A DNA stretch of 64,000 nucleotides from Aciduricibacillus chroicocephali (lineage in GTDB: Bacteria; Bacillota; Bacilli; Bacillales; Amphibacillaceae). Positions within the stretch are counted from its first letter, which is position 1; every line of letters begins with the position of its first letter. Location of the stretch: assembly GCF_030762805.1 (NCBI RefSeq), contig NZ_CP129113.1, positions 944,001-1,008,000 of the forward strand. The letters run 5' to 3'. The notes beneath the pieces were generated by a model, which saw nothing but the letters and a program-made list of their open reading frames with translations, ran no database searches and was not told the origin of the DNA. This document shows, piece by piece, positions 1 to 64,000 of the stretch. Position numbers and translations under genes: made by a program.

Positions 1-827
1 AAAATAAGGGCTTCTCCAGACGATTGTTAAAAGCAATGAAAGCTGAAGGTGGAAAAGTACTTGTAAATGGACTTGATTATCCGCTTAGTGGTCTAGTCTC
101 ATCTGGTGATAAAGTGGAGTGCATCCTTTTGTCCGAAGAGAGGGGGCATACACTTCTAGCGGAGCCAATCCCGCTTTCAATTAAGTTCGAGGATGATTAT
201 CTTCTTATAGTGGACAAGCTGCCTGGAATGGCTGTTATTCCTTCAAGGCAACATCCATCCGGAACGGTTGCCAATGCGCTGCTTGCCCATTACGATAAGC
301 AAGGTTTGAACAGTACTGTTCATGTTGTAACAAGGCTTGATAAAGATACGTCAGGCCTTGTTCTTGTCGCGAAAAATCGGTATATTCATTCTTTATTATC
401 CGTCTCTCAAAAGGCTGGGCAAATATCGCGTACGTATGAAGCTGTTGTTGAAGGCCATTTTGAAGAAGAGGCCTCGACAATCGATTTACCGATTGGACGG
501 AAAGAAGGGTCGATTATCGAACGTGCCGTTAATAATGAGGGGCAAGAGGCTGTCACACATTACAAAGTATTGCGGTCGAATAATCATTTATCTCTACTTT
601 CTGTAAAACTGGAGACTGGGAGAACCCATCAGATTCGGGTACACTTCTCTCACATTGGACATCCTCTTGCCGGTGATACCTTATATGGGGGAGGAACTGA
701 ATACATAAAAAGACAGGCACTCCATTGTGAGCACCTGAGCTTTTCCCATCCTGTTACAGGAGAGGATCTCCATTTCAGTTCTGACTTGCCGGAGGACATT
801 CAACTCCTCATTCGGGAAATGAATTGA
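1..827 (+). CDS. RluA-family pseudouridine synthase (5' end outside window)
   Basis: The reading frame is open to the first base of the window, so the gene starts upstream and is 5'-truncated here. The product would isomerise uridine to pseudouridine in RNA. The N-terminal visible part resembles the S4-like RNA-binding segment ([15 protein letters not shown], then KVLVNG). The catalytic motif of the RluA family, R-L-D in [16 protein letters not shown], is present and supplies the nucleophilic Asp; [16 protein letters not shown] is the conserved later motif. The gene corresponds by position and family to B. subtilis yjbO, next to prpE. Its 3' end overlaps the convergent prpE gene by 20 bp. The RNA target cannot be read from sequence. 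Confidence 0.93.
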
Positions 828-1551
828 ATCTCGTTTCGTCATAAGCTTGACGGGAGGGTACAGAAATGGTTGTTTCTTCCGGCAACCGAAAGGCAGTAAG
901 CTTGTTGCCAAATACACAGCCCGTATCAATATTGACTGTATGATTAAGGAATCGCGGTTCTTTCACTGGTGTATGACCATATACGATCCAGTAAGAACCG
1001 TGATATTTTTGTGCCCAATCCCGGCGGACGGGCCGTCCATCAGGATGGAATTCACCTGTCGTATCTCCATATAGTACAAACGATTTGACCTTCTTATCAG
1101 ATCTGCCAATATAGGATTCTTTTATGCCAGCGTGAGCAGCAACTGCCTGTACATCTTTAAGATGTAAGTAAAGCGGAGCCTTCGTATAAAGAGCGATGAA
1201 CATCCGAGCGATTTTTTGCTGCTCCTTGGAAGGTAAATCCTTTAATTCGGCAACAGTCGTCTCAAGACCATGCATAAGCTTCACATTGTTGCCACGAAAG
1301 TAACGATACAGCTTATCACAATGGTTGCCGGGCACATATTTAGCTTTTTCATGTCTGACAACCATCTCATAAGCAAGCTTAATTACAGAAAAAGAGTCCG
1401 GTCCGCGGTCGGTAAGATCTCCAATGAAAACCGGGATTCGACCATCCGGATGAATATATATTTCATCTGTCTTTTCATAGCCAAGATGCTGGAATAGATC
1501 GCAGAGTTCCTCATAGCAACCGTGTATATCTCCAATAAAATCATACTTCAA
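808..1551 (-). CDS. prpE: Bis(5'-nucleosyl)-tetraphosphatase PrpE
   Basis: A 247-residue calcineurin-like metallophosphoesterase. The metal-binding motifs are visible in order: GDIHG near residue 7, [10 protein letters not shown] near 45, GNHCDK near 75 and a late YGHTP. The PrpE family hydrolyses diadenosine tetraphosphate asymmetrically to ATP and AMP, and B. subtilis PrpE has been linked to spore germination. The start is a TTG at 1549-1551, chosen because AGGAGG lies seven bases upstream and the DIHG motif begins directly after. The gene is convergent with, and overlaps by 20 bp, the upstream RluA gene, and diverges from cotO. Neighbourhood matches B. subtilis yjbO-prpE-cotO. Confidence 0.92.
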
Positions 1552-1662
1552 TGCTGTTTCCTCCTAACCTTTTCAAATTCAATGCCATATTGGGCGAATG
1601 CACATATGATACCCCTTAATCATATACTTAACCAGACCCGAAATTAAAAGGAGTGCATCGCC

Positions 1663-2286
1663 ATGGGAGAAAGCCGTTATGCAAAGAAACCTCTGTTGTA
1701 TATTGAACAGCCAGGTATCCGTGAACCGAAGGCGGAAATGCAAACTACTTACCGTAGTCCTTCAAGAAAAGATAATGCTCAGCCATCTTCACTCGGAAGC
1801 GATTCAAATTCTTCTAAGGGAAGCCGAGGAACCGGAAAGAAGCGAAATGCATTCCATGAACAGCTGCTGGCAAGTCAAAAAGGACGAAAGCGTCCGGCGA
1901 CAGAATATGAATTGAGCAAGGCAGAAGAGGAAGAAAAAGTAACAGAGCCTCAGAATGAAAAGAAAGTTGAGGCGGAAGCAGTAGTTAGTGAACAAAAGGA
2001 ACAGGAACAAAGTGATAAGAAACAGAACGTACAGAAAAATACCAGCCCTGAGTTTGTCCATTTGCCGTTCAATGAACTTGATCTCCGAGGAAAAATTAAC
2101 TATTTTCTTAATAAACCCCCGCTAGTTCCTGTGCTTAAATGTGAATTACGTACTTCAGAACAGACTCATTTAGGGGTTATTGAAAAGTTTGAGAATGAAA
2201 TTGTACATTTGCGTAAAAAGCGTAAAGCAAATCCGGAACTGATTCCATTTGAAGAAATTACAAGTATTAGACTGCTTGGTTTTTAA
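1663..2286 (+). CDS. cotO: Spore coat protein CotO (YjbX family)
   Basis: A 207-residue spore coat morphogenesis protein. The first 130 residues are low-complexity and highly charged, rich in Ser, Lys, Glu and Gln. The conserved part is the last 70 residues: a segment KINYFLNKPP, then a domain ending with SIRLLGF, which is how CotO proteins end. CotO is known to act in outer coat and encasement assembly together with CotE and CotH in B. subtilis. An AAAGGAG ribosome site precedes the ATG by nine bases. It is followed by a strong hairpin terminator and faces the CotZ-type gene, as expected for the conserved cotO-cotZ cluster, although in B. subtilis these two are not convergent. Confidence 0.88.
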   Translation: MGESRYAKKPLLYIEQPGIREPKAEMQTTYRSPSRKDNAQPSSLGSDSNSSKGSRGTGKKRNAFHEQLLASQKGRKRPATEYELSKAEEEEKVTEPQNEKKVEAEAVVSEQKEQEQSDKKQNVQKNTSPEFVHLPFNELDLRGKINYFLNKPPLVPVLKCELRTSEQTHLGVIEKFENEIVHLRKKRKANPELIPFEEITSIRLLGF

Positions 2287-2294
2287 AATAGGAA

Positions 2295-2330
2295 GCGGCC
2301 CGCCCATCATGGCGGGCCGCTTTATTAGTT
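2295..2330. terminator. Bidirectional terminator between cotO and the CotZ-type gene
   Basis: A perfect 10-bp stem (GCGGCCCGCC at 2295-2304 with its complement at 2311-2320), a six-base CATCAT loop, and a T-rich tail (TTTATTAGTT). It sits between two convergent genes, and its right edge touches the stop codon of the coat gene on the minus strand. Confidence 0.85.
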
Positions 2331-2331
2331 G

Positions 2332-2868
2332 TTAGCAGTTTGCCTGGATGGCAGGCAAGCAAGTAACATGGCAGAAGCAATTAAGATCAACTGTCAGGCA
2401 GAGTCCTGTTGCCTGAAGATGGTCCGTTGGCTGACAAGCAGGTGTCTTAGGATCATCTTTACATTTTCCTTCTTCGTTTTCATGGCCAACTTCTGTGTCA
2501 GGTTTGTGGCAGCCATGTGAAGCGAGCAATTCAAGCACGGCACAGTTATCATTCGTTACCTTTTTTACTTTAAAGAAGAAGCTGCCGATAGCTCGAGTCA
2601 ATTTATCGTGCCCATGGTGATGATGCTGGCCGACTCCATAACCTTTAAACGGTTTACAAGTCCCTTTGCAGTAAAGGATAACAGGTACTGTGTCCAAATC
2701 GTTACCTGGCTCAGTTTCACCAAGCAAGTCACTGATGGACTGTTCACAGCTCGTGTCACAGCAATCGTTATTTACTACATCATTTTGAGCTGCAACAATC
2801 TCTCTTAGAATACGACTAACACAATTTTCCCCCAAATGTTCAGGTTTGACGTTTTCTCCACAACCCAT
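2332..2868 (-). CDS. cotZ: Spore coat protein of the CotY/CotZ family
   Basis: A 178-residue Cys-rich protein with the family hallmarks: an N-terminal segment CVSRILREIVAAQNDV, a CDTSCEQSISDLL motif, then VILYCKGTCKPFKGYGVG and a C-terminal half that ends with GLCLTVDLNCFCHVTCL. CotY/CotZ (ExsY in the B. cereus group) proteins self-assemble through disulfides into the crust or exosporium basal layer. AAAGGGGAATGATTC precedes the ATG. A SigK-like promoter lies upstream. The symbol cotZ rests on position beside cotO; a second paralogue lies at 44092-44658, so orthology between CotY and CotZ cannot be settled from this window. Confidence 0.88.
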   Translation of the reverse strand: MGCGENVKPEHLGENCVSRILREIVAAQNDVVNNDCCDTSCEQSISDLLGETEPGNDLDTVPVILYCKGTCKPFKGYGVGQHHHHGHDKLTRAIGSFFFKVKKVTNDNCAVLELLASHGCHKPDTEVGHENEEGKCKDDPKTPACQPTDHLQATGLCLTVDLNCFCHVTCLPAIQANC

Positions 2869-2914
2869 GAATCATTCCCCTTTCAATTTCTCAATTTGAC
2901 TTTCATGTCCCTAA

Positions 2915-2944
2915 CAATTTATGAACGCGCAGTTTAACTGTGTG
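2915..2944 (-). promoter_or_regulatory. Possible SigK promoter for the CotZ-type gene
   Basis: On the minus strand a CATAAATTG element (2915-2923) fits the SigK -10 pattern CATANNNT, and an ACA element (2939-2941, within CACACAG) lies 15 bases upstream as the -35. The -10 is 47 bases before the start codon. SigK is the usual late mother-cell factor for crust genes. This is a pattern match only. Confidence 0.45.
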
Positions 2945-3136
2945 GGCAAAAGCTGGTTTTGAAAAAAAGAGAATTGGGAATGATGAAAAAGGAGAGATGT
3001 GTTAGATCTATGCATATAATAAAAGGAAAAGCCAAAAAAATCTGACTTTTCCTATTCAGACGGCCAAATATCCATTATTAGTTCCGAATCATTAATTAAG
3101 AAGAAACAAACATCCAGAAATGAGGAGGCGGAGACA

Positions 3137-3424
3137 ATGGGCTATATTGCACCAGTTACAAATTACCAGTATGCTGACTATCAGAAAAGGGTTACTGCTG
3201 AAAAGAGAGATCCAATCCATATAGAAAAGCCTTTTAAAGTCGTTTTGGAAACCCAATATGAAGAAACATATGACTCCGAAACGAAAGTTAGGAATGAACA
3301 TAGATTGGAATCTTCAGAAAAACGCAATCCATACACTTTCGGCCAGTATGAGCCATCTTACTATAACAATGCTGCTGTAGCTGCGGTAACCGGAAAAGGG
3401 CAGTTATTCAGCGGCATGGTCTGA
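3137..3424 (+). CDS. Hypothetical 95-residue protein
   Basis: I do not recognise this protein. It begins MGYIAPVTNYQYADYQKR, is rich in Tyr, Glu and Lys, has no membrane segment or Cys, and ends NNAAVAAVTGKGQLFSGMV. A strong GAGGAGGCGG ribosome site precedes the ATG by about six bases, which supports translation. Its last 21 bases overlap the convergent DUF421 gene. The location beside coat genes is compatible with a sporulation role, but nothing in the sequence shows that. Confidence refers to the gene being real. Confidence 0.65.
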   Translation: MGYIAPVTNYQYADYQKRVTAEKRDPIHIEKPFKVVLETQYEETYDSETKVRNEHRLESSEKRNPYTFGQYEPSYYNNAAVAAVTGKGQLFSGMV

Positions 3425-4120
3425 TTCATCTTTGTTCAATCCTTTACCGTCTTGAGCCAATAATTTTTGATCGGGAGTCCATTCAGCATAAAATACATCT
3501 TTAACTCGCGTGAATCCTTGCTCTTTCAATTTTTGCATCAGCCATTTTTCATTACGACCCATTTCATTGAGATTGTCATGAATGATTGCTCCATCAATCA
3601 CAAGGGTCATCGGAAGACGGACTGGTTTTGGAACAAGATTGTGATCTTGCCTATCTGCCATTTGGAAGTCGGACTTCTTCAGGACAGATAACGTTCCATC
3701 CGTTTCAAGGATAGCCGAATGAACCTCGGACACCGTAAATGCATTTTTTGCTCGAAGTAAATGCTGAAGCTGGTTAATATCGAGCTTATTTTTGCGCATG
3801 GAATCTCTAATAAGTTCTCCACGTTGGATAATGATTGCCGGTCTTCCTTCTAGGAAAGAGCGGGAACGGTTGAACTTCTGGGTAATCATTTCGGTACCAT
3901 ACATAAGAACGCTCCAGATGAAAATGACAAGCGCTATTTCGATAATTCCTGTATTCTTATCGAAGAGTGCATTTCCTATAAGGTCACCTAATACGAGTGC
4001 GGAAATAAAGTCAAAGGTCGTAATCTGGGAGATTTGCGTTTTACCCATGATTTTAGCAAAAATGAGCAGAGCAAAAAATCCGAAAACCATTTCATATATC
4101 ATTGATAAATAAAACTGCAT
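3404..4120 (-). CDS. DUF421 (YetF/YcaP-type) membrane protein
   Basis: A 238-residue protein with hydrophobic segments at about residues 5-22, 32-52 and 60-80, followed by a soluble domain with the family motifs GRPAIIIQRGELI, MRKNKLDINQLQHLLR and, later, PMTLVIDGAIIHDNL. This is the arrangement of the DUF421 family (YetF, YrbG, YkjA in Bacillus). Related YetF proteins have been implicated in spore coat or membrane functions, and some DUF421 genes ride in spoVA operons, but no biochemical activity is known to me. GGAGGGATC precedes the ATG. The gene overlaps the 3' end of the convergent small gene by 21 bp. Confidence 0.88.
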   Translation of the reverse strand: MQFYLSMIYEMVFGFFALLIFAKIMGKTQISQITTFDFISALVLGDLIGNALFDKNTGIIEIALVIFIWSVLMYGTEMITQKFNRSRSFLEGRPAIIIQRGELIRDSMRKNKLDINQLQHLLRAKNAFTVSEVHSAILETDGTLSVLKKSDFQMADRQDHNLVPKPVRLPMTLVIDGAIIHDNLNEMGRNEKWLMQKLKEQGFTRVKDVFYAEWTPDQKLLAQDGKGLNKDESDHAAE

Positions 4121-4195
4121 AGAGTTGATCCCTCCGTGAATTACTCAGATTCCTATGCTTTAGTCATCTCCCATCGATTGCAAAGCATACATAAT

Positions 4196-4234
4196 AAAAA
4201 CAGCCGACACCATGATATGGAGTCGGCTGTTTTT
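4196..4234 (-). terminator. Terminator downstream of yjcG
   Basis: A 13-bp stem (AAAAACAGCCGAC at 4196-4208 with GTCGGCTGTTTTT at 4222-4234), extended inside by CCAT/ATGG pairing. The A-run on the plus strand becomes the U-run when read on the minus strand, so it ends yjcG transcription; it could also work for plus-strand transcripts. Confidence 0.8.
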
Positions 4235-4241
4235 ATTTAGT

Positions 4242-4751
4242 TCAGTTCCCGAGAACGAAGGAGTCGTACACTGTCCAAGATCCATTTTCAAGTTGATAAA
4301 GGAGATGGAAACGGTCAACTTTGTCTTGGAACTGGATTTTTTTCATGCGCAGGCTGCTGAAAACATCGGAGAATTCATCATCTGTCAAATTTTGGGCAAT
4401 TGTAATATGCGGGACGAAGGAGTGTTTACCTTGAGCAGGGAAAATTCCTTCATGCATATGACTGTTCAAGTCGATGAGTGATTGGATAGGTTCCACTTTG
4501 AAATAGATCGTATTTGTGACTGGTGCAAAGGAGCTGACCTTATTGATATAGACTGTGAATGGTTTCGTGTCCTTCGCAATGTATCTCAGTTCAGTCGATA
4601 ATTCCTTAATAAGCTCTTCTTCGGCTTCGAAAGGTGTTTTCAAAGTAATATGCGGAGGAATCAGCGAATAGTGGGGATCGTACCGCTTTCTGTACGAATT
4701 GGCTTCGTCCTGTACGGATTTGGATGGAAAAATGGCAATACCGAATTTCAT
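4242..4751 (-). CDS. yjcG: YjcG, 2'-5' RNA ligase / 2H phosphoesterase family protein
   Basis: A 169-residue member of the 2H phosphoesterase superfamily, the same size as B. subtilis YjcG. Both HxT signature motifs are present: PHITLKTPF near residue 36 and PHITIAQNL near 119. These His residues form the catalytic pair in the superfamily, which acts on 2'-5' or cyclic phosphate bonds in RNA; the real substrate of YjcG is not known. The start at 4751 was chosen because AGGAGG stands directly upstream (AGGAGGTTTTATC) and the protein begins MKFGIAIFP; an in-frame extension to 4961 looks non-coding. Confidence 0.92.
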   Translation of the reverse strand: MKFGIAIFPSKSVQDEANSYRKRYDPHYSLIPPHITLKTPFEAEEELIKELSTELRYIAKDTKPFTVYINKVSSFAPVTNTIYFKVEPIQSLIDLNSHMHEGIFPAQGKHSFVPHITIAQNLTDDEFSDVFSSLRMKKIQFQDKVDRFHLLYQLENGSWTVYDSFVLGN

Positions 4752-4973
4752 GATAAAACCTCCTGTTCTCAAATTATACAAATATTCTTGCGGATGTACA
4801 ACGTATATTTTGAATATTGCCGCTATGGCATTATGTGAATATAAGGAAGTGGACTTTTTTATTCTATGTTTCATTATATCAGAACATGACTCTGTAACTG
4901 ACCAAATATAATCTCTATAGAAGTGCAAAACGAGCTTTCCATCTATTCCCAAAATATTCAAATGCTAAACATT

Positions 4974-6770
4974 TTAAACATAAAGTGATGCATATTTTCC
5001 TTTTTGTGAAATCAGTTGGGCATGTGTTCCTTGTTCAATAATCTGTCCGTGTTCTAAAACAATAATTTGGTCAGCCTCTTCAACTGTGTTCAGGCGATGG
5101 GCAATAACGAAGCTTGTACGATTCCTCATCAGTTCCTTTAAGGCTTGTTGGATATGCATCTCCGTGATTGTATCTATATTACTTGTCGCCTCATCGAGTA
5201 TAAGGATTTCTGGTTCCTTCAGAAATGCTCGTGCAATTGCCAAAAGCTGTTTCTGTCCCTGACTGATGCCGCTGCCGGATTGGTCAAGCATCGTGTCATA
5301 GCCATTCGGTAAGGAGCTGATAAAATTATGTGCGTTCGCTTGTTTCGACGCAGCTATAACTTCCTCGTTTGTCGCATCTAACTTCCCATAACGGATATTT
5401 TCTCGAATAGAGCCTTTGAATAGGAATGTATCTTGAAGCACAATCGCCATATGTTGTCGCAAGCTTGTACGGCGGATGGAATTCAGTTCTATTCCATCTA
5501 GTTTTATGCTGCCTGAGTCGTAATCGTAAAAGCGGGCGATCAAGTTTGCAATTGTCGTTTTACCTGCTCCGGTATGTCCGACAAAAGCAACTGTCTGACC
5601 GGGAAGTACTTCAAAATTAATGTCTTTTAAAATGCTTCTTTCATCATATGCAAAGCCTACATTGTTAAAAGCAAAATGGCCATTTGTCTTTTTCAATTCT
5701 TTGCCTTCATCTTCCTTAAGATCCTCAGGTTGCTCATCAAGGACTTGAAAGACCCGTTCGGCTCCAGCAACAGCAGACAGGACGACATTGAACTGATTGG
5801 CAAGATCATTAAGCGGCCTTGTGAACTGGCGGGCGTATTCAATGAAAATGACAATAACACCAACTGTAATTGTACCTTTAACTGCAAGCCAGCCGCCAAA
5901 TAAAGCGATAAGAGCGAAGCTTAAAAAGTTCAGCGTATTCATTACTTTAGGAATCAAGCCGGAAATTGCCTGTGCCCAAAAGCCTGATTGTTGTAAAGCT
6001 TCATTATGGTTTCTGAAATCTTCTGCAAATCGTGCTTCCTGAGAAAATAGACGGACTATTTTCTGACCATTGAATGTTTCGTCGACAAAGCCATTCATTT
6101 CTCCAAGGTCCTTTTGTTGCAGTTTATATAAAGGGCCAGTACGATTCGTAATCCATTTCGTTCCGATGAAGAGCAATGGAACGACAATCATGGTGACTAC
6201 AGTTAGGAGAGGGCTCAGCATTAGCATAACGACTATTGTTCCGCAGAGTGTAAGTACACTTGAGAAAATCTGAATGACTGATTGATTCAATGTACTATTA
6301 ACATTGTCAATATCATTCGTGACGCGACTCATGAGGTCCCCTTGTTTCCTTTTGTCATAATAGCTAATTGGAAGCCTGTGAAATTGTTCGAAAAGCTGCT
6401 GCCTAAGCTTATAGACAATGTTCTGGCCGATGCCGACCATCCAGTAATTCTGTAAGAAGGTGGCAAGAGCAAGCAAGATATAAACGAAAGCTAATGTACC
6501 GATCAACAGGCCAAGCCCTTTTGACATGCCGCCGCTAATATACTTGTCAATTCCACGTCCAACGAGGTACGGTCCAAGCAAACTGAATACTGTGCTTAGC
6601 AAAACCATGAAAATAACGATGATGAGCATTCGTTTTTCCTTGCCAAAATAGGACCAGAGACGCTTAATTGTTCCTTTTGCATCTTTGGCTCGCTTTTTGT
6701 CCTTGCCTTTGACGTCTTTAAGTGTAATTTTCTTTTGTTGGAAAGGCTCAGTCCATTGTTTGACGTTCAC
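4974..6770 (-). CDS. ABC exporter half-transporter with catalytic NBD (YfiC-like)
   Basis: A 598-residue ABC half-transporter: a cytosolic basic N-terminus, six predicted membrane helices over about residues 45-330, then a nucleotide-binding domain. Walker A is GHTGAGKTT, Walker B is ILILDEATSNID with the catalytic Glu, and the switch His is present (VIAHRLNTV). The signature is altered to GISQGQKQL instead of LSGGQ. This combines with the adjacent partner, whose Walker B Glu and switch His are replaced, to give a heterodimer with one working and one degenerate ATP site, as in BmrCD or TM287/288. The start is GTG at 6768-6770 behind GGAAGGAGGAG and overlaps the partner gene by 23 bp, indicating coupled translation. 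Substrate unknown; multidrug export is a family-level guess. Confidence 0.9.
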   Translation of the reverse strand: MNVKQWTEPFQQKKITLKDVKGKDKKRAKDAKGTIKRLWSYFGKEKRMLIIVIFMVLLSTVFSLLGPYLVGRGIDKYISGGMSKGLGLLIGTLAFVYILLALATFLQNYWMVGIGQNIVYKLRQQLFEQFHRLPISYYDKRKQGDLMSRVTNDIDNVNSTLNQSVIQIFSSVLTLCGTIVVMLMLSPLLTVVTMIVVPLLFIGTKWITNRTGPLYKLQQKDLGEMNGFVDETFNGQKIVRLFSQEARFAEDFRNHNEALQQSGFWAQAISGLIPKVMNTLNFLSFALIALFGGWLAVKGTITVGVIVIFIEYARQFTRPLNDLANQFNVVLSAVAGAERVFQVLDEQPEDLKEDEGKELKKTNGHFAFNNVGFAYDERSILKDINFEVLPGQTVAFVGHTGAGKTTIANLIARFYDYDSGSIKLDGIELNSIRRTSLRQHMAIVLQDTFLFKGSIRENIRYGKLDATNEEVIAASKQANAHNFISSLPNGYDTMLDQSGSGISQGQKQLLAIARAFLKEPEILILDEATSNIDTITEMHIQQALKELMRNRTSFVIAHRLNTVEEADQIIVLEHGQIIEQGTHAQLISQKGKYASLYV

Positions 6771-8487
6771 GCAAAGCTCCTCCTTCCGCTTGAGATTCTA
6801 AAATTGACTGATACAGACCGGATTGAGCAAGCAGTTCCTTATGTGGAGCAAGACCGACTGCCTTTCCGCCATCAAGCAGCATGACACGATCCGCATTTTT
6901 GGCTGTTCGAATTTTTTGGGTGATCAATAAAGTCGTACATTCATACTTATCCAGAGCTTTTAGCAATTTGGATTCTGTAGTGGTATCAAGAGCGCTTGTA
7001 CTATCATCAAGCATAAGAATGAGAGGCTTGGCAATCAGAGCTCTGGCAATGGAGATACGCTGCTTCTGTCCACCGGAAAGATTCACCCCACGCTGCCCAA
7101 TAACGGTTTCATAGCCAGATTCGAGGTTAGAGATCAAGTCATGAATCTGAGCGTCTTTTGCTGCCTGTTCCATTTCTTCATCTGTAGCATTCTCTTTACC
7201 AAAAAGGATGTTCTCGCGAATTGTTCCACTGAAGAGCATCGCTTCCTGAGGAACAAAGCCGATTGATTTACGCAAATGTGTCAGATCATATTCTGTTACC
7301 GGACTTCCATCAATCGAGATAACACCTTCATCCGGGTCAAATAGGCGGGGAATCAGTTCGAATAAAGTTGTTTTACCAGTTCCAGTCGTACCCATAATGG
7401 CGATCCGTTCACCAGTTTTTATCTTAAAAGAAATGCGGTTCAAGACTTTTTGCGGTTTGTCCGGGTATGCAAAGGAGACATCATTAAACTCAATTGAGCC
7501 AGTAAGAGGGATTTTTTTGGATAGCCCAGCTATTAACGGTTTCTGGTCATCTGCTGACAGAACAGCATCTACTCTGTTCACTGAAGCTTTAGCCCGGGAA
7601 ATTGCAAGTGTAATGAAGGTGAAAGTGGAGACCATAATTGAAATTCGCAATGCATAATTGATGATTGCTACGACATCTCCGATTGAAGAATTGCCAGCAA
7701 CTGACTCACGATGCCCGAACCAAAGAATAAATAGTAATGTGGCATTCATGATAACGAGCAGAAGAGGCATTGAAGCCTCAACAAACCGAAAAGTATTCCT
7801 TGTTTCATCTGCAAGTTTTCTATTTGCCGCTTTAAAGCGCTTTTCTTCATGCTTTCTGCGTACGAAAGCTCTAATCAACTTCATACCGGATAAATTCTCC
7901 TGCATGACCTGGTTCACTTCATCGACATTTTCCTGAACAGTATTGAAGCGTTCTCCAGCTTTTTTTAGTACCCAAAATAGAAAAATGAGAGCGGCTGGGA
8001 CTGTAATTAAGAAAACAACAGCAATTTTTGCATCTAATAGAAAGGCCATAATGATTGAACCGATTATTGTCAGAGGAGCCTTTGCCATGATTCGCATGCC
8101 CATGAACAATGTATTTTGAATTTGCCGGATATCATTGGTGAACCTTGTGACAAGAGCAGACGCAGGGAAACGTGCCATATTCCTATATGAAAAATTTTGG
8201 ACTTTATTAAAAAGGTCTGTTCGTAAATCAGAGCTGAAACGAATGGCGGCGAAAGAGCCATAAAAAGAATTAGCAAGTCCTGCTAGAAATGCTATAAGGG
8301 ATATGCCAATCATGATCGTCCCCCAATACATGACAATGGACAAATCCTGGTGCAGGACACCTTCATTAATCATCTTTGCGAGCATTACAGGGAGAACAAG
8401 GTCGATTCCCATTTCCGCAATGGTGAGAATAAGAGCAAGCAAAGCAGGCAGGCGGTATGGTTTTAAGTAAGTAAGAATCAATTTCAT
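6748..8487 (-). CDS. ABC exporter half-transporter with degenerate NBD (YfiB-like)
   Basis: A 579-residue ABC half-transporter with an N-terminal six-helix membrane domain and a C-terminal ATPase domain. Walker A GTTGTGKTT and signature NLSGGQKQR are intact, but Walker B reads LILMLDDSTSALD (Asp instead of the catalytic Glu) and the switch region is LLITQKIRT (Gln instead of His). These are the usual substitutions in the non-catalytic site of heterodimeric exporters. The chosen ATG (MKLILTYLKPY) has AAGGG some 12 bases upstream; another in-frame ATG at 8508 would add seven residues. It is the first gene of a two-gene operon with the YfiC-like half. Confidence 0.9.
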   Translation of the reverse strand: MKLILTYLKPYRLPALLALILTIAEMGIDLVLPVMLAKMINEGVLHQDLSIVMYWGTIMIGISLIAFLAGLANSFYGSFAAIRFSSDLRTDLFNKVQNFSYRNMARFPASALVTRFTNDIRQIQNTLFMGMRIMAKAPLTIIGSIIMAFLLDAKIAVVFLITVPAALIFLFWVLKKAGERFNTVQENVDEVNQVMQENLSGMKLIRAFVRRKHEEKRFKAANRKLADETRNTFRFVEASMPLLLVIMNATLLFILWFGHRESVAGNSSIGDVVAIINYALRISIMVSTFTFITLAISRAKASVNRVDAVLSADDQKPLIAGLSKKIPLTGSIEFNDVSFAYPDKPQKVLNRISFKIKTGERIAIMGTTGTGKTTLFELIPRLFDPDEGVISIDGSPVTEYDLTHLRKSIGFVPQEAMLFSGTIRENILFGKENATDEEMEQAAKDAQIHDLISNLESGYETVIGQRGVNLSGGQKQRISIARALIAKPLILMLDDSTSALDTTTESKLLKALDKYECTTLLITQKIRTAKNADRVMLLDGGKAVGLAPHKELLAQSGLYQSILESQAEGGALRERQTMD

Positions 8488-8611
8488 GTTGCAATGCAAT
8501 CCCTTCATGAATTCAAACTAATTTATCTTCCTATTATACTTGCATTTTTGATTGTTCAAAAATCTTATGACTTAATTAATAAAAACGTATCCTATTTTAG
8601 GTAATTTTTCA

Positions 8612-8640
8612 TTGACGTGATAACTGGAAGGAAATACTAT
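8612..8640 (+). promoter_or_regulatory. SigA-type promoter for the GGDEF-EAL gene
   Basis: TTGACG (8612-8617) and TACTAT (8635-8640) are separated by exactly 17 bases. Transcription would begin near 8647. The promoter covers the upstream GTG at 8617 that would give the longest reading frame, so that GTG cannot be the start codon of the message made here. Confidence 0.6.
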
Positions 8641-8784
8641 TTAATTATAGATAAAAATAAACGACTTTCTCCGCAGAAATGGCGGAGCTTCATAGATTGT
8701 ACAGGTCAGGGCCTGGCTCGGCGCCATTCCTGTCATTTGCATGATGTTTCGGATTCGGCGAGGAATCTCAGGGGGGTTGCAAAA
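8641..8784 (+). promoter_or_regulatory. Hairpin-rich 5' leader of the GGDEF-EAL gene
   Basis: About 140 bases lie between the promoter and the likely TTG start. Three hairpins can be drawn: CTCCGC/GCGGAG near 8671-8689, ACAGG (8701-8705)/CCTGT (8729-8733) enclosing TGGC/GCCA, and GATTC/GAATC near 8753-8768. The last is followed closely by the ribosome site AGGGGGG (8770-8776). I see no match to the cyclic-di-GMP-I riboswitch core. It may be a structured regulatory leader or simply untranslated sequence. Confidence 0.35.
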
Positions 8785-10914
8785 TTGAGCACAACATCTG
8801 ACACCGACGTACAAGGATTGCAACATCAAAAAGAGAGTGAACAATCGATACAGAGTCTGCTTAAAGATTTGCAAGATATTAAATATGCACTGGATCAGTC
8901 TTCTATTGTTGCAATTACAGATCAGCGAGGCAGAATTAAGTATGTAAACGATCATTTCTGCAAGATATCTAAATACAAACGTGATGAACTTCTTGGAAAG
9001 GATCATAGCCTTGTCAATTCCGGTTATCACGAAAAAGGCTTCTTTAAAGAGATGTGGGCAACAATTGGAAAGGGTCATATATGGAGAGGGGAAATTAGAA
9101 ACAGGGCGAAAGATGGAACGCTTTATTGGGTGGATACAACGATAGTTCCTTACTTGAATGAGAAAGGAAAACCTTATCAGTATGTTGCAATTCGCAATGA
9201 TATAACCAAGCGTAAGGAAATGGAAGAGAAAATTCGGGAGAGTGAAGAGAAATACAGGCTCATTACTGAGAATTCCGGAGATCTGATTTCTGTCATCGAT
9301 AAAGAAGGAAATATTCGTTATTTGTCCCCTTCGCATGGTGAACTGCTCGGTACAAGAGTTGCCAATGATTTGACTGGGAATCTCCTTGATTGGATTCATG
9401 AAGAAGATCACAAGATGTTATGTGCAGAGCTAATCCTGCTCGCCGCAATGAAGAAAAAAACTTCTCACATTGAGATTCGAATTAAATCAAGCAGCAATAT
9501 TTATCATGTCATGGATACGAGAATTAACCCTGTAAAAACAGAGGAAGGAATAAGAGATTTTGTTCTTATTATGCGAGATGTGACAGAGCGTAAAAACTCA
9601 GAAAAGATGATCTATCACCTCGCATATCATGACACGCTTACAGACCTTCCAAATAGACGTATGTACATGAATACTTTAAGAAAAGAAGTCCATGAGGCAA
9701 ATGAGTCCCATACGAAATTTGCGGTCGTATTCATCGACCTTGATAATTTCAAGCATATTAACGACTCTTGGGGACATGAGAATGGAGATTATCTGCTGGC
9801 GGAAGTGGCTGCCAGAATGAAAAAATCAATTCGTGATTCGGACGTCGTAGCCCGATTCGGTGGAGATGAGTTCACAGTACTGTTACGTGATGTGCCAAGC
9901 CTGACTGTCTTGCATCAGATGGCGAAACGCATCCACAGTGATTTTCAGAAACCATTAGAGATTGATGGCCAGCGCTATACACCGTCCTGCAGCATGGGAA
10001 TCGCTCTATATCCCGAACATAGTATAGATGCAGATGATTTACTGAAAAAAGCTGATACAGCATTGTATACAGTTAAAGAACGCGGACGAAATGGATATGC
10101 AATATTTGATGAGAAGATGGAGCGCAAGTCACTTGAAATTATTCTGATGGAAAATGAAATGCAAAAAGCAATTGAGCATGATCAATTCCATATTGATTAT
10201 CAGCCTAAGATGGATTTGGCTTCAAATAAATTGATCGGTATGGAAGCGCTCGTTCGCTGGAAGCACCCGGAGCTCGGTCTTATTCCACCGAACAAGTTCA
10301 TACCGCTTGCCGAAGATTGTGGTCTGATTATGAAGCTCGGGGAATGGGTTCTTAGACACAGCTGCGAACAGAATAAGAAATGGCAGGACAAAGGCTACGA
10401 ACCGATAGTCGTTTCCGTAAACCTTTCACCATACCAGGTCATGCATCCAGCTATTGTTCAGAGGATAAAGGATGTCCTTGCCGATACAGGGATGAATCCT
10501 AAATGGCTCGAACTGGAAGTGACTGAGAGTATTTTTACCAATGTGGACCATGCTTCCGGCGTATTACAAGAGCTGAGAGACCTCGGCATTCAAATTTCCA
10601 TTGATGACTTTGGAACCGGATACAGCTCGTTCAGCTATATTAAAAATCTGCCGGTAGATACTTTGAAAATAGATGCTTCATTTATCCAAGACATCGATCA
10701 GAACAAAGAAAGCCAGGCAATCGTTCAAGCGGTTCTTGCTGTCGCCAAAACACTTGGAATCGGAGTTATTGCAGAGGGGATTGAAAGCAGTGACCAGCTT
10801 GGGGTTCTATTGGAAGATGGTTGTGCTCAGGGGCAAGGCTACTTCTTCAGTAAACCACTCCCTAGTGAAGACTTTGAAAGCTATTTGAAAGGTGCTGGAC
10901 CAGACTCGGATTAA
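8785..10914 (+). CDS. PAS-PAS-GGDEF-EAL cyclic-di-GMP synthase/phosphodiesterase
   Basis: A 709-residue signalling enzyme: two PAS/PAC sensor modules (about residues 30-150 and 155-275), a GGDEF domain and an EAL domain. The GGDEF motif is intact ([12 protein letters not shown]) and has an inhibitory-site RxxD (RDSD) five residues before it. The EAL domain keeps [20 protein letters not shown] and EGIES. Both making and breaking of cyclic-di-GMP are therefore possible. No membrane segment is seen. The TTG at 8785 was chosen because AGGGGGG precedes it by eight bases and because the longer frame starting at 8617 runs through a promoter. It resembles B. subtilis YkoW/DgcW-type proteins in layout. 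A PilZ protein, a possible receptor, lies at 31899-32570. Confidence 0.92.
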
Positions 10915-10931
10915 ATTAAGTAAGTAATAAG

Positions 10932-10985
10932 AGTACCGGATTTCCTATTTTGGTTAAGATTCTGGGGAAATTCGGTACTTAATTT
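10932..10985 (+). terminator. Terminator after the GGDEF-EAL gene
   Basis: A 14-bp stem with one G-U pair: AGTACCGGATTTCC (10932-10945) with GGAAATTCGGTACT (10966-10979), a 20-base loop, then TAATTT. The T-run is weak. Confidence 0.65.
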
Positions 10986-11022
10986 AAATATGAAATGAAT
11001 AGCTAAATATATTAAAGAATTG

Positions 11023-11051
11023 TTGACTTCATTTTAAATCTCATGTATATT
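11023..11051 (+). promoter_or_regulatory. Promoter of the tRNA-Val gene
   Basis: TTGACT (11023-11028) and TATATT (11046-11051) spaced by 17 bases, ending 25 bases before the first tRNA base. This is a good SigA match for a single-gene tRNA transcription unit. Confidence 0.65.
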
Positions 11052-11076
11052 ATTAACTGTAATACATATCCCATGC

Positions 11077-11149
11077 GATTCCTTAGCTCAGCTGGGAGAG
11101 CGCTACCTTGACAGGGTAGAGGTCGCTGGTTCGAGCCCAGTAGGAATCA
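11077..11149 (+). tRNA. tRNA-Val (anticodon GAC)
   Basis: A complete cloverleaf can be drawn: acceptor GATTCCT/AGGAATC, D-arm GCTC/GAGC with AGCTGGGA loop, anticodon arm CTACC-TTGACAG-GGTAG, variable AGGTC, and T-arm GCTGG-TTCGAGC-CCAGT. The anticodon is GAC, reading valine codons. The discriminator A is at 11149 and CCA is not encoded. The 3' half of this gene (from 11108) is duplicated at 13736, marking it as an integration site. Confidence 0.96.
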
Positions 11150-11164
11150 TCGAGTGAGAAGAGC
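11108..11164 (+). repeat. Left direct repeat (tRNA-Val 3' half), attL-like
   Basis: Bases from the anticodon loop to 15 bases past the tRNA end. It is identical to the copy at 13736-13792 except for one C-to-A change, in the T-arm. Confidence 0.85.
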
Positions 11165-11205
11165 TTGAAATCCTTTATTTGTAAGGGGTTTGAGCTCTTT
11201 TTCTG
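11159..11205 (+). terminator. Terminator of the tRNA-Val gene
   Basis: An imperfect 17-bp stem starting AAGAGCTTGAAATCC at 11159 and closing with the GGGGTTTGAGCTC segment, followed by TTTTTCTG. A diverged version of the same hairpin follows the repeat copy at 13736. Confidence 0.7.
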
Positions 11206-12066
11206 TTTCCATTTATAGTGTTTTATAATATTGTAAGCGGGGCGTGGCATGATTTGTTTAACGGATGCTATTCTCTAAATAAAATACTATCCAATCGGAG
11301 CCGAGCTAGTTGCTGCATACTCTAGTAGTTAAGCAATTATACGGCAAGAATATGAAACGAAAAGCCAATAATAATAAATCCTCAAAGTTACAAATCCATA
11401 ATAAAAGCTGTAAATTCTTTAGTTCAAGAGGATTCGGAACCCTAGAGTACCTAAATAGATACTTTGTTATACGGAACAAGATGCGAAATGCTATAATGTT
11501 TATTATATTCACAGTTATGTAATTTTTATCATTTATGGTAATTTTGTATAATTTACAATCACTGATTGGCGGTTTGGAATATATGCTTAAGTGCAAAGCT
11601 GGGAACCTCGATGATGCTGCTGTTTTATACCTGAGTTTCTTCAACTTATCATTAGCTTAAATAAGCATATGCAGTTTCGCCCACATACATAATGATAAGC
11701 ATCATTGACCTTAGCCAATCGAAACACTTCCGTACTTTTACTGCAAGAAGTCGTTCCCACTTCTCTAAGACTAGCAATTCAGTCTGAAAACAGCAGTAAA
11801 GACCTTGCCTAATGATTGCTACGTTGATTTTCTGCATTGGCTCAACTAACCTTATCTGTTATTTATCGTGATTTAAGGGCGTTCCCACGGTTATGCTTTT
11901 AAGTAATTTTTCATGTCGAACTACTGAAACGAAAGCGTTTTGACAGAGGTGGTAGCTCTGACTCAAAAGGGATTTATTCTTTTTAAAATAAACAAAACCT
12001 TTTAATAAGAAAAATGCAATATTAAATTTTCGTTAACGGAAAGAATCAAATGTAACGGAGGCAAAG
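11206..12066. other. AT-rich gene-poor stretch inside the island
   Basis: About 860 bases without a convincing gene. Open frames of 60-112 codons on the minus strand lack ribosome sites and family resemblance. The stretch holds a 22-base repeat (11672-11693), a small hairpin AAACG-AAAG-CGTTT near 11928, and the leader of the OLD gene. The minus-strand frame ending near 11652 finishes IMYVGETAYAYLS and could be the decayed tail of a lost gene; I cannot identify it. Confidence 0.5.
11672..11693. repeat. 22-base repeat, copy 1
   Basis: This segment, beginning CAGTTTCGCCCACATAC, recurs at 14115-14136 with one mismatch. One copy lies inside the OLD island, the other just after its right repeat. 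Confidence 0.7.
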
Positions 12067-13536
12067 ATGTATATAAAATCTATGAAGGCACAAAATTTCA
12101 GGTCTTTGAAGAATGTCAAAATTGAATTCAAACCAGGATTTAATCTAATCATTGGGAAAAATAACACGGGTAAATCAAATATTTTAAAGCTTCTACAACG
12201 CATCTTTGTAGATGACTGTAAATTTTCTCAAAGTGATTATTCGAAAATTAATAATACTAATCAAATGGCACCAGAATTTGTCATTGAAACATCCCAAGGT
12301 AATTACATGAAGAATAATGAAGCTTATTACGCTGGTTCAAAAGTAAGTTTTAATGATTTCTTAAATAAGTTGGGTGATTGGCATTTAATATTTATTGATA
12401 TTCAAAAAGAGTATAGTGATTTTATAAAACTCGTTTTTGAGGAGTACAATAATTTAGATAAGAACAGCAAAACTATACTTGATACTCAAATTAACATAGA
12501 CTTTAGTGAAGTTATGGGGATGGGTAATTCAATATATTTCAAAGAAGACTCGATTTACGTAATTGATGAGTATGCTGATACCTCGGAGTTGGAAAATAAA
12601 AGTACTGGTGTTCAAAGAGTGGCATTATTAATTTGTTTAATAAATTTATTTAAGATTAAGAAGAAAATAAGTCACTATATACTGTTAATTGACGAACCAG
12701 AAGGAAACTTACATGTTAAGTCACAAAAGAAAATGCTTGAATTACTAAAAAGCTTTAGTGAAGATCATCAAGTTATAATCTCTTCACATTCCACAATTTT
12801 TATGAAGGATTTAGATTTAGATGCTGTAAATTATATTGATAGAGATAAGAACACTGGATCCTATGTTGACAATAAGAATCTCGGCTTGGAAAACTTTAAA
12901 AAAATTAGAGATGTACTAGGTCTGGATTTGAGTGATACTTTGTTCCTGAATAAGAATATTGTTGCTGTAGAAGGGATGAGTGAAGTCATTCTACACTCCT
13001 ACATATATGATAGACTAAATAAAAACAAGTCTGACTTCACCTTTTATACTATTGAAGGCGCTGATAATGCGCTTCAGAATATCATAGCTTTAAAACAGGT
13101 ATTAAATAAGGACCTAATAATTATTCTTGATAACGATTCTAAGGGTATTAAGATAGCAGAAGATATTAGGAAAAATACCTTTGTTAACAAGTCTAGAATA
13201 TTTATGCAACCTAACGATACTATTAAAGGTGAATTGGAAGATCTTTTCCCTAAAGATTTTATTAAAATAGTTATAAGCAAATTTATAGAGCTTCAGCGTA
13301 GTGTAATTACAAAAAACTTGGGCGAAAACGCAGAGGAAAAATTAAATGGTTATATTGGAAAAATAGAAAGCTTCGACAAGTTTTCAGAAGTCGAAAGAAT
13401 AGGAGAGGGAGACAGTTCTTATATATTTAAAGGGCAGTCTTTTGTGAAATTTATTAAAAGGAATCTAGAAGAACTAAACGATGAAGACTTTCATTCTACT
13501 GTAAAGGAATTTGAGCTATTATACGATCAATTTTAA
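12067..13536 (+). CDS. OLD-family ATPase/Toprim nuclease
   Basis: A 489-residue protein with an SMC/ABC-type ATPase domain followed by a Toprim domain, the layout of OLD (overcoming lysogenization defect) nucleases. Walker A is GKNNTGKS at residues 30-37, a signature-like STGVQR follows, Walker B is LLIDEPEGNL with Asp209 and Glu210, and VIISSHS supplies the H-loop. Toprim residues are Glu302 (VAVEG) and Asp355/Asp357 (ILDNDSKG). Class 1 OLD proteins act alone; class 2 (GajA) work with a UvrD-like partner, and none is seen here. Known members nick or cut DNA and several defend against phage. It is shorter than typical full-length OLD proteins (about 550-600). Codon use is AT-rich and the gene sits alone in a tRNA-bounded island, which indicates transfer. 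An AACGGAGG ribosome site precedes the ATG. Confidence 0.88.
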   Translation: MYIKSMKAQNFRSLKNVKIEFKPGFNLIIGKNNTGKSNILKLLQRIFVDDCKFSQSDYSKINNTNQMAPEFVIETSQGNYMKNNEAYYAGSKVSFNDFLNKLGDWHLIFIDIQKEYSDFIKLVFEEYNNLDKNSKTILDTQINIDFSEVMGMGNSIYFKEDSIYVIDEYADTSELENKSTGVQRVALLICLINLFKIKKKISHYILLIDEPEGNLHVKSQKKMLELLKSFSEDHQVIISSHSTIFMKDLDLDAVNYIDRDKNTGSYVDNKNLGLENFKKIRDVLGLDLSDTLFLNKNIVAVEGMSEVILHSYIYDRLNKNKSDFTFYTIEGADNALQNIIALKQVLNKDLIIILDNDSKGIKIAEDIRKNTFVNKSRIFMQPNDTIKGELEDLFPKDFIKIVISKFIELQRSVITKNLGENAEEKLNGYIGKIESFDKFSEVERIGEGDSSYIFKGQSFVKFIKRNLEELNDEDFHSTVKEFELLYDQF

Positions 13537-13735
13537 AAAAGGTTGAAGTAATTTTTATTTAAACAAGCTCAAATAATACTGGCATCATCGTGGGCATTAA
13601 TATATGAAACGCTAAATAACAAACTAACATTTAAAATTACAACTCAACAATAAAAGCCACAAATCCCTTGTTGCAAAAGGACTTGCAGCTATTGTCGGTA
13701 ACAATAAAACACTAACGATAATTGACGTCACGCCT

Positions 13736-13792
13736 TTGACAGGGTAGAGGTCGCTGGTTCGAGCCAAGTAGGAATCATCGAGTGAGAAGAGC
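13736..13792 (+). repeat. Right direct repeat (tRNA-Val 3' fragment), attR-like
   Basis: Matches 11108-11164 at 56 of 57 positions but lacks the 5' half of the tRNA, so it cannot make a tRNA. A hairpin like the tRNA terminator follows, with a different base composition in the stem but the same pairing. Confidence 0.85.
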
Positions 13793-14165
13793 CTAAATTC
13801 CTTTAGTATTAAGGAGTTTGGGTTCTTTTTCTGTTTCCTAGCGTATTGATTTTTCTATTAAAATGTGATTGAGGTGTTTCGATTTCAATAACGGTATTGA
13901 TTTAATACACCCTTCTCTATATTTACAGCGCAATTGTTATTTGAATTGAAAATATATCTGTGAGTATCTCAATAAGACTTTTGAAAATAAGGGCATTGAC
14001 TTTGAAAGCCCCCTGTCACTAAAATTAAAATCCGTGACAGAGGGGGAGTGTAGTATTACATCTATATTTTACTCTAAAGTTGTGAACTTTGATCATATTG
14101 TATTTGACCTATATCAGTTTTGCCCACATACATAATTAGCGTTATTCGTAACTATTTACCGAAAA
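13793..14165. other. Intergenic region after the right repeat
   Basis: About 370 bases with no gene that I can support. It holds a terminator-like hairpin at about 13787-13832 (GAGCC...GGTTC with TTTTTCTG), a hairpin with GCCCCCTGTCAC/GTGACAGAGGGGG near 14009-14047, and the second copy of the 22-base repeat at 14115-14136. Confidence 0.5.
14115..14136. repeat. 22-base repeat, copy 2
   Basis: Begins CAGTTTTGCCCACATAC; 21 of 22 bases match copy 1 at 11672-11693. On the minus strand both copies could encode IMYVG followed by K or E and T. Confidence 0.7.
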
Positions 14166-14639
14166 TCACCAGAATCCTTTATGTGCTTCAATGACAAGCT
14201 CTTCAATTTCAGGAAATGGACCTAAAACCTCTATTTTCTTTTGTCCTCTTGCAAAAACTTCGCGGCATGGTAAATCAAAGGTTGGATTTTGCACATTATT
14301 ACCCGTCAATTCTAGTAATCGTTTTTCAGTAATACCGTATACTATTTTGCCAATATTACCCCAATAAGCTGAACCAGCACACATTGCACATGGCTCTGCA
14401 GTTGAGTATAGTGTGCATTTATTTAAAAATTGTTTATCGTATTTCTTAGAGGCCTGAATCATCGCTTGTGTTTCTGCATGCCCGGCACAGTTGGATTCTG
14501 TGATCTCTATATTTTCCTGTTCTATAATTACTTCGCCACTTGGTCCTGTAATAAGTGCACCAAATGGTGTATTACCATTTTTTCTTGCTTGTTTAGATAA
14601 CTCAACACAGCGCTCCAAAAGCTGTAAGTGATTATTCAT
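14166..14639 (-). CDS. CDA-superfamily nucleobase/nucleoside deaminase
   Basis: A 157-residue zinc deaminase of the cytidine deaminase superfamily. Zinc and catalytic motifs are clear: HAETQ (His ligand and catalytic Glu, near residue 53) and EPCAMCAG (two Cys ligands, near residue 82). Length matches GuaD-type guanine deaminases (about 156), but the sequence around the active site is not close to B. subtilis GuaD, so substrate could be guanine, a related purine, or cytosine. The neighbouring NCS2 permease and GntR regulator favour nucleobase salvage. AGGGAG precedes the ATG. A palindromic operator candidate lies 34 bases upstream of the start. Confidence 0.82.
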   Translation of the reverse strand: MNNHLQLLERCVELSKQARKNGNTPFGALITGPSGEVIIEQENIEITESNCAGHAETQAMIQASKKYDKQFLNKCTLYSTAEPCAMCAGSAYWGNIGKIVYGITEKRLLELTGNNVQNPTFDLPCREVFARGQKKIEVLGPFPEIEELVIEAHKGFW

Positions 14640-14672
14640 ACTATTACTCCCTTTCTCAAAAATATTAGTATT

Positions 14673-14683
14673 AGGTAATACCT
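14673..14683. promoter_or_regulatory. Palindromic operator candidate upstream of the deaminase
   Basis: AGGTAATACCT is an 11-bp palindrome about a central base. The same element, as AGGTATTACCT with matching flank (AAAGGTATTACCTnnTAC in the gene orientation), occurs before the permease at 16100-16110. GntR/HutC repressors bind such short palindromes; the regulator gene is adjacent. Confidence 0.6.
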
Positions 14684-14709
14684 TTATTTAAAGCCGAAAA
14701 ATTGAGATT

Positions 14710-16074
14710 TTATGAATCTGTACTCTGAACTATTTTGGAATTTGTGGGAAAGGACTTCGAGAATATTTCACGGTAATTGAATAGCAAATTAAGGAGAATT
14801 GCTATAAATGTACCTGTGAAAATTCCATTTCCCAATAGTGTCTCTATAATTTCAGGCATTTTACTGAATAATCCTGGTACTGCTTCAACTCCGAGACCTG
14901 AACCAATACTACAAGCTACAACTAGTAAATTATTAGTATTAGACAAATCAACTTCACCAATCATTTTTACACCTGTAGCTCCGATCATTCCAAACAATGC
15001 AAGCATCGCTCCTCCAAGTACAGGGGAAGGTACAATAGTGGCCAAAGCTGAAAACTTAGGGATAACGCCTAGTATAATTAGGAACAATGATGCTGAAATT
15101 ACGACGTAACGACTTCTCACTCCCGTAATCGTCATGATACCTGCATTTTCTGAGAAGGTTACATAAGGAAATCCATTAAAAACCGCCCCTAGTACTTGGG
15201 CAATTCCTTCAGCGCGAACCCCTTTAGAAATATCTTTCGTACTAATCTTTGTCTCACATAAATCTTCTACAAGTCTATACATACCTACAGATTCTACTAT
15301 GGCTACAGTTGCAAATATACTCATAGTTAAAGCGCCTGTTAACGTAAATTTAGGCATCCCAAAGTAGAAGGGGGTAATAACCCTGAACCAAGGGGAGTCA
15401 CCTACAGCTGTTAAATCAACCATTCCCATAAAGCCGCCAATAATCGTCCCAACGATAAGCCCTATCAGAATTGCTATGGCTTTAAAGAAACCTTTAAAGA
15501 ACTTATTAACAAGGAGAATGATCAATAATACAAAGGTGGCTAGTAAGTAGTTTTTCGGCTCTCCAAAAGAAGGGGACCCCTGGCCGCCAGCCATATCTTG
15601 TAATGCGATTGGAGTTAGTGATAAACCTACAATTGTAACAAGGCAACCGCTAACAAGTTTTGGAAAAAACTTTATAAGCTTTACTACGAAGAATGAAAGG
15701 AAGAATATAAAGGTACCTGAGATCAGGATAGCTCCATACATAGCAGGAAGCCCTTCGCTACCAGCAACCATAATCATGGCAGGCAGTGTAATTACAGCAG
15801 CACCCATTATAATTGGTAATCGAATCCCGATAAATTTTCCAAAACCAACAACTTGCAGTAAGGTTGCAATCCCGCAAGTAAATAGATCTGCTGATATTAG
15901 AAACGCAATATCAGCTGCTGACAGGTTAATTGCAGCACCAAGTATTAACGGTACTATTACCGCTCCGGAATACATTACAAGAACATGTTGGAAACCCAAT
16001 ATACCCAAGGTTTGTACTGGTAATTTTTCATTAATCACATCTTTCTTATTCAAATTATTCTTTCCCAAGCTCAT
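14710..16074 (-). CDS. NCS2-family nucleobase (xanthine/urate-type) permease
   Basis: A 454-residue polytopic membrane protein of the nucleobase:cation symporter-2 family. It starts with the usual amphipathic head followed by LGFQHVLVMYSGAVIVPLI, has about 12-14 hydrophobic segments, and holds the family helix region TFSENAGIMTITGVRSR near residue 320, the NCS2 signature position. Such proteins import xanthine, urate, uracil or guanine by cation symport. The ATG at 16074 or the GTG at 16077 could be the start; GAGGGG is immediately upstream. It is followed on the same strand by the deaminase, but a separate operator lies between them. Exact substrate is open. Confidence 0.88.
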   Translation of the reverse strand: MSLGKNNLNKKDVINEKLPVQTLGILGFQHVLVMYSGAVIVPLILGAAINLSAADIAFLISADLFTCGIATLLQVVGFGKFIGIRLPIIMGAAVITLPAMIMVAGSEGLPAMYGAILISGTFIFFLSFFVVKLIKFFPKLVSGCLVTIVGLSLTPIALQDMAGGQGSPSFGEPKNYLLATFVLLIILLVNKFFKGFFKAIAILIGLIVGTIIGGFMGMVDLTAVGDSPWFRVITPFYFGMPKFTLTGALTMSIFATVAIVESVGMYRLVEDLCETKISTKDISKGVRAEGIAQVLGAVFNGFPYVTFSENAGIMTITGVRSRYVVISASLFLIILGVIPKFSALATIVPSPVLGGAMLALFGMIGATGVKMIGEVDLSNTNNLLVVACSIGSGLGVEAVPGLFSKMPEIIETLLGNGIFTGTFIAILLNLLFNYREIFSKSFPTNSKIVQSTDS

Positions 16075-16099
16075 CACCCCTCGTTTTGATTTTGGTAAA

Positions 16100-16110
16100 A
16101 GGTATTACCT
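16100..16110. promoter_or_regulatory. Palindromic operator candidate upstream of the permease
   Basis: AGGTATTACCT, 25 bases upstream of the permease start; identical in sequence to the reverse complement of 14673-14683. A half-site AAGGTATGA follows at 16116-16124, and another, AAGGTATAA, near 16173-16181 on the way to the GntR gene. Confidence 0.6.
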
Positions 16111-16366
16111 GTTACAAGGTATGATTAGCAAGGGGATAAATGACACATAATTTAATGCCCACAAGAAACAAATAAGGTATAAACCAGATTTCAACCCCCG
16201 TATTATATGATTTTCTTTATATATAAGGAGTAAAGTAATTTAACAGGGTTCTATACCAATTAAAGCGAAATATTTATAGAGTAATATGATTAAACTAAAT
16301 ACAATTAATTGAATTAACAACTTGTTTCACAAGAGAACCTAATTTTGACAAAGGAGGTAGTTCTAA

Positions 16367-17110
16367 ATGAAAAAAATAAAACCAATTGACTTAGCTGTTG
16401 CCACTGAGAAAGCCATTATGGAGTATATTCATTCACTTGATCTTGGGAAATCAAATAAACTACCTAGGGAGGAAGAATTAGCTAAACGATTGGGGGTCAG
16501 CAGAATTACTGTTAGGAGTGCATTGGCACAATTGGCAGCAGAGGGGACAATCTTTAGGAAACAAGGCAAAGGTACATTTGTCAATACAGAGGCGATACAA
16601 ATCCAAGTCAACTTTAGTCCAATTGAAGATTTCCGTAAGGTGATTATTAAAAGTGGATACAAGGTGGAAACTGAAATAAGACAAATCACAGTCAGAGGTG
16701 CTACAAGTAATGAATCTTTGGAACTTGATATTCCCGTAAATTCCGAAATAATTATTATAGATAAAATTTTTTTCGCGGACAAACACGCAGCAATATATTG
16801 TATAGACCGCATTCCTACTGCTCTGTTTGTCGGAAAAATCAATAAAACTAATATGTCCCTTCCACAGGCAGAACTGGTAAAAAAACATATGAATCGTAAA
16901 ATAATTTGGGATAAGGTCGAGTTGCTTACAACAACTACTAGTGAGATTCCTGATCTGGAGAGATATTTCGAATCCAGACAAACAAATTCACTTCTTAAGT
17001 GTAATGTAGTGAATTTTGACGAAGATGATAAACCAATCATTTATTCAACAGAATATATCAATACTGATTTAATTAAATTTAATTTAATCAGAAAAAAAAG
17101 TGGTTACTGA
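16367..17110 (+). CDS. GntR-family (HutC/UTRA) transcriptional regulator
   Basis: A 247-residue regulator with an N-terminal winged helix (KLPREEELAKRLGVSRITVR, about residues 29-48, then GTIFRKQGKGTFV) and a C-terminal UTRA-type ligand domain of about 160 residues. HutC-subfamily members sense small metabolites and repress nearby uptake or salvage genes. It is divergent from the permease-deaminase pair, the usual layout for a local regulator, and palindromes that it could bind lie before both genes. AAAGGAGGT precedes the ATG. Probable ligand is a nucleobase or derivative, by context only. Confidence 0.85.
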   Translation: MKKIKPIDLAVATEKAIMEYIHSLDLGKSNKLPREEELAKRLGVSRITVRSALAQLAAEGTIFRKQGKGTFVNTEAIQIQVNFSPIEDFRKVIIKSGYKVETEIRQITVRGATSNESLELDIPVNSEIIIIDKIFFADKHAAIYCIDRIPTALFVGKINKTNMSLPQAELVKKHMNRKIIWDKVELLTTTTSEIPDLERYFESRQTNSLLKCNVVNFDEDDKPIIYSTEYINTDLIKFNLIRKKSGY

Positions 17111-17162
17111 AAATAAAAATATTATCTGTTTAAACAACATAAGAATTTTAGAAATGACTTTA

Positions 17163-17214
17163 CGCTACTTTACAAGTAACGGTCGCTGGGATGAACCCGG
17201 TAAGAATAATCACG
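17163..17214 (+). repeat. Possible third, decayed copy of the tRNA-Val 3' half
   Basis: CGCTAC followed by GGTCGCTGG and a segment resembling the tRNA 3' end; from 17181 about 24 of 31 bases agree with 11121-11151, followed, as in copies 1 and 2, by a hairpin terminator. No cloverleaf can be formed. It may be an old attachment scar. Confidence 0.42.
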
Positions 17215-17258
17215 AAATCCCCTTCAAACATTTTAGTTATGATGGGGTTTTTTATTTT
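17215..17258 (+). terminator. Terminator downstream of the GntR gene
   Basis: AAATCCCC (17215-17222) can pair with GGGGTTT (17244-17250) across a 21-base loop, followed by TTTTATTTT. Confidence 0.55.
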
Positions 17259-17401
17259 GTCTATATATCAAACAATAATATGTAATGGATTGCTTGTCGG
17301 CGAGTTAAAAAGTAGTTGATCAAAAATAATATACGATGATCTCTATTTTTCTATCCTTATAAATAATATCTTTCTGAATCGATGGCTTTATTCAAGCTTC
17401 C

Positions 17402-17785
17402 TTATAAAAGATATTTCATAACAATTTTACCAATCCAAACTGCAAACAGAAGCCAGATTAGTATAAACAAACTGCCCATAAGCCAATTTTTTGGTTTTCC
17501 TTTTCTTCTTAGATCTTCTGCTTTTTCTCTATTCTCTTCTAGAACATTGGAGGGAATTATCTTAAGTGATATCGAAATACCAAGTGGAACGATGATTAAA
17601 TCATCTAAATAACCTAGGACTGGAATGAAATCTGGGATCAAATCTATTGGACTAAAAGCATAGGCAACTACACAAATAACAAAAACTTTTGCAAACCAGT
17701 GAGTTCTATCATCCTTATATGATAAGAACAGGACGTATAATTCCTGCTTTAATCTTTTAGCGAATAGTTTAAGTCTTGAAATCAC
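17402..17785 (-). CDS. YkvA family (DUF1232) membrane protein
   Basis: A 127-residue protein with the DUF1232 motif AYAFSPIDLIPDFIPVLGYL near residue 40, the hallmark of YkvA-like proteins, between two hydrophobic segments; a third membrane segment ends the protein (WLMGSLFILIWLLFAVWIG). Function unknown; a few members are small integral membrane proteins of unclear role. GTG start at 17783-17785 follows AGGAGGTAAGCGAT. It stands alone after the accessory region and diverges from the lipoprotein gene. Confidence 0.85.
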   Translation of the reverse strand: MISRLKLFAKRLKQELYVLFLSYKDDRTHWFAKVFVICVVAYAFSPIDLIPDFIPVLGYLDDLIIVPLGISISLKIIPSNVLEENREKAEDLRRKGKPKNWLMGSLFILIWLLFAVWIGKIVMKYLL

Positions 17786-17982
17786 ATCGCTTACCTCCTT
17801 TTTTTATAAATATAAAGCATGCTATGGCTAAAGGAAATAAGTTTTTAGCTATTAGTACTATTGAATTAGTAACTTAATGGGAAAATTTTATATGTGAGTA
17901 AAGGGTGATGTTCTGAAAATGAAAAAAAGAAAGAGTAGATGAGGGAACACTCAATTAACTTTTGTCTTTAAATAATAATTTC

Positions 17983-18012
17983 TTACAAATAATTGAATAT
18001 TATGTATATAAT
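17983..18012 (+). promoter_or_regulatory. Promoter for the lipoprotein gene
   Basis: TTACAA (17983-17988) and TATAAT (18007-18012) with an 18-base spacer, about 100 bases before the chosen start. The remaining sequence between 17786 and 18111 shows no other feature. Confidence 0.5.
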
Positions 18013-18111
18013 ATTCATAAGGATTGAGTGTCTACAGAAAGGAAAATAAATCAACTGTCCAAAAGATATTGGAATTTTACTTTGAATATAAAGAAAAGCA
18101 GGGGAATGAAT

Positions 18112-18669
18112 ATGCTGAGGAAAAATGGAATTCTTTCCTTTCTAGCAATTATGCTGTTGATAATATTTGCTGGATGTAAAGGAACAGATGATAATTTAAT
18201 TGAGGAAAATGAAGATTTTAGAGAGGAAGTAAAAAGCAAAAATACAATTAAGATTCCAAACGATATCCCAGGGTTTGTAAAAATGAGTGATTTTCAAGAT
18301 ATCGATTGGTCCAAGAAGGCAACATATATTGATGGTGGTGATTTGATTGGTAATAAGGGGAAAGCAGCAATTCTTGGAGCGGATGCTTCGCCAATCAATA
18401 ATACGCCAAAATGGATGTGGCTTCTATGGGGTGTAAAAGATGTTGACCTGACAGTGATCGGTTATGAAAAATATTCAAATACAGTTAGCAAAGTTCTAAC
18501 TGGCGGTTGGACCGAGCCTGTTGCGGGAGAAAACGATGGAGCGGATGCCCATTTGCCATCAAACGTAGAGTTGCCGAAAGCGGGCAACTGGGCCATGCTT
18601 CTCTATTGTGATGGAAAGTTGTTTGATACTATAATTTTAGATGTTAAAAAAATAGTTCATACCAATTAA
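18112..18669 (+). CDS. Putative lipoprotein, possibly DUF4871/YhfM-like
   Basis: A 185-residue exported lipoprotein: MLRKNG, a hydrophobic stretch, then the lipobox FAGC. The mature part contains a conserved-looking segment WMWLLWGVKDVDLTVIGYEK and a Gly-rich end resembling DUF4871 proteins such as B. subtilis YhfM; this similarity is from memory and uncertain. The start at 18112 was preferred over upstream ATG 18106 and a longer frame from 18028 because AGGGGA is spaced seven bases from 18112 and the signal peptide begins there. Function unknown. Confidence 0.7.
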   Translation: MLRKNGILSFLAIMLLIIFAGCKGTDDNLIEENEDFREEVKSKNTIKIPNDIPGFVKMSDFQDIDWSKKATYIDGGDLIGNKGKAAILGADASPINNTPKWMWLLWGVKDVDLTVIGYEKYSNTVSKVLTGGWTEPVAGENDGADAHLPSNVELPKAGNWAMLLYCDGKLFDTIILDVKKIVHTN

Positions 18670-18781
18670 TATCTTATCTATTACAAAAAATTCAAATAAA
18701 TTTTAGGTAGGCGGACATGTTACGCCCATTTCATGTATAATGGATACAAGCTAGATCATTTTGAAGTGAGGTGCAAACAAC

Positions 18782-18985
18782 ATGGGTATTGGAAACATTG
18801 GAATTCCCGGTTTGATTCTTATTCTTGTTATGGCGCTCATTATTTTCGGGCCGAAAAAATTACCGGAGATTGGTAAAGCGGCAGGTGAAACGCTTCGTGA
18901 ATTCAAGAATTCAGCAAGCGGCCTCATGAATGATCATGAGAAGAAGGATGCAAATAACAAATCCGACAAACAGGAACAGCAATAA
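18782..18985 (+). CDS. tatA: Twin-arginine translocase subunit TatA
   Basis: A 67-residue TatA: a single N-terminal membrane helix ([15 protein letters not shown]), then the [20 protein letters not shown] amphipathic helix with the conserved FGP hinge, then a charged tail. TatA forms the pore for folded proteins carrying a twin-arginine signal. No tatC gene follows; the gene is a single unit ended by a strong terminator. The Dyp-type peroxidase EfeB at 28808-30103 has a twin-arginine signal and is a likely client, as YwbN is for TatAyCy in B. subtilis. GAAGTGAGGTG precedes the ATG. Confidence 0.93.
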
Positions 18986-19036
18986 TCGCCGTTAATCTGT
19001 TACGTCGAATAATGTTAAATCATATGAAGTATATTC

Positions 19037-19070
19037 AGCGACTGGCAGTAAAAGCCAGTCGCTTTCATTT
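19037..19070 (+). terminator. Terminator after tatA
   Basis: Perfect 10-bp stem AGCGACTGGC (19037-19046)/GCCAGTCGCT (19054-19063) with a seven-base loop and TTCATTTT tail. Confidence 0.85.
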
Positions 19071-19147
19071 TACGTAAAGTCTTTTTTTGTCTAGTTGAAA
19101 TTCAAGAGGGGAATACTTTAATTGGATACAAAGGAGGGCAACAATAC

Positions 19148-19810
19148 ATGCAAGTAAAAATACAGATGCTTTATAGTACTCCAAAAAATGTAGTGACTAC
19201 TTTCGTTTCAGAACCATTGCCAGCTGGGGAGGCTATTGTGATGGTGGAAGATATGCAAAAAACAGGGCGGATCAGTAATATATTGTTTGTTGACAACAAA
19301 GAGCAGGAGTGGAACTTGAAAGAGCTGAAAAAACTTCTAGAAGGAATTGAGGAAGAGCCACATGACATTACCATCTACTTTGATGGCGGATATGATATCG
19401 AATCTGGTCGTGCAGGGCTTGGTTGTGCCATTTATTATAAGCAAAATGGAAAATCGTATCGAATTCGAAAAAATGCGCTTGTAGATGAACTGTCATCTAA
19501 TAATGAAGCTGAATATGCCGCACTTCACCTAGCTCTTAAAGAACTGGAGTATATGGGAGCACGTCATATAGAAGTGAATATTATTGGAGACTCAAAAGTT
19601 GTCATTCATCAACTCAATGGTGAGTGGCCTGTTTATGAAGAAACATTATCTGAATGGGCTGATAGAATTGATGCGAAGCTTGAACAGCTTGGTTTTGAGC
19701 CCCATTATGAGGCAATATCAAGAAAAGGCAATAGGGAGGCAGATCAGCTTGCGGGGCAGGCTTTGCGCGGAGAAGAAATGTTCAGTACATTGGAATTAGA
19801 ACAAAAGTAA
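19148..19810 (+). CDS. RNase HI-like protein (RVT_3 family, YpeP-like)
   Basis: A 220-residue protein whose C-terminal 140 residues form an RNase HI fold. Active-site positions can be seen: Asp79 in IYFDGGYD, Glu122 in NNEAEY, the Asp of IIGDSKVV, and the last Asp in NREADQLA. All four acidic residues are retained, so nuclease activity on RNA-DNA hybrids is plausible, although several Bacillus homologues of this type are reported as inactive. The N-terminal 75 residues are a separate small domain of unknown role. AAAGGAGGGC precedes the ATG. Confidence 0.85.
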   Translation: MQVKIQMLYSTPKNVVTTFVSEPLPAGEAIVMVEDMQKTGRISNILFVDNKEQEWNLKELKKLLEGIEEEPHDITIYFDGGYDIESGRAGLGCAIYYKQNGKSYRIRKNALVDELSSNNEAEYAALHLALKELEYMGARHIEVNIIGDSKVVIHQLNGEWPVYEETLSEWADRIDAKLEQLGFEPHYEAISRKGNREADQLAGQALRGEEMFSTLELEQK

Positions 19811-19845
19811 GGAGGGACAGCTCAGTAATAGCTGCCCCTCCTTAC
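19807..19845. terminator. Bidirectional terminator between the RNase HI-like gene and yjzC
   Basis: A 16-bp stem with one mismatch: GTAAGGAGGGACAGCT (19807-19822) and AGCTGCCCCTCCTTAC (19830-19845), loop CAGTAAT. It overlaps the stop codon of the left gene. Confidence 0.8.
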
Positions 19846-19850
19846 TCTTC

Positions 19851-20027
19851 TTAGTTCTTTTCATAAGTCCAGACACGGTTCTGATTTCTCGTCTCGGGAA
19901 ACTTGTCACCTGTCTCCATCTTCAACATTTGCGGATTTTGTACGCTTGTGCCAGTCTCTCCGATTTCTACATAGAGCCCATTTTTAGGAGCTTTTTGACC
20001 CGCTCTAAATTGTGTTGGTTCACCCAT
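19851..20027 (-). CDS. yjzC: YjzC family protein
   Basis: A 58-residue protein starting MGEPTQFRAGQKAPKNGLY and continuing VEIGETGTSVQNP, the pattern of the YjzC family of small Bacillus proteins (RxGxKAPxNGxYxEIGETG). Function is unknown. AAAGGGGTC precedes the ATG at 20027 by about seven bases. It is convergent with the RNase HI-like gene across a shared hairpin. Confidence 0.88.
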   Translation of the reverse strand: MGEPTQFRAGQKAPKNGLYVEIGETGTSVQNPQMLKMETGDKFPETRNQNRVWTYEKN

Positions 20028-20144
20028 TTGTATGACCCCTTTCTGTCATGAAATGCATTCTTATCATGTTCAATTGAGAAAAAAATCATGCATGAGGATG
20101 AAGAAGGAGTAAGAGGGACAAAATACAGTAAAAGGGGTGAAATA

Positions 20145-20279
20145 ATGTCTGAACAGAACAAGAACCGTAACAAAGATAAGGGTAAGCAGAATAATAAGAA
20201 TAAACATGATCGTAACGGTGACACAGTAGAATTTGCAGAGGAAAGTGTATTTAACGTGGACAAAAAGAAGCGTAAATAA
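20145..20279 (+). CDS. Hypothetical 44-residue basic protein
   Basis: A small, Lys/Asn/Asp-rich, soluble protein: MSEQNKNRNKDKGKQNNKNK, then a segment VEFAEESVFNV and a basic tail. AAAGGGGTG precedes the ATG by six bases and a bidirectional hairpin follows, so it is probably expressed. Composition recalls small acid-soluble or spore-core proteins but I cannot assign a family. The frame could extend upstream to 20088 but lacks a ribosome site there. Confidence 0.6.
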   Translation: MSEQNKNRNKDKGKQNNKNKHDRNGDTVEFAEESVFNVDKKKRK

Positions 20280-20285
20280 ATAAAC

Positions 20286-20309
20286 CCCTCATTCCAATTG
20301 GAGTGAGGG
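20286..20309. terminator. Bidirectional terminator between the small gene and thiE
   Basis: A 10-12 bp stem, CCCTCATTCCAA (20286-20297) with TTGGAGTGAGGG (20298-20309), one G-U pair, AATT apex. T-rich sequence follows on the plus side and A/T-rich on the other. Confidence 0.75.
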
Positions 20310-20321
20310 ATTAATTTATTT

Positions 20322-20942
20322 TTAGAGTTGATCAATGGTTTCTTGTACATTTTTAGAGCGGGTAATCGCTGAGATGATAGCAACACCGTCTGCGCCGGCC
20401 TCAAGAACGGACTGGGCATTCTCCGGCTTAATACCACCGATACCGACAATCGGTTTGTCAGGATAAAGGACGCGGAGCTGCTCGATCCATTCAACACCTG
20501 TTGCCTGCTTTGCATCTACCTTTGTCGCAGTCCAGAATACAGGACCTGCACCGAGATAGTCGGCGTATTCAATTTGAGGTGATTTCGCTTCTTCCATATT
20601 GGAGACAGAGAGACCGATAATTAAGTCTGGATATTTGGCACGAATCTCATCAGCTTTTGCATCCTGCTGACCAAGATGGATGCCATCTGCTTCAAGGAAA
20701 TCAATGAGTTCAATATCGTCGTTGATAATAAAAGGGATATTATAACGTTTACATATATCACGAAATCTTTTGCCAAGTCTTATTTTGTCACCACCAAAAA
20801 CTGAACCAGGACCTTTTTCGCGGAATTGAAATGCGGTAATCCCTGAACGGGCAGCTTCTTCTAGTAACATGCCTGGTGCCCGTACACAGTTCTGGCTTCC
20901 CATGACAAAATATTTGCGGAGCTGTTTTCTGTCAAATATCAT
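20322..20942 (-). CDS. thiE: Thiamine phosphate synthase ThiE
   Basis: A 206-residue TIM-barrel enzyme that joins hydroxymethylpyrimidine diphosphate and thiazole phosphate to thiamine phosphate. Visible motifs: QFREKGPG (pyrophosphate binding, near residue 38), FIINDDIELIDFLEADGIHL with GQQDAKADEIR, LGAGPVFWTATK, and VGIGGIKPENA near residue 160. Length is normal. Last gene of the thiW-thiD-thiM-thiE operon; its start overlaps thiM by 11 bp. Controlled with the operon by the TPP riboswitch upstream of thiW. Confidence 0.96.
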   Translation of the reverse strand: MIFDRKQLRKYFVMGSQNCVRAPGMLLEEAARSGITAFQFREKGPGSVFGGDKIRLGKRFRDICKRYNIPFIINDDIELIDFLEADGIHLGQQDAKADEIRAKYPDLIIGLSVSNMEEAKSPQIEYADYLGAGPVFWTATKVDAKQATGVEWIEQLRVLYPDKPIVGIGGIKPENAQSVLEAGADGVAIISAITRSKNVQETIDQL

Positions 20943-21717
20943 TAGAGAATCCCTCCTTCATATCAAGAATATCATATGAAAGTGCGTCTATAAAATATGG
21001 AAGGAATGTACCGGGACCATGCACTTGAGGGTGATTTGCAGCATGTTGAGCTGCCAAACCGTAAAAAGCAACAGCAGTGCCAATTTTTTTAATTGTATCT
21101 GCTTTAACAGTAAGGCAGGCTGCAATAATGGAACCTAACAGACAACCACCGCCCGTTATTTTTTCCAAAAGAGGGTGGCCTGTACGGTTCTTAAAAGTAT
21201 CTTTCCCCACAGCAATATAGTCGATCTCTCCAGTTACAACTGCTGCTGTTCCATATTTCTTGGCAACAGTAAGTGCTACTTTTTCCGCATCGCCACTGCC
21301 AATAGCATCTACTCCGCGTGTTTGCCAAGGAATATCGGCAAGATATGCCATCTCTCCGGCATTGCCTTTAATAACATCCATTTTTACATTATCTAGTATT
21401 GTTTTTCCTGCTTCTTTATTGAATACTGAACCAGCAATTCCAACGGGATCAAAGACTACAGGTATCCCTAATTCATTTGCAGTTTGGCCTGTCTTCACAT
21501 ATGTTTCTATGTCTATACGGGTTAGCGTACCCATATTGAGCAGGACAGCATTGGATTTTGTTGTGATTTCTGGTGCAGATTCAATGTACTTCGCCATTAT
21601 GGGCGTGCCTCCAAAAGAGAGAAGGCCATTGGCACTAAAATTCATTACGACTTGATTTGTTAGATGATGAATTAGAGGTGTATGAGCTCGTACTTGATCG
21701 AGTATTTTCTGTTCCAT
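20932..21717 (-). CDS. thiM: Hydroxyethylthiazole kinase ThiM
   Basis: A 261-residue kinase that phosphorylates the thiazole alcohol for thiamine salvage. Family motifs: PLIHHLTNQVVMNFSANGLL at the N-terminus, PVVFDPVGIAGS near residue 96, IKGNAGEMAYL, and the C-terminal TGGGCLLGSIIAACL with the catalytic Cys. ATG at 21717 preferred (AAGG nine bases upstream); a TTG at 21726 would overlap the thiD stop. Tight packing shows coupling within the operon. Confidence 0.96.
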   Translation of the reverse strand: MEQKILDQVRAHTPLIHHLTNQVVMNFSANGLLSFGGTPIMAKYIESAPEITTKSNAVLLNMGTLTRIDIETYVKTGQTANELGIPVVFDPVGIAGSVFNKEAGKTILDNVKMDVIKGNAGEMAYLADIPWQTRGVDAIGSGDAEKVALTVAKKYGTAAVVTGEIDYIAVGKDTFKNRTGHPLLEKITGGGCLLGSIIAACLTVKADTIKKIGTAVAFYGLAAQHAANHPQVHGPGTFLPYFIDALSYDILDMKEGFSNDI

Positions 21718-21722
21718 GATCT

Positions 21723-22520
21723 TCAACCTTCAATCCGAGGAGCCCAATGATTCGTCGGCCCATTGCCTTTACCGATATTAAAGGAATAACGAATGGCTTC
21801 TGTAATATATTTTTTCGACAGTTCTACCGCCTCATATAGTGAAAGGCCTTTTGCAAGATATGCTGTTATCGCCGCAGAGAGGGTGCAACCTGTACCGTGA
21901 GTGTTTTTCGTGTTGATTCTTTCGGAAGTGAAAGTGTGCATTGTTTTGCCATCAAACAGTACATCTGCCGCCTGATCATTTAAGTGCCCGCCTTTGACGA
22001 GAGCTGATTGTGCTCCATAACGGCTTACAATTGCTGCCGCTGCATCTTTCATATCATCAAGAGTTTTTATTTCAACGCCTATAAGACTCTCTGCTTCTGG
22101 AATGTTTGGTGTTACAATTTTAGCGAAGGGCATAAGTCTGTCACGGAGGAAAGTACGTGCATCTTCATGGATCAATGAATCACCGCTTGTAGCGACCATT
22201 ACAGGGTCCATCACATAGGGAACACCGATTTCAGGAATTTTCCTCTCAAGGAGTTCCATCATTTCCAGGTTGGCAATCATGCCTGTTTTGAAAGCATCGA
22301 CAGGAATATCAGAGATAACAGAGTTAATCTGACTTTCAATCAAATCAATTGGCTGGTGGAGTACTTTTTGTACACCAGTTGTATTCTGAGCCAAAACAGA
22401 AGTAATGACGGTCATGCCGTACGTTCTTAATTCCTGAAAGGTTTTTAAATCTGCTTGAATCCCAGCACCGCCAGTTGGGTCAGTACCTGCAATTGTTAAT
22501 GTACAATTTACGTTTTTCAT
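21723..22520 (-). CDS. thiD: Hydroxymethylpyrimidine (phosphate) kinase ThiD
   Basis: A 265-residue ribokinase-fold enzyme that phosphorylates HMP and HMP-P. Motifs: TIAGTDPTGGAGIQADLKTF at the N-terminus, VMDPVMVATSGDSL near residue 105, TPNIPEAESL, and the anion hole NTHGTGCTLSAAITAYL near 210 with the catalytic Asp-equivalent region. AGAGGTGAATTTGA precedes the ATG. It starts six bases after thiW ends. With ThiM and ThiE it supplies both substrates of thiamine phosphate synthesis from salvaged precursors; no de novo thiC or thiG is in the window. Confidence 0.95.
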   Translation of the reverse strand: MKNVNCTLTIAGTDPTGGAGIQADLKTFQELRTYGMTVITSVLAQNTTGVQKVLHQPIDLIESQINSVISDIPVDAFKTGMIANLEMMELLERKIPEIGVPYVMDPVMVATSGDSLIHEDARTFLRDRLMPFAKIVTPNIPEAESLIGVEIKTLDDMKDAAAAIVSRYGAQSALVKGGHLNDQAADVLFDGKTMHTFTSERINTKNTHGTGCTLSAAITAYLAKGLSLYEAVELSKKYITEAIRYSFNIGKGNGPTNHWAPRIEG

Positions 22521-22526
22521 TCAAAT

Positions 22527-23036
22527 TCACCTCTTTTTGAATTGGGTCAGTCTACTTGTAGAAAAAACATTTTTTCGAAGTCTGACAGTAAGAAAGAGCC
22601 CGATTATCGCTCCAGAAATACTGCTTATAAGAAAAGATGGCATGAAGAAAAAAACACCAAAAGATGTATGCATAAAAAATTTCGCGAATGGAATAGCAAC
22701 TAATGAGGCAACAATACCTGTTCCAATAATTTCTCCTATGGCTGCAAAAGAAGGACGGCCGCTTAATCGGAACAGGATACCCGCGAATAAAGCGCCAATC
22801 ATTCCTCCTGGAAAAGCGAGCAGAGAACCAATTCCAAGCATATTGCGTACAAGGGCCATTACGAAAGCTGCCAAAACAGCAGGACCGGGGCCGAACAGGA
22901 TGGCGGCGATGACATTCACTGCATGCTGGACTGGATATGCTTTTGCAATGCCGGCAGGGAACCAGAGAAACTGAGAGCAGAGTGTACCGATTGCGATAAG
23001 AGCAGCAAGGGCTGCCATTACATTTACTCTTTTCAA
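22527..23036 (-). CDS. thiW: ECF transporter S-component ThiW
   Basis: A 169-residue hydrophobic protein with about five or six membrane segments, rich in Ala, Gly and Phe, with FPAGIAKAYPVQHAVNVIAA near the N-terminus and FPGGMIGALFAGI, as in ThiW. ThiW is the substrate-binding component of an energy-coupling-factor transporter and is predicted to import the thiazole precursor, matching the ThiM kinase. The TTG at 23036 was chosen since AAAGGA is nine bases upstream; an ATG at 23060 would sit on the terminator's U-run without a ribosome site. The shared EcfAAT module is not in the window. Confidence 0.9.
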   Translation of the reverse strand: MKRVNVMAALAALIAIGTLCSQFLWFPAGIAKAYPVQHAVNVIAAILFGPGPAVLAAFVMALVRNMLGIGSLLAFPGGMIGALFAGILFRLSGRPSFAAIGEIIGTGIVASLVAIPFAKFFMHTSFGVFFFMPSFLISSISGAIIGLFLTVRLRKNVFSTSRLTQFKKR

Positions 23037-23059
23037 ATGGCAAAATCCTTTCATATTCA

Positions 23060-23094
23060 TATAAAAAAGCCGGTTTCAGCTGAAACCGGCTTTT
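23060..23094 (-). terminator. Attenuator terminator of the TPP riboswitch
   Basis: A perfect 11-bp inverted repeat, GCCGGTTTCAG/CTGAAACCGGC (23069-23090), flanked by A-run and T-run so that the minus-strand RNA ends in six U residues just before thiW. It lies between the riboswitch aptamer and the operon and is the expected off-switch. Confidence 0.9.
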
Positions 23095-23130
23095 GAGGGT
23101 ATGCGAAATTGAACGGAATTAAATCCGCAT

Positions 23131-23216
23131 CTACTTCCCTCCGCTGGTATGAGCCAGATCAGGTTCTTAAGGGTTGGATGTATCCTCTCAGCCTTTATAG
23201 TGGGCACCCCTAGTAG
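23131..23216 (-). promoter_or_regulatory. TPP riboswitch (THI element)
   Basis: On the minus strand the aptamer core is complete: CTACTAGGGGTGCC, then GGCTGAGAGGA, ACCCTTAAGAACCTGATCTGG and GCGGAGGGAAGTAG (shown in pieces; 23216 down to 23131). It binds thiamine pyrophosphate and controls the thiW-thiD-thiM-thiE operon through the terminator at 23060-23094. Confidence 0.96.
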
Positions 23217-23244
23217 CTTGATAGTTTATTCATTAATCAGCCAT

Positions 23245-23273
23245 AGCATAACATAGGCATGAACCAAAAACAA
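23245..23273 (-). promoter_or_regulatory. Promoter of the thi operon
   Basis: On the minus strand TTGTTT (23268-23273) and TATGCT (23245-23250) are 17 bases apart, ending about 28 bases before the riboswitch. A moderate SigA match at the expected place. Confidence 0.5.
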
Positions 23274-23426
23274 ACTATAATCAGAATAGTACGAACGCTT
23301 GCTCCGATTTTGTGTATCTGCTATGATAGATTCATCCTCAGCAATTTCCTCCTTAGATCTATTATAATTCTTTCAAACACTTCATCTAAATTTCCTTGCT
23401 ATTAATAAAAAAGAGAGGTAATACAA

Positions 23427-24617
23427 ATGAAATTTTTTCATACAGCAGATTGGCATCTTGGCAAACTTGTTCAGGGTCTTTATATGACAGAAGACCAACG
23501 TTACATATTGGATCGTTTCGTAGAGGATGCTGCAAATGAACGTCCTGATGCAATTATTATTGCTGGTGACCTCTATGACAGGGCAGTGCCTCCGACAGAG
23601 GCTGTGCAACTTCTGAATGAAGTGCTCGACAAAATTGTATTGGATTTGAAAATACCTGTTATTGCCGTTGCAGGAAATCATGACAGTCCAAGCAGGCTCC
23701 ATTTTGGCAGTACAATCATGGAGCAGAATGGTTTCCATATCGTCGGTCAGTTCCAAAAAGAGAGAGAGCCAGTAGTGATGAAGGACGAATTCGGTGAAGT
23801 TCATTTTCATCTTGTTCCTTATTGTGATCCTAGTGTTGTCAGAGCTGCCTTTGAAGATGAAGAAATTCGTACTCATGATGATGCAATGAAAAAGATCTGT
23901 GAGACGATTTATTCTTCCATGTCAGATAAAGCGCGCAATGTTTTCGTAGGGCATGCTTTTGTAACGCCACATGGAGAGCCGGAAGAAAATACTAGTGATT
24001 CAGAACGTCCCCTTTCTGTAGGCGGAGCTGAGCATGTAAGTGCTCACCATTTTGTTGATTTCAACTATACGGCTCTCGGCCACCTGCACCAAGCACATCA
24101 TGTATTAAATGAAACAATTCGATATGCAGGCTCAATACTTAAATACTCAGCATCCGAAGCTACACATAAAAAAGGCTATTACGTTGTTGAAATTGATGGT
24201 GATGGAAACACAGAAGTCGAAAAGAGATTGCTTGAAGCGCGCCGTGATCTGCGTATTGTTGAAGCTAAAATGGATGATCTGCTGAAACAACCAATTTGTG
24301 ATGACTACGTTTTTGTCAGACTGCTTGATGAAATGCCAATTCTTTCACCAATGGAAAGGATTCGCTCTGTCTATCCAAATTGTTTGCATGTTGAAAGAGT
24401 CAATTTAAGCACTTCGGCAAATGGTGACAAAACGGTCTCAGCTAAGAAAAGAAGCGAAATGTCCGATATGGAGAGATTCGAAGCTTTTTATAAGGAAGTG
24501 CAAGGAAATGAACCTTCAGACAGAACTGTGGATCTATTTAAAGAGATTCTCGATGAGTGGCTTCATGAAGAAAGAGAAACGGTTATGGTACGCAAGGCGG
24601 GGGCTGAATCGAAATGA
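23427..24617 (+). CDS. sbcD: Exonuclease subunit SbcD
   Basis: A 396-residue Mre11-type nuclease, partner of SbcC in cutting DNA hairpins and processing double-strand ends. Metal-binding motifs in order: HTADWHLG (residue 5), IIAGDLYDR (near 47), VAGNHDSPSR (near 82), VGHAFV (near 175) and LGHLHQAH (near 215). AGAGAGGTAATACAA precedes the ATG. Its stop codon overlaps the sbcC start as ATGA, so the two are translated together. Confidence 0.95.
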   Translation: MKFFHTADWHLGKLVQGLYMTEDQRYILDRFVEDAANERPDAIIIAGDLYDRAVPPTEAVQLLNEVLDKIVLDLKIPVIAVAGNHDSPSRLHFGSTIMEQNGFHIVGQFQKEREPVVMKDEFGEVHFHLVPYCDPSVVRAAFEDEEIRTHDDAMKKICETIYSSMSDKARNVFVGHAFVTPHGEPEENTSDSERPLSVGGAEHVSAHHFVDFNYTALGHLHQAHHVLNETIRYAGSILKYSASEATHKKGYYVVEIDGDGNTEVEKRLLEARRDLRIVEAKMDDLLKQPICDDYVFVRLLDEMPILSPMERIRSVYPNCLHVERVNLSTSANGDKTVSAKKRSEMSDMERFEAFYKEVQGNEPSDRTVDLFKEILDEWLHEERETVMVRKAGAESK

Positions 24618-27600
24618 GACCATTAACATTGAAACTGACGGCATTCGGGCCGTATAAAAATACAGAAATAATTGATTTTCGAGAGCTTGGGGATAACAGA
24701 CTTTATGTTATCTCAGGTAATACAGGAGCGGGCAAAACAACTATATTTGATGGAATTTGTTTTGCTCTTTTTGGAAGTGCAAGCGGTTCTGATAGAGGGG
24801 AAAGCCGCCTGATGCGAAGCGACTTTGCCGATGATGAGGTTCATACTTCAGCAGAGCTCCTTTTTGAACTTGGAGGCAGGACTTATCGGATTCTGCGCCA
24901 GCCTGGCCACGTCAAGCTGGGGAACAAAACAAAAACGGGTGAGCGGTATGAATTCTTTGAGATCAGAGATGAAAAAGAAATCCCTGCAGTTGACAGGCAA
25001 ATAGTTTCGGAGATCGATAAAAAAGTTGAAGATATCATTGGACTGACAGAAAAACAGTTCAAACAGATTGTCATGCTGCCGCAAGGAGAATTTCGCAAGC
25101 TGCTCACGTCCGATGCAGAGAATAAGCAGAGTATTTTACGGCAATTATTCAAGACTTCCAAATACAATCATCTCAATGAAATTATCAAAGAAAAAAGGCA
25201 GCGTACAGACAAGGCATTTGATCAGGTGAAGCGGGATCAGGAACATTTTATTCATTCCATTTCCACTTCGTTGCCACAAAGAGAAGATTCAACTTTGACA
25301 GCTGCTCTCGCTGCAGAATATAAACATATGGAGCATATTAGCGCAGGTATTGGCCAGGAAATAGAGTACTATAAAGATCGGATCGAAACAGAGAAGCTTG
25401 AGTATGAAAAAGTTTATACAGAACATGAAATGAAACAGCAGCTTTTTTATGAAGCTGAACAGGTTAATAAATTATTCGATGAAATGGCGAGCAAACAAAA
25501 TGAAGTCACCGAACTTGAAGCCCGATCAACTCAATATAAAGAACTTGAAGAGAGGCTTGTACAAGCTGGAAAAGCGGCAGAAATAGAGTGGCAGGAACAG
25601 CAAAGGAATCAGCTACAGCAAGATCTTGATTATAAGAGAACTTTTGCCAATCAAGTACATGATCGTTTCCTGAAGGCGCAAGAAGGGCTGGAAGTTGCTG
25701 AAAAACGTTTAACAGATGAGATAGCCAAAGAAGATGAACGTCAGCAGTGCCAAAAAGAATTAATTAATTTGCAAAATCTGCTGCCAATATTTGAACAGTT
25801 GAATGCTGCAGCCCACGAACGGGATCTGGCACATAAAAAACAAGAAGCGACTTCACTTAATTTGCAGAAAGAAAGAGAAGCACTTATATCAAAAAATGAA
25901 CAGCTTCTTCAAGCTGACAAATACATTAAGGAACTCGAACAAGCAGTCGATCAGCTTCCTGAAAAGATTGCAATGCGCAACGACCTGCGTGAAATATGTA
26001 AACTGCTCTCTGATTACTTGACGTTGCAACAAAAGTATGAAGAAAGTTTGAAGTTGGTACAGAGGGAAGAAATTGAGTATAAAGAGTTCTATAAAAGCTA
26101 TAAAAAAGTTGAAAATGAATGGCTTAATGGTCAAGCTTCCTTGCTTGCAGAACATTTACATGAGGGGGAATCTTGCCCGGTATGCGGCAGTATTGAACAT
26201 CCTCAAAAAGCAGTCTCAACGGAAACAGCAATCAGCCGTGACGTACTTAATAGAGAAAAACTTTTGTTAGAGCAGAAAGAAAATGCTTTTCGTTCTGCAG
26301 AAGCGACTTTAAACAACACGAACTCTGAGAAGAAACGGTTGGGTGTTTTACTCGAACAAAGAGGTATTGACTGCACAAAAGCAAGGGATACGTATAACGA
26401 GACTGTAACAGAAGGAAAGCAGCTTTCCTTAGAAATTACAAAACTTGAAAAACAAAGAACGAAACTTTTAGAAGAGAGAAAGAAACATGAACATACGGTA
26501 CTAGAAAGCCGAAAACATACAGAACAGTGTGCTCATTTGGAAAGCGAGTTTTACAAGTTTAAATCAGTTTATGAATCTTCTCTCCGTGTATATGAAGATA
26601 AGTTGACACGAATTCCTGAAAACCTCCGCGATCATGGCAAGCTGGAACAGGAGCTTTCTAAAGTTGAGCAGAAGTATTCCCATATGAAGCAAACCTACGA
26701 AAAAGCAATGCAAGATTCTGAAAAAGCTAAATCCGAGCTTGCAGGCCAGGTAGTTGAAAAAAGGAATGCTCTCGCTAATAAAGAGGAAGCTGAAAAAAGA
26801 TTTAAACAAGCTGAATTACAATTTGCGGTTTCTCTTGAGCAAAAAGGATTCGATTCTGAAGAGAGTTATAAAAAGGCTAAAATGAATTCGGTTGATAGAG
26901 AACAAGGTCAAGCCCGACTGGAATCATTCAACCAGCATTTGCACTCTCTTCAAATGAGAATAAGTGAGCTCTCTGGCAAATTGAAAGGCAAACAAAGGAC
27001 TCCTTTAGATATGATGAGGGAAGAAATCCAGGAATTAAAGAACGCATATGAAGGGGCACTTCAACACCTCAATCATTCTAAACAATATTTGCAGACAGCA
27101 ATACTGCTGCAACAGCAGCTTGCAGATACGGGTGACGCAATTGATAAAATTGAACGAGAACGTGCGATCATCACTGACCTCTATGAGACACTACGTGGAC
27201 AGAATCCAAGGAAGATTTCATTTGAACGCTATTTGCAAATAGAATATTTGGAGCAAATCATAGAAGCCGCAAATGAACGTCTGCATGAACTATCAAATGG
27301 CCAGTTCCGTCTCGTTCATAGTAATCGTCAGGAAGCTCGCGGTAAGGCAAGTGGACTGGGACTAGATGTTTATGATTCTTATACTGGCCAAACTCGGGAT
27401 GTAAAGACTTTGTCTGGTGGAGAGAAATTTAATGCTTCTCTATGTCTAGCACTTGGTATGTCCGATGTCATACAGAGTTTTCAAGGGAATGTTTCCATTG
27501 AGACGATGTTCATCGATGAAGGTTTCGGATCTCTTGATGAAGAATCTCTTCATAAAGCGATAGACGCTCTTATTGGACTTCAAAAAACAGGCCGCATGAT

Positions 27601-27706
27601 TGGGGTCATTTCCCATGTACATGAACTAAAAGCAATGTTTCCGGCAACATTGGAAGTTAAGAAAACGAAGGAAGGCTGTTCAAGAACAAAATTTGTAATC
27701 AAGTAA
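24614..27706 (+). CDS. sbcC: Exonuclease subunit SbcC
   Basis: A 1,030-residue Rad50-type SMC protein. Walker A is GNTGAGKTT near residue 35; two long coiled-coil arms flank a zinc hook CPVCG at residues 521-525; the C-terminal head has TLSGGEKFNASLCLALG and Walker B MFIDEGFGSLDEESL. Together with SbcD it forms the ATP-driven hairpin and end nuclease. In some bacteria these genes sit beside addAB; here they stand as a two-gene operon between the thi operon and the iron operon. A perfect hairpin terminator follows. Confidence 0.95.
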   Translation: MRPLTLKLTAFGPYKNTEIIDFRELGDNRLYVISGNTGAGKTTIFDGICFALFGSASGSDRGESRLMRSDFADDEVHTSAELLFELGGRTYRILRQPGHVKLGNKTKTGERYEFFEIRDEKEIPAVDRQIVSEIDKKVEDIIGLTEKQFKQIVMLPQGEFRKLLTSDAENKQSILRQLFKTSKYNHLNEIIKEKRQRTDKAFDQVKRDQEHFIHSISTSLPQREDSTLTAALAAEYKHMEHISAGIGQEIEYYKDRIETEKLEYEKVYTEHEMKQQLFYEAEQVNKLFDEMASKQNEVTELEARSTQYKELEERLVQAGKAAEIEWQEQQRNQLQQDLDYKRTFANQVHDRFLKAQEGLEVAEKRLTDEIAKEDERQQCQKELINLQNLLPIFEQLNAAAHERDLAHKKQEATSLNLQKEREALISKNEQLLQADKYIKELEQAVDQLPEKIAMRNDLREICKLLSDYLTLQQKYEESLKLVQREEIEYKEFYKSYKKVENEWLNGQASLLAEHLHEGESCPVCGSIEHPQKAVSTETAISRDVLNREKLLLEQKENAFRSAEATLNNTNSEKKRLGVLLEQRGIDCTKARDTYNETVTEGKQLSLEITKLEKQRTKLLEERKKHEHTVLESRKHTEQCAHLESEFYKFKSVYESSLRVYEDKLTRIPENLRDHGKLEQELSKVEQKYSHMKQTYEKAMQDSEKAKSELAGQVVEKRNALANKEEAEKRFKQAELQFAVSLEQKGFDSEESYKKAKMNSVDREQGQARLESFNQHLHSLQMRISELSGKLKGKQRTPLDMMREEIQELKNAYEGALQHLNHSKQYLQTAILLQQQLADTGDAIDKIERERAIITDLYETLRGQNPRKISFERYLQIEYLEQIIEAANERLHELSNGQFRLVHSNRQEARGKASGLGLDVYDSYTGQTRDVKTLSGGEKFNASLCLALGMSDVIQSFQGNVSIETMFIDEGFGSLDEESLHKAIDALIGLQKTGRMIGVISHVHELKAMFPATLEVKKTKEGCSRTKFVIK

Positions 27707-27728
27707 GAAGTAAAAATCGTTAGGGATT

Positions 27729-27760
27729 AGTCGAGAAGCATATTGCTTCTCGACTTTTTA
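27729..27760 (+). terminator. Terminator after sbcC
   Basis: Perfect 12-bp stem AGTCGAGAAGCA (27729-27740)/TGCTTCTCGACT (27744-27755), loop TAT, then TTTTTA. Confidence 0.92.
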
Positions 27761-27876
27761 TTTGGAAACTCTGGAAACATAGTATTTTCAACTTTTATAA
27801 GACTGTAGAAAAATGGATTGAACAACTTCTGTGATTTAGAAGAATGCCGTTTTTTTCTGGAAAATTCAAAAATAGA

Positions 27877-27921
27877 TTGTAATCTAGCTGAGATTCCCTT
27901 TATAATTGAGAACGATAATCA
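27877..27921 (+). promoter_or_regulatory. efeOBU promoter with overlapping Fur-like box
   Basis: TTGTAA (27877-27882) and TATAAT (27901-27906), spacer 18. Directly after the -10 is TGAGAACGATAATCA (27907-27921), matching the 7-1-7 Fur consensus TGATAATNATTATCA at most positions; the sequence continues CATTGAAAATGA, another overlapping half. Iron-bound Fur would block this promoter, consistent with the downstream iron genes. Confidence 0.65.
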
Positions 27922-27950
27922 TTGAAAATGACTCGGAAGGTGGCCTTCTT

Positions 27951-28805
27951 ATGAATAAAAATATCAAGATCCTATCTATTTTAACTTTGACTGGGACGTT
28001 ACTTTTTGGATGTACTCAGGAAAACGAAAAAAATAACCAATCGAAAGAAAAAGAAGAAGCACAATCTGGCATGTCAGCAAAAGAACAAAAGCGTATTGTG
28101 ACAGAATACCGCGAGTATGCAATCAACGAACTCGACCAATTTGTTGAAAAAACGACAGCTTTCACAGATGCTGTAAAAGCAGGAGACGTTGAAAAGGCGA
28201 AGAAACTATATGCTCCGGCAAGAATGCATTATGAACGCTCTGAACCGATAGCTGAATCATTCGCTGATCTTGATCCGAAGATTGATGCAAGAGAAGGGGA
28301 TGTCCCGAAAGAAGATTGGACTGGATATCATAGGATTGAGAAAGGGCTATGGGTTGATAATTCTGCTGATGGTGTAAAGGATTATGCAGATCAGCTGAAG
28401 AAAGACGTTCACGTACTGAGAAGTAAAGTTGAAACAGTAGACATTACCGCGGATGTTCTAGTTACAGGTGCTGTCGATTTGCTTAACGAAGTGTCTACAT
28501 CGAAGATTACCGGTGAAGAAGATCGTTATTCTCATACGGACTTGTATGATTTCGTGGCAAACGTTGACGGAGCAAAAGAAATATTTAAGCTTTTCAAGCC
28601 GACTGTTGAGAAGAAGGATGAGAAGCTCGCAAAAACGATTGATAAGCGATTCGATAATTTATATGGACTTTTGGAAAAGCATAAAGACGGAGATGGCTAT
28701 GTTTCTTACACAAAACTTAAAAAGGATGAAGTTCAGGAACTAAGCCGTGCTGTGAACGAATTGGCAGAACCACTTTCCCAAATTGGCATTGCATTGGAGG
28801 GATAA
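27951..28805 (+). CDS. efeO: Iron uptake lipoprotein EfeO (imelysin/M75 domain)
   Basis: A 284-residue lipoprotein: signal peptide with lipobox LFGC near residue 19, an Asn/Lys/Glu-rich linker, and an imelysin-like (M75) helical domain with the HxxE iron motif in GYHRIEKGLW. It lacks an evident N-terminal cupredoxin domain, so it is of the short EfeM/EfeO type found in Gram-positives. It captures iron outside the membrane for the EfeU permease. ATG at 27951 preferred since GAAGGTGG is upstream and the signal peptide starts there; an earlier in-frame ATG-less extension from 27906 overlaps the Fur box. Confidence 0.9.
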   Translation: MNKNIKILSILTLTGTLLFGCTQENEKNNQSKEKEEAQSGMSAKEQKRIVTEYREYAINELDQFVEKTTAFTDAVKAGDVEKAKKLYAPARMHYERSEPIAESFADLDPKIDAREGDVPKEDWTGYHRIEKGLWVDNSADGVKDYADQLKKDVHVLRSKVETVDITADVLVTGAVDLLNEVSTSKITGEEDRYSHTDLYDFVANVDGAKEIFKLFKPTVEKKDEKLAKTIDKRFDNLYGLLEKHKDGDGYVSYTKLKKDEVQELSRAVNELAEPLSQIGIALEG

Positions 28806-28807
28806 AG

Positions 28808-30103
28808 ATGAAAAGCAATGAAACCGGTCAAGATCAAAACATTGAACCTGAAAAGACGTATTCCAGAAGGACGATATTAAAATCAGCAGGAATCGGCAGT
28901 CTTGGTGTTATTATCGGTGCGAGTGGGTTAGGCGGTGTAATCTCTGCGAGAGAATCCGCTTCCAATTCTGCCAAAGCAAATAAAAACACCATTCCTTTCT
29001 ATGGAAAACATCAGGCAGGCATCGCTACAACAAAACCGGCATTGCTTTATTTCGCTTCATTCGATGTTAAGACAGAAAGCCGTGCAGAGCTTATTGAAAT
29101 GCTTAAAGATTGGACGAAAGCAGCAGCTGCGATGGCATCAGGAGAAATGATCGGAGGAACGCAGAATAGCGTTTATTTGCCACCTGAAGATACAGGTGAG
29201 GCAGCAGCACTTGATACAGCTAATCTGACACTGACATTTGGCGTGGGACCGACTCTCTTTAAAAAGAATGGTAAAAACCGTTTTGGCATTGCACATAAAC
29301 TTCCTCAAGAACTCAAAAAGTTGCCGGCCTTTTCACTCGATGCGCTCGATAAAGATTGGTGTGATGGAGATTTATGCGTTCAAGTATGCAGCGACGATGC
29401 ACAGGTGAATTTCCATGCGATCCGGAATCTTGTCCGAATCGCTAGGGGTAAAGCGATACTCAAATGGAGCCAGGAAGGATTCCAGGGTAAAAACAATCCA
29501 CATACTAAAAATGAAACGCCAAGAAATTTGTTCGGGTTCAAAGATGAAACAGTCAATCTTTCACCTGAGAAAAAAATGGACTTTGATAAACACGTCTGGG
29601 TACAATCAGGAGATGGTCCTAATTGGCTTACAGGCGGAAGCTACCTTGTTGTAAGAAGAATCCAAATGCATATTGAAGTATGGGATAGAACTGCCTTGGG
29701 TGAGCAAGAGAAAACGTTTGGACGGCATCGAATAACTGGGGCGCCGCTAGGTAAGGAAAAAGAATTTTCCGATCTTGGGTTGGACCGGAAGGATGAAGCG
29801 GGCAACTTTGTAATCCCAGTTAATGCTCATGCCCGCCAGGCTCATGGGAAGGGTGATCAACCGTTATATCGGCGCTCTTTCTCTTATTCATCTGGCATGG
29901 CAGCAAATACAGGTACTTTGGACGCAGGATTGTTCTTTATGTGTTTCCAGCGTTTTCCTAGCAAGCAATTCATCCCAGTTCAAAAAAGGCTTGGACAATC
30001 TGATAAATTGAATGAGTATATTACACACCGAGGCAGTGCGATTTTTGCCTGTTTGCCAGGCATCAGAAAGGGTGGCTGGATTGGTGAGACACTATTCAGC
30101 TAA
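28808..30103 (+). CDS. efeB: Dyp-type heme peroxidase EfeB, Tat-exported
   Basis: A 431-residue deferrochelatase/peroxidase. The N-terminus has a twin-arginine signal, YSRRTILKSAG, followed by a hydrophobic stretch. The Dyp GxxDG-type motif is present as NLFGFKDETVN (near residue 240, Gly replaced by Glu at the last position as in EfeB/YwbN), and the proximal heme His lies in MHIEVWDR or a later HRIT region. It oxidises ferrous iron or takes iron from heme at the cell surface. It begins three bases after efeO ends, behind GGAGGGATAAAG. The tatA gene at 18782 may serve its export. Confidence 0.93.
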   Translation: MKSNETGQDQNIEPEKTYSRRTILKSAGIGSLGVIIGASGLGGVISARESASNSAKANKNTIPFYGKHQAGIATTKPALLYFASFDVKTESRAELIEMLKDWTKAAAAMASGEMIGGTQNSVYLPPEDTGEAAALDTANLTLTFGVGPTLFKKNGKNRFGIAHKLPQELKKLPAFSLDALDKDWCDGDLCVQVCSDDAQVNFHAIRNLVRIARGKAILKWSQEGFQGKNNPHTKNETPRNLFGFKDETVNLSPEKKMDFDKHVWVQSGDGPNWLTGGSYLVVRRIQMHIEVWDRTALGEQEKTFGRHRITGAPLGKEKEFSDLGLDRKDEAGNFVIPVNAHARQAHGKGDQPLYRRSFSYSSGMAANTGTLDAGLFFMCFQRFPSKQFIPVQKRLGQSDKLNEYITHRGSAIFACLPGIRKGGWIGETLFS

Positions 30104-30125
30104 GAGCCGGCAAGGGGGTAAGAAA

Positions 30126-31871
30126 ATGAAAAAGATATTGATCTTATTATGCATTGTTTTCACTTTCATGAGTGTATCGAATGTTGCGGCCGAGCAGGGA
30201 GCTGCAAATGCTGACGACGGTTACGCAGCTATTGGTGAAGCAATTATGCATGCGAAACAAAAAGATTGGAGCGGCATTGAGGATTCAGCTGCACAATTCT
30301 CTGTATTTGCTGAACAGATTAAACCAACAGATAAGTACGAGAAAGAAGTCACATCCATTAAAGAAAAAGCAAATATGCTTGAAGAGCAAGTGGAGAAACG
30401 AAACGACTGGTCTAAAATCCAAAACACGCTGCAGGAAGCTTCACATGCCGTTCGAGCCTATGATGAAGCGTTGCATCCTGTAGATAAAAATAAAGAACGG
30501 GCTAAACTCGGTGTTCTTCTTCCTATTACAGATCGACTGGATAAGGCTCTTGATGAAAATGATTTGAATCGTGCAAAAGCAGCTTATGATCAATTGAATA
30601 AAACTTGGACGGCAAATGAAGCGATTGTTCGTACCGACAGTGTTGCTTCTTATGGAGCAATTGAAACGAATTTATCTATGATGCGCATTGGTTTCGAGCA
30701 GAAACCAGTGAACATGGCTCAAATCAAAACAGGTAATGATGGTTTTATCGAAGCTGTAAAAGGCTTTATGGAAGGAAAAAAAGAGGAGAAATCCAAGGAG
30801 AAGTCTTCTCTTAATGATGTAGTAAAGTTACTTGAACAATCTCAAACTTCCATAAAAGATGAAAAAGCTGTAAATGCTGTCAAACCGCTGCAGGAAATTA
30901 TTCGAATTTGGCCTACAGTAGAAGGAGAAGTTCGGATTAAAGACCCATCATTATATAATGATGTTGAAAATAAAATCCCAGCAGCAATCGGCAAATTACA
31001 ATCGGAAAAACCTGATTATAATAAAGCATCTGTCATAATCAGCGACCTGCATGACCGTCTGAAAATCCTTTCTTCAAATACATCTTATAATTTCGTTGAT
31101 GCAATGCTTATTTTGCTCCGTGAGGGGATAGAAGCAATACTAATCGTTGCCGGACTTATAGCATTTTTGAAGCGAGCGAATAATGGTGAAGGAAAGAGAT
31201 GGATTTGGGGAGGAGCAGGGGCTGGGATTATTGCAAGTCTTGCCCTTGCAGTTGTGATGGTTATCTTCTTCGCAAATGCTGGTGGGGCCCAAAATCGAGA
31301 GACACTTGAAGGGACAATCGGCCTTGCTGCAGTCATCATGATGCTCTCCATTGGTGCCTGGCTCCACAAGCGTTCAAATATCTTGAACTGGAATGCTTAT
31401 TTTGAAAGAAATATGGGCAAAGCGATTGCAACAGGAAGTTTGCTTTCGATGGCAAGTTTGAGTTTTCTCGCTATTTTTAGAGAGGGAGCTGAGACAGTTA
31501 TCTTTTACATCGGCATGGCTCCGGCAATTGAATTAAAAGAGCTGTTAATCGGAATCGGGACTGCCCTCGTCATCCTAGCTTTACTGGCTCTTGTAATCAT
31601 CCGATTTAGCTCGCGAATACCGCTTCGACCATTTTTCGCTATTGCTGCCTGGCTTATTTATATTTTGGCCTTTAAAATGGTTGGTGCAAGTGTTCATGCA
31701 TTGCAGGTTGCGGGTATTTTTTCAGTACATGTCGCTGATTATGTACCATTTATCAATTGGCTTGGTATCTATCCGACACTGGAGACGATTTTGCCTCAAT
31801 TGTTGCTGATCGGGTTGATTTTATTTACAAGCATTCATTTGAAACGAGCAGCAAACGCAGCAAAAACATAA
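30126..31871 (+). CDS. efeU: Iron permease EfeU (FTR1 family)
   Basis: A 581-residue protein: signal peptide, about 300 residues of extracellular helical domain (imelysin-like helical repeats, charged), then seven membrane segments of the FTR1 permease. Both REGxE iron motifs are present: LLREGIEAIL near residue 335 and FREGAETVIF near 450. The extended N-terminal domain is common in Gram-positive EfeU. AAGGGGGTAAGAAA precedes the ATG at 30126. It is the last gene of the efeO-efeB-efeU operon and is followed by a strong terminator. Confidence 0.93.
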   Translation: MKKILILLCIVFTFMSVSNVAAEQGAANADDGYAAIGEAIMHAKQKDWSGIEDSAAQFSVFAEQIKPTDKYEKEVTSIKEKANMLEEQVEKRNDWSKIQNTLQEASHAVRAYDEALHPVDKNKERAKLGVLLPITDRLDKALDENDLNRAKAAYDQLNKTWTANEAIVRTDSVASYGAIETNLSMMRIGFEQKPVNMAQIKTGNDGFIEAVKGFMEGKKEEKSKEKSSLNDVVKLLEQSQTSIKDEKAVNAVKPLQEIIRIWPTVEGEVRIKDPSLYNDVENKIPAAIGKLQSEKPDYNKASVIISDLHDRLKILSSNTSYNFVDAMLILLREGIEAILIVAGLIAFLKRANNGEGKRWIWGGAGAGIIASLALAVVMVIFFANAGGAQNRETLEGTIGLAAVIMMLSIGAWLHKRSNILNWNAYFERNMGKAIATGSLLSMASLSFLAIFREGAETVIFYIGMAPAIELKELLIGIGTALVILALLALVIIRFSSRIPLRPFFAIAAWLIYILAFKMVGASVHALQVAGIFSVHVADYVPFINWLGIYPTLETILPQLLLIGLILFTSIHLKRAANAAKT

Positions 31872-31876
31872 AATAT

Positions 31877-31916
31877 AAAAATGACCGTATGTGTCTCATC
31901 ACATGCGGTCATTTTT
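31877..31916. terminator. Bidirectional terminator after efeU
   Basis: A 17-bp stem with one G-U or mismatch, AAAAATGACCGTATGTG (31877-31893)/CACATGCGGTCATTTTT (31900-31916). It covers the last codons of the convergent PilZ gene. Confidence 0.88.
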
Positions 31917-32570
31917 AAGTTTATTGCGCAATTCAACTTGTTTGAACATGCAGAATTTAATGATGTCAGCTCGTTCAGGTTCTTTCATTTTTAAGAATTC
32001 AAGGGCAATGCGGAAAACATCATGTTCCGTTTTGACAATGCTTATAACTTTTGCATCAAAACGCACATCAGACTGGAAATTCGGTGTCTTTAATTGTAAA
32101 ATGCCGGATACTTTATCACCTGTCTCGGTAATTTTCTTCGGGTGCAGGAATGCGACACCACCGCCACTTATATTATGAGTGAATAGTTCAATTGTATTAC
32201 TGGAAGTTTTCTGGTCGGGCAGTTCCAGTGTCATAGGTACTCCAATTTTGACCCGGAAAAAACGTCTACGTTGAGCTTTTTCAATTTGTTCGGGATCTGG
32301 TTTTTCGAGATAGGCTATTCCGTCAGGCAGTATATAAATATTTGTTTTGAATGTAAATAGACCTTCTTCTTCAATATCAAAAAAGAAGACAACTACAGGG
32401 ACGCCACGTAAAATATTCATATACATATTTTTTTTATCTTGTGGTCGCTGGATATAAAGCTCGCCATTTTTTTCGCCAGCAAATTGTGTGTAGAATATCT
32501 TTTTATCCTCTGTCTGAATTTCGAAGGACTGACCTTGCCAAAATGGAGTCGGCATAACTTTTTTAGACAT
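31899..32570 (-). CDS. PilZ-domain cyclic-di-GMP-binding flagellar brake protein
   Basis: A 223-residue protein with an N-terminal YcgR-like domain and a C-terminal PilZ domain. The cyclic-di-GMP contact motif RRRFFRV is at about residue 98 and the second motif appears as HNISGGGVAFLHP (consensus D/NxSxxG) near 140. This is the layout of B. subtilis DgrA/YpfA, which slows flagella when cyclic-di-GMP is high. ATG at 32570 has AGTAGGTG seven bases upstream; a GTG at 32579 is the alternative. It pairs logically with the PAS-GGDEF-EAL enzyme at 8785. Confidence 0.88.
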   Translation of the reverse strand: MSKKVMPTPFWQGQSFEIQTEDKKIFYTQFAGEKNGELYIQRPQDKKNMYMNILRGVPVVVFFFDIEEEGLFTFKTNIYILPDGIAYLEKPDPEQIEKAQRRRFFRVKIGVPMTLELPDQKTSSNTIELFTHNISGGGVAFLHPKKITETGDKVSGILQLKTPNFQSDVRFDAKVISIVKTEHDVFRIALEFLKMKEPERADIIKFCMFKQVELRNKLKNDRM

Positions 32571-32759
32571 ATTCGGCACCTACTTTTTTATCTTGAACTT
32601 TCAATTGGTATTAAGAACTCTTAAAAGCATATGAATAACAAGGAAGTAATTATACAGAAATATAGATGTTTAGACTCATATTATAACAGAATATAGTAAA
32701 AAGGCTATATAATTATCTGAGTATAAGGTAGGTAATTTGAGTGTAGGCCCATGTGTGTA

Positions 32760-32796
32760 AAAAAGCGCTTACATCGTTATCTGATTGAGTTATAAT
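32760..32796 (+). promoter_or_regulatory. Promoter with a cre-like box
   Basis: TATAAT at 32791-32796 with TTACAT at 32769-32774 (16-base spacer). A cre-like element AAAAAGCGCTTACA (32760-32773) overlaps the -35; it agrees with the CcpA consensus TGNAANCGNTNNCA except at the first two fixed bases. Confidence 0.4.
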
Positions 32797-32830
32797 ATAG
32801 CTGGAACTTTGTTTTGGGAGGGGGATTAAC

Positions 32831-33253
32831 TTGGGGAAATATAAGGATAAGAAAGATCGTGCACGTGCAATTAATGATCTTGAAGAAACGGGGAGACTTC
32901 TAGTTGTAGGAGCGGATAGGAACCGTAAAATTGACGATGAAGACAAACTCCAACAATTCATTAATAGTGCAAAAGGTGCTAAGGCATTTACTGTCCAAGT
33001 CATGGAGGACGAGCATTATGGTAAAGACAATGGTGAACTGGCTGCAGTAAAAAGAATGTATGTGCGAAATCTAGACGAGTGTCAGGCACTTGGAGAGAAA
33101 ATTCTTATGTTACATAAAGAAATTAAAAAACATGCTGGCATTAATGGAATCTTCTATCCGTTTTTTCCAGCAAGCATGTCGCAGCTTGCTATTACTTCCA
33201 GTGATTTACTAATCGTTTTGGCAGTCTGCTTAGTGTTGTTCTTCCTTCTATAA
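32831..33253 (+). CDS. Hypothetical protein with C-terminal membrane anchor
   Basis: A 140-residue protein that I do not recognise. TTG start behind GGGAGGGGGATTAAC. The first 110 residues are charged and soluble with a repeated-looking VVGADRNRKIDDEDKL and AFTVQVMEDEHYGKD; the C-terminus has a hydrophobic segment (DLLIVLAVCLVLFFLL) that could anchor it. A clear promoter stands 35 bases upstream, possibly under CcpA control. No catalytic motif is visible. Confidence 0.7.
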   Translation: MGKYKDKKDRARAINDLEETGRLLVVGADRNRKIDDEDKLQQFINSAKGAKAFTVQVMEDEHYGKDNGELAAVKRMYVRNLDECQALGEKILMLHKEIKKHAGINGIFYPFFPASMSQLAITSSDLLIVLAVCLVLFFLL

Positions 33254-33326
33254 TTTGCCTGAACGGGCTTCACTGTATTCCCATAGGATATGTTAAATAT
33301 ACTTCTCGCAAAGGTGGGGACATTTG

Positions 33327-33464
33327 ATGTTTGAAGAGTTCTTTGCGTCGAGATGGGCATTGATAGGGAGTATTGTGGGTACTGGAGCATCAATCCTTCT
33401 TCTTGTATCTTCGGTTATAGCTTTAGTAATTGCATATCGAAATTATATGTCACAGGTGCAGTGA
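33327..33464 (+). CDS. Small single-span membrane protein (45 residues)
   Basis: Starts MFEEFFASRWALIGSIVG, one hydrophobic segment at about residues 11-37, and a short polar tail. AAGGTGGGG precedes the ATG by seven bases, and a hairpin terminator begins at its last codons. Family unknown. The combination of ribosome site, membrane span and terminator supports a real gene. Confidence 0.65.
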   Translation: MFEEFFASRWALIGSIVGTGASILLLVSSVIALVIAYRNYMSQVQ

Positions 33465-33500
33465 TTACCTAATAAGGTATTTACTGCATTTTCTTTTTTA
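33458..33500 (+). terminator. Terminator of the 45-residue gene
   Basis: GCAGTGATTACCT (33458-33470) pairs with AGGTATTTACTGC (33475-33487) at 11 of 13 positions, loop AATA, followed by ATTTTCTTTTTT. Confidence 0.7.
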
Positions 33501-33516
33501 TAGGTGAAAAGATAGA

Positions 33517-33542
33517 AGTCGGCGAAAATTAATTCGCCGACT
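33517..33542. terminator. Terminator after the yjcZ-type gene
   Basis: Perfect 10-bp stem AGTCGGCGAA (33517-33526)/TTCGCCGACT (33533-33542); T-run on the plus side and a pyrimidine-rich TTCTATCTTTTC on the minus side. Confidence 0.75.
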
Positions 33543-33546
33543 TTTT

Positions 33547-33645
33547 TTAATATATATAAGCTGCTCCAACGATGATCAAAAGGATGAACAATACAACAAG
33601 CAGAGCGAAACCTCCGCCGTATCCTCCCTTAACTACTTCACTCAT
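33547..33645 (-). CDS. YjcZ-family small sporulation protein (32 residues)
   Basis: Reads MSEVVKGGYGGGFALLVVLF then ILLIIVGAAYIY, the exact pattern of YjcZ-family sporulation proteins: a Gly-Tyr head and a single hydrophobic helix ending in IIVGA. GGAGGTGTTGTATTC precedes the ATG. The cellular role is unknown; family members are abundant in spores or expressed late in sporulation. Confidence 0.9.
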   Translation of the reverse strand: MSEVVKGGYGGGFALLVVLFILLIIVGAAYIY

Positions 33646-33843
33646 GAATACAACACCTCCTCGTTGTTTGATAACAATATATGCATATCATCCTAACTTG
33701 CGATGGTCGCCAGCCCAAGAATGAAAAACAGGACATTACCATTTTTAGAATGAACAATTGTCTTTATCCGGGCTGTTATGCTATACGTATCGCCTGCCTA
33801 CTCATAAGATGTCTTAGTGTCACTGAAGGATGGGGGTGAACAG

Positions 33844-34122
33844 ATGAGTGCTCAATATTATCAATTGTGCAACCGACATAAAGGAAAACCGGTTGTAATT
33901 AGAGAGAAAGGCGGTAAAGTTCATAGAGGAATTATTGAACGTGTAGACCGCAACTACGTTTATTTGCGTCCGGTGAACGCTGGAAGAGGTATTGGCGGCT
34001 TTGGAAGCGGCTATTACTATGGTCCGGGTTATGGTTACGGGTACGGCTACGGTTACGGATGGGGCCGTGTTGCCCTTGGAGCGATTGCCGGCTTTGCGTT
34101 GGCTACGGCACTTTTCTGGTAG
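33844..34122 (+). CDS. Gly/Tyr-repeat small protein
   Basis: A 92-residue protein: an N-terminal 45-residue part with an SH3-like beta pattern (HKGKPVVIREKGGKVHRGII then ERVDRNYVYLRPV), a Gly-Tyr run (YYGPGYGYGYGYGYGWG) and a hydrophobic tail (ALGAIAGFALATALFW). GGGGGTGAACAG precedes the ATG at 33844. The N-terminal part resembles Bacillus proteins of the YqfT/Hfq-like sort only vaguely; I assign no family. Low-complexity Gly-Tyr stretches are common in spore surface and coat proteins. Confidence 0.7.
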   Translation: MSAQYYQLCNRHKGKPVVIREKGGKVHRGIIERVDRNYVYLRPVNAGRGIGGFGSGYYYGPGYGYGYGYGYGWGRVALGAIAGFALATALFW

Positions 34123-34128
34123 AGATTA

Positions 34129-34163
34129 AAAAGGAGTTGGCTCACACAATGCCAGCTCCTTTT
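34129..34163. terminator. Bidirectional terminator
   Basis: AAAAGGAGTTGGC (34129-34141) pairs with GCCAGCTCCTTTT (34151-34163) apart from one G-U, with a nine-base loop. Between convergent genes. Confidence 0.8.
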
Positions 34164-34173
34164 CGTATTTTTG

Positions 34174-34950
34174 TTAATGGACATTATCCAAAATCTCATT
34201 AGAAGAGATATCAAATAGATCAGCACTCTCAACTTTATGCTTCTCCATGTATTTCTTAACGAGCACATAGCCGCAACAGTAACCTGCCATTTCAGGAAGC
34301 TTGCCATGACCGTGTAGTAGTCGATGATGCTTTTCTTCTGTTTTGGGAATTTGCAAATTCGGTCGAATGAAATTTTTCCAAATCCGATTGATCTCTTTAT
34401 TATTGTACAGACTTGTCCAATAAGCTGTGCGTTTTTCACCATAAAGCTCCCGGACTGCGTTCTCGGCAAGACCTTCCATCACAATGGAGTCTAGAAGAGT
34501 AAATATATTTTCCTTTTTATCTAGGCTGTTGAGACGAATAACGTGATGATATTCGTGGGCCAGTAATGTCTGTAAGTCTTTCTTTTTAGCTTGGGGAGTA
34601 ATAAATAGCAGTAATTTGTCCTTGAATGCAATGCCAGATCGGCCTTTTAATTTATCACGCAGAACTGTGTTATCTTCATCTGCGGGTAAAATAAAAATTG
34701 GCAAGTCGTGACCGTTCCATTTTTCTTTCAGTTTATTTGCCTCATTACTAATTAAACGCCAAGTATTACTATTCTCAAATTTGACTATGGCAGATACAGC
34801 TTTTTCCGGGTCTCTGTACATCCCATGCCTGACAAGGTGGTCGCAGATCGCTTCTGCCGAATGTCCCTTGAAGTAAGGTTCGAGAAATTGGCAAACAGCG
34901 AGTGGTGCGGGGTCTTTATCAATCCATTTTTCTGTTCGAATCATTTTCAT
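34174..34950 (-). CDS. DUF2268 putative zinc protease (YjaZ-like)
   Basis: A 258-residue soluble protein with the zinc motif HEYHH (in LLAHEYHHVIRL, near residue 137) and a downstream Glu (SIVMEGLAENAV), the gluzincin pattern of DUF2268. B. subtilis YjaZ has the same length and domain. No signal peptide is visible, so action is probably cytosolic. Substrate unknown. A GAGTGAGG ribosome site precedes the ATG. The gene diverges from yppG. Confidence 0.83.
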   Translation of the reverse strand: MKMIRTEKWIDKDPAPLAVCQFLEPYFKGHSAEAICDHLVRHGMYRDPEKAVSAIVKFENSNTWRLISNEANKLKEKWNGHDLPIFILPADEDNTVLRDKLKGRSGIAFKDKLLLFITPQAKKKDLQTLLAHEYHHVIRLNSLDKKENIFTLLDSIVMEGLAENAVRELYGEKRTAYWTSLYNNKEINRIWKNFIRPNLQIPKTEEKHHRLLHGHGKLPEMAGYCCGYVLVKKYMEKHKVESADLFDISSNEILDNVH

Positions 34951-35055
34951 CTTGGTTGCCTCACTCTCCAGTATTTGCTAATCAGCTACAAGCCTAAACG
35001 TCTTCTAAGAACTGGAATATGCTATTAGCAAATGCATCTTCATGGAGGGTTGTGA

Positions 35056-35427
35056 ATGTTTCCTGAGAGAAGAATGAATCAGAGGCCTTCTGGAACTGGA
35101 CGACGACAAATGAATCGAGGAAACAGCCGTATGCAGCCGCAAAAAACACCATTCCAATCAAGAAGACCAATTCAGCCTATGACACCGGCTCCACGCAGAA
35201 ATGGTATATTGCCGCGTCTGGGGAATCAAAGAGGACGAGAAGAAAGATTCTCAAGACCTGGAAATCAGAGAGTACAGGAAGAAAATGTGGAGAAGAAATC
35301 ATCTATTATTGAGCAATTAAAGAAAGAGGATGGCCAATGGGATTTGGATAAACTGATGGCTGTTTCGAATCAATTACAAAAGATGTATGGACAGGTGAGC
35401 CCGCTTATCTCGAGGTTTATCAAATAG
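35056..35427 (+). CDS. yppG: YppG-like protein
   Basis: A 123-residue protein: the first 75 residues are rich in Arg, Gln, Pro and Met, the last 40 form a helical region IIEQLKKEDGQWDLDKLMAV ending QVSPLISRFIK, typical of YppG proteins in spore formers. ATGGAGGGTTGTGA precedes the ATG. Role unknown; YppG is associated with spores by family context only. Confidence 0.78.
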   Translation: MFPERRMNQRPSGTGRRQMNRGNSRMQPQKTPFQSRRPIQPMTPAPRRNGILPRLGNQRGREERFSRPGNQRVQEENVEKKSSIIEQLKKEDGQWDLDKLMAVSNQLQKMYGQVSPLISRFIK

Positions 35428-35430
35428 AAA

Positions 35431-35473
35431 GGGGCCCCTATGCCATGAATATGGCTGGGTGCCCCAATTTTTT
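35431..35473. terminator. Terminator between yppG and the Hsp20-type gene
   Basis: GGGGC (35431-35435) and GCCAT pair with ATGGC and GCCCC (to 35465) in an interrupted stem, followed by AATTTTTTTATT. Confidence 0.78.
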
Positions 35474-35883
35474 TATTCCATTTCAAATTGATCTTTGCCG
35501 ATCTTTTTCTTTGGAATCAATACTTTAAGCAAACCGTCCTTATGGGAAGCGCGTACATCTTTTTCGGAAATAAGAAAAGGGAGAGTAATTACTTTCTTCA
35601 ATTTATTGTCATCAGAGGTACTTGTATTGTTCTTCAAAGCAGTAATATGCAACTGGTTGCCAATAACTTGCATTCGAATCTGTTCTCGGCTATATCCTGC
35701 AAGTTGAGCAGTGATTTCATAACCTCTTTCAGTTTCTTTTACTGTTGCTGGTATTTCATGCGCATTGACGACAGTTTTAAACCGGTTGCGCGATTGGTGG
35801 AAAAACGAATCAATTTGTTTCATTACATTGTGAAGCGGCTGAAAATCCATTCTCCCACGTTCTCTTCTATTCTCATTAGACAA
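35473..35883 (-). CDS. Hsp20/alpha-crystallin family protein
   Basis: A 136-residue small heat-shock-type protein. The alpha-crystallin domain runs from about residue 45 (VKETERGYEITAQLAGYSRE) to HKDGLLKVLIPKKK with the typical GLL motif near the end. It could be a chaperone or a spore coat protein of the CotM/CotP type, which share the fold. TTG at 35881-35883 was chosen because GAGGTGG lies seven bases upstream; the longer frame (ATG 35925) has no ribosome site. Confidence 0.83.
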   Translation of the reverse strand: MSNENRRERGRMDFQPLHNVMKQIDSFFHQSRNRFKTVVNAHEIPATVKETERGYEITAQLAGYSREQIRMQVIGNQLHITALKNNTSTSDDNKLKKVITLPFLISEKDVRASHKDGLLKVLIPKKKIGKDQFEME

Positions 35884-36006
35884 TGAGACCACCTCGTTTT
35901 CAATTTTTGTTTTCAGCATATGCAATGCAATCTGAATTGTTGTGTGAAGAGTCTATTGGATACTTTATGGTAGAATGATGGAAAGACGAGTACGGGAGGG
36001 GACGGA

Positions 36007-36795
36007 ATGAGGCCCAAGGCGATTTTTTTTGATTTGGATGATACACTTCTTTGGGATAAGCAAAGCATTGCCAAAGCATTCGAGGAAACATGCAAGCTGG
36101 CAGAAACAAAGTATGGCATCCCGAAAAAAAAGTTGGAAATAGAGACTAGAAGAGCGGCGAGTGAGCTCTATGCCTCTTATGAAACATATCCTCATACCAA
36201 AAATATTGGCATCAATCCATTTGAGGGGATGTGGGGGGACTTCGATGACGCTGGGGATGCGTTCCAATTAATGAAAAAGCTTATGCCGCATTATCGAAAA
36301 GCAGCTTGGTATGAGGGGTTAAAAGCTTGTGGCATTCACGATATGGAATTTGCTGAAACACTCTCGGAAGCTTTTCCGGAAGCGAGGAAAAAACACCCTT
36401 ATTTGTATGAGGAAACACTTGATGTGCTAGAAAAGCTGCAAGGTGAATATGAACTTGTTCTGCTTACGAATGGATCACCGAGCCTGCAGCAGAAAAAACT
36501 CGAATTAACACCTGAACTAAGGCCGTTTTTCAAAGCAATTATCATATCAGGAGATATAGGCAAAGGAAAACCTGACCGAAAAATGTTTGAAAAAGCACTC
36601 CAAGAAGTTGATCTTAAGCCAAATGAGGTTTGGATGGTGGGAGATAATATGCTTACAGATATTATCGGAGCTAATGAAATGGGCATTTATGCAGTATGGA
36701 TCAACCATGAGTGTAAACCTACTGATGGTGCAAAGCCTGATGCCACAATTTCCCGACTTGGAGAACTGTTGGATCTGTTAAAAGGATTGGAATAA
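36007..36795 (+). CDS. HAD-family phosphatase (YsaA-like)
   Basis: A 262-residue haloacid dehalogenase-type phosphatase: motif I FDLDDTLL (residue 9), helical cap, motif II LTNGS (near 157), motif III Lys in GKGKPDRKMF (near 187), motif IV GDNMLTD (near 217). It faces serA and the class V aminotransferase across one shared terminator, so a phosphoserine phosphatase role, the missing third step of serine synthesis, is a reasonable inference, and B. subtilis YsaA has been linked to that step. GGGAGGGGACGGA precedes the ATG. Confidence 0.85.
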   Translation: MRPKAIFFDLDDTLLWDKQSIAKAFEETCKLAETKYGIPKKKLEIETRRAASELYASYETYPHTKNIGINPFEGMWGDFDDAGDAFQLMKKLMPHYRKAAWYEGLKACGIHDMEFAETLSEAFPEARKKHPYLYEETLDVLEKLQGEYELVLLTNGSPSLQQKKLELTPELRPFFKAIIISGDIGKGKPDRKMFEKALQEVDLKPNEVWMVGDNMLTDIIGANEMGIYAVWINHECKPTDGAKPDATISRLGELLDLLKGLE

Positions 36796-36831
36796 AAAAG
36801 CTTGGGAGCACAAATGCTCCCAAGCTTTTTT
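36794..36831. terminator. Bidirectional terminator between the HAD gene and serA
   Basis: Perfect 17-bp stem from AAAAAAGCTTGGGAGCA (36794-36810) to its complement (36815-36831), loop CAAA. It covers the ends of both genes. Confidence 0.93.
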
Positions 36832-38419
36832 AGTTGAAATCAATTGGATACACTTTTTCTATATTCGGTAAAGCACGCAACTTTTCCAATGCTTCATCGT
36901 CTGGATGCTTGTCAACCGATAGCAGCATAATCGCTTCGCCGCCTTGACCGCGGCGGTCAACTTGCATTGTAGCAATATTGATATCGTGGTCACCGAGCAG
37001 ACTGCCCATGCGTCCAATTGCCCCTGGTTTATCATGATGGCGGATAAATAGAATATGACCTTCGGGCGCAAGATCGGCATTGTATCCGTCAATTTTGACA
37101 ATACGGGGGCCAATACCTTCTAGGACAGTACCGGAAATGGAATGTACACCATCGTTCGAAACAACTTCAACAGCAAGCAAATTTGATTTTTCCCTTGAAT
37201 GTGTTGATTTTGTTTCTTGAATCGCAATATCTCTTTGTCCTGCGAGGAATAGTGCATTTACATCATTTACTTCTTCATCAATGAAGTTTTGCAGCAGTCC
37301 CTTTGCCGCATGGCGTGTAAGGGGAGACAAATCTCCTTCAGCAATCTTCCCAAAAGCGGTCAGGCGGATTTCTCGGATTCCCTCCGCTGCCAGTTGGCTA
37401 AGCCATTCTCCAAGTTTCTCCGCAAGTTCAAAGTAAGGAGATAATCGATGCATCGTTTCCTTATCCATTGCTGGTAAATTGACAGGATGCAAAACAACAT
37501 CACCATTGAAGAATTTGATGACATCGTGACTAATGTCTGTAGCAACATTCTCTTGAGCTTCAACAGTGCTGCCACCGAGGTGTGGTGTCGTAATAACTTG
37601 CGGCAGTTCGAGCAAAGGACTATCGAATGGCGGTTCATTCTCGAACACATCGAGTGCGGCTCCTGCGACTTTTCCTGATTTGATTGCTTCTAACAAAGCA
37701 CATTCTTCAATAATTCCGCCACGTGCACAATTAAGAATGCGGACACCATCTTTCATCTTGGCAAAGGCATCCTTGTTCAGCATATGTCTTGTCTGCTTGA
37801 TGAGTGGCGTGTGTACAGTAATAAAATCTGCATTTCTCAATATATCATCGACAGAACCGCACTTAATACCAAGTTTGTCAGCCTTCTCTTTCGTCATGAA
37901 AGGATCATATGCAATGATTTCCATTCGCTGACCTTTTGCTCTGTGTGCAACTTCAGCACCTATTTTACCAAAACCGATAATGCCAAGAGTTTTACCTTTT
38001 ATTTCGATTCCCATATACTTTTTGCGTTCCCATTCTCTTTTTTGAAGAGAACTGTATGCTTGTGGGATATTGCGTGCAAGGGACATGAGCATCGCCATAG
38101 TATGTTCTGCTGCTGAATTCGTATTACCTCCAGGTGCATTGACTACAAGGATGCCATTTTCCGTAGCTGCATCAAGGTCTATATTATCGACTCCAACACC
38201 GGCACGGCCAATGATTTTTAAGTTCTTCGCCTTCTCTAACAATGAGCGTGTTACTTCTGTTTGGCTACGGACGAGTAAGGCGTCCGCATCTTTTATTTTC
38301 TCTGCTAATTCATCATCTGAAAGGTTTGTACTGATTTCCACTTCCATTTTGTTGTCTGACAAGAGAGGTTGAAGTCCGTCTTCGTTTAAAGAATCTGTTA
38401 CGAGAATTTTATAGTTCAA
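36830..38419 (-). CDS. serA: D-3-phosphoglycerate dehydrogenase SerA
   Basis: A 529-residue dehydrogenase, first step of serine synthesis from 3-phosphoglycerate. Domain order: substrate-binding half, NAD fold with LGIIGFGKIGAEVA, catalytic HLGGS, then an intervening ASB domain and a C-terminal ACT domain (HHDKPGAIGRMGSLLGDHDI) for allosteric serine control. TTG at 38417-38419 preferred because GGAGGG is six bases upstream and the protein begins NYKILVTD. It follows the aminotransferase gene after 19 bases, same strand. Confidence 0.94.
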   Translation of the reverse strand: MNYKILVTDSLNEDGLQPLLSDNKMEVEISTNLSDDELAEKIKDADALLVRSQTEVTRSLLEKAKNLKIIGRAGVGVDNIDLDAATENGILVVNAPGGNTNSAAEHTMAMLMSLARNIPQAYSSLQKREWERKKYMGIEIKGKTLGIIGFGKIGAEVAHRAKGQRMEIIAYDPFMTKEKADKLGIKCGSVDDILRNADFITVHTPLIKQTRHMLNKDAFAKMKDGVRILNCARGGIIEECALLEAIKSGKVAGAALDVFENEPPFDSPLLELPQVITTPHLGGSTVEAQENVATDISHDVIKFFNGDVVLHPVNLPAMDKETMHRLSPYFELAEKLGEWLSQLAAEGIREIRLTAFGKIAEGDLSPLTRHAAKGLLQNFIDEEVNDVNALFLAGQRDIAIQETKSTHSREKSNLLAVEVVSNDGVHSISGTVLEGIGPRIVKIDGYNADLAPEGHILFIRHHDKPGAIGRMGSLLGDHDINIATMQVDRRGQGGEAIMLLSVDKHPDDEALEKLRALPNIEKVYPIDFN

Positions 38420-38438
38420 GTAAATCCCTCCCTCAATA

Positions 38439-39584
38439 TTAAGCATTTAAGAAGATTTCTTGTGCAGCTTTTGTTCCAGCGCCAAGTTCAATATTCGCGC
38501 CTGCTTTTTTGAATGCGACTTCCAAGGCTGCGATATACTCAAACACATCAGCCGGGGAACAGTAACCCATATGGCCAATTCGGAAAATTTTCCCTTTGAG
38601 ATGCTTTGGTCCGCCTGCTACATAAATCTTGAAGTCTTGTATGAGAATTTTGCGGACCTTTTCGGCGTCGACTTGTTCGGGTTTTACAGCTGTGACAGTA
38701 GGGGAGGCATATTTATTCTCTGTAAGGAGAGGAATGCCAAGTGCCTCTATCGCAGACCTTGTCATATTGCTCATAAGACGGTGTCTTTTGAATACGTTCT
38801 CGAGTCCTTCTTCCATCATCATATTTAATGCTTCATCCAATCCGAATAGAAGGGAAACAGGAGGAGTGAATGGTGTTGAATTATTTTCGATTTTCTCAGC
38901 ATATTTGTTCAAATCGAAATAGAAGCGGGAGTGATCATTTTTCTTGAAAGCTTCTCTTGCTCGTTCGGATGCAGCGACAAAAGCAAGACCAGGTGGTAGC
39001 ATGAAAGCCTTTTGTGAACCGGTTACGTAGATGTCAACGCCCCAATCATCCATATTCGCTTCGACTCCCGCAATGCATGACACACCATCTACTGCAACAA
39101 GTGCATCAGACTCTGAGCGTACAGTATCTGTCAGCTCCTTAATCGGGTTCAAAACACTTGTGGACGTTTCACAATATGTCATAAAGACAGCTTTTACACT
39201 TGGATGTTCCCGTAAAAACGCTTTCAATTTTTCGGGAGTACAAGCTGTTCCCCAATTCATTTCCAAACGATATGTTGTAAGACCATGAGCATCACAAATA
39301 TCAGCAAAACGTTCTCCAAATGCCCCAGTTACAACGACGATGACTTCATCCCCGGATTTACACAGATTCACTGCTGCTGTTTCCATTGCTCCAGTACCAC
39401 TTGAAGAAAGAATCATGACATCTTTTTTTGTGCCAAATATCTTTGCCAGTTTTGGTTTAAGACGGGCATGCAGCTCACCCATTTGTGGATTTCGATGTCC
39501 GATCATTGGCTGTCCCAATGCATGTTCCACCCGTGGAGGGATTGGTGTAGGACCCGGGATGCGCAAAATTTGTTTATCTAGCAT
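38439..39584 (-). CDS. Class V aminotransferase, probable phosphoserine aminotransferase role
   Basis: A 381-residue fold-type I PLP enzyme of the alanine/serine-glyoxylate aminotransferase class: RIPGPTPIPPRVEHALGQ at the N-terminus, substrate region GHRNPQMGELH, PLP lysine in TGSQKAFMLPPG near residue 192, and a C-terminal FRIGHMGYC. It is not the classic SerC. Position directly before serA in one operon suggests it makes phosphoserine from phosphohydroxypyruvate, as class V enzymes do in some archaea and Thermotoga-like bacteria. ATG with AAGGGAG nine bases upstream. Confidence 0.85.
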   Translation of the reverse strand: MLDKQILRIPGPTPIPPRVEHALGQPMIGHRNPQMGELHARLKPKLAKIFGTKKDVMILSSSGTGAMETAAVNLCKSGDEVIVVVTGAFGERFADICDAHGLTTYRLEMNWGTACTPEKLKAFLREHPSVKAVFMTYCETSTSVLNPIKELTDTVRSESDALVAVDGVSCIAGVEANMDDWGVDIYVTGSQKAFMLPPGLAFVAASERAREAFKKNDHSRFYFDLNKYAEKIENNSTPFTPPVSLLFGLDEALNMMMEEGLENVFKRHRLMSNMTRSAIEALGIPLLTENKYASPTVTAVKPEQVDAEKVRKILIQDFKIYVAGGPKHLKGKIFRIGHMGYCSPADVFEYIAALEVAFKKAGANIELGAGTKAAQEIFLNA

Positions 39585-39882
39585 AATGGCAAAACTCCCT
39601 TCAGATCATTAAATGCAGCATATCTTGCTGCACAGGATTTATTTGGCATTGCCCAAATGCTATCAATGATCTTCTAAGTATTATTAATCAGTCTTGTCTA
39701 TAAGGATATGTTTGTTATTCCTGCTAATTACCTGTTTTTGTTAGCGATAAACCTTCAGAATATGAAAGAGATTGGGATGTATTACTGGAGTATGAGCGTT
39801 TTGTGAAAAAAATCTTTGGGAATTGAGTTTAATAATGACTAAATATTCAATTTCATTCTGAAGCAATAGGAGGGGGTTAATT
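39585..39882. other. Divergent intergenic region between aminotransferase and GGT genes
   Basis: About 300 bases. In the leader of the aminotransferase there are two hairpins, TGCAGCA/TGCTGCA (39612-39630) and ATTTGG/CCCAAAT (near 39643-39660). No T-box anticodon or serine-type T-box motif is found. GGAGGGGG before 39883 is the ribosome site of the GGT gene. I see no other feature. Confidence 0.4.
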
Positions 39883-41526
39883 ATGAAGCGCGGGACAGAA
39901 TACGGCTACTTGAGAACCGGAAGACCGGTTGCTAAAGGGATGCATGGAGCAATAGCCTCACCGCATTATCTAGCAACACAAGCAGGAAAAAATATTCTCA
40001 TGGATGGCGGACATGCCGTTGAAGCAGCGATTGCCTGCAATGTAACATTATGTGTAGTTTATCCACATATGGCCGGACTTGGAGGTGATTTGTTCGCTCT
40101 CGTCTGGGATAAGAATGAACAGGAAGTGAAAGCAATCGATGGCAGTGGCCGCTCTGGAGTATATGTTACAAAGCAAGCATATGCAGATCGGGGATTGGAT
40201 GAAATCCCGTCGAGAGGACCCCTAGCGGCCAATACTGTCCCTGGTACAGTCGATGCTTGGTGGAAGCTGCATCAGCGATACGGACGGCTTAAATGGGAGC
40301 AGTTGTTTGCAACAGCAATAAACTATGCAAAAAAAGGGTTTCCTGTAAGCGGGAAATTCAGCAGATATATTGAATCAAAACAAGAAGTCCTAGAGGAAAA
40401 TGCAAACTGTGCCAAAGTGTTTCTGAAAGATAGCGTGCCTCTGCAAGACAGTGATGTACTCGTACAGCCGGATCTTGCATGGTCTCTTGAACAGATTGCT
40501 AAAAATGGCCGGGACGCTTTTTATGAGGGTGAAATTGCGGACAAGATTGTTGCATCGATGGAGAAACACGGCGGTCTGCTAACGAAGGAAGACCTTGAAA
40601 AACATTCATCCACCTGGGAAGAACCAATCTCCACAACGTATCGCGGCTATGAAGTGTATGAAGTTAAGCCAAACACTCAAGGAATTGCGGCGCTTATGAT
40701 GCTGAATATGATTGAACAATATGATTTAACAGAGATCGGAGATGGCACACCCGATTACTTCCATCTGATGGCTGAAGCAGCAAAATTAAATTACCACTAC
40801 AGAGATAAGTGGATAGCTTCGCCGTTATATAAAGATATTCCGTACAATGAATTACTATCCAAGGATTTTTCTAAAAAAATTGCTTCCCATTATTCCTGGG
40901 AAGAAGCGTTTGACACAGATAATCTTGAGAAGCTCCCGACAATTGCAACGAACAAAGACACGACGTTCACATGTGTGACAGATGAAGCAGGCAACTCAAT
41001 TTCTCTAATTCAAAGTATATATCATGAGTTCGGTTCAGCCTTCATGCCGGATGGCTGCGGATTCCTGTTGGAAAATCGCGGTGCTTCATTTAGTTTGGAC
41101 GATGAGCATCCGAATACTTTACGGCCTGATACGCGTCCTTTCCATACACTTATTCCTGGAATGGTCATGAAAAATGAAAAACCTTATATGTTGCTTGGCA
41201 CGATGGGAGGAGAAGGCCAGCCGCAAACACAGTGTGCAATGATTACACGCGTTATTGATTTTGGTTACAACATTCAACAGGCGATTGAAGCACCACGCTG
41301 GCTATATGGAAGAATGTGGGGAAGTGAAAGTCGTACGCTTAAACTTGAAAACCGGATATCTGATCCAATTATCGCCATGCTTGGTCAAAGAGGTCATGAT
41401 ATTGATAGAGTAAGTGACTATTCACAGACGATGGGGCATGCTCAGGGCATTGTTATCAACCAGGAGACAGGGGTTTACAGCGCTGGAGCAGACCCGCGCG
41501 GTGATGGTTTGGCGCTTAGCTGGTAG
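39883..41526 (+). CDS. Gamma-glutamyltransferase-family protein (YwrD-like)
   Basis: A 547-residue Ntn hydrolase of the GGT family with no signal peptide, so probably cytosolic. The autocleavage site is present: Thr360 in DTTFTCVTD would be the new N-terminus and nucleophile. Other family features: VYPHMAGLGGDLFALVWD near residue 60 and GTMGGEGQPQTQCAM near 443. Lacking export it is closer to B. subtilis YwrD than to secreted GGT; the natural substrate is unknown and could be a gamma-glutamyl or cephalosporin-like amide. An NCS2-type permease follows after 35 bases. Confidence 0.9.
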   Translation: MKRGTEYGYLRTGRPVAKGMHGAIASPHYLATQAGKNILMDGGHAVEAAIACNVTLCVVYPHMAGLGGDLFALVWDKNEQEVKAIDGSGRSGVYVTKQAYADRGLDEIPSRGPLAANTVPGTVDAWWKLHQRYGRLKWEQLFATAINYAKKGFPVSGKFSRYIESKQEVLEENANCAKVFLKDSVPLQDSDVLVQPDLAWSLEQIAKNGRDAFYEGEIADKIVASMEKHGGLLTKEDLEKHSSTWEEPISTTYRGYEVYEVKPNTQGIAALMMLNMIEQYDLTEIGDGTPDYFHLMAEAAKLNYHYRDKWIASPLYKDIPYNELLSKDFSKKIASHYSWEEAFDTDNLEKLPTIATNKDTTFTCVTDEAGNSISLIQSIYHEFGSAFMPDGCGFLLENRGASFSLDDEHPNTLRPDTRPFHTLIPGMVMKNEKPYMLLGTMGGEGQPQTQCAMITRVIDFGYNIQQAIEAPRWLYGRMWGSESRTLKLENRISDPIIAMLGQRGHDIDRVSDYSQTMGHAQGIVINQETGVYSAGADPRGDGLALSW

Positions 41527-41561
41527 TGTCTTTTGAACGCAACTGGAGGTGAGCGGATATT

Positions 41562-42899
41562 ATGGATTGGACCAGTTTGAAAAAAACGAGTGTATGGGCG
41601 GGAGGTGTGCAGTGGCTGTTCTTCATTTTTGCCAATATTGTCGTTATTCCCCTAACTGTCGGACAGGCCTTTCATCTGGATCATGATAAAATCGGTTCCT
41701 TGCTGCAACTCAGTTTCATTATTACAGGTATTGCCTGTGTAGCCCAAGCATGGATTGGTCATGAAAGAGCGATCATGGAAGGACAGTCGGGTCTCTGGTG
41801 GGGTATCATTCTGACGCTCGTTGTAACAACTTCTGCTTCGGGCATGTCACTCAAAACACTTGGAGGAAGTCTTGCCGTTGGGATTTTTATTTCTGCTGCA
41901 TTAACTATTGTTATCGGTCTTTTAGGGATTGGTCCCTATATTGCCAAGCTCTTTAATGATGCGGTTATGGGAGTCTTTATGCTTCTATTTGGCTTTCAGC
42001 TCATTCAGATTTTCCTGAAAGGGATGCTTGGTTTGCCATTTGGAAAATCGACAGATGCAAGCATTGATTTGAAGACTACGCTTTTTTCCATTGTCTTGTC
42101 AGCTCTTGTCATTATTGTGAGTATTAAGGCTCCAAAACGATTTCGAAGTTACGCATTGCTCGTTGGAATCATCGTTGGTTGGATAGGTTATGCGCTTATT
42201 TTTCATACAAAATCGATGTCTCATACAAGTGGAATCTCTGTGAAAGTATTCCCGCTTGGCAATCCGAAATGGAATACGGGGGTAATTGTAACAGCTGTGA
42301 TTGCTGGGCTTTTGAACTTGGCAAATACGTTTGGTGCTCTTAAAGGTACAGACGATATGTATGGTAATGAAACGACGAAAGGACAATATCGCCGTTCACT
42401 CACAATATCTGGTCTGTTTCAGGGGATTGCCGGTCTGTTGGGACTTGTCCCTTATGCACCTTTCGTCTCCTCAATCGGATTTCTGCAGCAGACGAAAATT
42501 GTTGATCGTCTGCCCTATATTATTGGTGGGTTCTTGTTCTTTTTAGTAGGTATTATTCCACCAGCTGGCCATTTCTTTGCGACGATGCCGTTAAGTGTTG
42601 GAAGTGCAGTATTATTCGTAGCGTATGTTCAGCTATTCAATTCACACCGCAGTTTCATCAAAAATGTCTCATCAAATTCATTGAATGTGTACAGAGTGGC
42701 AATACCGGTTTTTGTCGGTGTTGTAATTATGACTTTGCCGAGCCAGTATTTTTCTACAATGCCTGATTTCCTTAGACCGGTAGCTGCTAATGGACTTCTT
42801 GTCGGCATTATCCTTGTCTTAATTTTGGAACATGTCTATAACTGGAATCAGCTTGAAGATGATGACCAGGATCATGAGCAAAAGGCAGAGAATGGCTAA
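41562..42899 (+). CDS. NCS2-like nucleobase permease
   Basis: A 445-residue protein with about 12 membrane segments, beginning VWAGGVQWLFFIFANIVVIP, with the helix region NTFGALKGTDDMYG that is in the place of the NCS2 signature. It resembles uracil/xanthine-type transporters. TGGAGGTGAGCGGATATT precedes the ATG. It follows the GGT gene in a two-gene operon, a pairing I cannot explain from known pathways. Confidence 0.8.
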   Translation: MDWTSLKKTSVWAGGVQWLFFIFANIVVIPLTVGQAFHLDHDKIGSLLQLSFIITGIACVAQAWIGHERAIMEGQSGLWWGIILTLVVTTSASGMSLKTLGGSLAVGIFISAALTIVIGLLGIGPYIAKLFNDAVMGVFMLLFGFQLIQIFLKGMLGLPFGKSTDASIDLKTTLFSIVLSALVIIVSIKAPKRFRSYALLVGIIVGWIGYALIFHTKSMSHTSGISVKVFPLGNPKWNTGVIVTAVIAGLLNLANTFGALKGTDDMYGNETTKGQYRRSLTISGLFQGIAGLLGLVPYAPFVSSIGFLQQTKIVDRLPYIIGGFLFFLVGIIPPAGHFFATMPLSVGSAVLFVAYVQLFNSHRSFIKNVSSNSLNVYRVAIPVFVGVVIMTLPSQYFSTMPDFLRPVAANGLLVGIILVLILEHVYNWNQLEDDDQDHEQKAENG

Positions 42900-42900
42900 T

Positions 42901-42940
42901 GAAAAACCCCATCGGCGATTATTAGCTGACGGAGTTTTTC
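42901..42940. terminator. Terminator between permease and mnmH
   Basis: GAAAAACCCCATCGGC (42901-42916) pairs with GCTGACGGAGTTTTTC (42925-42940), 13 Watson-Crick plus G-U pairs, eight-base loop. Between convergent genes. Confidence 0.8.
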
Positions 42941-42944
42941 TATG

Positions 42945-43979
42945 TCAAAATTTAATGTTTTTCAGATTGGAGCGTAGTTGCTGGAATGCGTCTTCCATCG
43001 ATTCAGCATGAATATGGACTGTTTCACCTTCTGATTGTGTGATGGCATGCTCATAACGGGAATCATAGTAATATTCCAGAAGCAATGCTATTGCTTTTGG
43101 AAACTGTTTTCCTTCAAGCAATTTCTGAATTTCATTAGCGATTGGTGAATGAATGTTCCGCTTTATGAATTGGAATGCTTCAAGGAACTGTTCAGGACTT
43201 TCTTCGGGTTTATAATCCTCCATTATGTTTGCAACACGTACGTCAATAGGCAAATGAAGGAAGAATTGAGTTCCGGATTCTTTTTTGCTATAGAAGAATT
43301 CAGGGAGTACAACTTTTCCAATTCGCTTGCTCTCACCTTCAATAATGATATGTTTTTTATCTTTATATTTCTCCAGATCCTGAAGAAGAAGGGAGTCGAA
43401 CTTTTTTTGGTTGTTTGGCAAGAGACCAATTTGTCCAAAAATTGACCCCCGATGTCCCGCCATTTGTTCCAAGTCAATTACAGGATAACCTTTATCTAGA
43501 AGCTGATGAAGAAGTTTTGTTTTCCCTGTACCTGTATATCCGTTTAAAACAATCAAATCGGATTTCAAGTTATATGATTCCATCGTTTTCACGACGTATT
43601 GACGGTAGGAACGGATGCCGCCTTTCAGTCTTCCGGCTTTAACACCCATAAGATCCAGCACTGTAGTCGCGGTTTTCGATCTCATGCCACCACGCCAGCA
43701 GAAGACTGCTACAGGCTTATTTAATTTTTGGAAGTCATTAATGAACCTTGGCAGCTTGTCAGAGAATATTTCCAGGCCGCGCTGTTTCGCGGCCTCGGGG
43801 CTTTCCTGTTTATATAGTGTACCGATCTCTGAGCGTTCTTCATTCGAAAACACAGGGATATTGATTGCGCCCGGAATACTCGCTTCCTGAAATTCTTTCG
43901 GAGAACGTACATCGACTAGAGCATATTTTCCACTCTCTCTTAGCTCAAGCAGTTCTTCAATCGTATATTCTTGCTGCAT
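42945..43979 (-). CDS. mnmH: tRNA 2-selenouridine synthase MnmH
   Basis: A 344-residue fusion of a rhodanese domain and a P-loop domain. The rhodanese Cys is residue 94 (VFCWRGGMRS); the Walker A is GYTGTGKTK at 147-155. MnmH replaces sulfur of 2-thiouridine in certain tRNA anticodons by selenium, with a geranylated intermediate, using selenophosphate from SelD. No selD gene is in this window. ATG at 43979 has AAGGTG six bases upstream; a GTG at 43988 gives a longer frame. Confidence 0.92.
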   Translation of the reverse strand: MQQEYTIEELLELRESGKYALVDVRSPKEFQEASIPGAINIPVFSNEERSEIGTLYKQESPEAAKQRGLEIFSDKLPRFINDFQKLNKPVAVFCWRGGMRSKTATTVLDLMGVKAGRLKGGIRSYRQYVVKTMESYNLKSDLIVLNGYTGTGKTKLLHQLLDKGYPVIDLEQMAGHRGSIFGQIGLLPNNQKKFDSLLLQDLEKYKDKKHIIIEGESKRIGKVVLPEFFYSKKESGTQFFLHLPIDVRVANIMEDYKPEESPEQFLEAFQFIKRNIHSPIANEIQKLLEGKQFPKAIALLLEYYYDSRYEHAITQSEGETVHIHAESMEDAFQQLRSNLKNIKF

Positions 43980-44091
43980 GTAAGACACCTTCTTATAAAA
44001 ATGAATGCAATTAGATTGTGATCCTTTTCCTTTATCTATTCTAACATACAGCAGTACTGTCGATACATGTTGTGCCTGATTGATTTAACAT

Positions 44092-44658
44092 TCAGACTGA
44101 AGACATATCATGGAAAGAAGTAGACTCTGGCGGGAGTGGCTTTGTGGCGGCTAGACAGCGAATTGCTGTGAAATCTTCAAGATCTACTGTCATACAAATA
44201 CCGGTTTCGCGGAAACGAATCGTTTTAAATGGGCTTTTTTCACAGAGAAATTCACTAAGCTCGTTCCCTTTATTGTGAAGTGACATGCCATTAGCGTTAC
44301 AAGGAAGAAGGATTTCAACAACGGCACAACATTTACTGCCAAGAATGATTTTTTTAGCTTTTAAAAACGGACTCTTCACGCAGCGATACCACTTCTGATC
44401 GAAGCATTTCATGGAGGCATGTTCGATTGTTTCAACAATGAATGGTTTGCATGTTCCTTTACAATAGAGGACAAAAGGAATAGTTGTCGCTTCATTTCGA
44501 CTAGGTCTGCTTGTTTTAAGCAAATCCCGAATTGATTTTTCACAGCCCGTTGAACAATGTTTATTTCTCTTTGTAACTTTATCTTGAGCTTCTATAATCT
44601 TTCTTACTGTTCTGCAAACACATTGTTCATGGCAATACTCTTTATTTGTCATTTCCAT
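44092..44658 (-). CDS. Second CotY/CotZ-type spore coat protein
   Basis: A 188-residue Cys-rich paralogue of the gene at 2332: CVCRTVRKIIEAQDKVT, HCSTGCEKSIRDLL, FVLYCKGTCKPFIVE, and a second half ending GICMTVDLEDFTAIRCLA. The N-terminus is shorter and the C-terminal tail (ATKPLPPESTSFHD) differs. It would join the crust or exosporium layer. AAAGGAGTGAA precedes the ATG. Paralogues of this kind co-polymerise in B. subtilis and B. cereus. Confidence 0.88.
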   Translation of the reverse strand: MEMTNKEYCHEQCVCRTVRKIIEAQDKVTKRNKHCSTGCEKSIRDLLKTSRPSRNEATTIPFVLYCKGTCKPFIVETIEHASMKCFDQKWYRCVKSPFLKAKKIILGSKCCAVVEILLPCNANGMSLHNKGNELSEFLCEKSPFKTIRFRETGICMTVDLEDFTAIRCLAATKPLPPESTSFHDMSSV

Positions 44659-45008
44659 TTCACTCCTTTATCTATTGGACTTGTAACAACATATTGAAGC
44701 AATCTTCAAATTGCTTGTACAGGAGTCTGTATTTAAGAAGATTTACTGAAAATGAGCAAGTGGACGAGTCGATATTAGCTAGGTTTCATACAATGCAGCA
44801 TGCCAGTCAAGTACTGGCGGCCCACCCCCATGAATCAAATTGACCGGTGAAAACCGGTCTTTTTTTATTGATTTTTTCCTTATATAAAAGAAGCGATCAG
44901 AAACTAGATTTCAGTCTATTGGACAAGAGTATATTTACCGAATGAATAAACAATTGACCTGTTCAGAAAAGCGTTTGCTGCATGTAATGAAAGCAGGAGG
45001 TGAGGGAG
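44659..45008. other. Region between the CotY/CotZ-type gene and the repeat protein
   Basis: 350 bases. A reading frame with protein-like sequence (FTENEQVDESILARFHTMQH) ends at 44843 just before a strong terminator, but no start with a ribosome site can be found, so it is either a degraded small gene or a 3' leader. The rest, up to the AGGAGG at 44996, shows no feature. Confidence 0.4.
44842..44867 (+). terminator. Orphan terminator
   Basis: Perfect 7-bp stem GACCGGT/ACCGGTC (44842-44859), GAAA tetraloop, eight T residues. The transcript that it ends is unclear. Confidence 0.8.
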
Positions 45009-45863
45009 ATGAAAGAAAAAAAGTTCTCGAGTTATGAAGAGTTCGAAATGAGAGAAATGGAACGTTTTATTAAAAAGAAAAGGGAGATGGAAAATATGAG
45101 TAAGTACCATGAATTCGATGAGTATGAAGAGTATGGAAAACATCATGATAAGTGTAAATGTCACAAGAAACATCATGAATGTGATGATCACGATCACGGC
45201 AAGGATAAGGACAAAGACGAAGAAGTGTACTACTGCAAATGCATGAAGAAAAAAGAGAAGAAGAAACACCCAGTTAAGAAGCATGAGCATAAGCACTATC
45301 ACATGCATGAATACAAGCACCATAAGAAAGACGATAAGAAGGATGATCATAAGAAGGATGATCATAAGAAGGACGATCATAAAAAAGATGAACACAAAAA
45401 GCATAGGAAAGTTTTTGCGGATGTAGTGGATTTTGAATATGATCAGAAGAAACCAAGGAATGTGTATCAAGAAAACTTTGTACGTCTGCCAAGAAATATC
45501 GCATTTCCAGTTGCCGAAGTTACTATGGAAGAAGTCAAAGCAGGTGATCTAGTGTGGTTGAATGGCGTTGTAGCTCTTGATAATGATGAATTTATTGGTA
45601 ACACTGTGACAGATATTAGAATTATTAAGGGCAATAACTTTATGACAGGAGAAGAAATTTATCACTCACGTATTGAATTAAATCAAGATGGTGAAGGCGA
45701 TGATGATCTTTCTATTGAACCATTTTCACATGTAGATAAAAACTTTGAATCTGCGAAGAATGTAAAATACACTGTAACAGTAACGGTCAATAGAGACGAT
45801 GTATTCTTGCCAGGTCCGACTACGTTAACTGCTCTTCAAATCGACAAGAAACGCAACTGCTAA
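45009..45863 (+). CDS. Lys/His/Asp-repeat protein, probably spore surface
   Basis: A 284-residue protein of two parts. The first 135 residues are extremely charged, with His, Lys, Asp, Glu and several CxC/Cys pairs (KCKCHKKHHECDDHDHG, YYCKCMKKK), and with four 15-bp tandem repeats encoding DDHKK. The last 140 residues look like a beta-rich globular domain (VRLPRNIAFPVAEVTMEE, TVTDIRIIKGNNF, VTVTVNRDDVFLPGPTTL). I do not recognise a family. AGGAGGTGAGGGAG precedes the ATG. Cys and His density suggest metal binding or disulfide cross-linking; position next to a CotY/CotZ gene suggests coat or exosporium. Confidence 0.75.
   Translation: MKEKKFSSYEEFEMREMERFIKKKREMENMSKYHEFDEYEEYGKHHDKCKCHKKHHECDDHDHGKDKDKDEEVYYCKCMKKKEKKKHPVKKHEHKHYHMHEYKHHKKDDKKDDHKKDDHKKDDHKKDEHKKHRKVFADVVDFEYDQKKPRNVYQENFVRLPRNIAFPVAEVTMEEVKAGDLVWLNGVVALDNDEFIGNTVTDIRIIKGNNFMTGEEIYHSRIELNQDGEGDDDLSIEPFSHVDKNFESAKNVKYTVTVTVNRDDVFLPGPTTLTALQIDKKRNC
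45321..45401 (+). repeat. Tandem 15-bp coding repeats (DDHKK)
   Basis: Four units at 45342, 45357, 45372 and 45387, each 15 bp, the last one diverged (DEHKK), after a partial unit. Third-base changes are visible, so the array is not brand new. Confidence 0.85.
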
Positions 45864-45874
45864 ACTATATTATC

Positions 45875-45903
45875 AAGCCTAGTGCCAAGCACTGGGCTTT
45901 TTT
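45875..45903 (+). terminator. Terminator after the repeat protein gene
   Basis: AAGCCTAGTGC (45875-45885) pairs with GCACTGGGCTT (45889-45899), one G-U, loop CAA, then TTTT. Confidence 0.85.
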
Positions 45904-46361
45904 GGTTATTCTTAATCTGATTGAAAATACAGGGACGGCTGCTCTAATTTAATTAGGCAGATACATGGAGACCATTAAACTTCTGTTTTACAACAACTTA
46001 TATTTATCAACTACGTAGTATTATCAAGTTGTTTCGTGCTGCTATTTCTGACAAGAAATCACTTATATTGGTGGCAATGAGAGAAGTCATAAGGAATGAA
46101 CTCATTTTTTTAATATCACTTTCTCTTCATATTTACATAATTGTGGGTGGAAAAGTGTAGTGATTAAGTTTTAAAATTGTTTTTGAAGAATTCTATAAAC
46201 CGAGAAGAATGATTTAAGCGCAAATTCTTTATGCTTGAAGTACTTCTTCTAGAGTACTATCATGTAAATCATAAGGCATTAAAGTATTTTTAGTTGATAA
46301 AGCCTGAAATGATAGAAAAACGCTGGATGTTTTGGTATGATGTTCTATGTTGTGAAAATTT
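45904..46361. other. Gene-free region upstream of ndh
   Basis: About 460 bases without a supportable gene. A TATGAT at 46336-46341 could be the ndh -10, and TTGTGAA (46350-46356) matches half of a Rex operator (TTGTGAANNNNTTCACAA), but the second half is poor. Otherwise no structure seen. Confidence 0.4.
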
Positions 46362-46389
46362 AAAAAACGCTACAGATAAGCGTTTTTTT
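46362..46389 (+). terminator. Terminator-like hairpin in the ndh leader
   Basis: AAAAAACGCT (46362-46371), loop ACAGATA, AGCGTTTTTTT (46379-46389): a perfect 9-10 bp stem followed by T-run. It lies 38 bases before the ndh start codon, downstream of the only promoter-like -10. Confidence 0.75.
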
Positions 46390-46426
46390 ATGAAATGTGC
46401 GTTGCATGAAACAAGGAGGGCTACAT

Positions 46427-47635
46427 ATGTACACTAAACCGAAAATTGTCGTGCTTGGTGCCGGTTATGCGGGAATGGTAACGACAAAACGTCTGACTCA
46501 GCTTTTGTCAGCTGAAGAAGCAGAAATTGTGCTCGTCAATAAGCATAATTATCATTATGAATCCACTTGGCTTCATGAAGTCGCAGCTGGTACGATCAAT
46601 CCGAACCAGGCGCGCGTCATGATTTCAGATGTAATCAATCCGAACAGAGTGCGTCTCGTATACGATGCGGTTGTAAAAGTGGATAAGGATAACCAGCGTG
46701 TGGAATTGGAAAACGGCGAACTTGATTATGATATTCTAGTATTCGCTCTCGGTTTCGAATCGAACACATTCGGTATCAAAGGTATGAAAGAAAATGCCTT
46801 TGCCATTGAAGACATCGATTCTAGCCGTCAAATCCGCGATCATATTGAGTATCAGTTCTCAAGATACAACAATTCTCCTGAGAAAGATGACGCGAGCCTA
46901 GCAATTCTAGTTGGAGGCGGCGGTTTCACAGGTATTGAATTCGTTGGAGAGCTTTCTGAACGTGTTCCGGAGCTTTGCAAGAAATACGATATCGATCGCA
47001 GCAAAGTCCGTATCATCAACGTGGAAGCTGGACCAACGATCCTTCCTGGTTTCGATGAAGAACTTGTGGCATACGGTAAAAAGTCATTGGAAGATCGCGG
47101 TGTCGAATTCCGTCTCGGTGCTAAAATTTCCGAATGTACAGAAGAAGGTTTTATCGTCAATGATGACGAACTTATTAAAGCTGGCACAGTTGTCTGGACT
47201 GGTGGCGTAACTGGAAACTCGGTCCTTGGCAACTCAGGATTCGAATTGTTCCGTGGTAAAGTGAATGTGAACAGTGACTTGCGTGATCCAAGCTCTGATC
47301 ATGTATTCATCCTCGGTGACTGCTCATGGGTTATGAACGAAGAGACAGGCCGTCCTTATCCGCCAACTGCACAAATTGCAATTCAAGAAGCGGATACAGC
47401 TGCTGCGAATATTAAAGCACTTCTTTATGGTGAACCACTTCAGGATTTCGTATTCGATAATAAGGGTACTGTAGCATCTCTAGGTAAGAAGGATGCAATG
47501 GGCACTATCTTCGAAGGTACGAAATTGTATGGCAGAAAAGCGGTTTACATGAAACAGATTATCGACAATCGCTCACTTTATATTATTGGCGGTCCTAAGC
47601 TAATTCTCAAAAAAGGGAAATTCCGTCTATTTTAA
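46427..47635 (+). CDS. ndh: Type II NADH dehydrogenase (NDH-2)
   Basis: A 402-residue FAD enzyme that passes electrons from NADH to menaquinone at the membrane face. FAD-binding VLGAGYAGMVTTKRL at residue 8, NADH-binding ILVGGGGFTGIEFVGEL near residue 160, and FILGDCSWV followed by PPTAQIAIQEADTAA in the second FAD region. The C-terminus (YIIGGPKLILKKGKFRLF) is the amphipathic membrane anchor. ATG at 46427 with ACAAGGAGGG upstream. A 33-residue membrane protein gene follows, perhaps co-transcribed. Confidence 0.95.
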   Translation: MYTKPKIVVLGAGYAGMVTTKRLTQLLSAEEAEIVLVNKHNYHYESTWLHEVAAGTINPNQARVMISDVINPNRVRLVYDAVVKVDKDNQRVELENGELDYDILVFALGFESNTFGIKGMKENAFAIEDIDSSRQIRDHIEYQFSRYNNSPEKDDASLAILVGGGGFTGIEFVGELSERVPELCKKYDIDRSKVRIINVEAGPTILPGFDEELVAYGKKSLEDRGVEFRLGAKISECTEEGFIVNDDELIKAGTVVWTGGVTGNSVLGNSGFELFRGKVNVNSDLRDPSSDHVFILGDCSWVMNEETGRPYPPTAQIAIQEADTAAANIKALLYGEPLQDFVFDNKGTVASLGKKDAMGTIFEGTKLYGRKAVYMKQIIDNRSLYIIGGPKLILKKGKFRLF

Positions 47636-47662
47636 ACTGAGCTAAAAAAGGAGGACGACCAA

Positions 47663-47764
47663 GTGAAAAACGGTCTGATTGGTGTGCTGCTTGTAGCGGT
47701 AAGTGCAATTTTCGGATATGCAATCGCAACACGCTGTGCAGAAGAATCCAGAGATTTTCGCTAA
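47663..47764 (+). CDS. 33-residue membrane peptide downstream of ndh
   Basis: Reads MKNGLIGVLLVAVSAIFGYA followed by IATRCAEESRDFR: one hydrophobic segment and a charged tail. AAAGGAGG precedes the GTG start by eight bases. It is between ndh and a terminator, with only 27 bases after ndh, so it is most likely part of the ndh transcript. No family known to me. Confidence 0.65.
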   Translation: MKNGLIGVLLVAVSAIFGYAIATRCAEESRDFR

Positions 47765-47771
47765 GCGTTCG

Positions 47772-47806
47772 GGCGCTCTTTCTCAATGAGAAGGGCGTCT
47801 TTTTTA
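47772..47806 (+). terminator. Terminator of the ndh operon
   Basis: GGCGCTCTTTCTC (47772-47784), loop AAT, GAGAAGGGCGTC (47788-47799), one bulge and G-U, then seven T residues. Confidence 0.78.
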
Positions 47807-47861
47807 TATGTATGAGAAAAGGCTCTCTCCGCATACTACATGCGAAAGGAGGGCTTTATTC

Positions 47862-48719
47862 ATGTTTAAGTTCCTTATTGCTATACAAACAGCCTTCCAG
47901 TTCACTCATTTTCCGCCTGAAGAATTAACAATTTTTAATGAAAAAGGAAAACCCGTTCAACAGATCCAGCGAGAGGAAGCTTATCACTTCTTGGAAGATC
48001 CGCTGTTTATCAATACGAGGAAAATTGACGAGCTTGCTGCCAAATTGAATGAAGAAGTATATCAGGCTCCTGAGAATGCCAAATTGGGCGAAGGCAATGT
48101 TATTTTACCGGAAAAGACAGGTAGAGAGCTTGACAGGCAAGGATTTAAAAGACAGTACCTTGAATTTTTGATGGAAGGAAGAGAGGATTCATTTAAAATT
48201 CCTACAAAGGCTGTTCACCCTCGTGTCACAGCAGAAATCTTATCTGAAATACAGGGTCAGAAAATTGGCTCTTATACGACTTATTTTCCAGACCGTAACA
48301 AGGAAAGAACTTTAAACATCAAGCTTGCAGCCAAAGCAATTGACAGTCATGTCGTCTTTCCTGGAGAACAGTTTTCCTTCAACAAAGTTGTTGGAGAGAG
48401 GACAGAAGAGAGAGGATATGAACGCGCCCCTGTAATTATTAAAGGGGAATTCGCCGAAGACATTGGAGGCGGTATTTGCCAAGTTTCGTCTACTCTTTTC
48501 AATGCGGTAAATTTGCAAGGAATTAAAATTATAGAACGTTACATGCATAGTCGGGATGTTTCTTATGTACCTCCAGGAAAAGATGCGACTGTAAGCTGGA
48601 ATGGGCCTGACTTCGTATTTGTTAATTCTTATAATGAGCCGATCCTTATTAGGGCTTCAGCGAACAATGGAAAAATGCATATTACGATCCAAACAGCTGA
48701 AGGTGCTCAGGCAAAGTAA
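47862..48719 (+). CDS. VanW-family protein
   Basis: A 285-residue protein whose C-terminal 140 residues are a VanW domain (SHVVFPGEQFSFNKVVGE, GGGICQVSSTLFNAV near residue 206, ERYMHSRDVSYVPPG). The N-terminal 140 residues contain VEFA-like helical segments and no clear signal peptide beyond MFKFLIAIQTAFQF. VanW domains occur in cell-wall-associated proteins such as B. subtilis YoaR; function is unknown. ATG at 47862 has AAAGGAGGG upstream; the frame continues upstream without a ribosome site. Confidence 0.88.
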   Translation: MFKFLIAIQTAFQFTHFPPEELTIFNEKGKPVQQIQREEAYHFLEDPLFINTRKIDELAAKLNEEVYQAPENAKLGEGNVILPEKTGRELDRQGFKRQYLEFLMEGREDSFKIPTKAVHPRVTAEILSEIQGQKIGSYTTYFPDRNKERTLNIKLAAKAIDSHVVFPGEQFSFNKVVGERTEERGYERAPVIIKGEFAEDIGGGICQVSSTLFNAVNLQGIKIIERYMHSRDVSYVPPGKDATVSWNGPDFVFVNSYNEPILIRASANNGKMHITIQTAEGAQAK

Positions 48720-49076
48720 TTATTTTTTAGGAGGAAGATTGCATTTACCATCTTCACATTGACCGACCGGGAAAAAGGATCTGTTTTTAGCGATCGTTTT
48801 ATAAATAATGCTGCCTATGCCGAGCCATTTTCCTATATAAAGAAAAGGGACTGCAGGCCAAAAAAGCGGCAATGTCTTTGAAATGGCGATGACGGCTGGG
48901 TAGCCTTTTTTCCATTTTCCATTTTTTTTAATATGGATTTCCTTCTCCATCTCAGGTGGATAATTGTTCTGCTCTCGAAAAGATTGAAAAATTAGCTTGT
49001 GTCGCCAGTCAAGCTTTTTCCAGACAGCTGCTGTACGTGTGCAGAGCTTGCAATGGCTATCATAATAAACAATCAT
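48720..49076 (-). CDS. DUF393 thiol-disulfide (DCC) family protein
   Basis: A 118-residue protein with the DxxCxxC motif (YYDSHCKLCTR, residues 4-14) that names the DCC family (YuxK type). It probably takes part in thiol redox chemistry, by family. GGGAGGCTTTTAG precedes the ATG. The C-terminal tail has another CEDGKC pair. It is tail to tail with the VanW gene, with stop codons touching. Confidence 0.85.
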   Translation of the reverse strand: MIVYYDSHCKLCTRTAAVWKKLDWRHKLIFQSFREQNNYPPEMEKEIHIKKNGKWKKGYPAVIAISKTLPLFWPAVPFLYIGKWLGIGSIIYKTIAKNRSFFPVGQCEDGKCNLPPKK

Positions 49077-49259
49077 CTAAAAGCCTCCCTTATTATTATC
49101 TTACCTTATATAACCTTTATAATATATTGGAAAACGAACGATGCAATATACAGAAATACGTATGTATTTTGATTATTAAAACATAAAAATGTGTAGGACT
49201 TATTGATTAGTAAATGATATAATATTCCCATTCGAAAATTATGGAAGGGGAAATTATAT

Positions 49260-51284
49260 ATGAAACGCCAAAGTATTTCAAGAAAAGTGTCATTTATACT
49301 CTGCATTTCAATTGCAGTAGTACTTGCGATAACAGGCATATTAATCAATCTGTATACAAAGAACATGATTAAGCAACAGATTGAAAGCGAAATGGGAGCA
49401 CAGAGCAGAGCTGTTGCCGCTAAAATCGATCAATTCTTTGCTCAGAAGGGACAGGTTGTTAATCAGCTTACTTCTGATCAGTCTGTACTTCGTTACCTTG
49501 ATAGTACAAAAGGACGAAAAGATGCTTTGCAAAACCGAAATTATAAGGATATGAACAAAGCGCTTGAGACCGTTAAAGAAATGAATCCAGAAGTAGCAAT
49601 GGTCTGGGTGGCGAGTGAAAAGGGTAATTTTCTTACAGGAACTGGAAATGTGTTATCTGATTCAGATTTTGAGTTGAAAGAACGACCGTGGTACGAATCC
49701 GTACATAATGCAAAGGGTCTCTACTACACAGAACCATACATGGATCAGGTTTTTGGTAAAGTTATCATGAGTGTAATGAAAGTTGTTGAAGTTGATGGGA
49801 AGGAAGTAGGTATTGTTGCCGCTGATCTATTCCTCGATTCCCTTCCATCCATCATGGAGCAATATAAGATTGGTAATTCCGGATATGGCATTCTTACAGC
49901 ACCGGATGGCAATGTTATTTATCATCCAGATAACAAGCACGTTCTTAAACCATTGGCTGATGCAGGAAGTGACTGGAGGAAACTGTCTGAAAAGATGAAA
50001 TCCGGTGCAGACGGACTGATGGAGATCAGTGGTAAAAATAAGGACTATTACGTTGGATATGAACCAGTAAAATCAGCCGGTTGGTCAGTTGCGACAGTTC
50101 TGGATCAAAATGAAGTATACGCTCCGCTTCATAGTATGACGGTAAAAGTAGCAGTAATCTTTATTATTGCTCTTATATTGCTCGTACTGCTCACTTATTT
50201 CCTACTACGTCATATGCTTAAGAATATTCCGGTTATGTCTGACGTAATTAATAAAATCGCTGAAGGAGACTTGACTCAGAGGATTACAATTGATTCCAAT
50301 GATGAACTTGGAAAAGTAGCGGAAGACATGAATGAAATGCTGGATCAGGTAAGTGAATTCATTGGCGTCGTACAGGAAAATGCACAGCAAGTTGCAGCTA
50401 CTTCAGAACAACTTAATGTCAGCACGGATCAGACAGCTCAGGCAGCTCAAGTTGTTGCCGAAACTGTTGATTCAGTTAATACAGGTATCATGCAGCAAAT
50501 TAATCGTACAAGTGAAGCGAGCGGTACAATTAGTAAGATGTCTACTACATTTGAGATGATTTCAGATGAATCTGATGCAGTTGCCCGTCAATCGGCTATC
50601 GCTGTTGAAAAGGCCAAAAGCGGTGAAGAATCTGTAGAATCAGCTCAGGAACAAATGGAAACAATTAATGAAAAGGTGCATGCGACAGCACAAATTATTT
50701 CTCGCCTTGGTGAACGTTCAAGTGCAATTGGACAAATTGTTGATACCATTTCAGAAATTTCAGGACAGACCAATCTCCTTGCTCTTAATGCTTCAATAGA
50801 AGCTTCGCGAGCCGGAGAAAGTGGTAAAAGCTTTACGGTTGTTGCAAACGAAGTGAAGAAGCTGGCTGAACAGTCAAATGCAGCTGCAGGAGAAATTGCA
50901 GAATTAATTCGTGAAGTCCAAGTCGATACAGAGGAGGCAGTCGCTTCCATCCGTGAAGGGACGACTGAAGTACAGAAAGGATCGGCTGCTGTTGGCACAG
51001 CCGGAGAAGCTTTTCATGCAATTTCAGATATTGTATCTCGCGTATCAGGGCAGATGAATGAATTCTCTTCATCTATTCAAGACCTGTCCTCAGGTGTCAA
51101 GCATATTGTCGATATTATTGATGATGTAGACTATCTTGCCCAGGAAGCAAGAAGAGATTTTGAAAATGTAGCCGCTGCGACTGAAGAGCAGACAGCAACT
51201 CTTGAAGAAATCGCATCAGCAAGCCATTCATCTTCTGAACGTGCACTAGAACTGCAAGATGCTATTTCAAAATTTAAAGTGTAA
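49260..51284 (+). CDS. Methyl-accepting chemotaxis protein with Cache domain
   Basis: A 674-residue chemoreceptor: first membrane helix at residues 10-32, extracellular double Cache domain to about 290 ([21 protein letters not shown], and [12 protein letters not shown], typical of dCache_1), second membrane helix to 320, HAMP ([13 protein letters not shown]), then signalling helices. The hairpin tip [20 protein letters not shown] is fully conserved. dCache receptors often bind amino acids or other small ligands directly. GAAGGGGAAATTATAT precedes the ATG. A strong terminator follows. Confidence 0.93.
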
Positions 51285-51287
51285 GTA

Positions 51288-51325
51288 AAAAAACGTTCTC
51301 CACTTTGTTGTGGAGAACGTTTTTT
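51288..51325. terminator. Bidirectional terminator after the chemoreceptor
   Basis: Perfect 15-bp stem AAAAAACGTTCTCCA (51288-51302)/TGGAGAACGTTTTTT (51311-51325), eight-base loop. Confidence 0.92.
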
Positions 51326-51334
51326 ATTAAATAT

Positions 51335-51685
51335 TTATACCAAATAACGCTCAGGATTGTCTGTATTTGTAACGATCAGCAGAACTTTCCCTTCATCCAT
51401 TTTTTCCTCATAGTTTTCTGCATCTTCTTGAGAGAAGCCTATATCCTTCAATTTTGTACGGAGCTCATCACCTTTTTTCTTGAACACATTGCTAATGGCG
51501 CTGCCCATCTTCATTTCCTTCATGCCAATTGTGTTTGCTCCGGCATTTTTTGCAATGCGATTCGTCCGGTCATCATCATGTGAAATCACATAGATATTTT
51601 CCGCATCGACAGAACTGTCCTTAAGCGATTGGATATCATTTTCTAGTTTCTCATCGTTTGTATATTCTCTGATAAATGGTTTCAA
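51335..51685 (-). CDS. YflT-family general stress protein
   Basis: A 116-residue acidic soluble protein starting MKPFIREYTNDEKLENDI and containing the YflT pattern IYVISHDDDRT and EDAENYEEKMDEGKVLLIV. YflT proteins are induced by heat and other SigB stresses in Bacillus. TTG start at 51683-51685 with AGGAGGAAATAATC upstream. A clear SigB promoter lies 36-60 bases upstream. Molecular activity unknown. Confidence 0.9.
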   Translation of the reverse strand: MKPFIREYTNDEKLENDIQSLKDSSVDAENIYVISHDDDRTNRIAKNAGANTIGMKEMKMGSAISNVFKKKGDELRTKLKDIGFSQEDAENYEEKMDEGKVLLIVTNTDNPERYLV

Positions 51686-51720
51686 GATTATTTCCTCCTG
51701 ATTGGGTTGTTGTACAGGAC

Positions 51721-51745
51721 ATTCCCGACTATCAAGTGATTAAAC
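51721..51745 (-). promoter_or_regulatory. SigB promoter of the YflT-type gene
   Basis: On the minus strand GTTTAA (51740-51745), 13-base spacer, GGGAAT (51721-51726). Both boxes match the SigB consensus GTTTAA-N12-14-GGGWAW, and the position suits the start codon at 51685. Confidence 0.82.
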
Positions 51746-51812
51746 ATGCTCACCTGAAAAAAAACCTCCGCATATGTTGTAGCATAACGCAGTTTAGAAG
51801 GGAGCAATAGAA

Positions 51813-53237
51813 ATGGATTTGACCGCATCGCATTATCTTTATGGCGGTTTTACGCTGCTTATTATTTACGCGATGATTCGGAGAAAGAGCATTGTCATGC
51901 CGGCATTGCTTGGAACTTTTATCATCGGAATCGTTCATACCGGTAGTTTGATTAAAGGATTCACTGCCATTTTTCAGGCGAATATGACAGCTGCAACAGA
52001 ATTGTTCAATATCTTTCTGATCATTACATTCATGTTGGCTTTACTCCATGCACTGCGTGATCTTGGATCTGACCGCCTGATGGTTCGACCTATTAGTAGA
52101 TTTATGAGGAATGGACATTTATCATTCTTCATACTCATCGGCGTAACGTATGTAATTTCTCTATTTTTCTGGCCGACACCTGCTGTACCGCTTATTTGTG
52201 CACTACTCGTTCCGGCGGCCGCAAGAGCTGGGCTGCCGCCGATGCTCGCTGCAGTGGCTGTAGCATTGGCGGGACAGGGTATGGCACTTTCTTCAGATTA
52301 TATCGTTCAAGTCGCGCCAGCCTTATCTGCAAAAACGGCAGGAACTTCAGTAACAGAGGTCGCAGATGTGGGACTGGTGCTGTCACTTATTACAGGATTT
52401 GTAGCGATTGGGGCAGCCTACATCTTCTATCGAAAAGAAATCCGCAAGCCGAATGATGAGCTTAACGAAATAGCTGTAAAGCAACTCGAAATTCCTGCAG
52501 AAACAAAACATGCAGCAAAGAGCCGTCATGTAGAGAAATGGAGAAGATTATTTGCCATCCTTGTCCCACTCTCACTTCTCACTATCGTCGGTTATATGCT
52601 AGTTCAAAAGTTCTCATCAGGGAGAATGAGCGGTTTTGAAGGTGGAGATGGAGCAGCATTCATAGGAGGCGCAGCTGTCATACTTTTGTTGCTTGCAAGC
52701 CTTTCTTACGGAAAATCACATGCGCTTGATTACGTTTCCAATCATATTACTGAAGGATTTGTATTTGCCTTTAAAGCAATGGGTCCTGTCATACCGATTG
52801 CGGGGTTCTTCTTCCTTGGGAGCGGAGACTATGCAGGTGTGATTCTCGGAATAGAAAAAAATGTGCCTTCATTGTTATTTGATTTGGCAGGAGCAGCCCA
52901 AGCTTATTTGCCAGGCGGAACAATTGTTGCTGCATTCGGCATTCTGCTTATTGGGATAATAACGGGATTGGATGGTTCTGGTTTCTCAGGTCTGCCACTT
53001 ACAGGAGCACTTGCCCAATCTTTGCAAATAGGTGATTTTGATACTTCAGTACTCGCAGCAATCGGTCAAATGGGAGCAATCTGGACAGGAGGCGGGACAA
53101 TTATTGCTTGGTCATCCCTCATTGCAATCGCAGGCTTCTGCGGGGTTTCTGCAGTTGATCTCGCTAGGAAGAATTTCATTCCGGTTATGCTCGGATTAAT
53201 TGCCAGTACGATTGCAGCAATCCTTCTGTTCACATAA
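51813..53237 (+). CDS. Unassigned multi-span transporter-like protein
   Basis: A 474-residue protein with about 11-12 hydrophobic segments and a polar central loop (residues 208-245, YRKEIRKPNDELNEIAVKQL). The second half has a symmetric-looking LTGALAQ, WTGGGTIIAW and DGSGFSGLPLTGAL. This is compatible with the ion-transporter superfamily (GntP, DctM or ArsB-type), but I cannot name a substrate. GAAGGGAGC precedes the ATG. A formate dehydrogenase begins 140 bases downstream after a terminator, so it is a separate unit. Confidence 0.75.
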   Translation: MDLTASHYLYGGFTLLIIYAMIRRKSIVMPALLGTFIIGIVHTGSLIKGFTAIFQANMTAATELFNIFLIITFMLALLHALRDLGSDRLMVRPISRFMRNGHLSFFILIGVTYVISLFFWPTPAVPLICALLVPAAARAGLPPMLAAVAVALAGQGMALSSDYIVQVAPALSAKTAGTSVTEVADVGLVLSLITGFVAIGAAYIFYRKEIRKPNDELNEIAVKQLEIPAETKHAAKSRHVEKWRRLFAILVPLSLLTIVGYMLVQKFSSGRMSGFEGGDGAAFIGGAAVILLLLASLSYGKSHALDYVSNHITEGFVFAFKAMGPVIPIAGFFFLGSGDYAGVILGIEKNVPSLLFDLAGAAQAYLPGGTIVAAFGILLIGIITGLDGSGFSGLPLTGALAQSLQIGDFDTSVLAAIGQMGAIWTGGGTIIAWSSLIAIAGFCGVSAVDLARKNFIPVMLGLIASTIAAILLFT

Positions 53238-53247
53238 ATTGGTATCC

Positions 53248-53290
53248 GCAACTCTGCAAATCTTGTCAAATTTGTGCAGAGTTGCTGTTT
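53248..53290 (+). terminator. Terminator after the transporter gene
   Basis: GCAACTCTGCA (53248-53258) and TGCAGAGTTGC (53275-53285), perfect 11-bp stem extended inside by AAAT/ATTT, then TGTTTT. Confidence 0.82.
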
Positions 53291-53377
53291 TACATAAGAA
53301 ACATAAGGGTAAGCACGTAATAGTGGACTAGGAGGGGACTAATCTCCTTGTAGGAAAATAGATGGGGGGAAATTACT

Positions 53378-56323
53378 TTGCAGGAGCATGTCGTCATAAC
53401 TCTGAACGGCACAGAATACTTGGCAAAGCCAGGCCAGAACTTACTGGATTTTATACTTTCTGAGGAAGTTAACATTCCTCATATTTGTTACAACGAATCA
53501 CTTGGGCCCATTCAGACATGTGATACATGTATGGTCGAAGTTGATGGAGAAATTGTACGTGCATGTGGAACGACAATCGAGACTGCAATGCAAGTCAACA
53601 CGAATCTTGATGAGGTACGAGACGCACAGAAAGAGGCTCTTGACCGTATTCTTGAGAAGCATGAATTATATTGCACGGTATGTGATTATAACAATGGAAG
53701 CTGTGAAATTCATAATACGATGAAAGACTTCGGTCTTGAACACCAGTCTTATTCTTATAAATCCAAAGGTTATGAACAGGATCACTCCGGGTCCTTCTAC
53801 CGTTACGACCCAGATCAGTGTATATTATGCGGTCGCTGTGTCGAAGTGTGTCAGGATGTTGAGGTCAATGAAACGCTGCTCATTGACTGGGACCGTGAAC
53901 AGCCGCGTGTCGTATGGGATAATGATGTACCAATTGATCAGTCCTCGTGTGTATCATGCGGGCAATGTGTAACAGTTTGTCCATGTAACGCTCTAATGGA
54001 AAAGAACATGCTTGGAGAAGCTGGCTATATGACAGATGTTGAACCGGGTCTGCTCCGTTCCATGATTGATATTACGAAAAAAGCGGAAACTGGATATGGA
54101 CCTCTATTCGCCATTTCAGATTCAGAAGCAGAAATGCGTAAAGATAGAATTGAAAAGACAAAAACCGTCTGTACATATTGCGGCGTCGGCTGCACATTCG
54201 ATGTATGGACGAAGGGCCGCAAAGTTCTTAAGGTGCAGCCGCAACATGATTCACCAGCAAACGGCATCAGCTCATGTGTAAAAGGAAAGTTCGGCTGGGA
54301 TTATGTGAATGCCGAAGAACGTCTTACAAAGCCGCTAATTCGTAAGGGAGATCAATTCGTTGAGGTCGAATGGGAAGAGGCATTAAGCTATACGGCTAAG
54401 CGCTTCAACGAAATTAGAAAGGCACACGGACCAGATGCACTCGGTTTCATTGCGTCTTCCAAAGCAACAAACGAGGAATCCTATCTGATGCAGAAATTCG
54501 CACGCCAAGTCATCGGGACGAACAATGTGGACAACTGTTCACGCTACTGTCAGTCTCCGGCGACACAAGGTTTATTCCGTACTGTTGGCTATGGTGGTGA
54601 CTCTGGATCCATTGAAGATATAGGTAAGGCGGAAATGGTCATCATCGTAGGCTCAAACACTGCTGATGCGCATCCTGTACTCGCTTCAAGGATTAAGAGA
54701 AGCCATAAACTATTTGGTCAGAAGCTTTATGTATTTGACTTGCGTAAGCATGAAATGGCTGAAAGGGCAGATAAATTCTTCCGACCAAAGCCAGGGACAG
54801 ATCTCGTCTGGTTATCAGCAGTTGCCAAATATATCATTGATCAAGGCTGGCATCATAAGGAATTCATTGATAAATGGGTAAATGATTTCGATAAATATTA
54901 CAAGAGCCTTGATAAATTCACTTTAGATTATGCGGAGGAAGTAACAGGCCTTTCCAAAGAAGATTTGATTGGCATCGCAAAAGAAATTACGAGTGTGGAC
55001 AAGCTCGCCATCTGTTGGGCAATGGGTGTGACGCAACACCAGATCGGCAGTGATACAAGTACAGCAATCTCAAACTTGCTTCTCGTTACAGGAAATTACA
55101 TGCGTGAAGGTACGGGAGCTTATCCGCTCCGAGGTCATAACAACGTACAAGGAGCGAGTGACTTCGGAAGTATGCCAAACGTATTCCCTGGGTATGAGAG
55201 TGTTGAAGATGATACGATTCGCAAGAAGTATGAGACAGCATGGGATGTTGATTTACCGAAGAAAAAAGGAATGGATAACCACGAATTAATTGTTGGTATC
55301 CATGATGGCAAGGTGCATTCAATGTACGTAAAAGGTGAAGATACAGCAATCGTTGATGCGAATATCAACTATGTGACAGACGCGTTCAAAAAGCTGGATT
55401 TCTTCGTTGTGCAGGACTTATTCCTAACTGCAACTGCAGAATATGCGGATGTCGTGTTCCCTGCGTCACCAAGTCTCGAAAAAGACGGTACATTTACAAA
55501 TACTGAGAGACGAATCCAGCGTCTTTATAAAGCTATGGAACCGCTCGGTGAATCAAAGCCTGACTGGCAGATCATTACAGAACTAGCCAAAGAAATGGGC
55601 TTCGATTGGGGCTATACACATCCTTCTGAAATCATGGATGAAGCAGCATCACTCACACCATTGTTCCGTGGCGTCAGCTATGACTTGCTGGAAGGCTATA
55701 ATAGTTTGCAATGGCCAGTAAACGCAGATGGTACTGATACGCCGTTGCTTTATACAGAAGGTTTCCACTTCCCAGATGGCAAGGCGAAACTATACGCTCT
55801 TGACTATGAGAATCATTACGATACTGATGAAGAATATGATCTTCATATTAACAATGGACGCCTTCTTGAACACTTCCATGAAGGCAATATGACTTATAAA
55901 GTACCAGGACTTGCACATGAACAGCCAAACTCATTTATTGAAATCTCACAAGAATTGGCTGATGAACGTGGTATTAAGGAAGGTGCGACAATTAAACTCA
56001 TTTCTGAAGCAGGCGAAGGTACTGGTATTGTCACCATTACTGACAGGGTGCATGGAAAGGAATTGTTCGTGCCGTTTAATGATAACGGTAAATCTGCAGT
56101 CAACTTCTTGACTGACAACTCTGTTGACAAGGACACGAATACACCTGCTTATAAAGAAATTAAAGCAAGAATGGTCGTCTTGACAAAACAGGGCAAGTCT
56201 CCAATTCCGGACTGGAACCATCGAAACGGGAACCGTCAGCCTCAACAGTCTGTACGCGTTCATAAGAAATGGGAGCGAGACGACTATACTTTCCCGGGAA
56301 GCAAGGTGAGAAAAGATGGCTGA
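53378..56323 (+). CDS. Formate dehydrogenase alpha subunit (YjgC/YrhE type)
   Basis: A 981-residue molybdopterin enzyme with a NuoG-like N-terminus: a [2Fe-2S] plant-type site ([15 protein letters not shown] near residue 38), then two [4Fe-4S] sites ([26 protein letters not shown]), then the molybdopterin domain with [13 protein letters not shown]. The metal ligand is Cys391 (CSRYCQSP; codon TGT), so it is a non-selenium enzyme. It oxidises formate, probably passing electrons to an unidentified soluble acceptor. TTG start at 53378 has GGGGGGAAA six bases upstream. It overlaps the following DUF1641 gene by 8 bp, the same pairing as B. subtilis yjgC-yjgD. Confidence 0.93.
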
Positions 56324-56786
56324 ACCAATAAGAAAAGTAAAAAGGATGCAAATATCCGAAGAGAAGGTAATCGACCATAATGTTGATGAGGTTAGGAAAG
56401 CTGTCAGTGCGAATAAGGATGCTATATTAGACGGTATTAATATGCTTGCGTCATTGCACAACAGTGATTTTCTTATGGCTGGGTCGGCAATGGTCAATCA
56501 TCGAAAAGAAATCGTAAAAAATTTCTCACAGGAAATCAACAAACCGCAGTATGAAGGGGCTCTCCACAATTTGGGACAAATGTTCTTCCTATTAGGTGAC
56601 CTCAATATTGATCAGATGGAGGATTTTACAAAACGAATCAATAATGGGCTTGATTCAATGGTTAATACAAGAGAAGAGGAACGTACTTCTTATGTAGGTT
56701 TGCTTCGTGCGTTAAAGGATCCGGAAGTGAACCATAGCTTAACAATGCTGCTCAATTTCCTTAAAGGGATGAGCCGCAAAAATTAA
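56316..56786 (+). CDS. DUF1641 protein (YjgD-like)
   Basis: A 156-residue soluble helical protein with DUF1641 character ([35 protein letters not shown], and a C-terminal [20 protein letters not shown]). In B. subtilis YjgD stands beside the YjgC formate dehydrogenase and is needed for its activity or assembly in related systems, by family. Its start lies within the last codons of the alpha subunit, behind AAGGTGAGAAAAG. Operon ends at a terminator 20 bases later. Confidence 0.9.
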
Positions 56787-56803
56787 TAAATGATGGATGA
56801 AGG

Positions 56804-56836
56804 AAGACTTTCGGCAAAGAGCCGGAAGTCTTTTCT
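56804..56836 (+). terminator. Terminator of the formate dehydrogenase operon
   Basis: AAGACTTTCGGC (56804-56815) pairs with GCCGGAAGTCTT (56821-56832), one G-U, loop AAAGA, then TTCTTTCT. Confidence 0.82.
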
Positions 56837-56899
56837 TTCTCGTTCAACAATACCTTTGCTAAGATATAAGGAGAGAGTTTAGAGAGGAAAGTGATTAGC

Positions 56900-57883
56900 A
56901 TGAAAGCCTATGTTCATGACAAGAATGGATGTAACATTAAGGAAATGCCTGAGCCTCAAGCAGGTGAAGGAGAAGTCGTTGTCCGCATAAAATATGCTGG
57001 TTTAAATCGCCGTGACCTTTATATTCCTGGACGCAGAGGAGATAATCCGGATAGTCCGCTCATTCTTGGTTCTGACGGAGCTGGGGTAATTGAAACTGTT
57101 GGGTTTGGTGTATCTGATTTGAAGCAAGGTGATGAAGTACTAATCAATCCTTCACTTCGTTGGAAGAAGAACAGCCCGGCTCCACCAGCAGAATTTGATA
57201 TTCTCGGTATGCCGGATCACGGTACCTTTGCTGAAAAAATTGTATTATCCGCTGATCAAATTGAAAAGATTCCAGAACATCTTACAATGAAAGAAGCGGC
57301 TGTTGTTGCGCTTGCAGGTACAACGGGCTATCGAGCAATGTTCACGAAAGGAAGACTACAAAGAGGTGAAACCGTATTAATTCCCGGTGCCGGGAGCGGA
57401 GTTGCTACTTTCCTCATTCAGTTTGCAAAGAAAATTGGAGCTAGAGTCATCGTATCTTCCAGAAGCAAGGAAAAGCGGGAACGGGCCCTTGCCATAGGAG
57501 CCGACTTGGCAATTGACACGCATGCTGATTGGGAGCAGGAACTTGCAGATGAGAAGATTGACCTCGTAATTGACAGTGTTGGAAGGGCAACATTTAATAA
57601 ATCGCTCGCTGTATTGAAAAAAGGCGGCAGAATTGTCGTATTCGGTGCTACGACTGAAGACAAGGTAGAATTCGATCTCCGTACATTTTTCTACAATCAG
57701 CAAGAAATAATTGGGTCGACAATGGGTTCTCGGGAGGAACTGAGAGATATGCTTGAATTGATGGAAAAGTATAATATCCATCCTGAAATTGATGGTGTAT
57801 TGCCAATTGATGAAGCAGAAGTGGCATTTGAAAAATTGCATACCAATCATCAGTTTGGCAAGCTTGTGTTAGAAATCGAATAA
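56900..57883 (+). CDS. Zinc-less MDR family oxidoreductase (YogA-like)
   Basis: A 327-residue medium-chain dehydrogenase/reductase. The catalytic zinc ligands are absent (start LNRRDLYIPGRRG where Cys would be), while the quinone reductase pattern remains: LGSDGAGVIETVG, ALAGTTGYRAMF, NADPH-binding LIPGAGSGVATFLIQFAKK, and DLVIDSVGR. It probably reduces quinones or enones with NADPH. ATG at 56900 has GAGGAAAG upstream; a GTG at 56891 is the alternative. The reaction partner cannot be read from sequence. Confidence 0.88.
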   Translation: MKAYVHDKNGCNIKEMPEPQAGEGEVVVRIKYAGLNRRDLYIPGRRGDNPDSPLILGSDGAGVIETVGFGVSDLKQGDEVLINPSLRWKKNSPAPPAEFDILGMPDHGTFAEKIVLSADQIEKIPEHLTMKEAAVVALAGTTGYRAMFTKGRLQRGETVLIPGAGSGVATFLIQFAKKIGARVIVSSRSKEKRERALAIGADLAIDTHADWEQELADEKIDLVIDSVGRATFNKSLAVLKKGGRIVVFGATTEDKVEFDLRTFFYNQQEIIGSTMGSREELRDMLELMEKYNIHPEIDGVLPIDEAEVAFEKLHTNHQFGKLVLEIE

Positions 57884-57921
57884 AAAAGGGTCTGCCTCAA
57901 TATTGAGGCAGACCCTTTTTT
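57882..57921. terminator. Bidirectional terminator between the MDR gene and the ger operon
   Basis: Perfect 19-bp stem from AAAAAAGGGTCTGCCTCAA (57882-57900) to its complement (57903-57921), two-base loop. It covers the end of the 54-residue gene. Confidence 0.93.
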
Positions 57922-58084
57922 AGTATAGTTTTAAAACTGAGAAAAAAGGTGCTATTAGAGCCATTATAGTGAAAATTAAAACCGGTATGATTCCGATTTT
58001 TTCTCCCTTTTTCCAATAATAAATTGAAATTACAATACTATATATTAGTGTAAAGAACATAAATAGATAAATTATATATCCCAT
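57920..58084 (-). CDS. 54-residue two-span membrane protein, probable GerD-subunit-type gene
   Basis: Starts MGYIIYLFMFFTLIYSIVIS then a basic turn YYWKKGEKIG and a second hydrophobic segment IIPVLIFTIMALIAPFF. Two membrane helices and a size of 50-80 residues are those of the D proteins that accompany some GerA-type receptors (for example GerKD). The ATG directly follows the gerC stop (TAA-ATG), with AAGAGGGA inside gerC as ribosome site. D proteins modulate receptor function in published work on such operons. This assignment is from size, topology and position. Confidence 0.7.
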   Translation of the reverse strand: MGYIIYLFMFFTLIYSIVISIYYWKKGEKIGIIPVLIFTIMALIAPFFSVLKLY

Positions 58085-59323
58085 TTATTTATTAATCCCT
58101 CTTATCTTTGGAATGTTCTTTTGTCTTCCATAGTCTGTAATGCGTGTTTCTACATTAACTCTTACTTCCATGTCAGGATATTTCTTAGAAAATTTATAGT
58201 CATCATATTGCTGAAGAGTAAGGAACTTTTTACGGGCTTCCAATGACCAACCGAATGGTTGTGCCTTGAACTCATTCTGGGTACGCTTTATAAAAGTGAG
58301 AAACTCCTTTTTTATTTCGTTTTGCAATGATCTCTCTAATTTATCACGATTTTTCTTCTCTTGATAACTCGTTAGAGTGTGGTCAGACAATATCTCAAGA
58401 ATTAGAGAAACAGTGACCTCGATAATAGGTTTCTCTGCTTTTAAATTCATTCTTACTTTTGTTTTTTTACTTTTATTAATTTTGACAGCCAGTTGGTTCT
58501 TTTTAGAGAAAGGATCAGGATATGAAGCGATTATATTCTCAGCTGCAGGTTCCATTCCAAGTAAATTGGCTATACGTACTTCATCACCAGTTATTTTTTC
58601 AATCATTCTTCCGTTTTTAAAAACGGCTGCTCCACCAAATTCAGTTCTATTTGTATCTCCTTGAAAAGGAAGTTCTCCAGCCAAAATTCTGTTTTCAACT
58701 CCACCATCAAATGTCTTGTCTTCTTCGATAGTTGTGTAAAGACTGAGATATAGATCAGAACCTGACTCGGTTATACGGTAATATTGCAGTAGCTCGGAAG
58801 GTCTGGGAGCAAGTCCGGTTTGTTGTATGTTAGCAATGATCAAATTAAAATATTTATGAACACGTGCTTCCATCTTTGGCTTTGTTTGCTCAAAATATTT
58901 TTCGGGGGTTTCATCTGTTACGATTAGTTGAACATCACGCCGAATTTGTACATCTTTTTGAGCATCATAAATATATCGAATGAATTTTTTATCACGTGCC
59001 AATTTTTCAGATACGATAATGAATTGAAGCTGATCATACGTAACAGTTTTTGCCATTACTGTACTGAACCTGTTCTTTGACGAAACAAAATCATTTGCTT
59101 CCATTGTAACGAACTCTCTCGGGCTACTTGAAGCGCCACCACCCTGTATTTGTGCACCGAACTCAGGATTCGGTGATAAATAGGTCACTTTAATCAGATT
59201 ATTTTCACCTTTGTCCAAGCCAATGCCTACAATATAAGAACGTTTTTCAATTTCTTGGCTATCCCAGCATCCAGTAAGTAGAAGAAGGGAGAGCAGAAGC
59301 AGTAAACATTTTTTAATTGTCAC
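58085..59323 (-). CDS. Germination receptor C subunit (Ger(x)C family lipoprotein)
   Basis: A 412-residue lipoprotein with lipobox LLLTGCWD near residue 18, then the Ger(x)C pattern: SQEIEKRSYIVGIGLDKGEN, RVHKYFNLIIANIQQTG and C-terminal EVRVNVETRITDYG. It is the third subunit of a GerA-type nutrient receptor, displayed at the spore inner membrane. GTG start at 59323 follows AAGGAGGGAAACTAAGC and overlaps the permease subunit by 11 bp. The operon (A-B-C-D) reads on the minus strand. Confidence 0.93.
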   Translation of the reverse strand: MTIKKCLLLLLSLLLLTGCWDSQEIEKRSYIVGIGLDKGENNLIKVTYLSPNPEFGAQIQGGGASSSPREFVTMEANDFVSSKNRFSTVMAKTVTYDQLQFIIVSEKLARDKKFIRYIYDAQKDVQIRRDVQLIVTDETPEKYFEQTKPKMEARVHKYFNLIIANIQQTGLAPRPSELLQYYRITESGSDLYLSLYTTIEEDKTFDGGVENRILAGELPFQGDTNRTEFGGAAVFKNGRMIEKITGDEVRIANLLGMEPAAENIIASYPDPFSKKNQLAVKINKSKKTKVRMNLKAEKPIIEVTVSLILEILSDHTLTSYQEKKNRDKLERSLQNEIKKEFLTFIKRTQNEFKAQPFGWSLEARKKFLTLQQYDDYKFSKKYPDMEVRVNVETRITDYGRQKNIPKIRGINK

Positions 59324-60416
59324 GCTTAGTTTCCCTCCTTTTCTTGAACTTTACAACGCCCCAAAGGAGAATTGTAATTGATATTGTCGGGAGAGAGAGA
59401 AGATTAATAAAGGATTTACGCAATTCCGGTAAGGCAAATGAAGGCTGTTCCGGAATCATACCTATAAAGACCGTTAATACAGCTAAGATAGGAACGATTA
59501 ACTGGAATTTATTAATCTTAAAAAGCCTTCCCAATAGGTAGGCAGTAACATAGAAATAAAAAGAAAATCGAATTATTAGTCCAATCAGCCAGAAAGGAAA
59601 GAATAAAGACTCGACGTTCTTAATGAAACCAAGGGAAATATATCGTATAACTTCATGCCATGGGTAATTAAGCAGTTGTGCCGACTTATAATCAAACACT
59701 GTTATAAAGGCAATCATGGAGAGGGTAATTTCAATAGTTACCATTATGAGCATAATCCACATACCTTTGCGGAAATCTTTCTTAGTAGGAAGCAAGGTAG
59801 CAAATATACAAAAATAGAAAAATTCATCTAACAAAGAAATACTGCTTATACTCTCTTTAATGACATCCCATTCACCGTAACCAAATAATGGATAGATAAA
59901 GCTCGTCTGTCCGTGCCCAAATGCTAATACTAAAGCTATGAATAAAAAAAACTTAAGATAAACGATTATGGACCAAGCAAGAGAGCTAATTGCCCCGATT
60001 CCCATCATTGCCCCGATACTGCAAAGGATAACGATCAAGCCATAGATTGCGACTACGGGAGTATTAATGAAATACATCGTGGAAATCAGGTCAGAATATA
60101 TAGCTGAGTCAATTATTAGGCTTAAATACAGTGAAATAAACAAATACATTACGACAATCCAACCAATTATTTTCCCGAAGCCAATATAAATGACATCTAT
60201 AAGATTTTGGCCTTCATACCTATCTAGAGTGTTCATTGTCAAATAAATTAGGACACCGACAATTACACCACTTATGAGTGGAGCCATCCACGCTGAATTG
60301 GCTAAACTTTTATAATATACAACGGGTGTATCGTCAGTCAGCTTCAACCCGACTATAATAGCTCCCATTGAAACAAACTCTCTTAGGCCGATTACATTGG
60401 TGGGCTTCACAGGCAT
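59313..60416 (-). CDS. Germination receptor B subunit (spore permease)
   Basis: A 367-residue integral membrane protein with about ten helices, APC-like (GREFVSMGAIIVGLKL region, FGKIIGWIVVMYLFIS, PWHEVIRYISLGFIKN), of the GerB/KB family. It holds the nutrient-sensing site in known receptors. The ATG at 60416 is one base from GAGGG, so GTG at 60410, with a six-base gap, may be the true start. It begins four bases after gerA ends. Confidence 0.93.
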   Translation of the reverse strand: MPVKPTNVIGLREFVSMGAIIVGLKLTDDTPVVYYKSLANSAWMAPLISGVIVGVLIYLTMNTLDRYEGQNLIDVIYIGFGKIIGWIVVMYLFISLYLSLIIDSAIYSDLISTMYFINTPVVAIYGLIVILCSIGAMMGIGAISSLAWSIIVYLKFFLFIALVLAFGHGQTSFIYPLFGYGEWDVIKESISSISLLDEFFYFCIFATLLPTKKDFRKGMWIMLIMVTIEITLSMIAFITVFDYKSAQLLNYPWHEVIRYISLGFIKNVESLFFPFWLIGLIIRFSFYFYVTAYLLGRLFKINKFQLIVPILAVLTVFIGMIPEQPSFALPELRKSFINLLSLPTISITILLWGVVKFKKRRETKRDN

Positions 60417-60420
60417 CCCT

Positions 60421-61899
60421 CTATTTCTTCGTTAAATCTTTTGGATCCAGATATTCAGGACGGTACTTCTCTTTGGTAATTCTTCTGCGGAACAAGACAT
60501 TTTTTGATGATGCATATACAGGTGTGAACGGAGCAAGGTAGGGCACACCGAAGGATCTAATTGAAACCATATAAAACATTCCGACTGCGAAGACAGCCGC
60601 CATGCCAAAAATGCCGAATAACCCCGCTGCAAGTATGAATAAAAGACGTGTGGAACGTATAGCGAAGTTCATACTAATATCTCCAACGACAAAAGAACTC
60701 AGACCACTTAAGGCAACGACAATTACTACAATGGGACTGACTATATTCGCCTGAACAGCCGACTGGCCAAGAATTAGAGCACCAACAATACCAATTGTAG
60801 GTCCAATCGGTGCTGGAACGCGAAGTCCAGCCTCACGAATTAATTCGAAAGCAAGTTCCATTATTAACACTTCAACCAAAGCTGGAAAGGGAACTTTTTC
60901 CCGTGTGGAAGCAATGGCGAAGAGAAGGTCAGGAGGTATCATACTTGAATGGAAGTTGGTCACAGCAACATATATAGCGGAAGTGAATATCGTTACAAAA
61001 ATAGAAATCGCCCTTAGAATACGTATGAAATTCCCAAATATAAATCTTAAATACTGATCATCAGGTGAATGGATGAACGACCAGAACGTAGCTGGAAGAA
61101 CGAGCACAGCGGGGGTACCTTCCATAAGAAGAATAACATGTCCATCATTCAGAAAGGCGGCAGCTCTATCCGGACGCTCAGTGTGCAGCAATGTTGGGAA
61201 TAGAGAGTAAGGATGTTCGTCTATATATTCTTCAAGAATAGAAAGATTTTGCAGCAGTGCGGGGTCCAGGTTTTTTATTTTTTTTCGTATTTTGTCTATT
61301 GTTTCTGTGTTGGCGATATCGCTGATGTATGAGATGAACAACTGATTGTTTCCTCTAGCAGATATAGTAACGTTTTCGAAAACAAGATTTTCATTTTGCA
61401 CCCTTTTTCGAATTAGGTTGATATTAGTCGAGGCCGTTTCGTTAAACCCTTCTTTTGGACCTGTTAGAGTAATTTCATTTGCAGGCTTTTCAATTGAACG
61501 TGCTTCGAATTTTGTAGTATCCAATTTATATGCAATTGTTGATCCGTCGATAAAGACAACAGTATTGCCTCTATTAACATTTTGGATAGCATCATGAATC
61601 GTTTCAACCTCAGTAATGGAAGCACTGTCTATTATATTTCCCATGCTTTTATCTACGCTATTAATGCTTAATAGAGGTTTGATAATACTGTCCTCAATTG
61701 ACTTCGTATTACTGATTGAACTGATAAACAGCAAGAAGGCCGGCGTACTGCCGATGTTCAAGTCGCGAATGACTATATCCGCATTCGTAGGAACGTGGAA
61801 TAGCTTCTTGATGAGTTGGCGAGTTTGCTCCAGCTTCTTCGGTATCTTTTGATCTTTAAGATCTTGGTTTTGTGTTTTCTTGTTAGGTTTGCGAAACAT
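60421..61899 (-). CDS. Germination receptor A subunit (GerA family)
   Basis: A 492-residue GerA-type protein: an N-terminal soluble domain of about 250 residues, then membrane segments with the conserved GRVDRGDGYPLPY-like zone appearing as HTERPDRAAAFLNDGHVILL and the characteristic PYSLFPTLLHTERPD and FALVEVLIMELAFEL. The C-terminus is basic and cytosolic (RRRITKEKYRPEYLDPKDL). GGAGGCAGCGC precedes the ATG. It opens the receptor operon. Specific germinants cannot be inferred. Confidence 0.93.
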   Translation of the reverse strand: MFRKPNKKTQNQDLKDQKIPKKLEQTRQLIKKLFHVPTNADIVIRDLNIGSTPAFLLFISSISNTKSIEDSIIKPLLSINSVDKSMGNIIDSASITEVETIHDAIQNVNRGNTVVFIDGSTIAYKLDTTKFEARSIEKPANEITLTGPKEGFNETASTNINLIRKRVQNENLVFENVTISARGNNQLFISYISDIANTETIDKIRKKIKNLDPALLQNLSILEEYIDEHPYSLFPTLLHTERPDRAAAFLNDGHVILLMEGTPAVLVLPATFWSFIHSPDDQYLRFIFGNFIRILRAISIFVTIFTSAIYVAVTNFHSSMIPPDLLFAIASTREKVPFPALVEVLIMELAFELIREAGLRVPAPIGPTIGIVGALILGQSAVQANIVSPIVVIVVALSGLSSFVVGDISMNFAIRSTRLLFILAAGLFGIFGMAAVFAVGMFYMVSIRSFGVPYLAPFTPVYASSKNVLFRRRITKEKYRPEYLDPKDLTKK

Positions 61900-61960
61900 G
61901 CGCTGCCTCCGTTCAAAAGAGCATTCTTAGATTAGCATGTCCAACTGTTGGAAATTATAA

Positions 61961-61995
61961 AACCCGAAAAACGGAGAAACACCGCTTTTCGGGTT
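61961..61995 (-). terminator. Terminator after spoVAE
   Basis: AACCCGAAAA (61961-61970) with TTTTCGGGTT (61986-61995), an inner CGG/CCG, and a U-rich tail on the minus strand. It separates the spoVA operon from the ger operon promoter. Confidence 0.82.
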
Positions 61996-62005
61996 GATTC
62001 ATAAA

Positions 62006-62359
62006 TCAGTTTCCTTTTGGTTTAAAAATAAGAGCCGCAATAACACCAAAGACAATAGCTGCCGAGATACCTGCACTTGTTACTTCAAAGATTCCGGTTA
62101 GTACACCGATGATTCCATGCTGTTGCATTTCCTCCATCGCTCCGTGTACAAGTGAATTACCAAAACTTGTGATTGGAACAGTTGCTCCCGCTCCGGCAAA
62201 ACTGATTAGCGGCTCATACAGGCCAAGACCATCAAGTATAGCACCCAATACAACAAGGGTCGTTAATGTATGGGCAGGTGTCATTTTGAACACATCAAAC
62301 ATAATTTGCCCGATTACACATATTAGACCTCCGATAATGAAAGCCCAGAGAAATATCAT
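62006..62359 (-). CDS. spoVAE: Stage V sporulation protein AE (SpoVAE/AEB)
   Basis: A 117-residue membrane protein with about four helices and the SpoVAC/AE signature ([22 protein letters not shown]-like, quoted in part as [16 protein letters not shown]). It is part of the channel that moves calcium dipicolinate into the developing spore and out in germination. Its ATG overlaps the spoVAD stop as ATGA. Confidence 0.95.
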
Positions 62360-63372
62360 GCTTGTTCACATCCATTCTCAATGGAAACTGCATGTGCAAT
62401 TACAGGAATCGAGTCATTCTGATTCATGCTAAGAGGGGAGTGAAGCGCTCCTGTTGCAACGAGCAGAACGCGATTCAATTTACCGCTGAATATTTTTTTC
62501 ATGAAATGACCGTAAGTGGTAACAGCTGCACAAGCCGGTCCACTTCCTCCAGCTTGTACTTGCTGGTCATCTTTATAAATTGTCATACCGCAGTCTTTAT
62601 AATTGGAATCATTCAGTTTAATGCCCTGCTTGCCTAACAATTCCATGGATATGCCATGTCCGATTTTTCCTAGATCGCCTGTTACGATTAAATCATAATA
62701 GGAAGCGTCGACATTGCGTTCTTTTAGGTGGGTTACAATCGTATCAACTGCTGCTGGAGCCATTGCACCGCCCATATTGAAAGGGTCTGTGATCCCCATA
62801 TCGATTACCTTGCCAATGGTTGCTGAAGTAACACTTGGCCCTTTACCTTGTTTGGCTAGAAGCACGCAACCTGCACCGGTAACTGTATGCTGGGCAGTCG
62901 GGGGCTTTTGTCCACCGTATTCAGTCGGATAGCGGAACTGACGCTCGGCCGCAGAGTTATGACTTGACGTGCCGCTGAGCACATAATCCGCACCTTGTCC
63001 GTTAATCAAAAAAGCAGATAGCGCAAGGCTCTCTGTCGTAAGCGCACAGGCACTGAAAAGTCCAAAATAGGGGATCTCCAAAGTTCTTGCCGCGAAAGTC
63101 GTTGGGGTAATCTGATTCGTCAAATCTCCGCTGACAAAAAAGTTCACATTTTTTTCATTAATATTAGCTTTCTTCAAGGCAATATCACATGCTTGTTCCA
63201 TCATCATCGTTTGAGCCTTTTCAAAAGAAGCCTGCTCAAGCCACATGTCGTCATGAAGGAGGTCAAAGTCAGCTGCAATGTTTCCGGCTGCTTCATCTGG
63301 TCCTCCTACAGCTGCTGCAGAGAGAATGACAGGGTTATTTTTGAAAAGCCATGTACGTTTTCCAGTGAGCAT
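62356..63372 (-). CDS. spoVAD: Stage V sporulation protein AD (SpoVAD)
   Basis: A 338-residue thiolase-fold protein: Gly-rich [33 protein letters not shown] near residue 107, and [15 protein letters not shown] near 270. SpoVAD binds dipicolinic acid on the spore inner membrane without being an enzyme. GGGAGGAATGTAA precedes the ATG. Second gene of the spoVAC-spoVAD-spoVAE operon. Confidence 0.96.
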
Positions 63373-63846
63373 TTACATTCCTCCCAGCTTAAGAAATATG
63401 GCTTTGATCAGTCCGATAATAAACGCAGAGAACACACCATAAACGATAACTGGACCGGCGAGCTTCAGCATATTCGAACCAACACCAAGCACATAGCCTT
63501 CAGTCCGATGCTCAATCGCCGAACTAATAACCGCATTCCCAAAACCTGTTACAGGGACAGCTGTTCCCGCTCCAGCAATTTGAGCAAGTCTGTCATACAC
63601 ACCGAAACCTGTCGCCAGCATGGTCAGGAAGATCAGTGTCGCTACCGTTGGGTTTCCAGCTGTCTCTTCGGTGAAGTCGAAGAAATGGATATAAAATGCC
63701 GTTATGCATTGTCCAATAAGACAAATAATACCACCTATCAGAAAGGCTTTAAGACAATTTTTAAAAACAGGTTTTTTCACTTCATGTTTGTCTTGTATTT
63801 TTTTATAGTTTTCGATTTCTTTCGTTTGTTTCTTGCTTTCTGCCAC
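63373..63846 (-). CDS. spoVAC: Stage V sporulation protein AC (SpoVAC)
   Basis: A 157-residue membrane protein with four hydrophobic segments after a basic head and the signature GAGTAVPVTGFGNAVISSAI. SpoVAC acts as a mechanosensitive channel for dipicolinate in B. subtilis. GTG start at 63844-63846 behind AAAGGAATGAAC. It ends immediately before spoVAD. Confidence 0.95.
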   Translation of the reverse strand: MAESKKQTKEIENYKKIQDKHEVKKPVFKNCLKAFLIGGIICLIGQCITAFYIHFFDFTEETAGNPTVATLIFLTMLATGFGVYDRLAQIAGAGTAVPVTGFGNAVISSAIEHRTEGYVLGVGSNMLKLAGPVIVYGVFSAFIIGLIKAIFLKLGGM

Positions 63847-63860
63847 AGTCGTTCATTCCT

Positions 63861-64000
63861 TTACGTTTTTTTACGTGAAAGCTTTGTCAGCCACTCAATT
63901 TTCTGCTTAATATCTATGTTGCTGCCGCTCTTTCTCAGTTCCTGCTCGGCTTTGGCAGTTTCTGTAACCAGTTTGGTGTCACTAGAAATTTCAATTTTTC
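63861..64000 (-). CDS. 3' end of a gene upstream of spoVAC (partial)
   Basis: The last 46 or so codons of a gene whose start is beyond the window. Visible sequence includes KIEISSDTKLVTETAKAEQE, then NIDIKQKIEWLTKLSRKKT and stop TAA at 63861. Highly charged and helical. The stop is 15 bases before the spoVAC start, so it belongs to the same operon. Position suggests a spoVA-operon protein (AA, AB, a YhcN/YlaJ-type lipoprotein or another), but the fragment does not identify it. Confidence 0.6.
   Translation of the reverse strand, partial: KIEISSDTKLVTETAKAEQELRKSGSNIDIKQKIEWLTKLSRKKT

Follow-up and report, generated by a model that had tools for sequence, protein, structure and literature searches.

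An ordinary leader probably precedes the PAS-PAS-GGDEF-EAL gene of Aciduricibacillus chroicocephali, whose translation likely starts at TTG 8785

Is the DNA at 8612-8784, immediately ahead of a cyclic-di-GMP enzyme gene of Aciduricibacillus chroicocephali, a structured regulatory leader or an ordinary untranslated region, and at which codon does the enzyme begin? The window, i.e. the whole stretch of DNA that was analysed, comprises 64,000 nucleotides (positions 944001-1008000; the genome is a single contig of 2.73 Mb). The longest open frame containing the enzyme gene runs from 8617 to 10914 on the plus strand, is open already from 8605, and encodes two PAS domains, a GGDEF and an EAL domain according to Pfam. 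We consider it reasonably probable (about 0.68) that this segment serves as an ordinary 5' untranslated leader for an inserted PAS-PAS-GGDEF-EAL gene, which starts at TTG 8785 and has no dedicated RNA switch. The following features define the gene and its possible starts:

8617 to 8619, plus strand: GTG, the first start codon of the longest frame; use unlikely (Shine-Dalgarno energy -3.8; 90 residues before ALDQ)
8770 to 8776, plus strand: Shine-Dalgarno-like AGGGGGG (anti-Shine-Dalgarno duplex -11.2 kcal/mol)
8785 to 10914, plus strand: PAS-PAS-GGDEF-EAL protein, 709 aa from the TTG (Pfam domains, motifs, alignment)

The 709-residue protein contains the motifs GGDEF, RxxD before GGDEF, EALVR, and DDFGTG, and with its PAS, GGDEF, and EAL domains it belongs to the PAS-GGDEF-EAL enzymes. 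As a set, these motifs would indicate a cyclase that is active and product-inhibited, together with an active phosphodiesterase. In total, 14 GGDEF domains are found across the genome.

Pairing with the 3' end of the 16S rRNA amounts to -11.2 kcal/mol for TTG 8785, -3.8 for GTG 8617, -1.7 for TTG 8737, and -0.7 for TTG 8818. At 25 gene starts of the window, which were chosen mechanically for this comparison, the energy is -8.2 or lower in 19 cases and between -3.6 and -1.3 in the other six. TTG 8785 falls into the range of the 19 stronger genes, and GTG 8617 is close to the median of random sites (-3.0). A weak ribosome site by itself cannot exclude the GTG start because six of the 25 starts are equally weak. 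The conserved ALDQ motif is preceded by 34 residues when counted from TTG 8785, by 90 when counted from GTG 8617, and by 33-41 in seven orthologues, for which the starts judged likeliest were used and whose identity is 50-60% in six and 49% in the seventh (L099), where the comparison covers part of the protein. The N-terminal extension from the GTG is essentially without counterpart when aligned with three orthologues. Based on the Shine-Dalgarno energies and on the lengths and alignment of the orthologue N-termini, TTG 8785 is the likely start and GTG 8617 an unlikely one. The first-pass annotation had already doubted an annotation from GTG 8617 and preferred TTG 8785 behind AGGGGGG, and both lines of evidence agree with it. 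Translation would accordingly begin at this TTG, and the in-frame GTG would be an accident of the open frame.

With this start, the gene is preceded by a stretch whose composition differs from its surroundings:

8661 to 8784, plus strand: GC-rich (53%) untranslated leader (composition, codon score; no homologue in what was searched)

The GC content is 53% in the leader, 22% in the upstream region 8509-8660, 42% in the gene, and 40% in the window. Of 2061 segments of 124 bases, just 29 (the top 1.4%) are as GC-rich, and all of 19 control leaders are below it, with at most 47%. This is the leader's one unusual trait. Published work has sought structured RNAs in intergenic regions that are rich in GC and longer than average (PMC8632094), and for this reason the GC content counts against an ordinary leader. 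The stretch is non-coding. Scores per codon in the six frames of 8661-8784 range from -0.18 to -0.36, all six below the 5th percentile (-0.11) of true gene chunks (mean +0.07, sd 0.10; off frame -0.42, sd 0.16). A decayed coding sequence was considered on account of a short match to the leader frame KNKRLSP inside an apparent tyrosine recombinase gene (L145), and was rejected, the codon scores not being gene-like; searches of Pfam, NCBIfam, and PDB with this frame gave no match.

If the leader were a conserved regulatory element, relatives should be expected to share it. At E 0.001, the leader matched nothing but itself when its DNA was searched against 60 relatives, none of them from the same genus. 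In 397 genomes of the order, the own genome included, some match at E 1 was found in 333, mostly short ones. Among the matches listed, the best non-self match covers 36 bases (86%, E 4.7e-5 for that genome), and it puts one further genome of the order below E 0.001. Nine of the short matches, read individually, show no shared surroundings. A one-sequence covariance model, whose alignment consists of the same leader twice and carries no covariation information, retrieved only the leader itself from 155 family genomes under stricter filters and from 38 sources. The upstream regions of 109 related genes contain no homologous leader, the best match (E 5.6e-4) covering 22 bases (8515-8536) that do not belong to the GC-rich stretch. 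Within these genomes and upstream regions a conserved leader is therefore rejected. A mobile repeat was also discarded, as the leader is single-copy in the genome at E 0.001, plasmids gave nothing, and phages only one match of about 35 bases (E 0.05). The first-pass annotation had named two findings that together would speak against regulation, namely no conservation of the hairpins in relatives and no effect of ligand or temperature; the covariance comparison it suggested yielded no homologue, which corresponds to the first of these for the relatives covered. Because no second species of the genus is among the relatives, the missing homologues are a lack of evidence rather than a disproof.

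The neighbourhood of the gene suggests where the leader may have come from:

6748 to 8508, minus strand: divergent ABC-transporter gene, left flank of the putatively inserted unit (relatives' loci compared)
11077 to 11149, plus strand: tRNA-Val (GAC), right flank and neighbour of the ABC gene in relatives (relatives' loci compared)

A relative of the ABC-transporter gene is present in 54 of 60 family genomes, the own genome included, and the 29 best loci, one per other genome, were examined with flanks of 1.5 kb. tRNA-Val (GAC) lies within the flank at 17 of them and no tRNA at the remaining 12, so that the ancestral order is not universal. The gap between the ABC gene and the tRNA is 166-663 bases at 13 of the 17 loci and 954-1358 bases at four; here it measures 2568 bases and encloses the enzyme gene. 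The ABC gene is divergent, as here, in 14 of 17 scorable loci. Relatives of the enzyme (E 1e-5) are absent from the 29 loci except for a 57-residue GGDEF-like piece in L170. The best orthologue of the family (G068, 54%) is located at 2.76 Mb in a genome whose ABC gene is at 1.24 Mb. Thus, the enzyme gene was probably either newly acquired or relocated to a place between two long-standing neighbours, and we infer insertion rather than relocation. Since the gap is 166-663 bases in 13 of 17 relatives and 2568 bases here, the gene probably arrived together with its GC-rich leader, in its own lineage, between the ABC-transporter gene and tRNA-Val (GAC). The step in composition near 8660 would be consistent with the left boundary of the acquired segment. 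Because four relatives have gaps of 954-1358 bases, the interval 8509-11076 is a candidate insertion hot spot.

The same composition step and the inserted position of the gene could also mean that the GC-rich stretch is a functionless remnant of foreign DNA, either a junction or a decayed gene, which entered together with the enzyme gene. This is unlikely: the order genomes, plasmids, and phages searched contain no homologue to name a source, 8481-8800 and 10881-11180 share no 10-mer that would reveal flanking direct or inverted repeats, and the proposal is not sharply separable from that of an ordinary leader.

If an ordinary leader was inserted, its transcription would probably start within the AT-rich 8509-8660, DNA that the neighbourhood would have supplied. 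A promoter had indeed been claimed there:

8612 to 8640, plus strand: sigma-70-type promoter-like match TTGACG-17-TACTAT (9 of 12; unproven)

The match consists of TTGACG at 8612-8617, whose final base is shared with GTG 8617, a spacer of 17 nucleotides, and TACTAT at 8635-8640. It is present as described, with the GTG inside, but does not exceed chance: at least one match of 9 of 12 on that strand occurs in 479 of 1000 dinucleotide shuffles of 8509-8660. At least two occur in 138 of 1000 shuffles, and two were observed, the second beginning at 8512. Both strands of 7500-12000 contain 17 such sites compared to 12.8 (sd 3.5) expected. The promoter may have been called correctly, yet the match does not count as evidence for it.

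Could the leader RNA nevertheless belong to a known class? Neither at gathering score nor up to E 10 did Rfam report a cis-regulatory family in 8520-8850, and a known riboswitch is ruled out on these grounds. The weak matches there are far under the cut-off (sau-30 at 8551-8610, minus strand, 18.3 of 70 bits; CRISPR-DR36 at 8776-8824, 15.6 of 38 bits). The c-di-GMP-I riboswitch (RF01051) is likewise a leader RNA tied to c-di-GMP, but its model does not match this leader at gathering score or up to E 10, which bears out the first-pass view that the leader is not a c-di-GMP-I aptamer. As a positive control, the same model found four matches elsewhere in the genome (70-86 bits), none of which is at the PAS-PAS-GGDEF-EAL gene. 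These are located at L112-L115 (G000:C1 2636291, 1680035, 2536465, and 266245), the one at L115 just before a frame that by eye resembles a PAS-type sensor. The c-di-GMP-II riboswitch (RF01786), also a c-di-GMP-linked leader, has no match in the leader up to E 10, whereas one occurs near a related gene: in 20 related loci it gave the only Rfam match at gathering score (L090, 1189-1276, minus strand), which lies 3' of the related GGDEF-EAL gene by the orientation as read.

The genes for the other 13 GGDEF domains of the genome offer leaders without known riboswitch for comparison. As here, a ribosome site precedes the gene. The studied gene differs in its TTG start and in the 53% GC of the 100 bases before the start compared to at most 49% elsewhere, as determined from the listed candidate starts (none was listed for region L133). 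A motif common to these genes and the leader was found neither by eye nor with the leader covariance model. The GC-rich intergenic non-coding RNA candidates of the Breaker laboratory resemble the leader in being GC-rich non-coding stretches in a lower-GC genome; they rest on comparative sequence analysis (PMC8632094), while the searches described above found no second member for the leader. Among the leaders of related genes, that of Paenibacillus sp. 1_12 (L003, about 1201-1413) contains a long inverted repeat, TATATAAGATGAACCAAA ... TTTGGTTCATCTTATATA, which is MITE-like by eye, and those of L004 and L083 each carry a short hairpin, with a T run behind it, just before the ribosome site, by eye possible attenuators or upstream terminators.

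The leader itself contains three short inverted repeats:

8669 to 8687, plus strand: inverted repeat CTCCGC/GCGGAG, hairpin 1, 6 bp (pair probabilities 0.06-0.91 depending on the 3' end)
8701 to 8733, plus strand: inverted repeat ACAGG/CCTGT, hairpin 2, 5 bp core (0.22-0.97 depending on the 3' end)
8751 to 8768, plus strand: inverted repeat GGATTC/GAATCT, hairpin 3, 6 bp (0.05-0.79 depending on the 3' end)

Hairpin 3 ends one base short of AGGGGGG. Three hairpins with the last adjoining the ribosome site had been described before, and the inverted repeats do exist, but the leader folds no better than its shuffles (z -0.63 and -0.66, matched or surpassed by 47 and 52 of 200 shuffles; -0.64 and -0.55 in a repeat run). 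A fold stabler than that of shuffled sequence, as would mark a novel structured leader, is thus not seen at z about -0.6, although the test is weak, as a TPP riboswitch in the window scores +1.1. For the four c-di-GMP-I aptamers, z ranges from -1.4 to -2.6 on their presumed own strand and from -0.9 to -2.0 on the other. The TPP riboswitch (23119-23221, minus strand) lies upstream of the minus-strand gene 22527-23060. Strongly stable leader folds are present at 19024-19147 (plus strand, z -6.1) and 4121-4244 (minus strand, z -5.1), both with terminator-like hairpins, and a long self-complementary stretch of the former also pairs with its GGAGG ribosome site. The core of hairpin 3 has a pair probability of 0.79 in 8647-8784, which drops to 0.07 when 16 bases are added at the 3' side (8647-8800), and is 0.20, 0.42, and 0.39 in the longer contexts 8647-8830, 8647-8860, and 8647-8900. 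Another inverted repeat, GTTGCAA ... TTGCAAC at 8776-8825, spans the TTG start and is paired in the folds of 8647-8830 and 8750-8830. An attenuator built as an intrinsic terminator (GC-rich hairpin with T run) is absent from the leader, the sole terminator-like site listed in 7500-12000 being 9543-9528 on the minus strand.

Taken together, a structured regulatory leader is unsupported. It is still conceivable that the leader is an orphan translational switch, in which base pairing of 8662-8670 with 8771-8779 (GGGGGGTTG) would seal a multi-helix junction and mask the ribosome site until a ligand or temperature opens it. Besides the GC-rich patch at the leader, such a clamp is part of the minimum-energy fold of 8661-8784 (pair probabilities 0.41-0.83; 0.40-0.80 in 8647-8784), and the mean unpaired probability of the ribosome site 8770-8776 is 0.18-0.40 in five contexts starting at 8647 or 8655. 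However, five of the nine pairs are G-U, the clamp probability does not exceed 0.01 in any of the four contexts that include at least 16 bases of the gene, and the ribosome site reaches an unpaired probability of 0.58 when 8750-8830 is folded alone. Given also that the leader folds like its shuffles and that the genomes searched hold no homologue, we regard the switch as quite doubtful. A lineage-specific translational regulator, in which the 5' pyrimidine stretch of the GC-rich leader, acquired with the gene, would clamp the G-rich ribosome site before the first codons are transcribed and would sense something through no known aptamer class, appears distinctly improbable.

Two tiny frames within the leader invite a further explanation:

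8679 to 8744, plus strand: 21-codon ATG frame, its TGA overlapping ATG 8741; probably chance (Shine-Dalgarno energy +0.1)
8741 to 8788, plus strand: 15-codon ATG frame, its TGA overlapping TTG 8785; probably chance (Shine-Dalgarno energy -1.4)

Through the ATGA and TTGA overlaps, both exact in the sequence, the frames could couple translation of the leader to that of the enzyme gene, but the chain, spotted after the fact, also appears in 173 of 5000 dinucleotide shuffles, neither frame has a ribosome site or a family match, and the upstream regions of the 109 related genes yielded no homologous leader, making coupling very unlikely. Least credible is that GTG 8617 is the true start of an enzyme with a 56-residue N-terminal extension, for although the frame is open from 8605 and six of the 25 mechanically chosen starts have sites as weak, the GTG has no ribosome site (-3.8), its 90 residues before ALDQ compare to 33-41 from the likely starts of the seven orthologues, its codon score is -0.25, and the extension frame has no match in Pfam, NCBIfam, or PDB.

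Computation supports the choice of start, the domains, the missing leader homologue in the genomes searched, and the altered neighbourhood in relatives. For the ordinary leader that we prefer, we infer that RNA regulation is absent, and the output of the gene would then probably depend on the promoter in 8509-8660 and on the protein's PAS sensors rather than on a dedicated RNA switch. If the leader were a switch after all, RNA would control a c-di-GMP enzyme in a genome with c-di-GMP riboswitches already present elsewhere. The value of the analysis hardly extends past annotation: a likely start is assigned to one c-di-GMP enzyme, with a caution against calling the longest frame.

Follow-up and report, generated by a model that had tools for sequence, protein, structure and literature searches.

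The locus considered here raises the question of what a short AT-rich segment, flanked by two copies of the 3' part of a tRNA-Val(GAC) gene and encoding a single predicted nuclease with no recombinase, represents in the genome of Aciduricibacillus chroicocephali. It could be a small defence cassette that moves with the help of others, an undescribed system, or what is left of a larger element. The window, which is the whole stretch of DNA that was analysed, is 64,000 nucleotides long, and all coordinates are those of the window unless stated otherwise. The collection contains no genome of the genus other than the source genome itself (2.73 Mb in one contig), and the comparisons were therefore made with relatives from the family and the order. 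We read the segment at 11108-13838 as a decayed, integrase-less, att-flanked element of the CIME type that retains one Class 1-like OLD gene, and put the probability of this reading at roughly 0.8.

The only tRNA that ARAGORN reports in the window is tRNA-Val(GAC), which is complete and lies at 11077-11149 on the plus strand (Rfam RF00005, 62.2 bits). From position 11108, inside the anticodon arm, its 3' part forms the beginning of a 103-nt direct repeat (11108-11210 and 13736-13838, both on the plus strand; 90% identity, spacing 2628), which runs through the tRNA 3' end and a spacer and stops at 11210, past a Rho-independent terminator. The sequence-only reading had reported the 3' half of the tRNA repeated 2,628 bp downstream with one mismatch in 57 bases, which is correct, and the repeat proves to be longer than stated as it continues through the terminator. 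Of the 42 bases that belong to the tRNA, 41 agree between the copies; the other, a C that is A on the right, lies in the T-stem. The right copy (attR side) lacks the tRNA 5' half, with 0 identical bases upstream of the repeat start at 11108, and thus cannot be a tRNA; the left copy (attL side) belongs to the complete gene. A 30-base probe from the repeat, allowing up to 3 mismatches, occurs twice, against 0.00 expected in shuffled sequence. Terminator hairpins are predicted in both copies, at 11156-11202 on the left (-22.6 kcal/mol, z -3.9 relative to shuffled sequence) and at 13784-13830 on the right (-26.0 kcal/mol, z -6.1), and the differences between them preserve pairing. Since the two terminators differ yet stay paired, the repeat ends have the look of homologous sequences with separate host origins, not of a recent duplication at this locus.

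The same tRNA has been used by other elements. A detached tRNA-Val(GAC) 3' half starting at the same base (TTGACAGGG) is present in at least 17 of the 397 order genomes, in 13 genera; the count is a lower bound, the pattern demanding an exact match to TTGACAGGG and any base but C in front of it, and a control pattern gave no match among the matches listed. Three IMG/VR viral contigs also contain the half copy. In the five genomes with the full tRNA and a half copy in one stretch (that of the window, G162, G099, G246 and G274) all repeats start at the same base, none extends upstream of it, and they reach into the terminator to a varying extent. The distances from tRNA to half copy are 2.6 kb in the window, 4.6 kb in G246, 6.9 kb in G099, 9.0 kb in G274 and 48.7 kb in G162. 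Intact integrases are found at the site in G162, G274, G303 and G506, truncated ones in G246 (270 aa) and G316 (125 aa), and tandem half copies in the relatives G303, G316 and G506. A direct repeat of the tRNA 3' part thus stands at both ends of the window island, as it does for other elements at this site, and the 3' end of tRNA-Val(GAC) is a genuine integration hotspot in the order.

The cargo at the site varies greatly. The 49-kb island of G162 (L042-L044) carries a tyrosine integrase next to the tRNA, along with a HerA-type ATPase and a type III CRISPR Cas10 operon, and G274 has a 9-kb satellite-like element with an integrase, regulators and a primase. In G099 a serine recombinase, not a tyrosine integrase, lies beside the tRNA-Val repeat (L069, 6441-7643), with ABC transporter cargo. 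G506 contains, between two tRNA-Val half copies, an integrase together with a 665-aa OLD-like ATPase (AriA-like by PADLOC) and an AIPR/AbiU-like protein (L083, 1623-3569 and 5028-7025), the latter two possibly constituting an unlisted defence pair. Different cargo between the same repeats, proposed earlier as a check on the idea of an integration site, is accordingly found in relatives (G162, G274, G506, G099, G246 and G316), and the claim of a foreign insertion at the tRNA draws support from the att repeats, the hotspot and the base composition of the insert.

The interior of the island is AT-rich, as had been noted: G+C is 0.31 at 11211-13735 and 0.40 in the window, and the OLD gene itself, at 0.294, has the lowest value among the 47 window ORFs of at least 150 aa. 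This gene (12067-13536, plus strand, 489 aa, preceded by a GGAGG ribosome binding site at 12057-12061) is also the single convincing one between the repeats. The stretch to its left (11211-12066), probably decayed element DNA, has no gene or RNA family recognisable in Pfam, PHROGs, Rfam or DNA searches, and the small ORFs of 60-112 aa at 11306-11837 have no support as genes; on its right, no ORF of 60 aa or more lies within 13537-13735. The DNA of 11211-12066 matches nothing in phages and nothing elsewhere in its own genome. A retron-like non-coding RNA upstream of the OLD gene was considered and rejected, as Rfam returned only the tRNA and one sub-threshold chance match.

Two further repeats were noticed here. 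A near-identical 26-nt motif (core CAGTTTYGCCCACATACATAA) has one copy in the island, at 11669-11693, and a second beyond the right repeat, at 14112-14136; with up to 3 mismatches allowed, the rest of the genome contains no other. Near each end of the island, in addition, lies a copy of a diverged repeat of about 85 nt (11349-11432 and 13601-13681), the second copy including a minus-strand terminator-like hairpin; these could be integrase arm sites or the trace of a tandem insertion.

No recombinase lies in the segment, as the sequence-only reading had it, and a decayed integrase in 11211-12066 was considered and rejected after several searches. Translated in six frames and read across stops, 11150-12067 had no match in PHROGs and one irrelevant weak match in Pfam, tblastn with the G162 and G209 integrases gave only chance-level scores on the 0.86-kb non-coding stretch, and DNA searches likewise returned nothing above chance. 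The neighbours of the island encode GGDEF-EAL, deaminase, permease, GntR and ABC transporter proteins. Elsewhere in the host, matches to PF00589 comprise three open frames of about 300 aa, which from their size would be Xer-like, two near-identical clusters with frames of 675 and 295 aa, and some fragments; all lie away from the island, and no phage-type integrase is found beside it or is evident in the host. The two tyrosine recombinase clusters lie in opposite orientation (G000:C1:1254713-1256822 and 2601417-2603526; L091-L096) and, judged by size, are probably a Tn554-type transposon.

The assignment of the encoded protein to the OLD family, made initially by inspection, is borne out by several searches. 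Pfam identifies AAA_15 (6e-26) and AAA_21 (6e-18), both above cut-off, whereas the OLD Toprim model, with its cut-off at 23.2 bits, falls slightly short on the window protein at 22.0 bits and reaches 42.7 and 54.5 on the two relatives. PADLOC ranks Old first (2e-27), followed by AriA and GajA, and the best solved-structure match of a three-row profile is Thermus scotoductus OLD (TsOLD; 6p74, 1e-15). The Walker A (G30-S37), Walker B (I208/E210-E212) and H-loop (H241) features of the family ATPase are kept in the alignment, D209 of Walker B being replaced by E in the G1249 protein. At the C-terminus, the Toprim acidic residues E302, E306, D355, D357, E389 and E391 are invariant among the three aligned relatives, and by order and spacing E302, E306, D355, D357 and E389/E391 match TsOLD E377, D381, D431, D433 and S478/E480, residues for which metal binding was shown by mutation (PMC7049728). 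The metal-binding set of the family is thus present, and the gene is intact. The fold assignment rests on sequence profiles, and the AlphaFold model from the three-row alignment has a pLDDT of 34.

The protein had been described as short for its family, a point that carries little weight: TsOLD has 525 aa (PMC7049728) and the nearest relatives 515 and 518, so that 489 residues is somewhat short and not remarkable. Both its length and its context fit Class 1 among the OLD proteins (PMC10568477), the context because there is no UvrD-like helicase, reverse transcriptase or AriB partner among the neighbours; no other gene is present in the island. At the level of structure, Class 1 is marked by a dimerisation insert within the ATPase and lacks the helical insert that follows the Toprim in Class 2.

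Relatives of this protein are scarce. None of the other 158 family genomes has a homolog passing 1e-40, a strict threshold, and absence from the family is meant in that sense. Whole-genome searches of the order, class and phylum samples, which are subsets, recovered one relative in the order (G209, 515 aa, about 29% identity) and one elsewhere in the phylum (G1249, 518 aa). Phage and plasmid records contain no match, and searches of IMG/VR and GTDB contigs for close relatives returned short stretches of unrelated ATPases only. With the window protein these two make up a small, rare OLD subgroup, at 27-28% identity in a multiple alignment.

The setting of the G209 gene is informative. Immediately on one side of it is tRNA-Arg(TCT), and on the other a tyrosine integrase and then an ImmA-like gene; a second copy of the tRNA-Arg 3' part and terminator, 92% identical, is found about 70 kb away. 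The OLD gene of G209 is thus cargo at the edge of a complete element whose att sites are built as in the window island. This element (L045 7050-10655 and L111 3060-3158) spans roughly 70 kb with an att repeat that includes the terminator, and a weaker third copy of the tRNA end is present about 10 kb beyond the far repeat (L111 13564-13623). In G1249 the OLD gene is about 6 kb downstream of tRNA-Arg(TCT), in the same rph-rdgB neighbourhood as in G209, and no integrase was seen near it.

These observations suggest how the island could have arisen. A tyrosine-recombinase element, whether prophage, satellite or integrative mobilizable element, would have inserted in the 3' half of tRNA-Val(GAC), bringing a spare tRNA 3' end and terminator such that the tRNA stayed functional with the left copy, the displaced end becoming the right copy. 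An internal deletion would then have taken out the integrase together with almost all the rest, so that one cargo gene remained between two att sites, the arrangement that defines a CIME-like element. The layout seen in G209, of att, OLD and integrase in that order, offers a possible starting point, as a single deletion that started at the integrase and stopped shortly before the far end would give the arrangement in the window. We infer this deletion route from the layout of the locus, the searches having recovered no trace of the lost genes.

Two other accounts of the island's origin were weighed. The sequence between the repeats could be a functional non-autonomous cassette of 2.6 kb, moved by integrases acting in trans or by adjacent elements in cis; were this so, an OLD gene between two functional tRNA-Val att sites would be spreading on the borrowed integrases of elements at the same tRNA. 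Preservation of both att copies over the tRNA part, the many elements in the order with suitable integrases at this site, the tandem half copies in G303, G316 and G506 and the intact OLD gene are all consistent with such movement. We nonetheless regard it as improbable, as there is no second copy, the gene is in this genome only within the family (at 1e-40), phages and plasmids provide no match, a phage-type integrase is neither beside the island nor evident in the host, and 0.86 kb of the interior is featureless as in decay. Truncated integrases at the same site in G246 and G316 also make decay a simpler account than mobilisation in trans.

A purely local event, in which the tRNA 3' end and terminator were duplicated in tandem with no mobile element and unrelated DNA drifted in between, is very unlikely. 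It would explain why the repeat includes the terminator and why the sequence right of the repeat has the 26-nt motif in common with the island, but not why the repeat starts at the exact base used by mobile elements at tRNA-Val in other genera, why the terminators have diverged as if from different hosts, or why the interior gene is foreign in composition. A larger duplication involving homology right of each repeat copy was rejected, as those stretches align no better than shuffled sequence. Decay of an integrated element is thus the account that we prefer.

As to the function of the gene that was retained, we infer that it is expressed and under selection, and by analogy with characterised OLD proteins it probably protects against phages. 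The ABC ATPase domain would sense a phage-linked state, and the two-metal Toprim nuclease would then cut nucleic acid, with abortive infection or phage interference as the most likely outcome. Such phage-triggered activation of the nuclease is likely, judging by P2 Old and its relatives. According to work cited in PMC13261556, P2 Old reacts when RecBC is inhibited and reportedly cleaves a host tRNA, and YbjD shows that an OLD protein can sometimes do without its Toprim domain (PMC13261556). That the gene encodes a nuclease for housekeeping or repair, comparable to archaeal Cran1 of class 5, is a less favoured interpretation that we think unlikely; some OLD proteins do have non-defence roles (PMC12796447), but the patchy presence of the gene, its foreign composition and its association with mobile elements, in the window as in G209, speak against it.

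Beyond this island, the analysis shows that elements in the order dock repeatedly at tRNA-Val(GAC) and supply it with a new terminator as well as a new 3' end; the stand-alone OLD proteins gain a rare subgroup with a testable activity.

Comparison with described systems places the parts of this locus within known kinds. P2 Old is prophage cargo, and the window gene resembles it in also being cargo of an integrative element. Class 1 OLD proteins are stand-alone, examples being P2 Old, T. scotoductus OLD, Vibrio cholerae OLD and Escherichia coli YbjD (PMC10568477, PMC13261556), and the window protein shares with them the stand-alone gene, the N-terminal ABC ATPase with Walker A and B and the C-terminal Toprim with its two-metal acidic set; it differs in having 489 rather than the 525 aa of TsOLD, in its low sequence identity and in its membership of a rare subgroup otherwise made up of the proteins from G209 and G1249. 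GajA of Gabija, a Class 2 OLD, has the same domain order, and GajA models are among the best profile matches, but the window protein is shorter and no UvrD/PcrA-like helicase (GajB) occurs next to it or among the neighbours examined. Phage satellites and P2/P4-type defence hotspots (PMC9122126) likewise place defence cargo, here putative, in an integrative element, and a 9-kb satellite-like element occupies the same tRNA in G274; the window island, with its one gene, differs in lacking an integrase and primase, replication, packaging, packaging-interference or regulatory genes. The closest parallel is with CIMEs, the ICESt1-type remnants (PMC5704250) that keep att sites and lack integration and transfer genes, as the window island does, its repeats being present with no recombinase or transfer gene; it also lies where elements accrete in tandem in relatives. 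It differs in being down to one gene and in that its parent may have been a phage, a satellite or a conjugative element. The earlier suggestion of an undescribed system is therefore not sustained, a stand-alone OLD being established as Class 1 (PMC10568477, PMC13261556), and both the window element and its OLD gene belong to known kinds.
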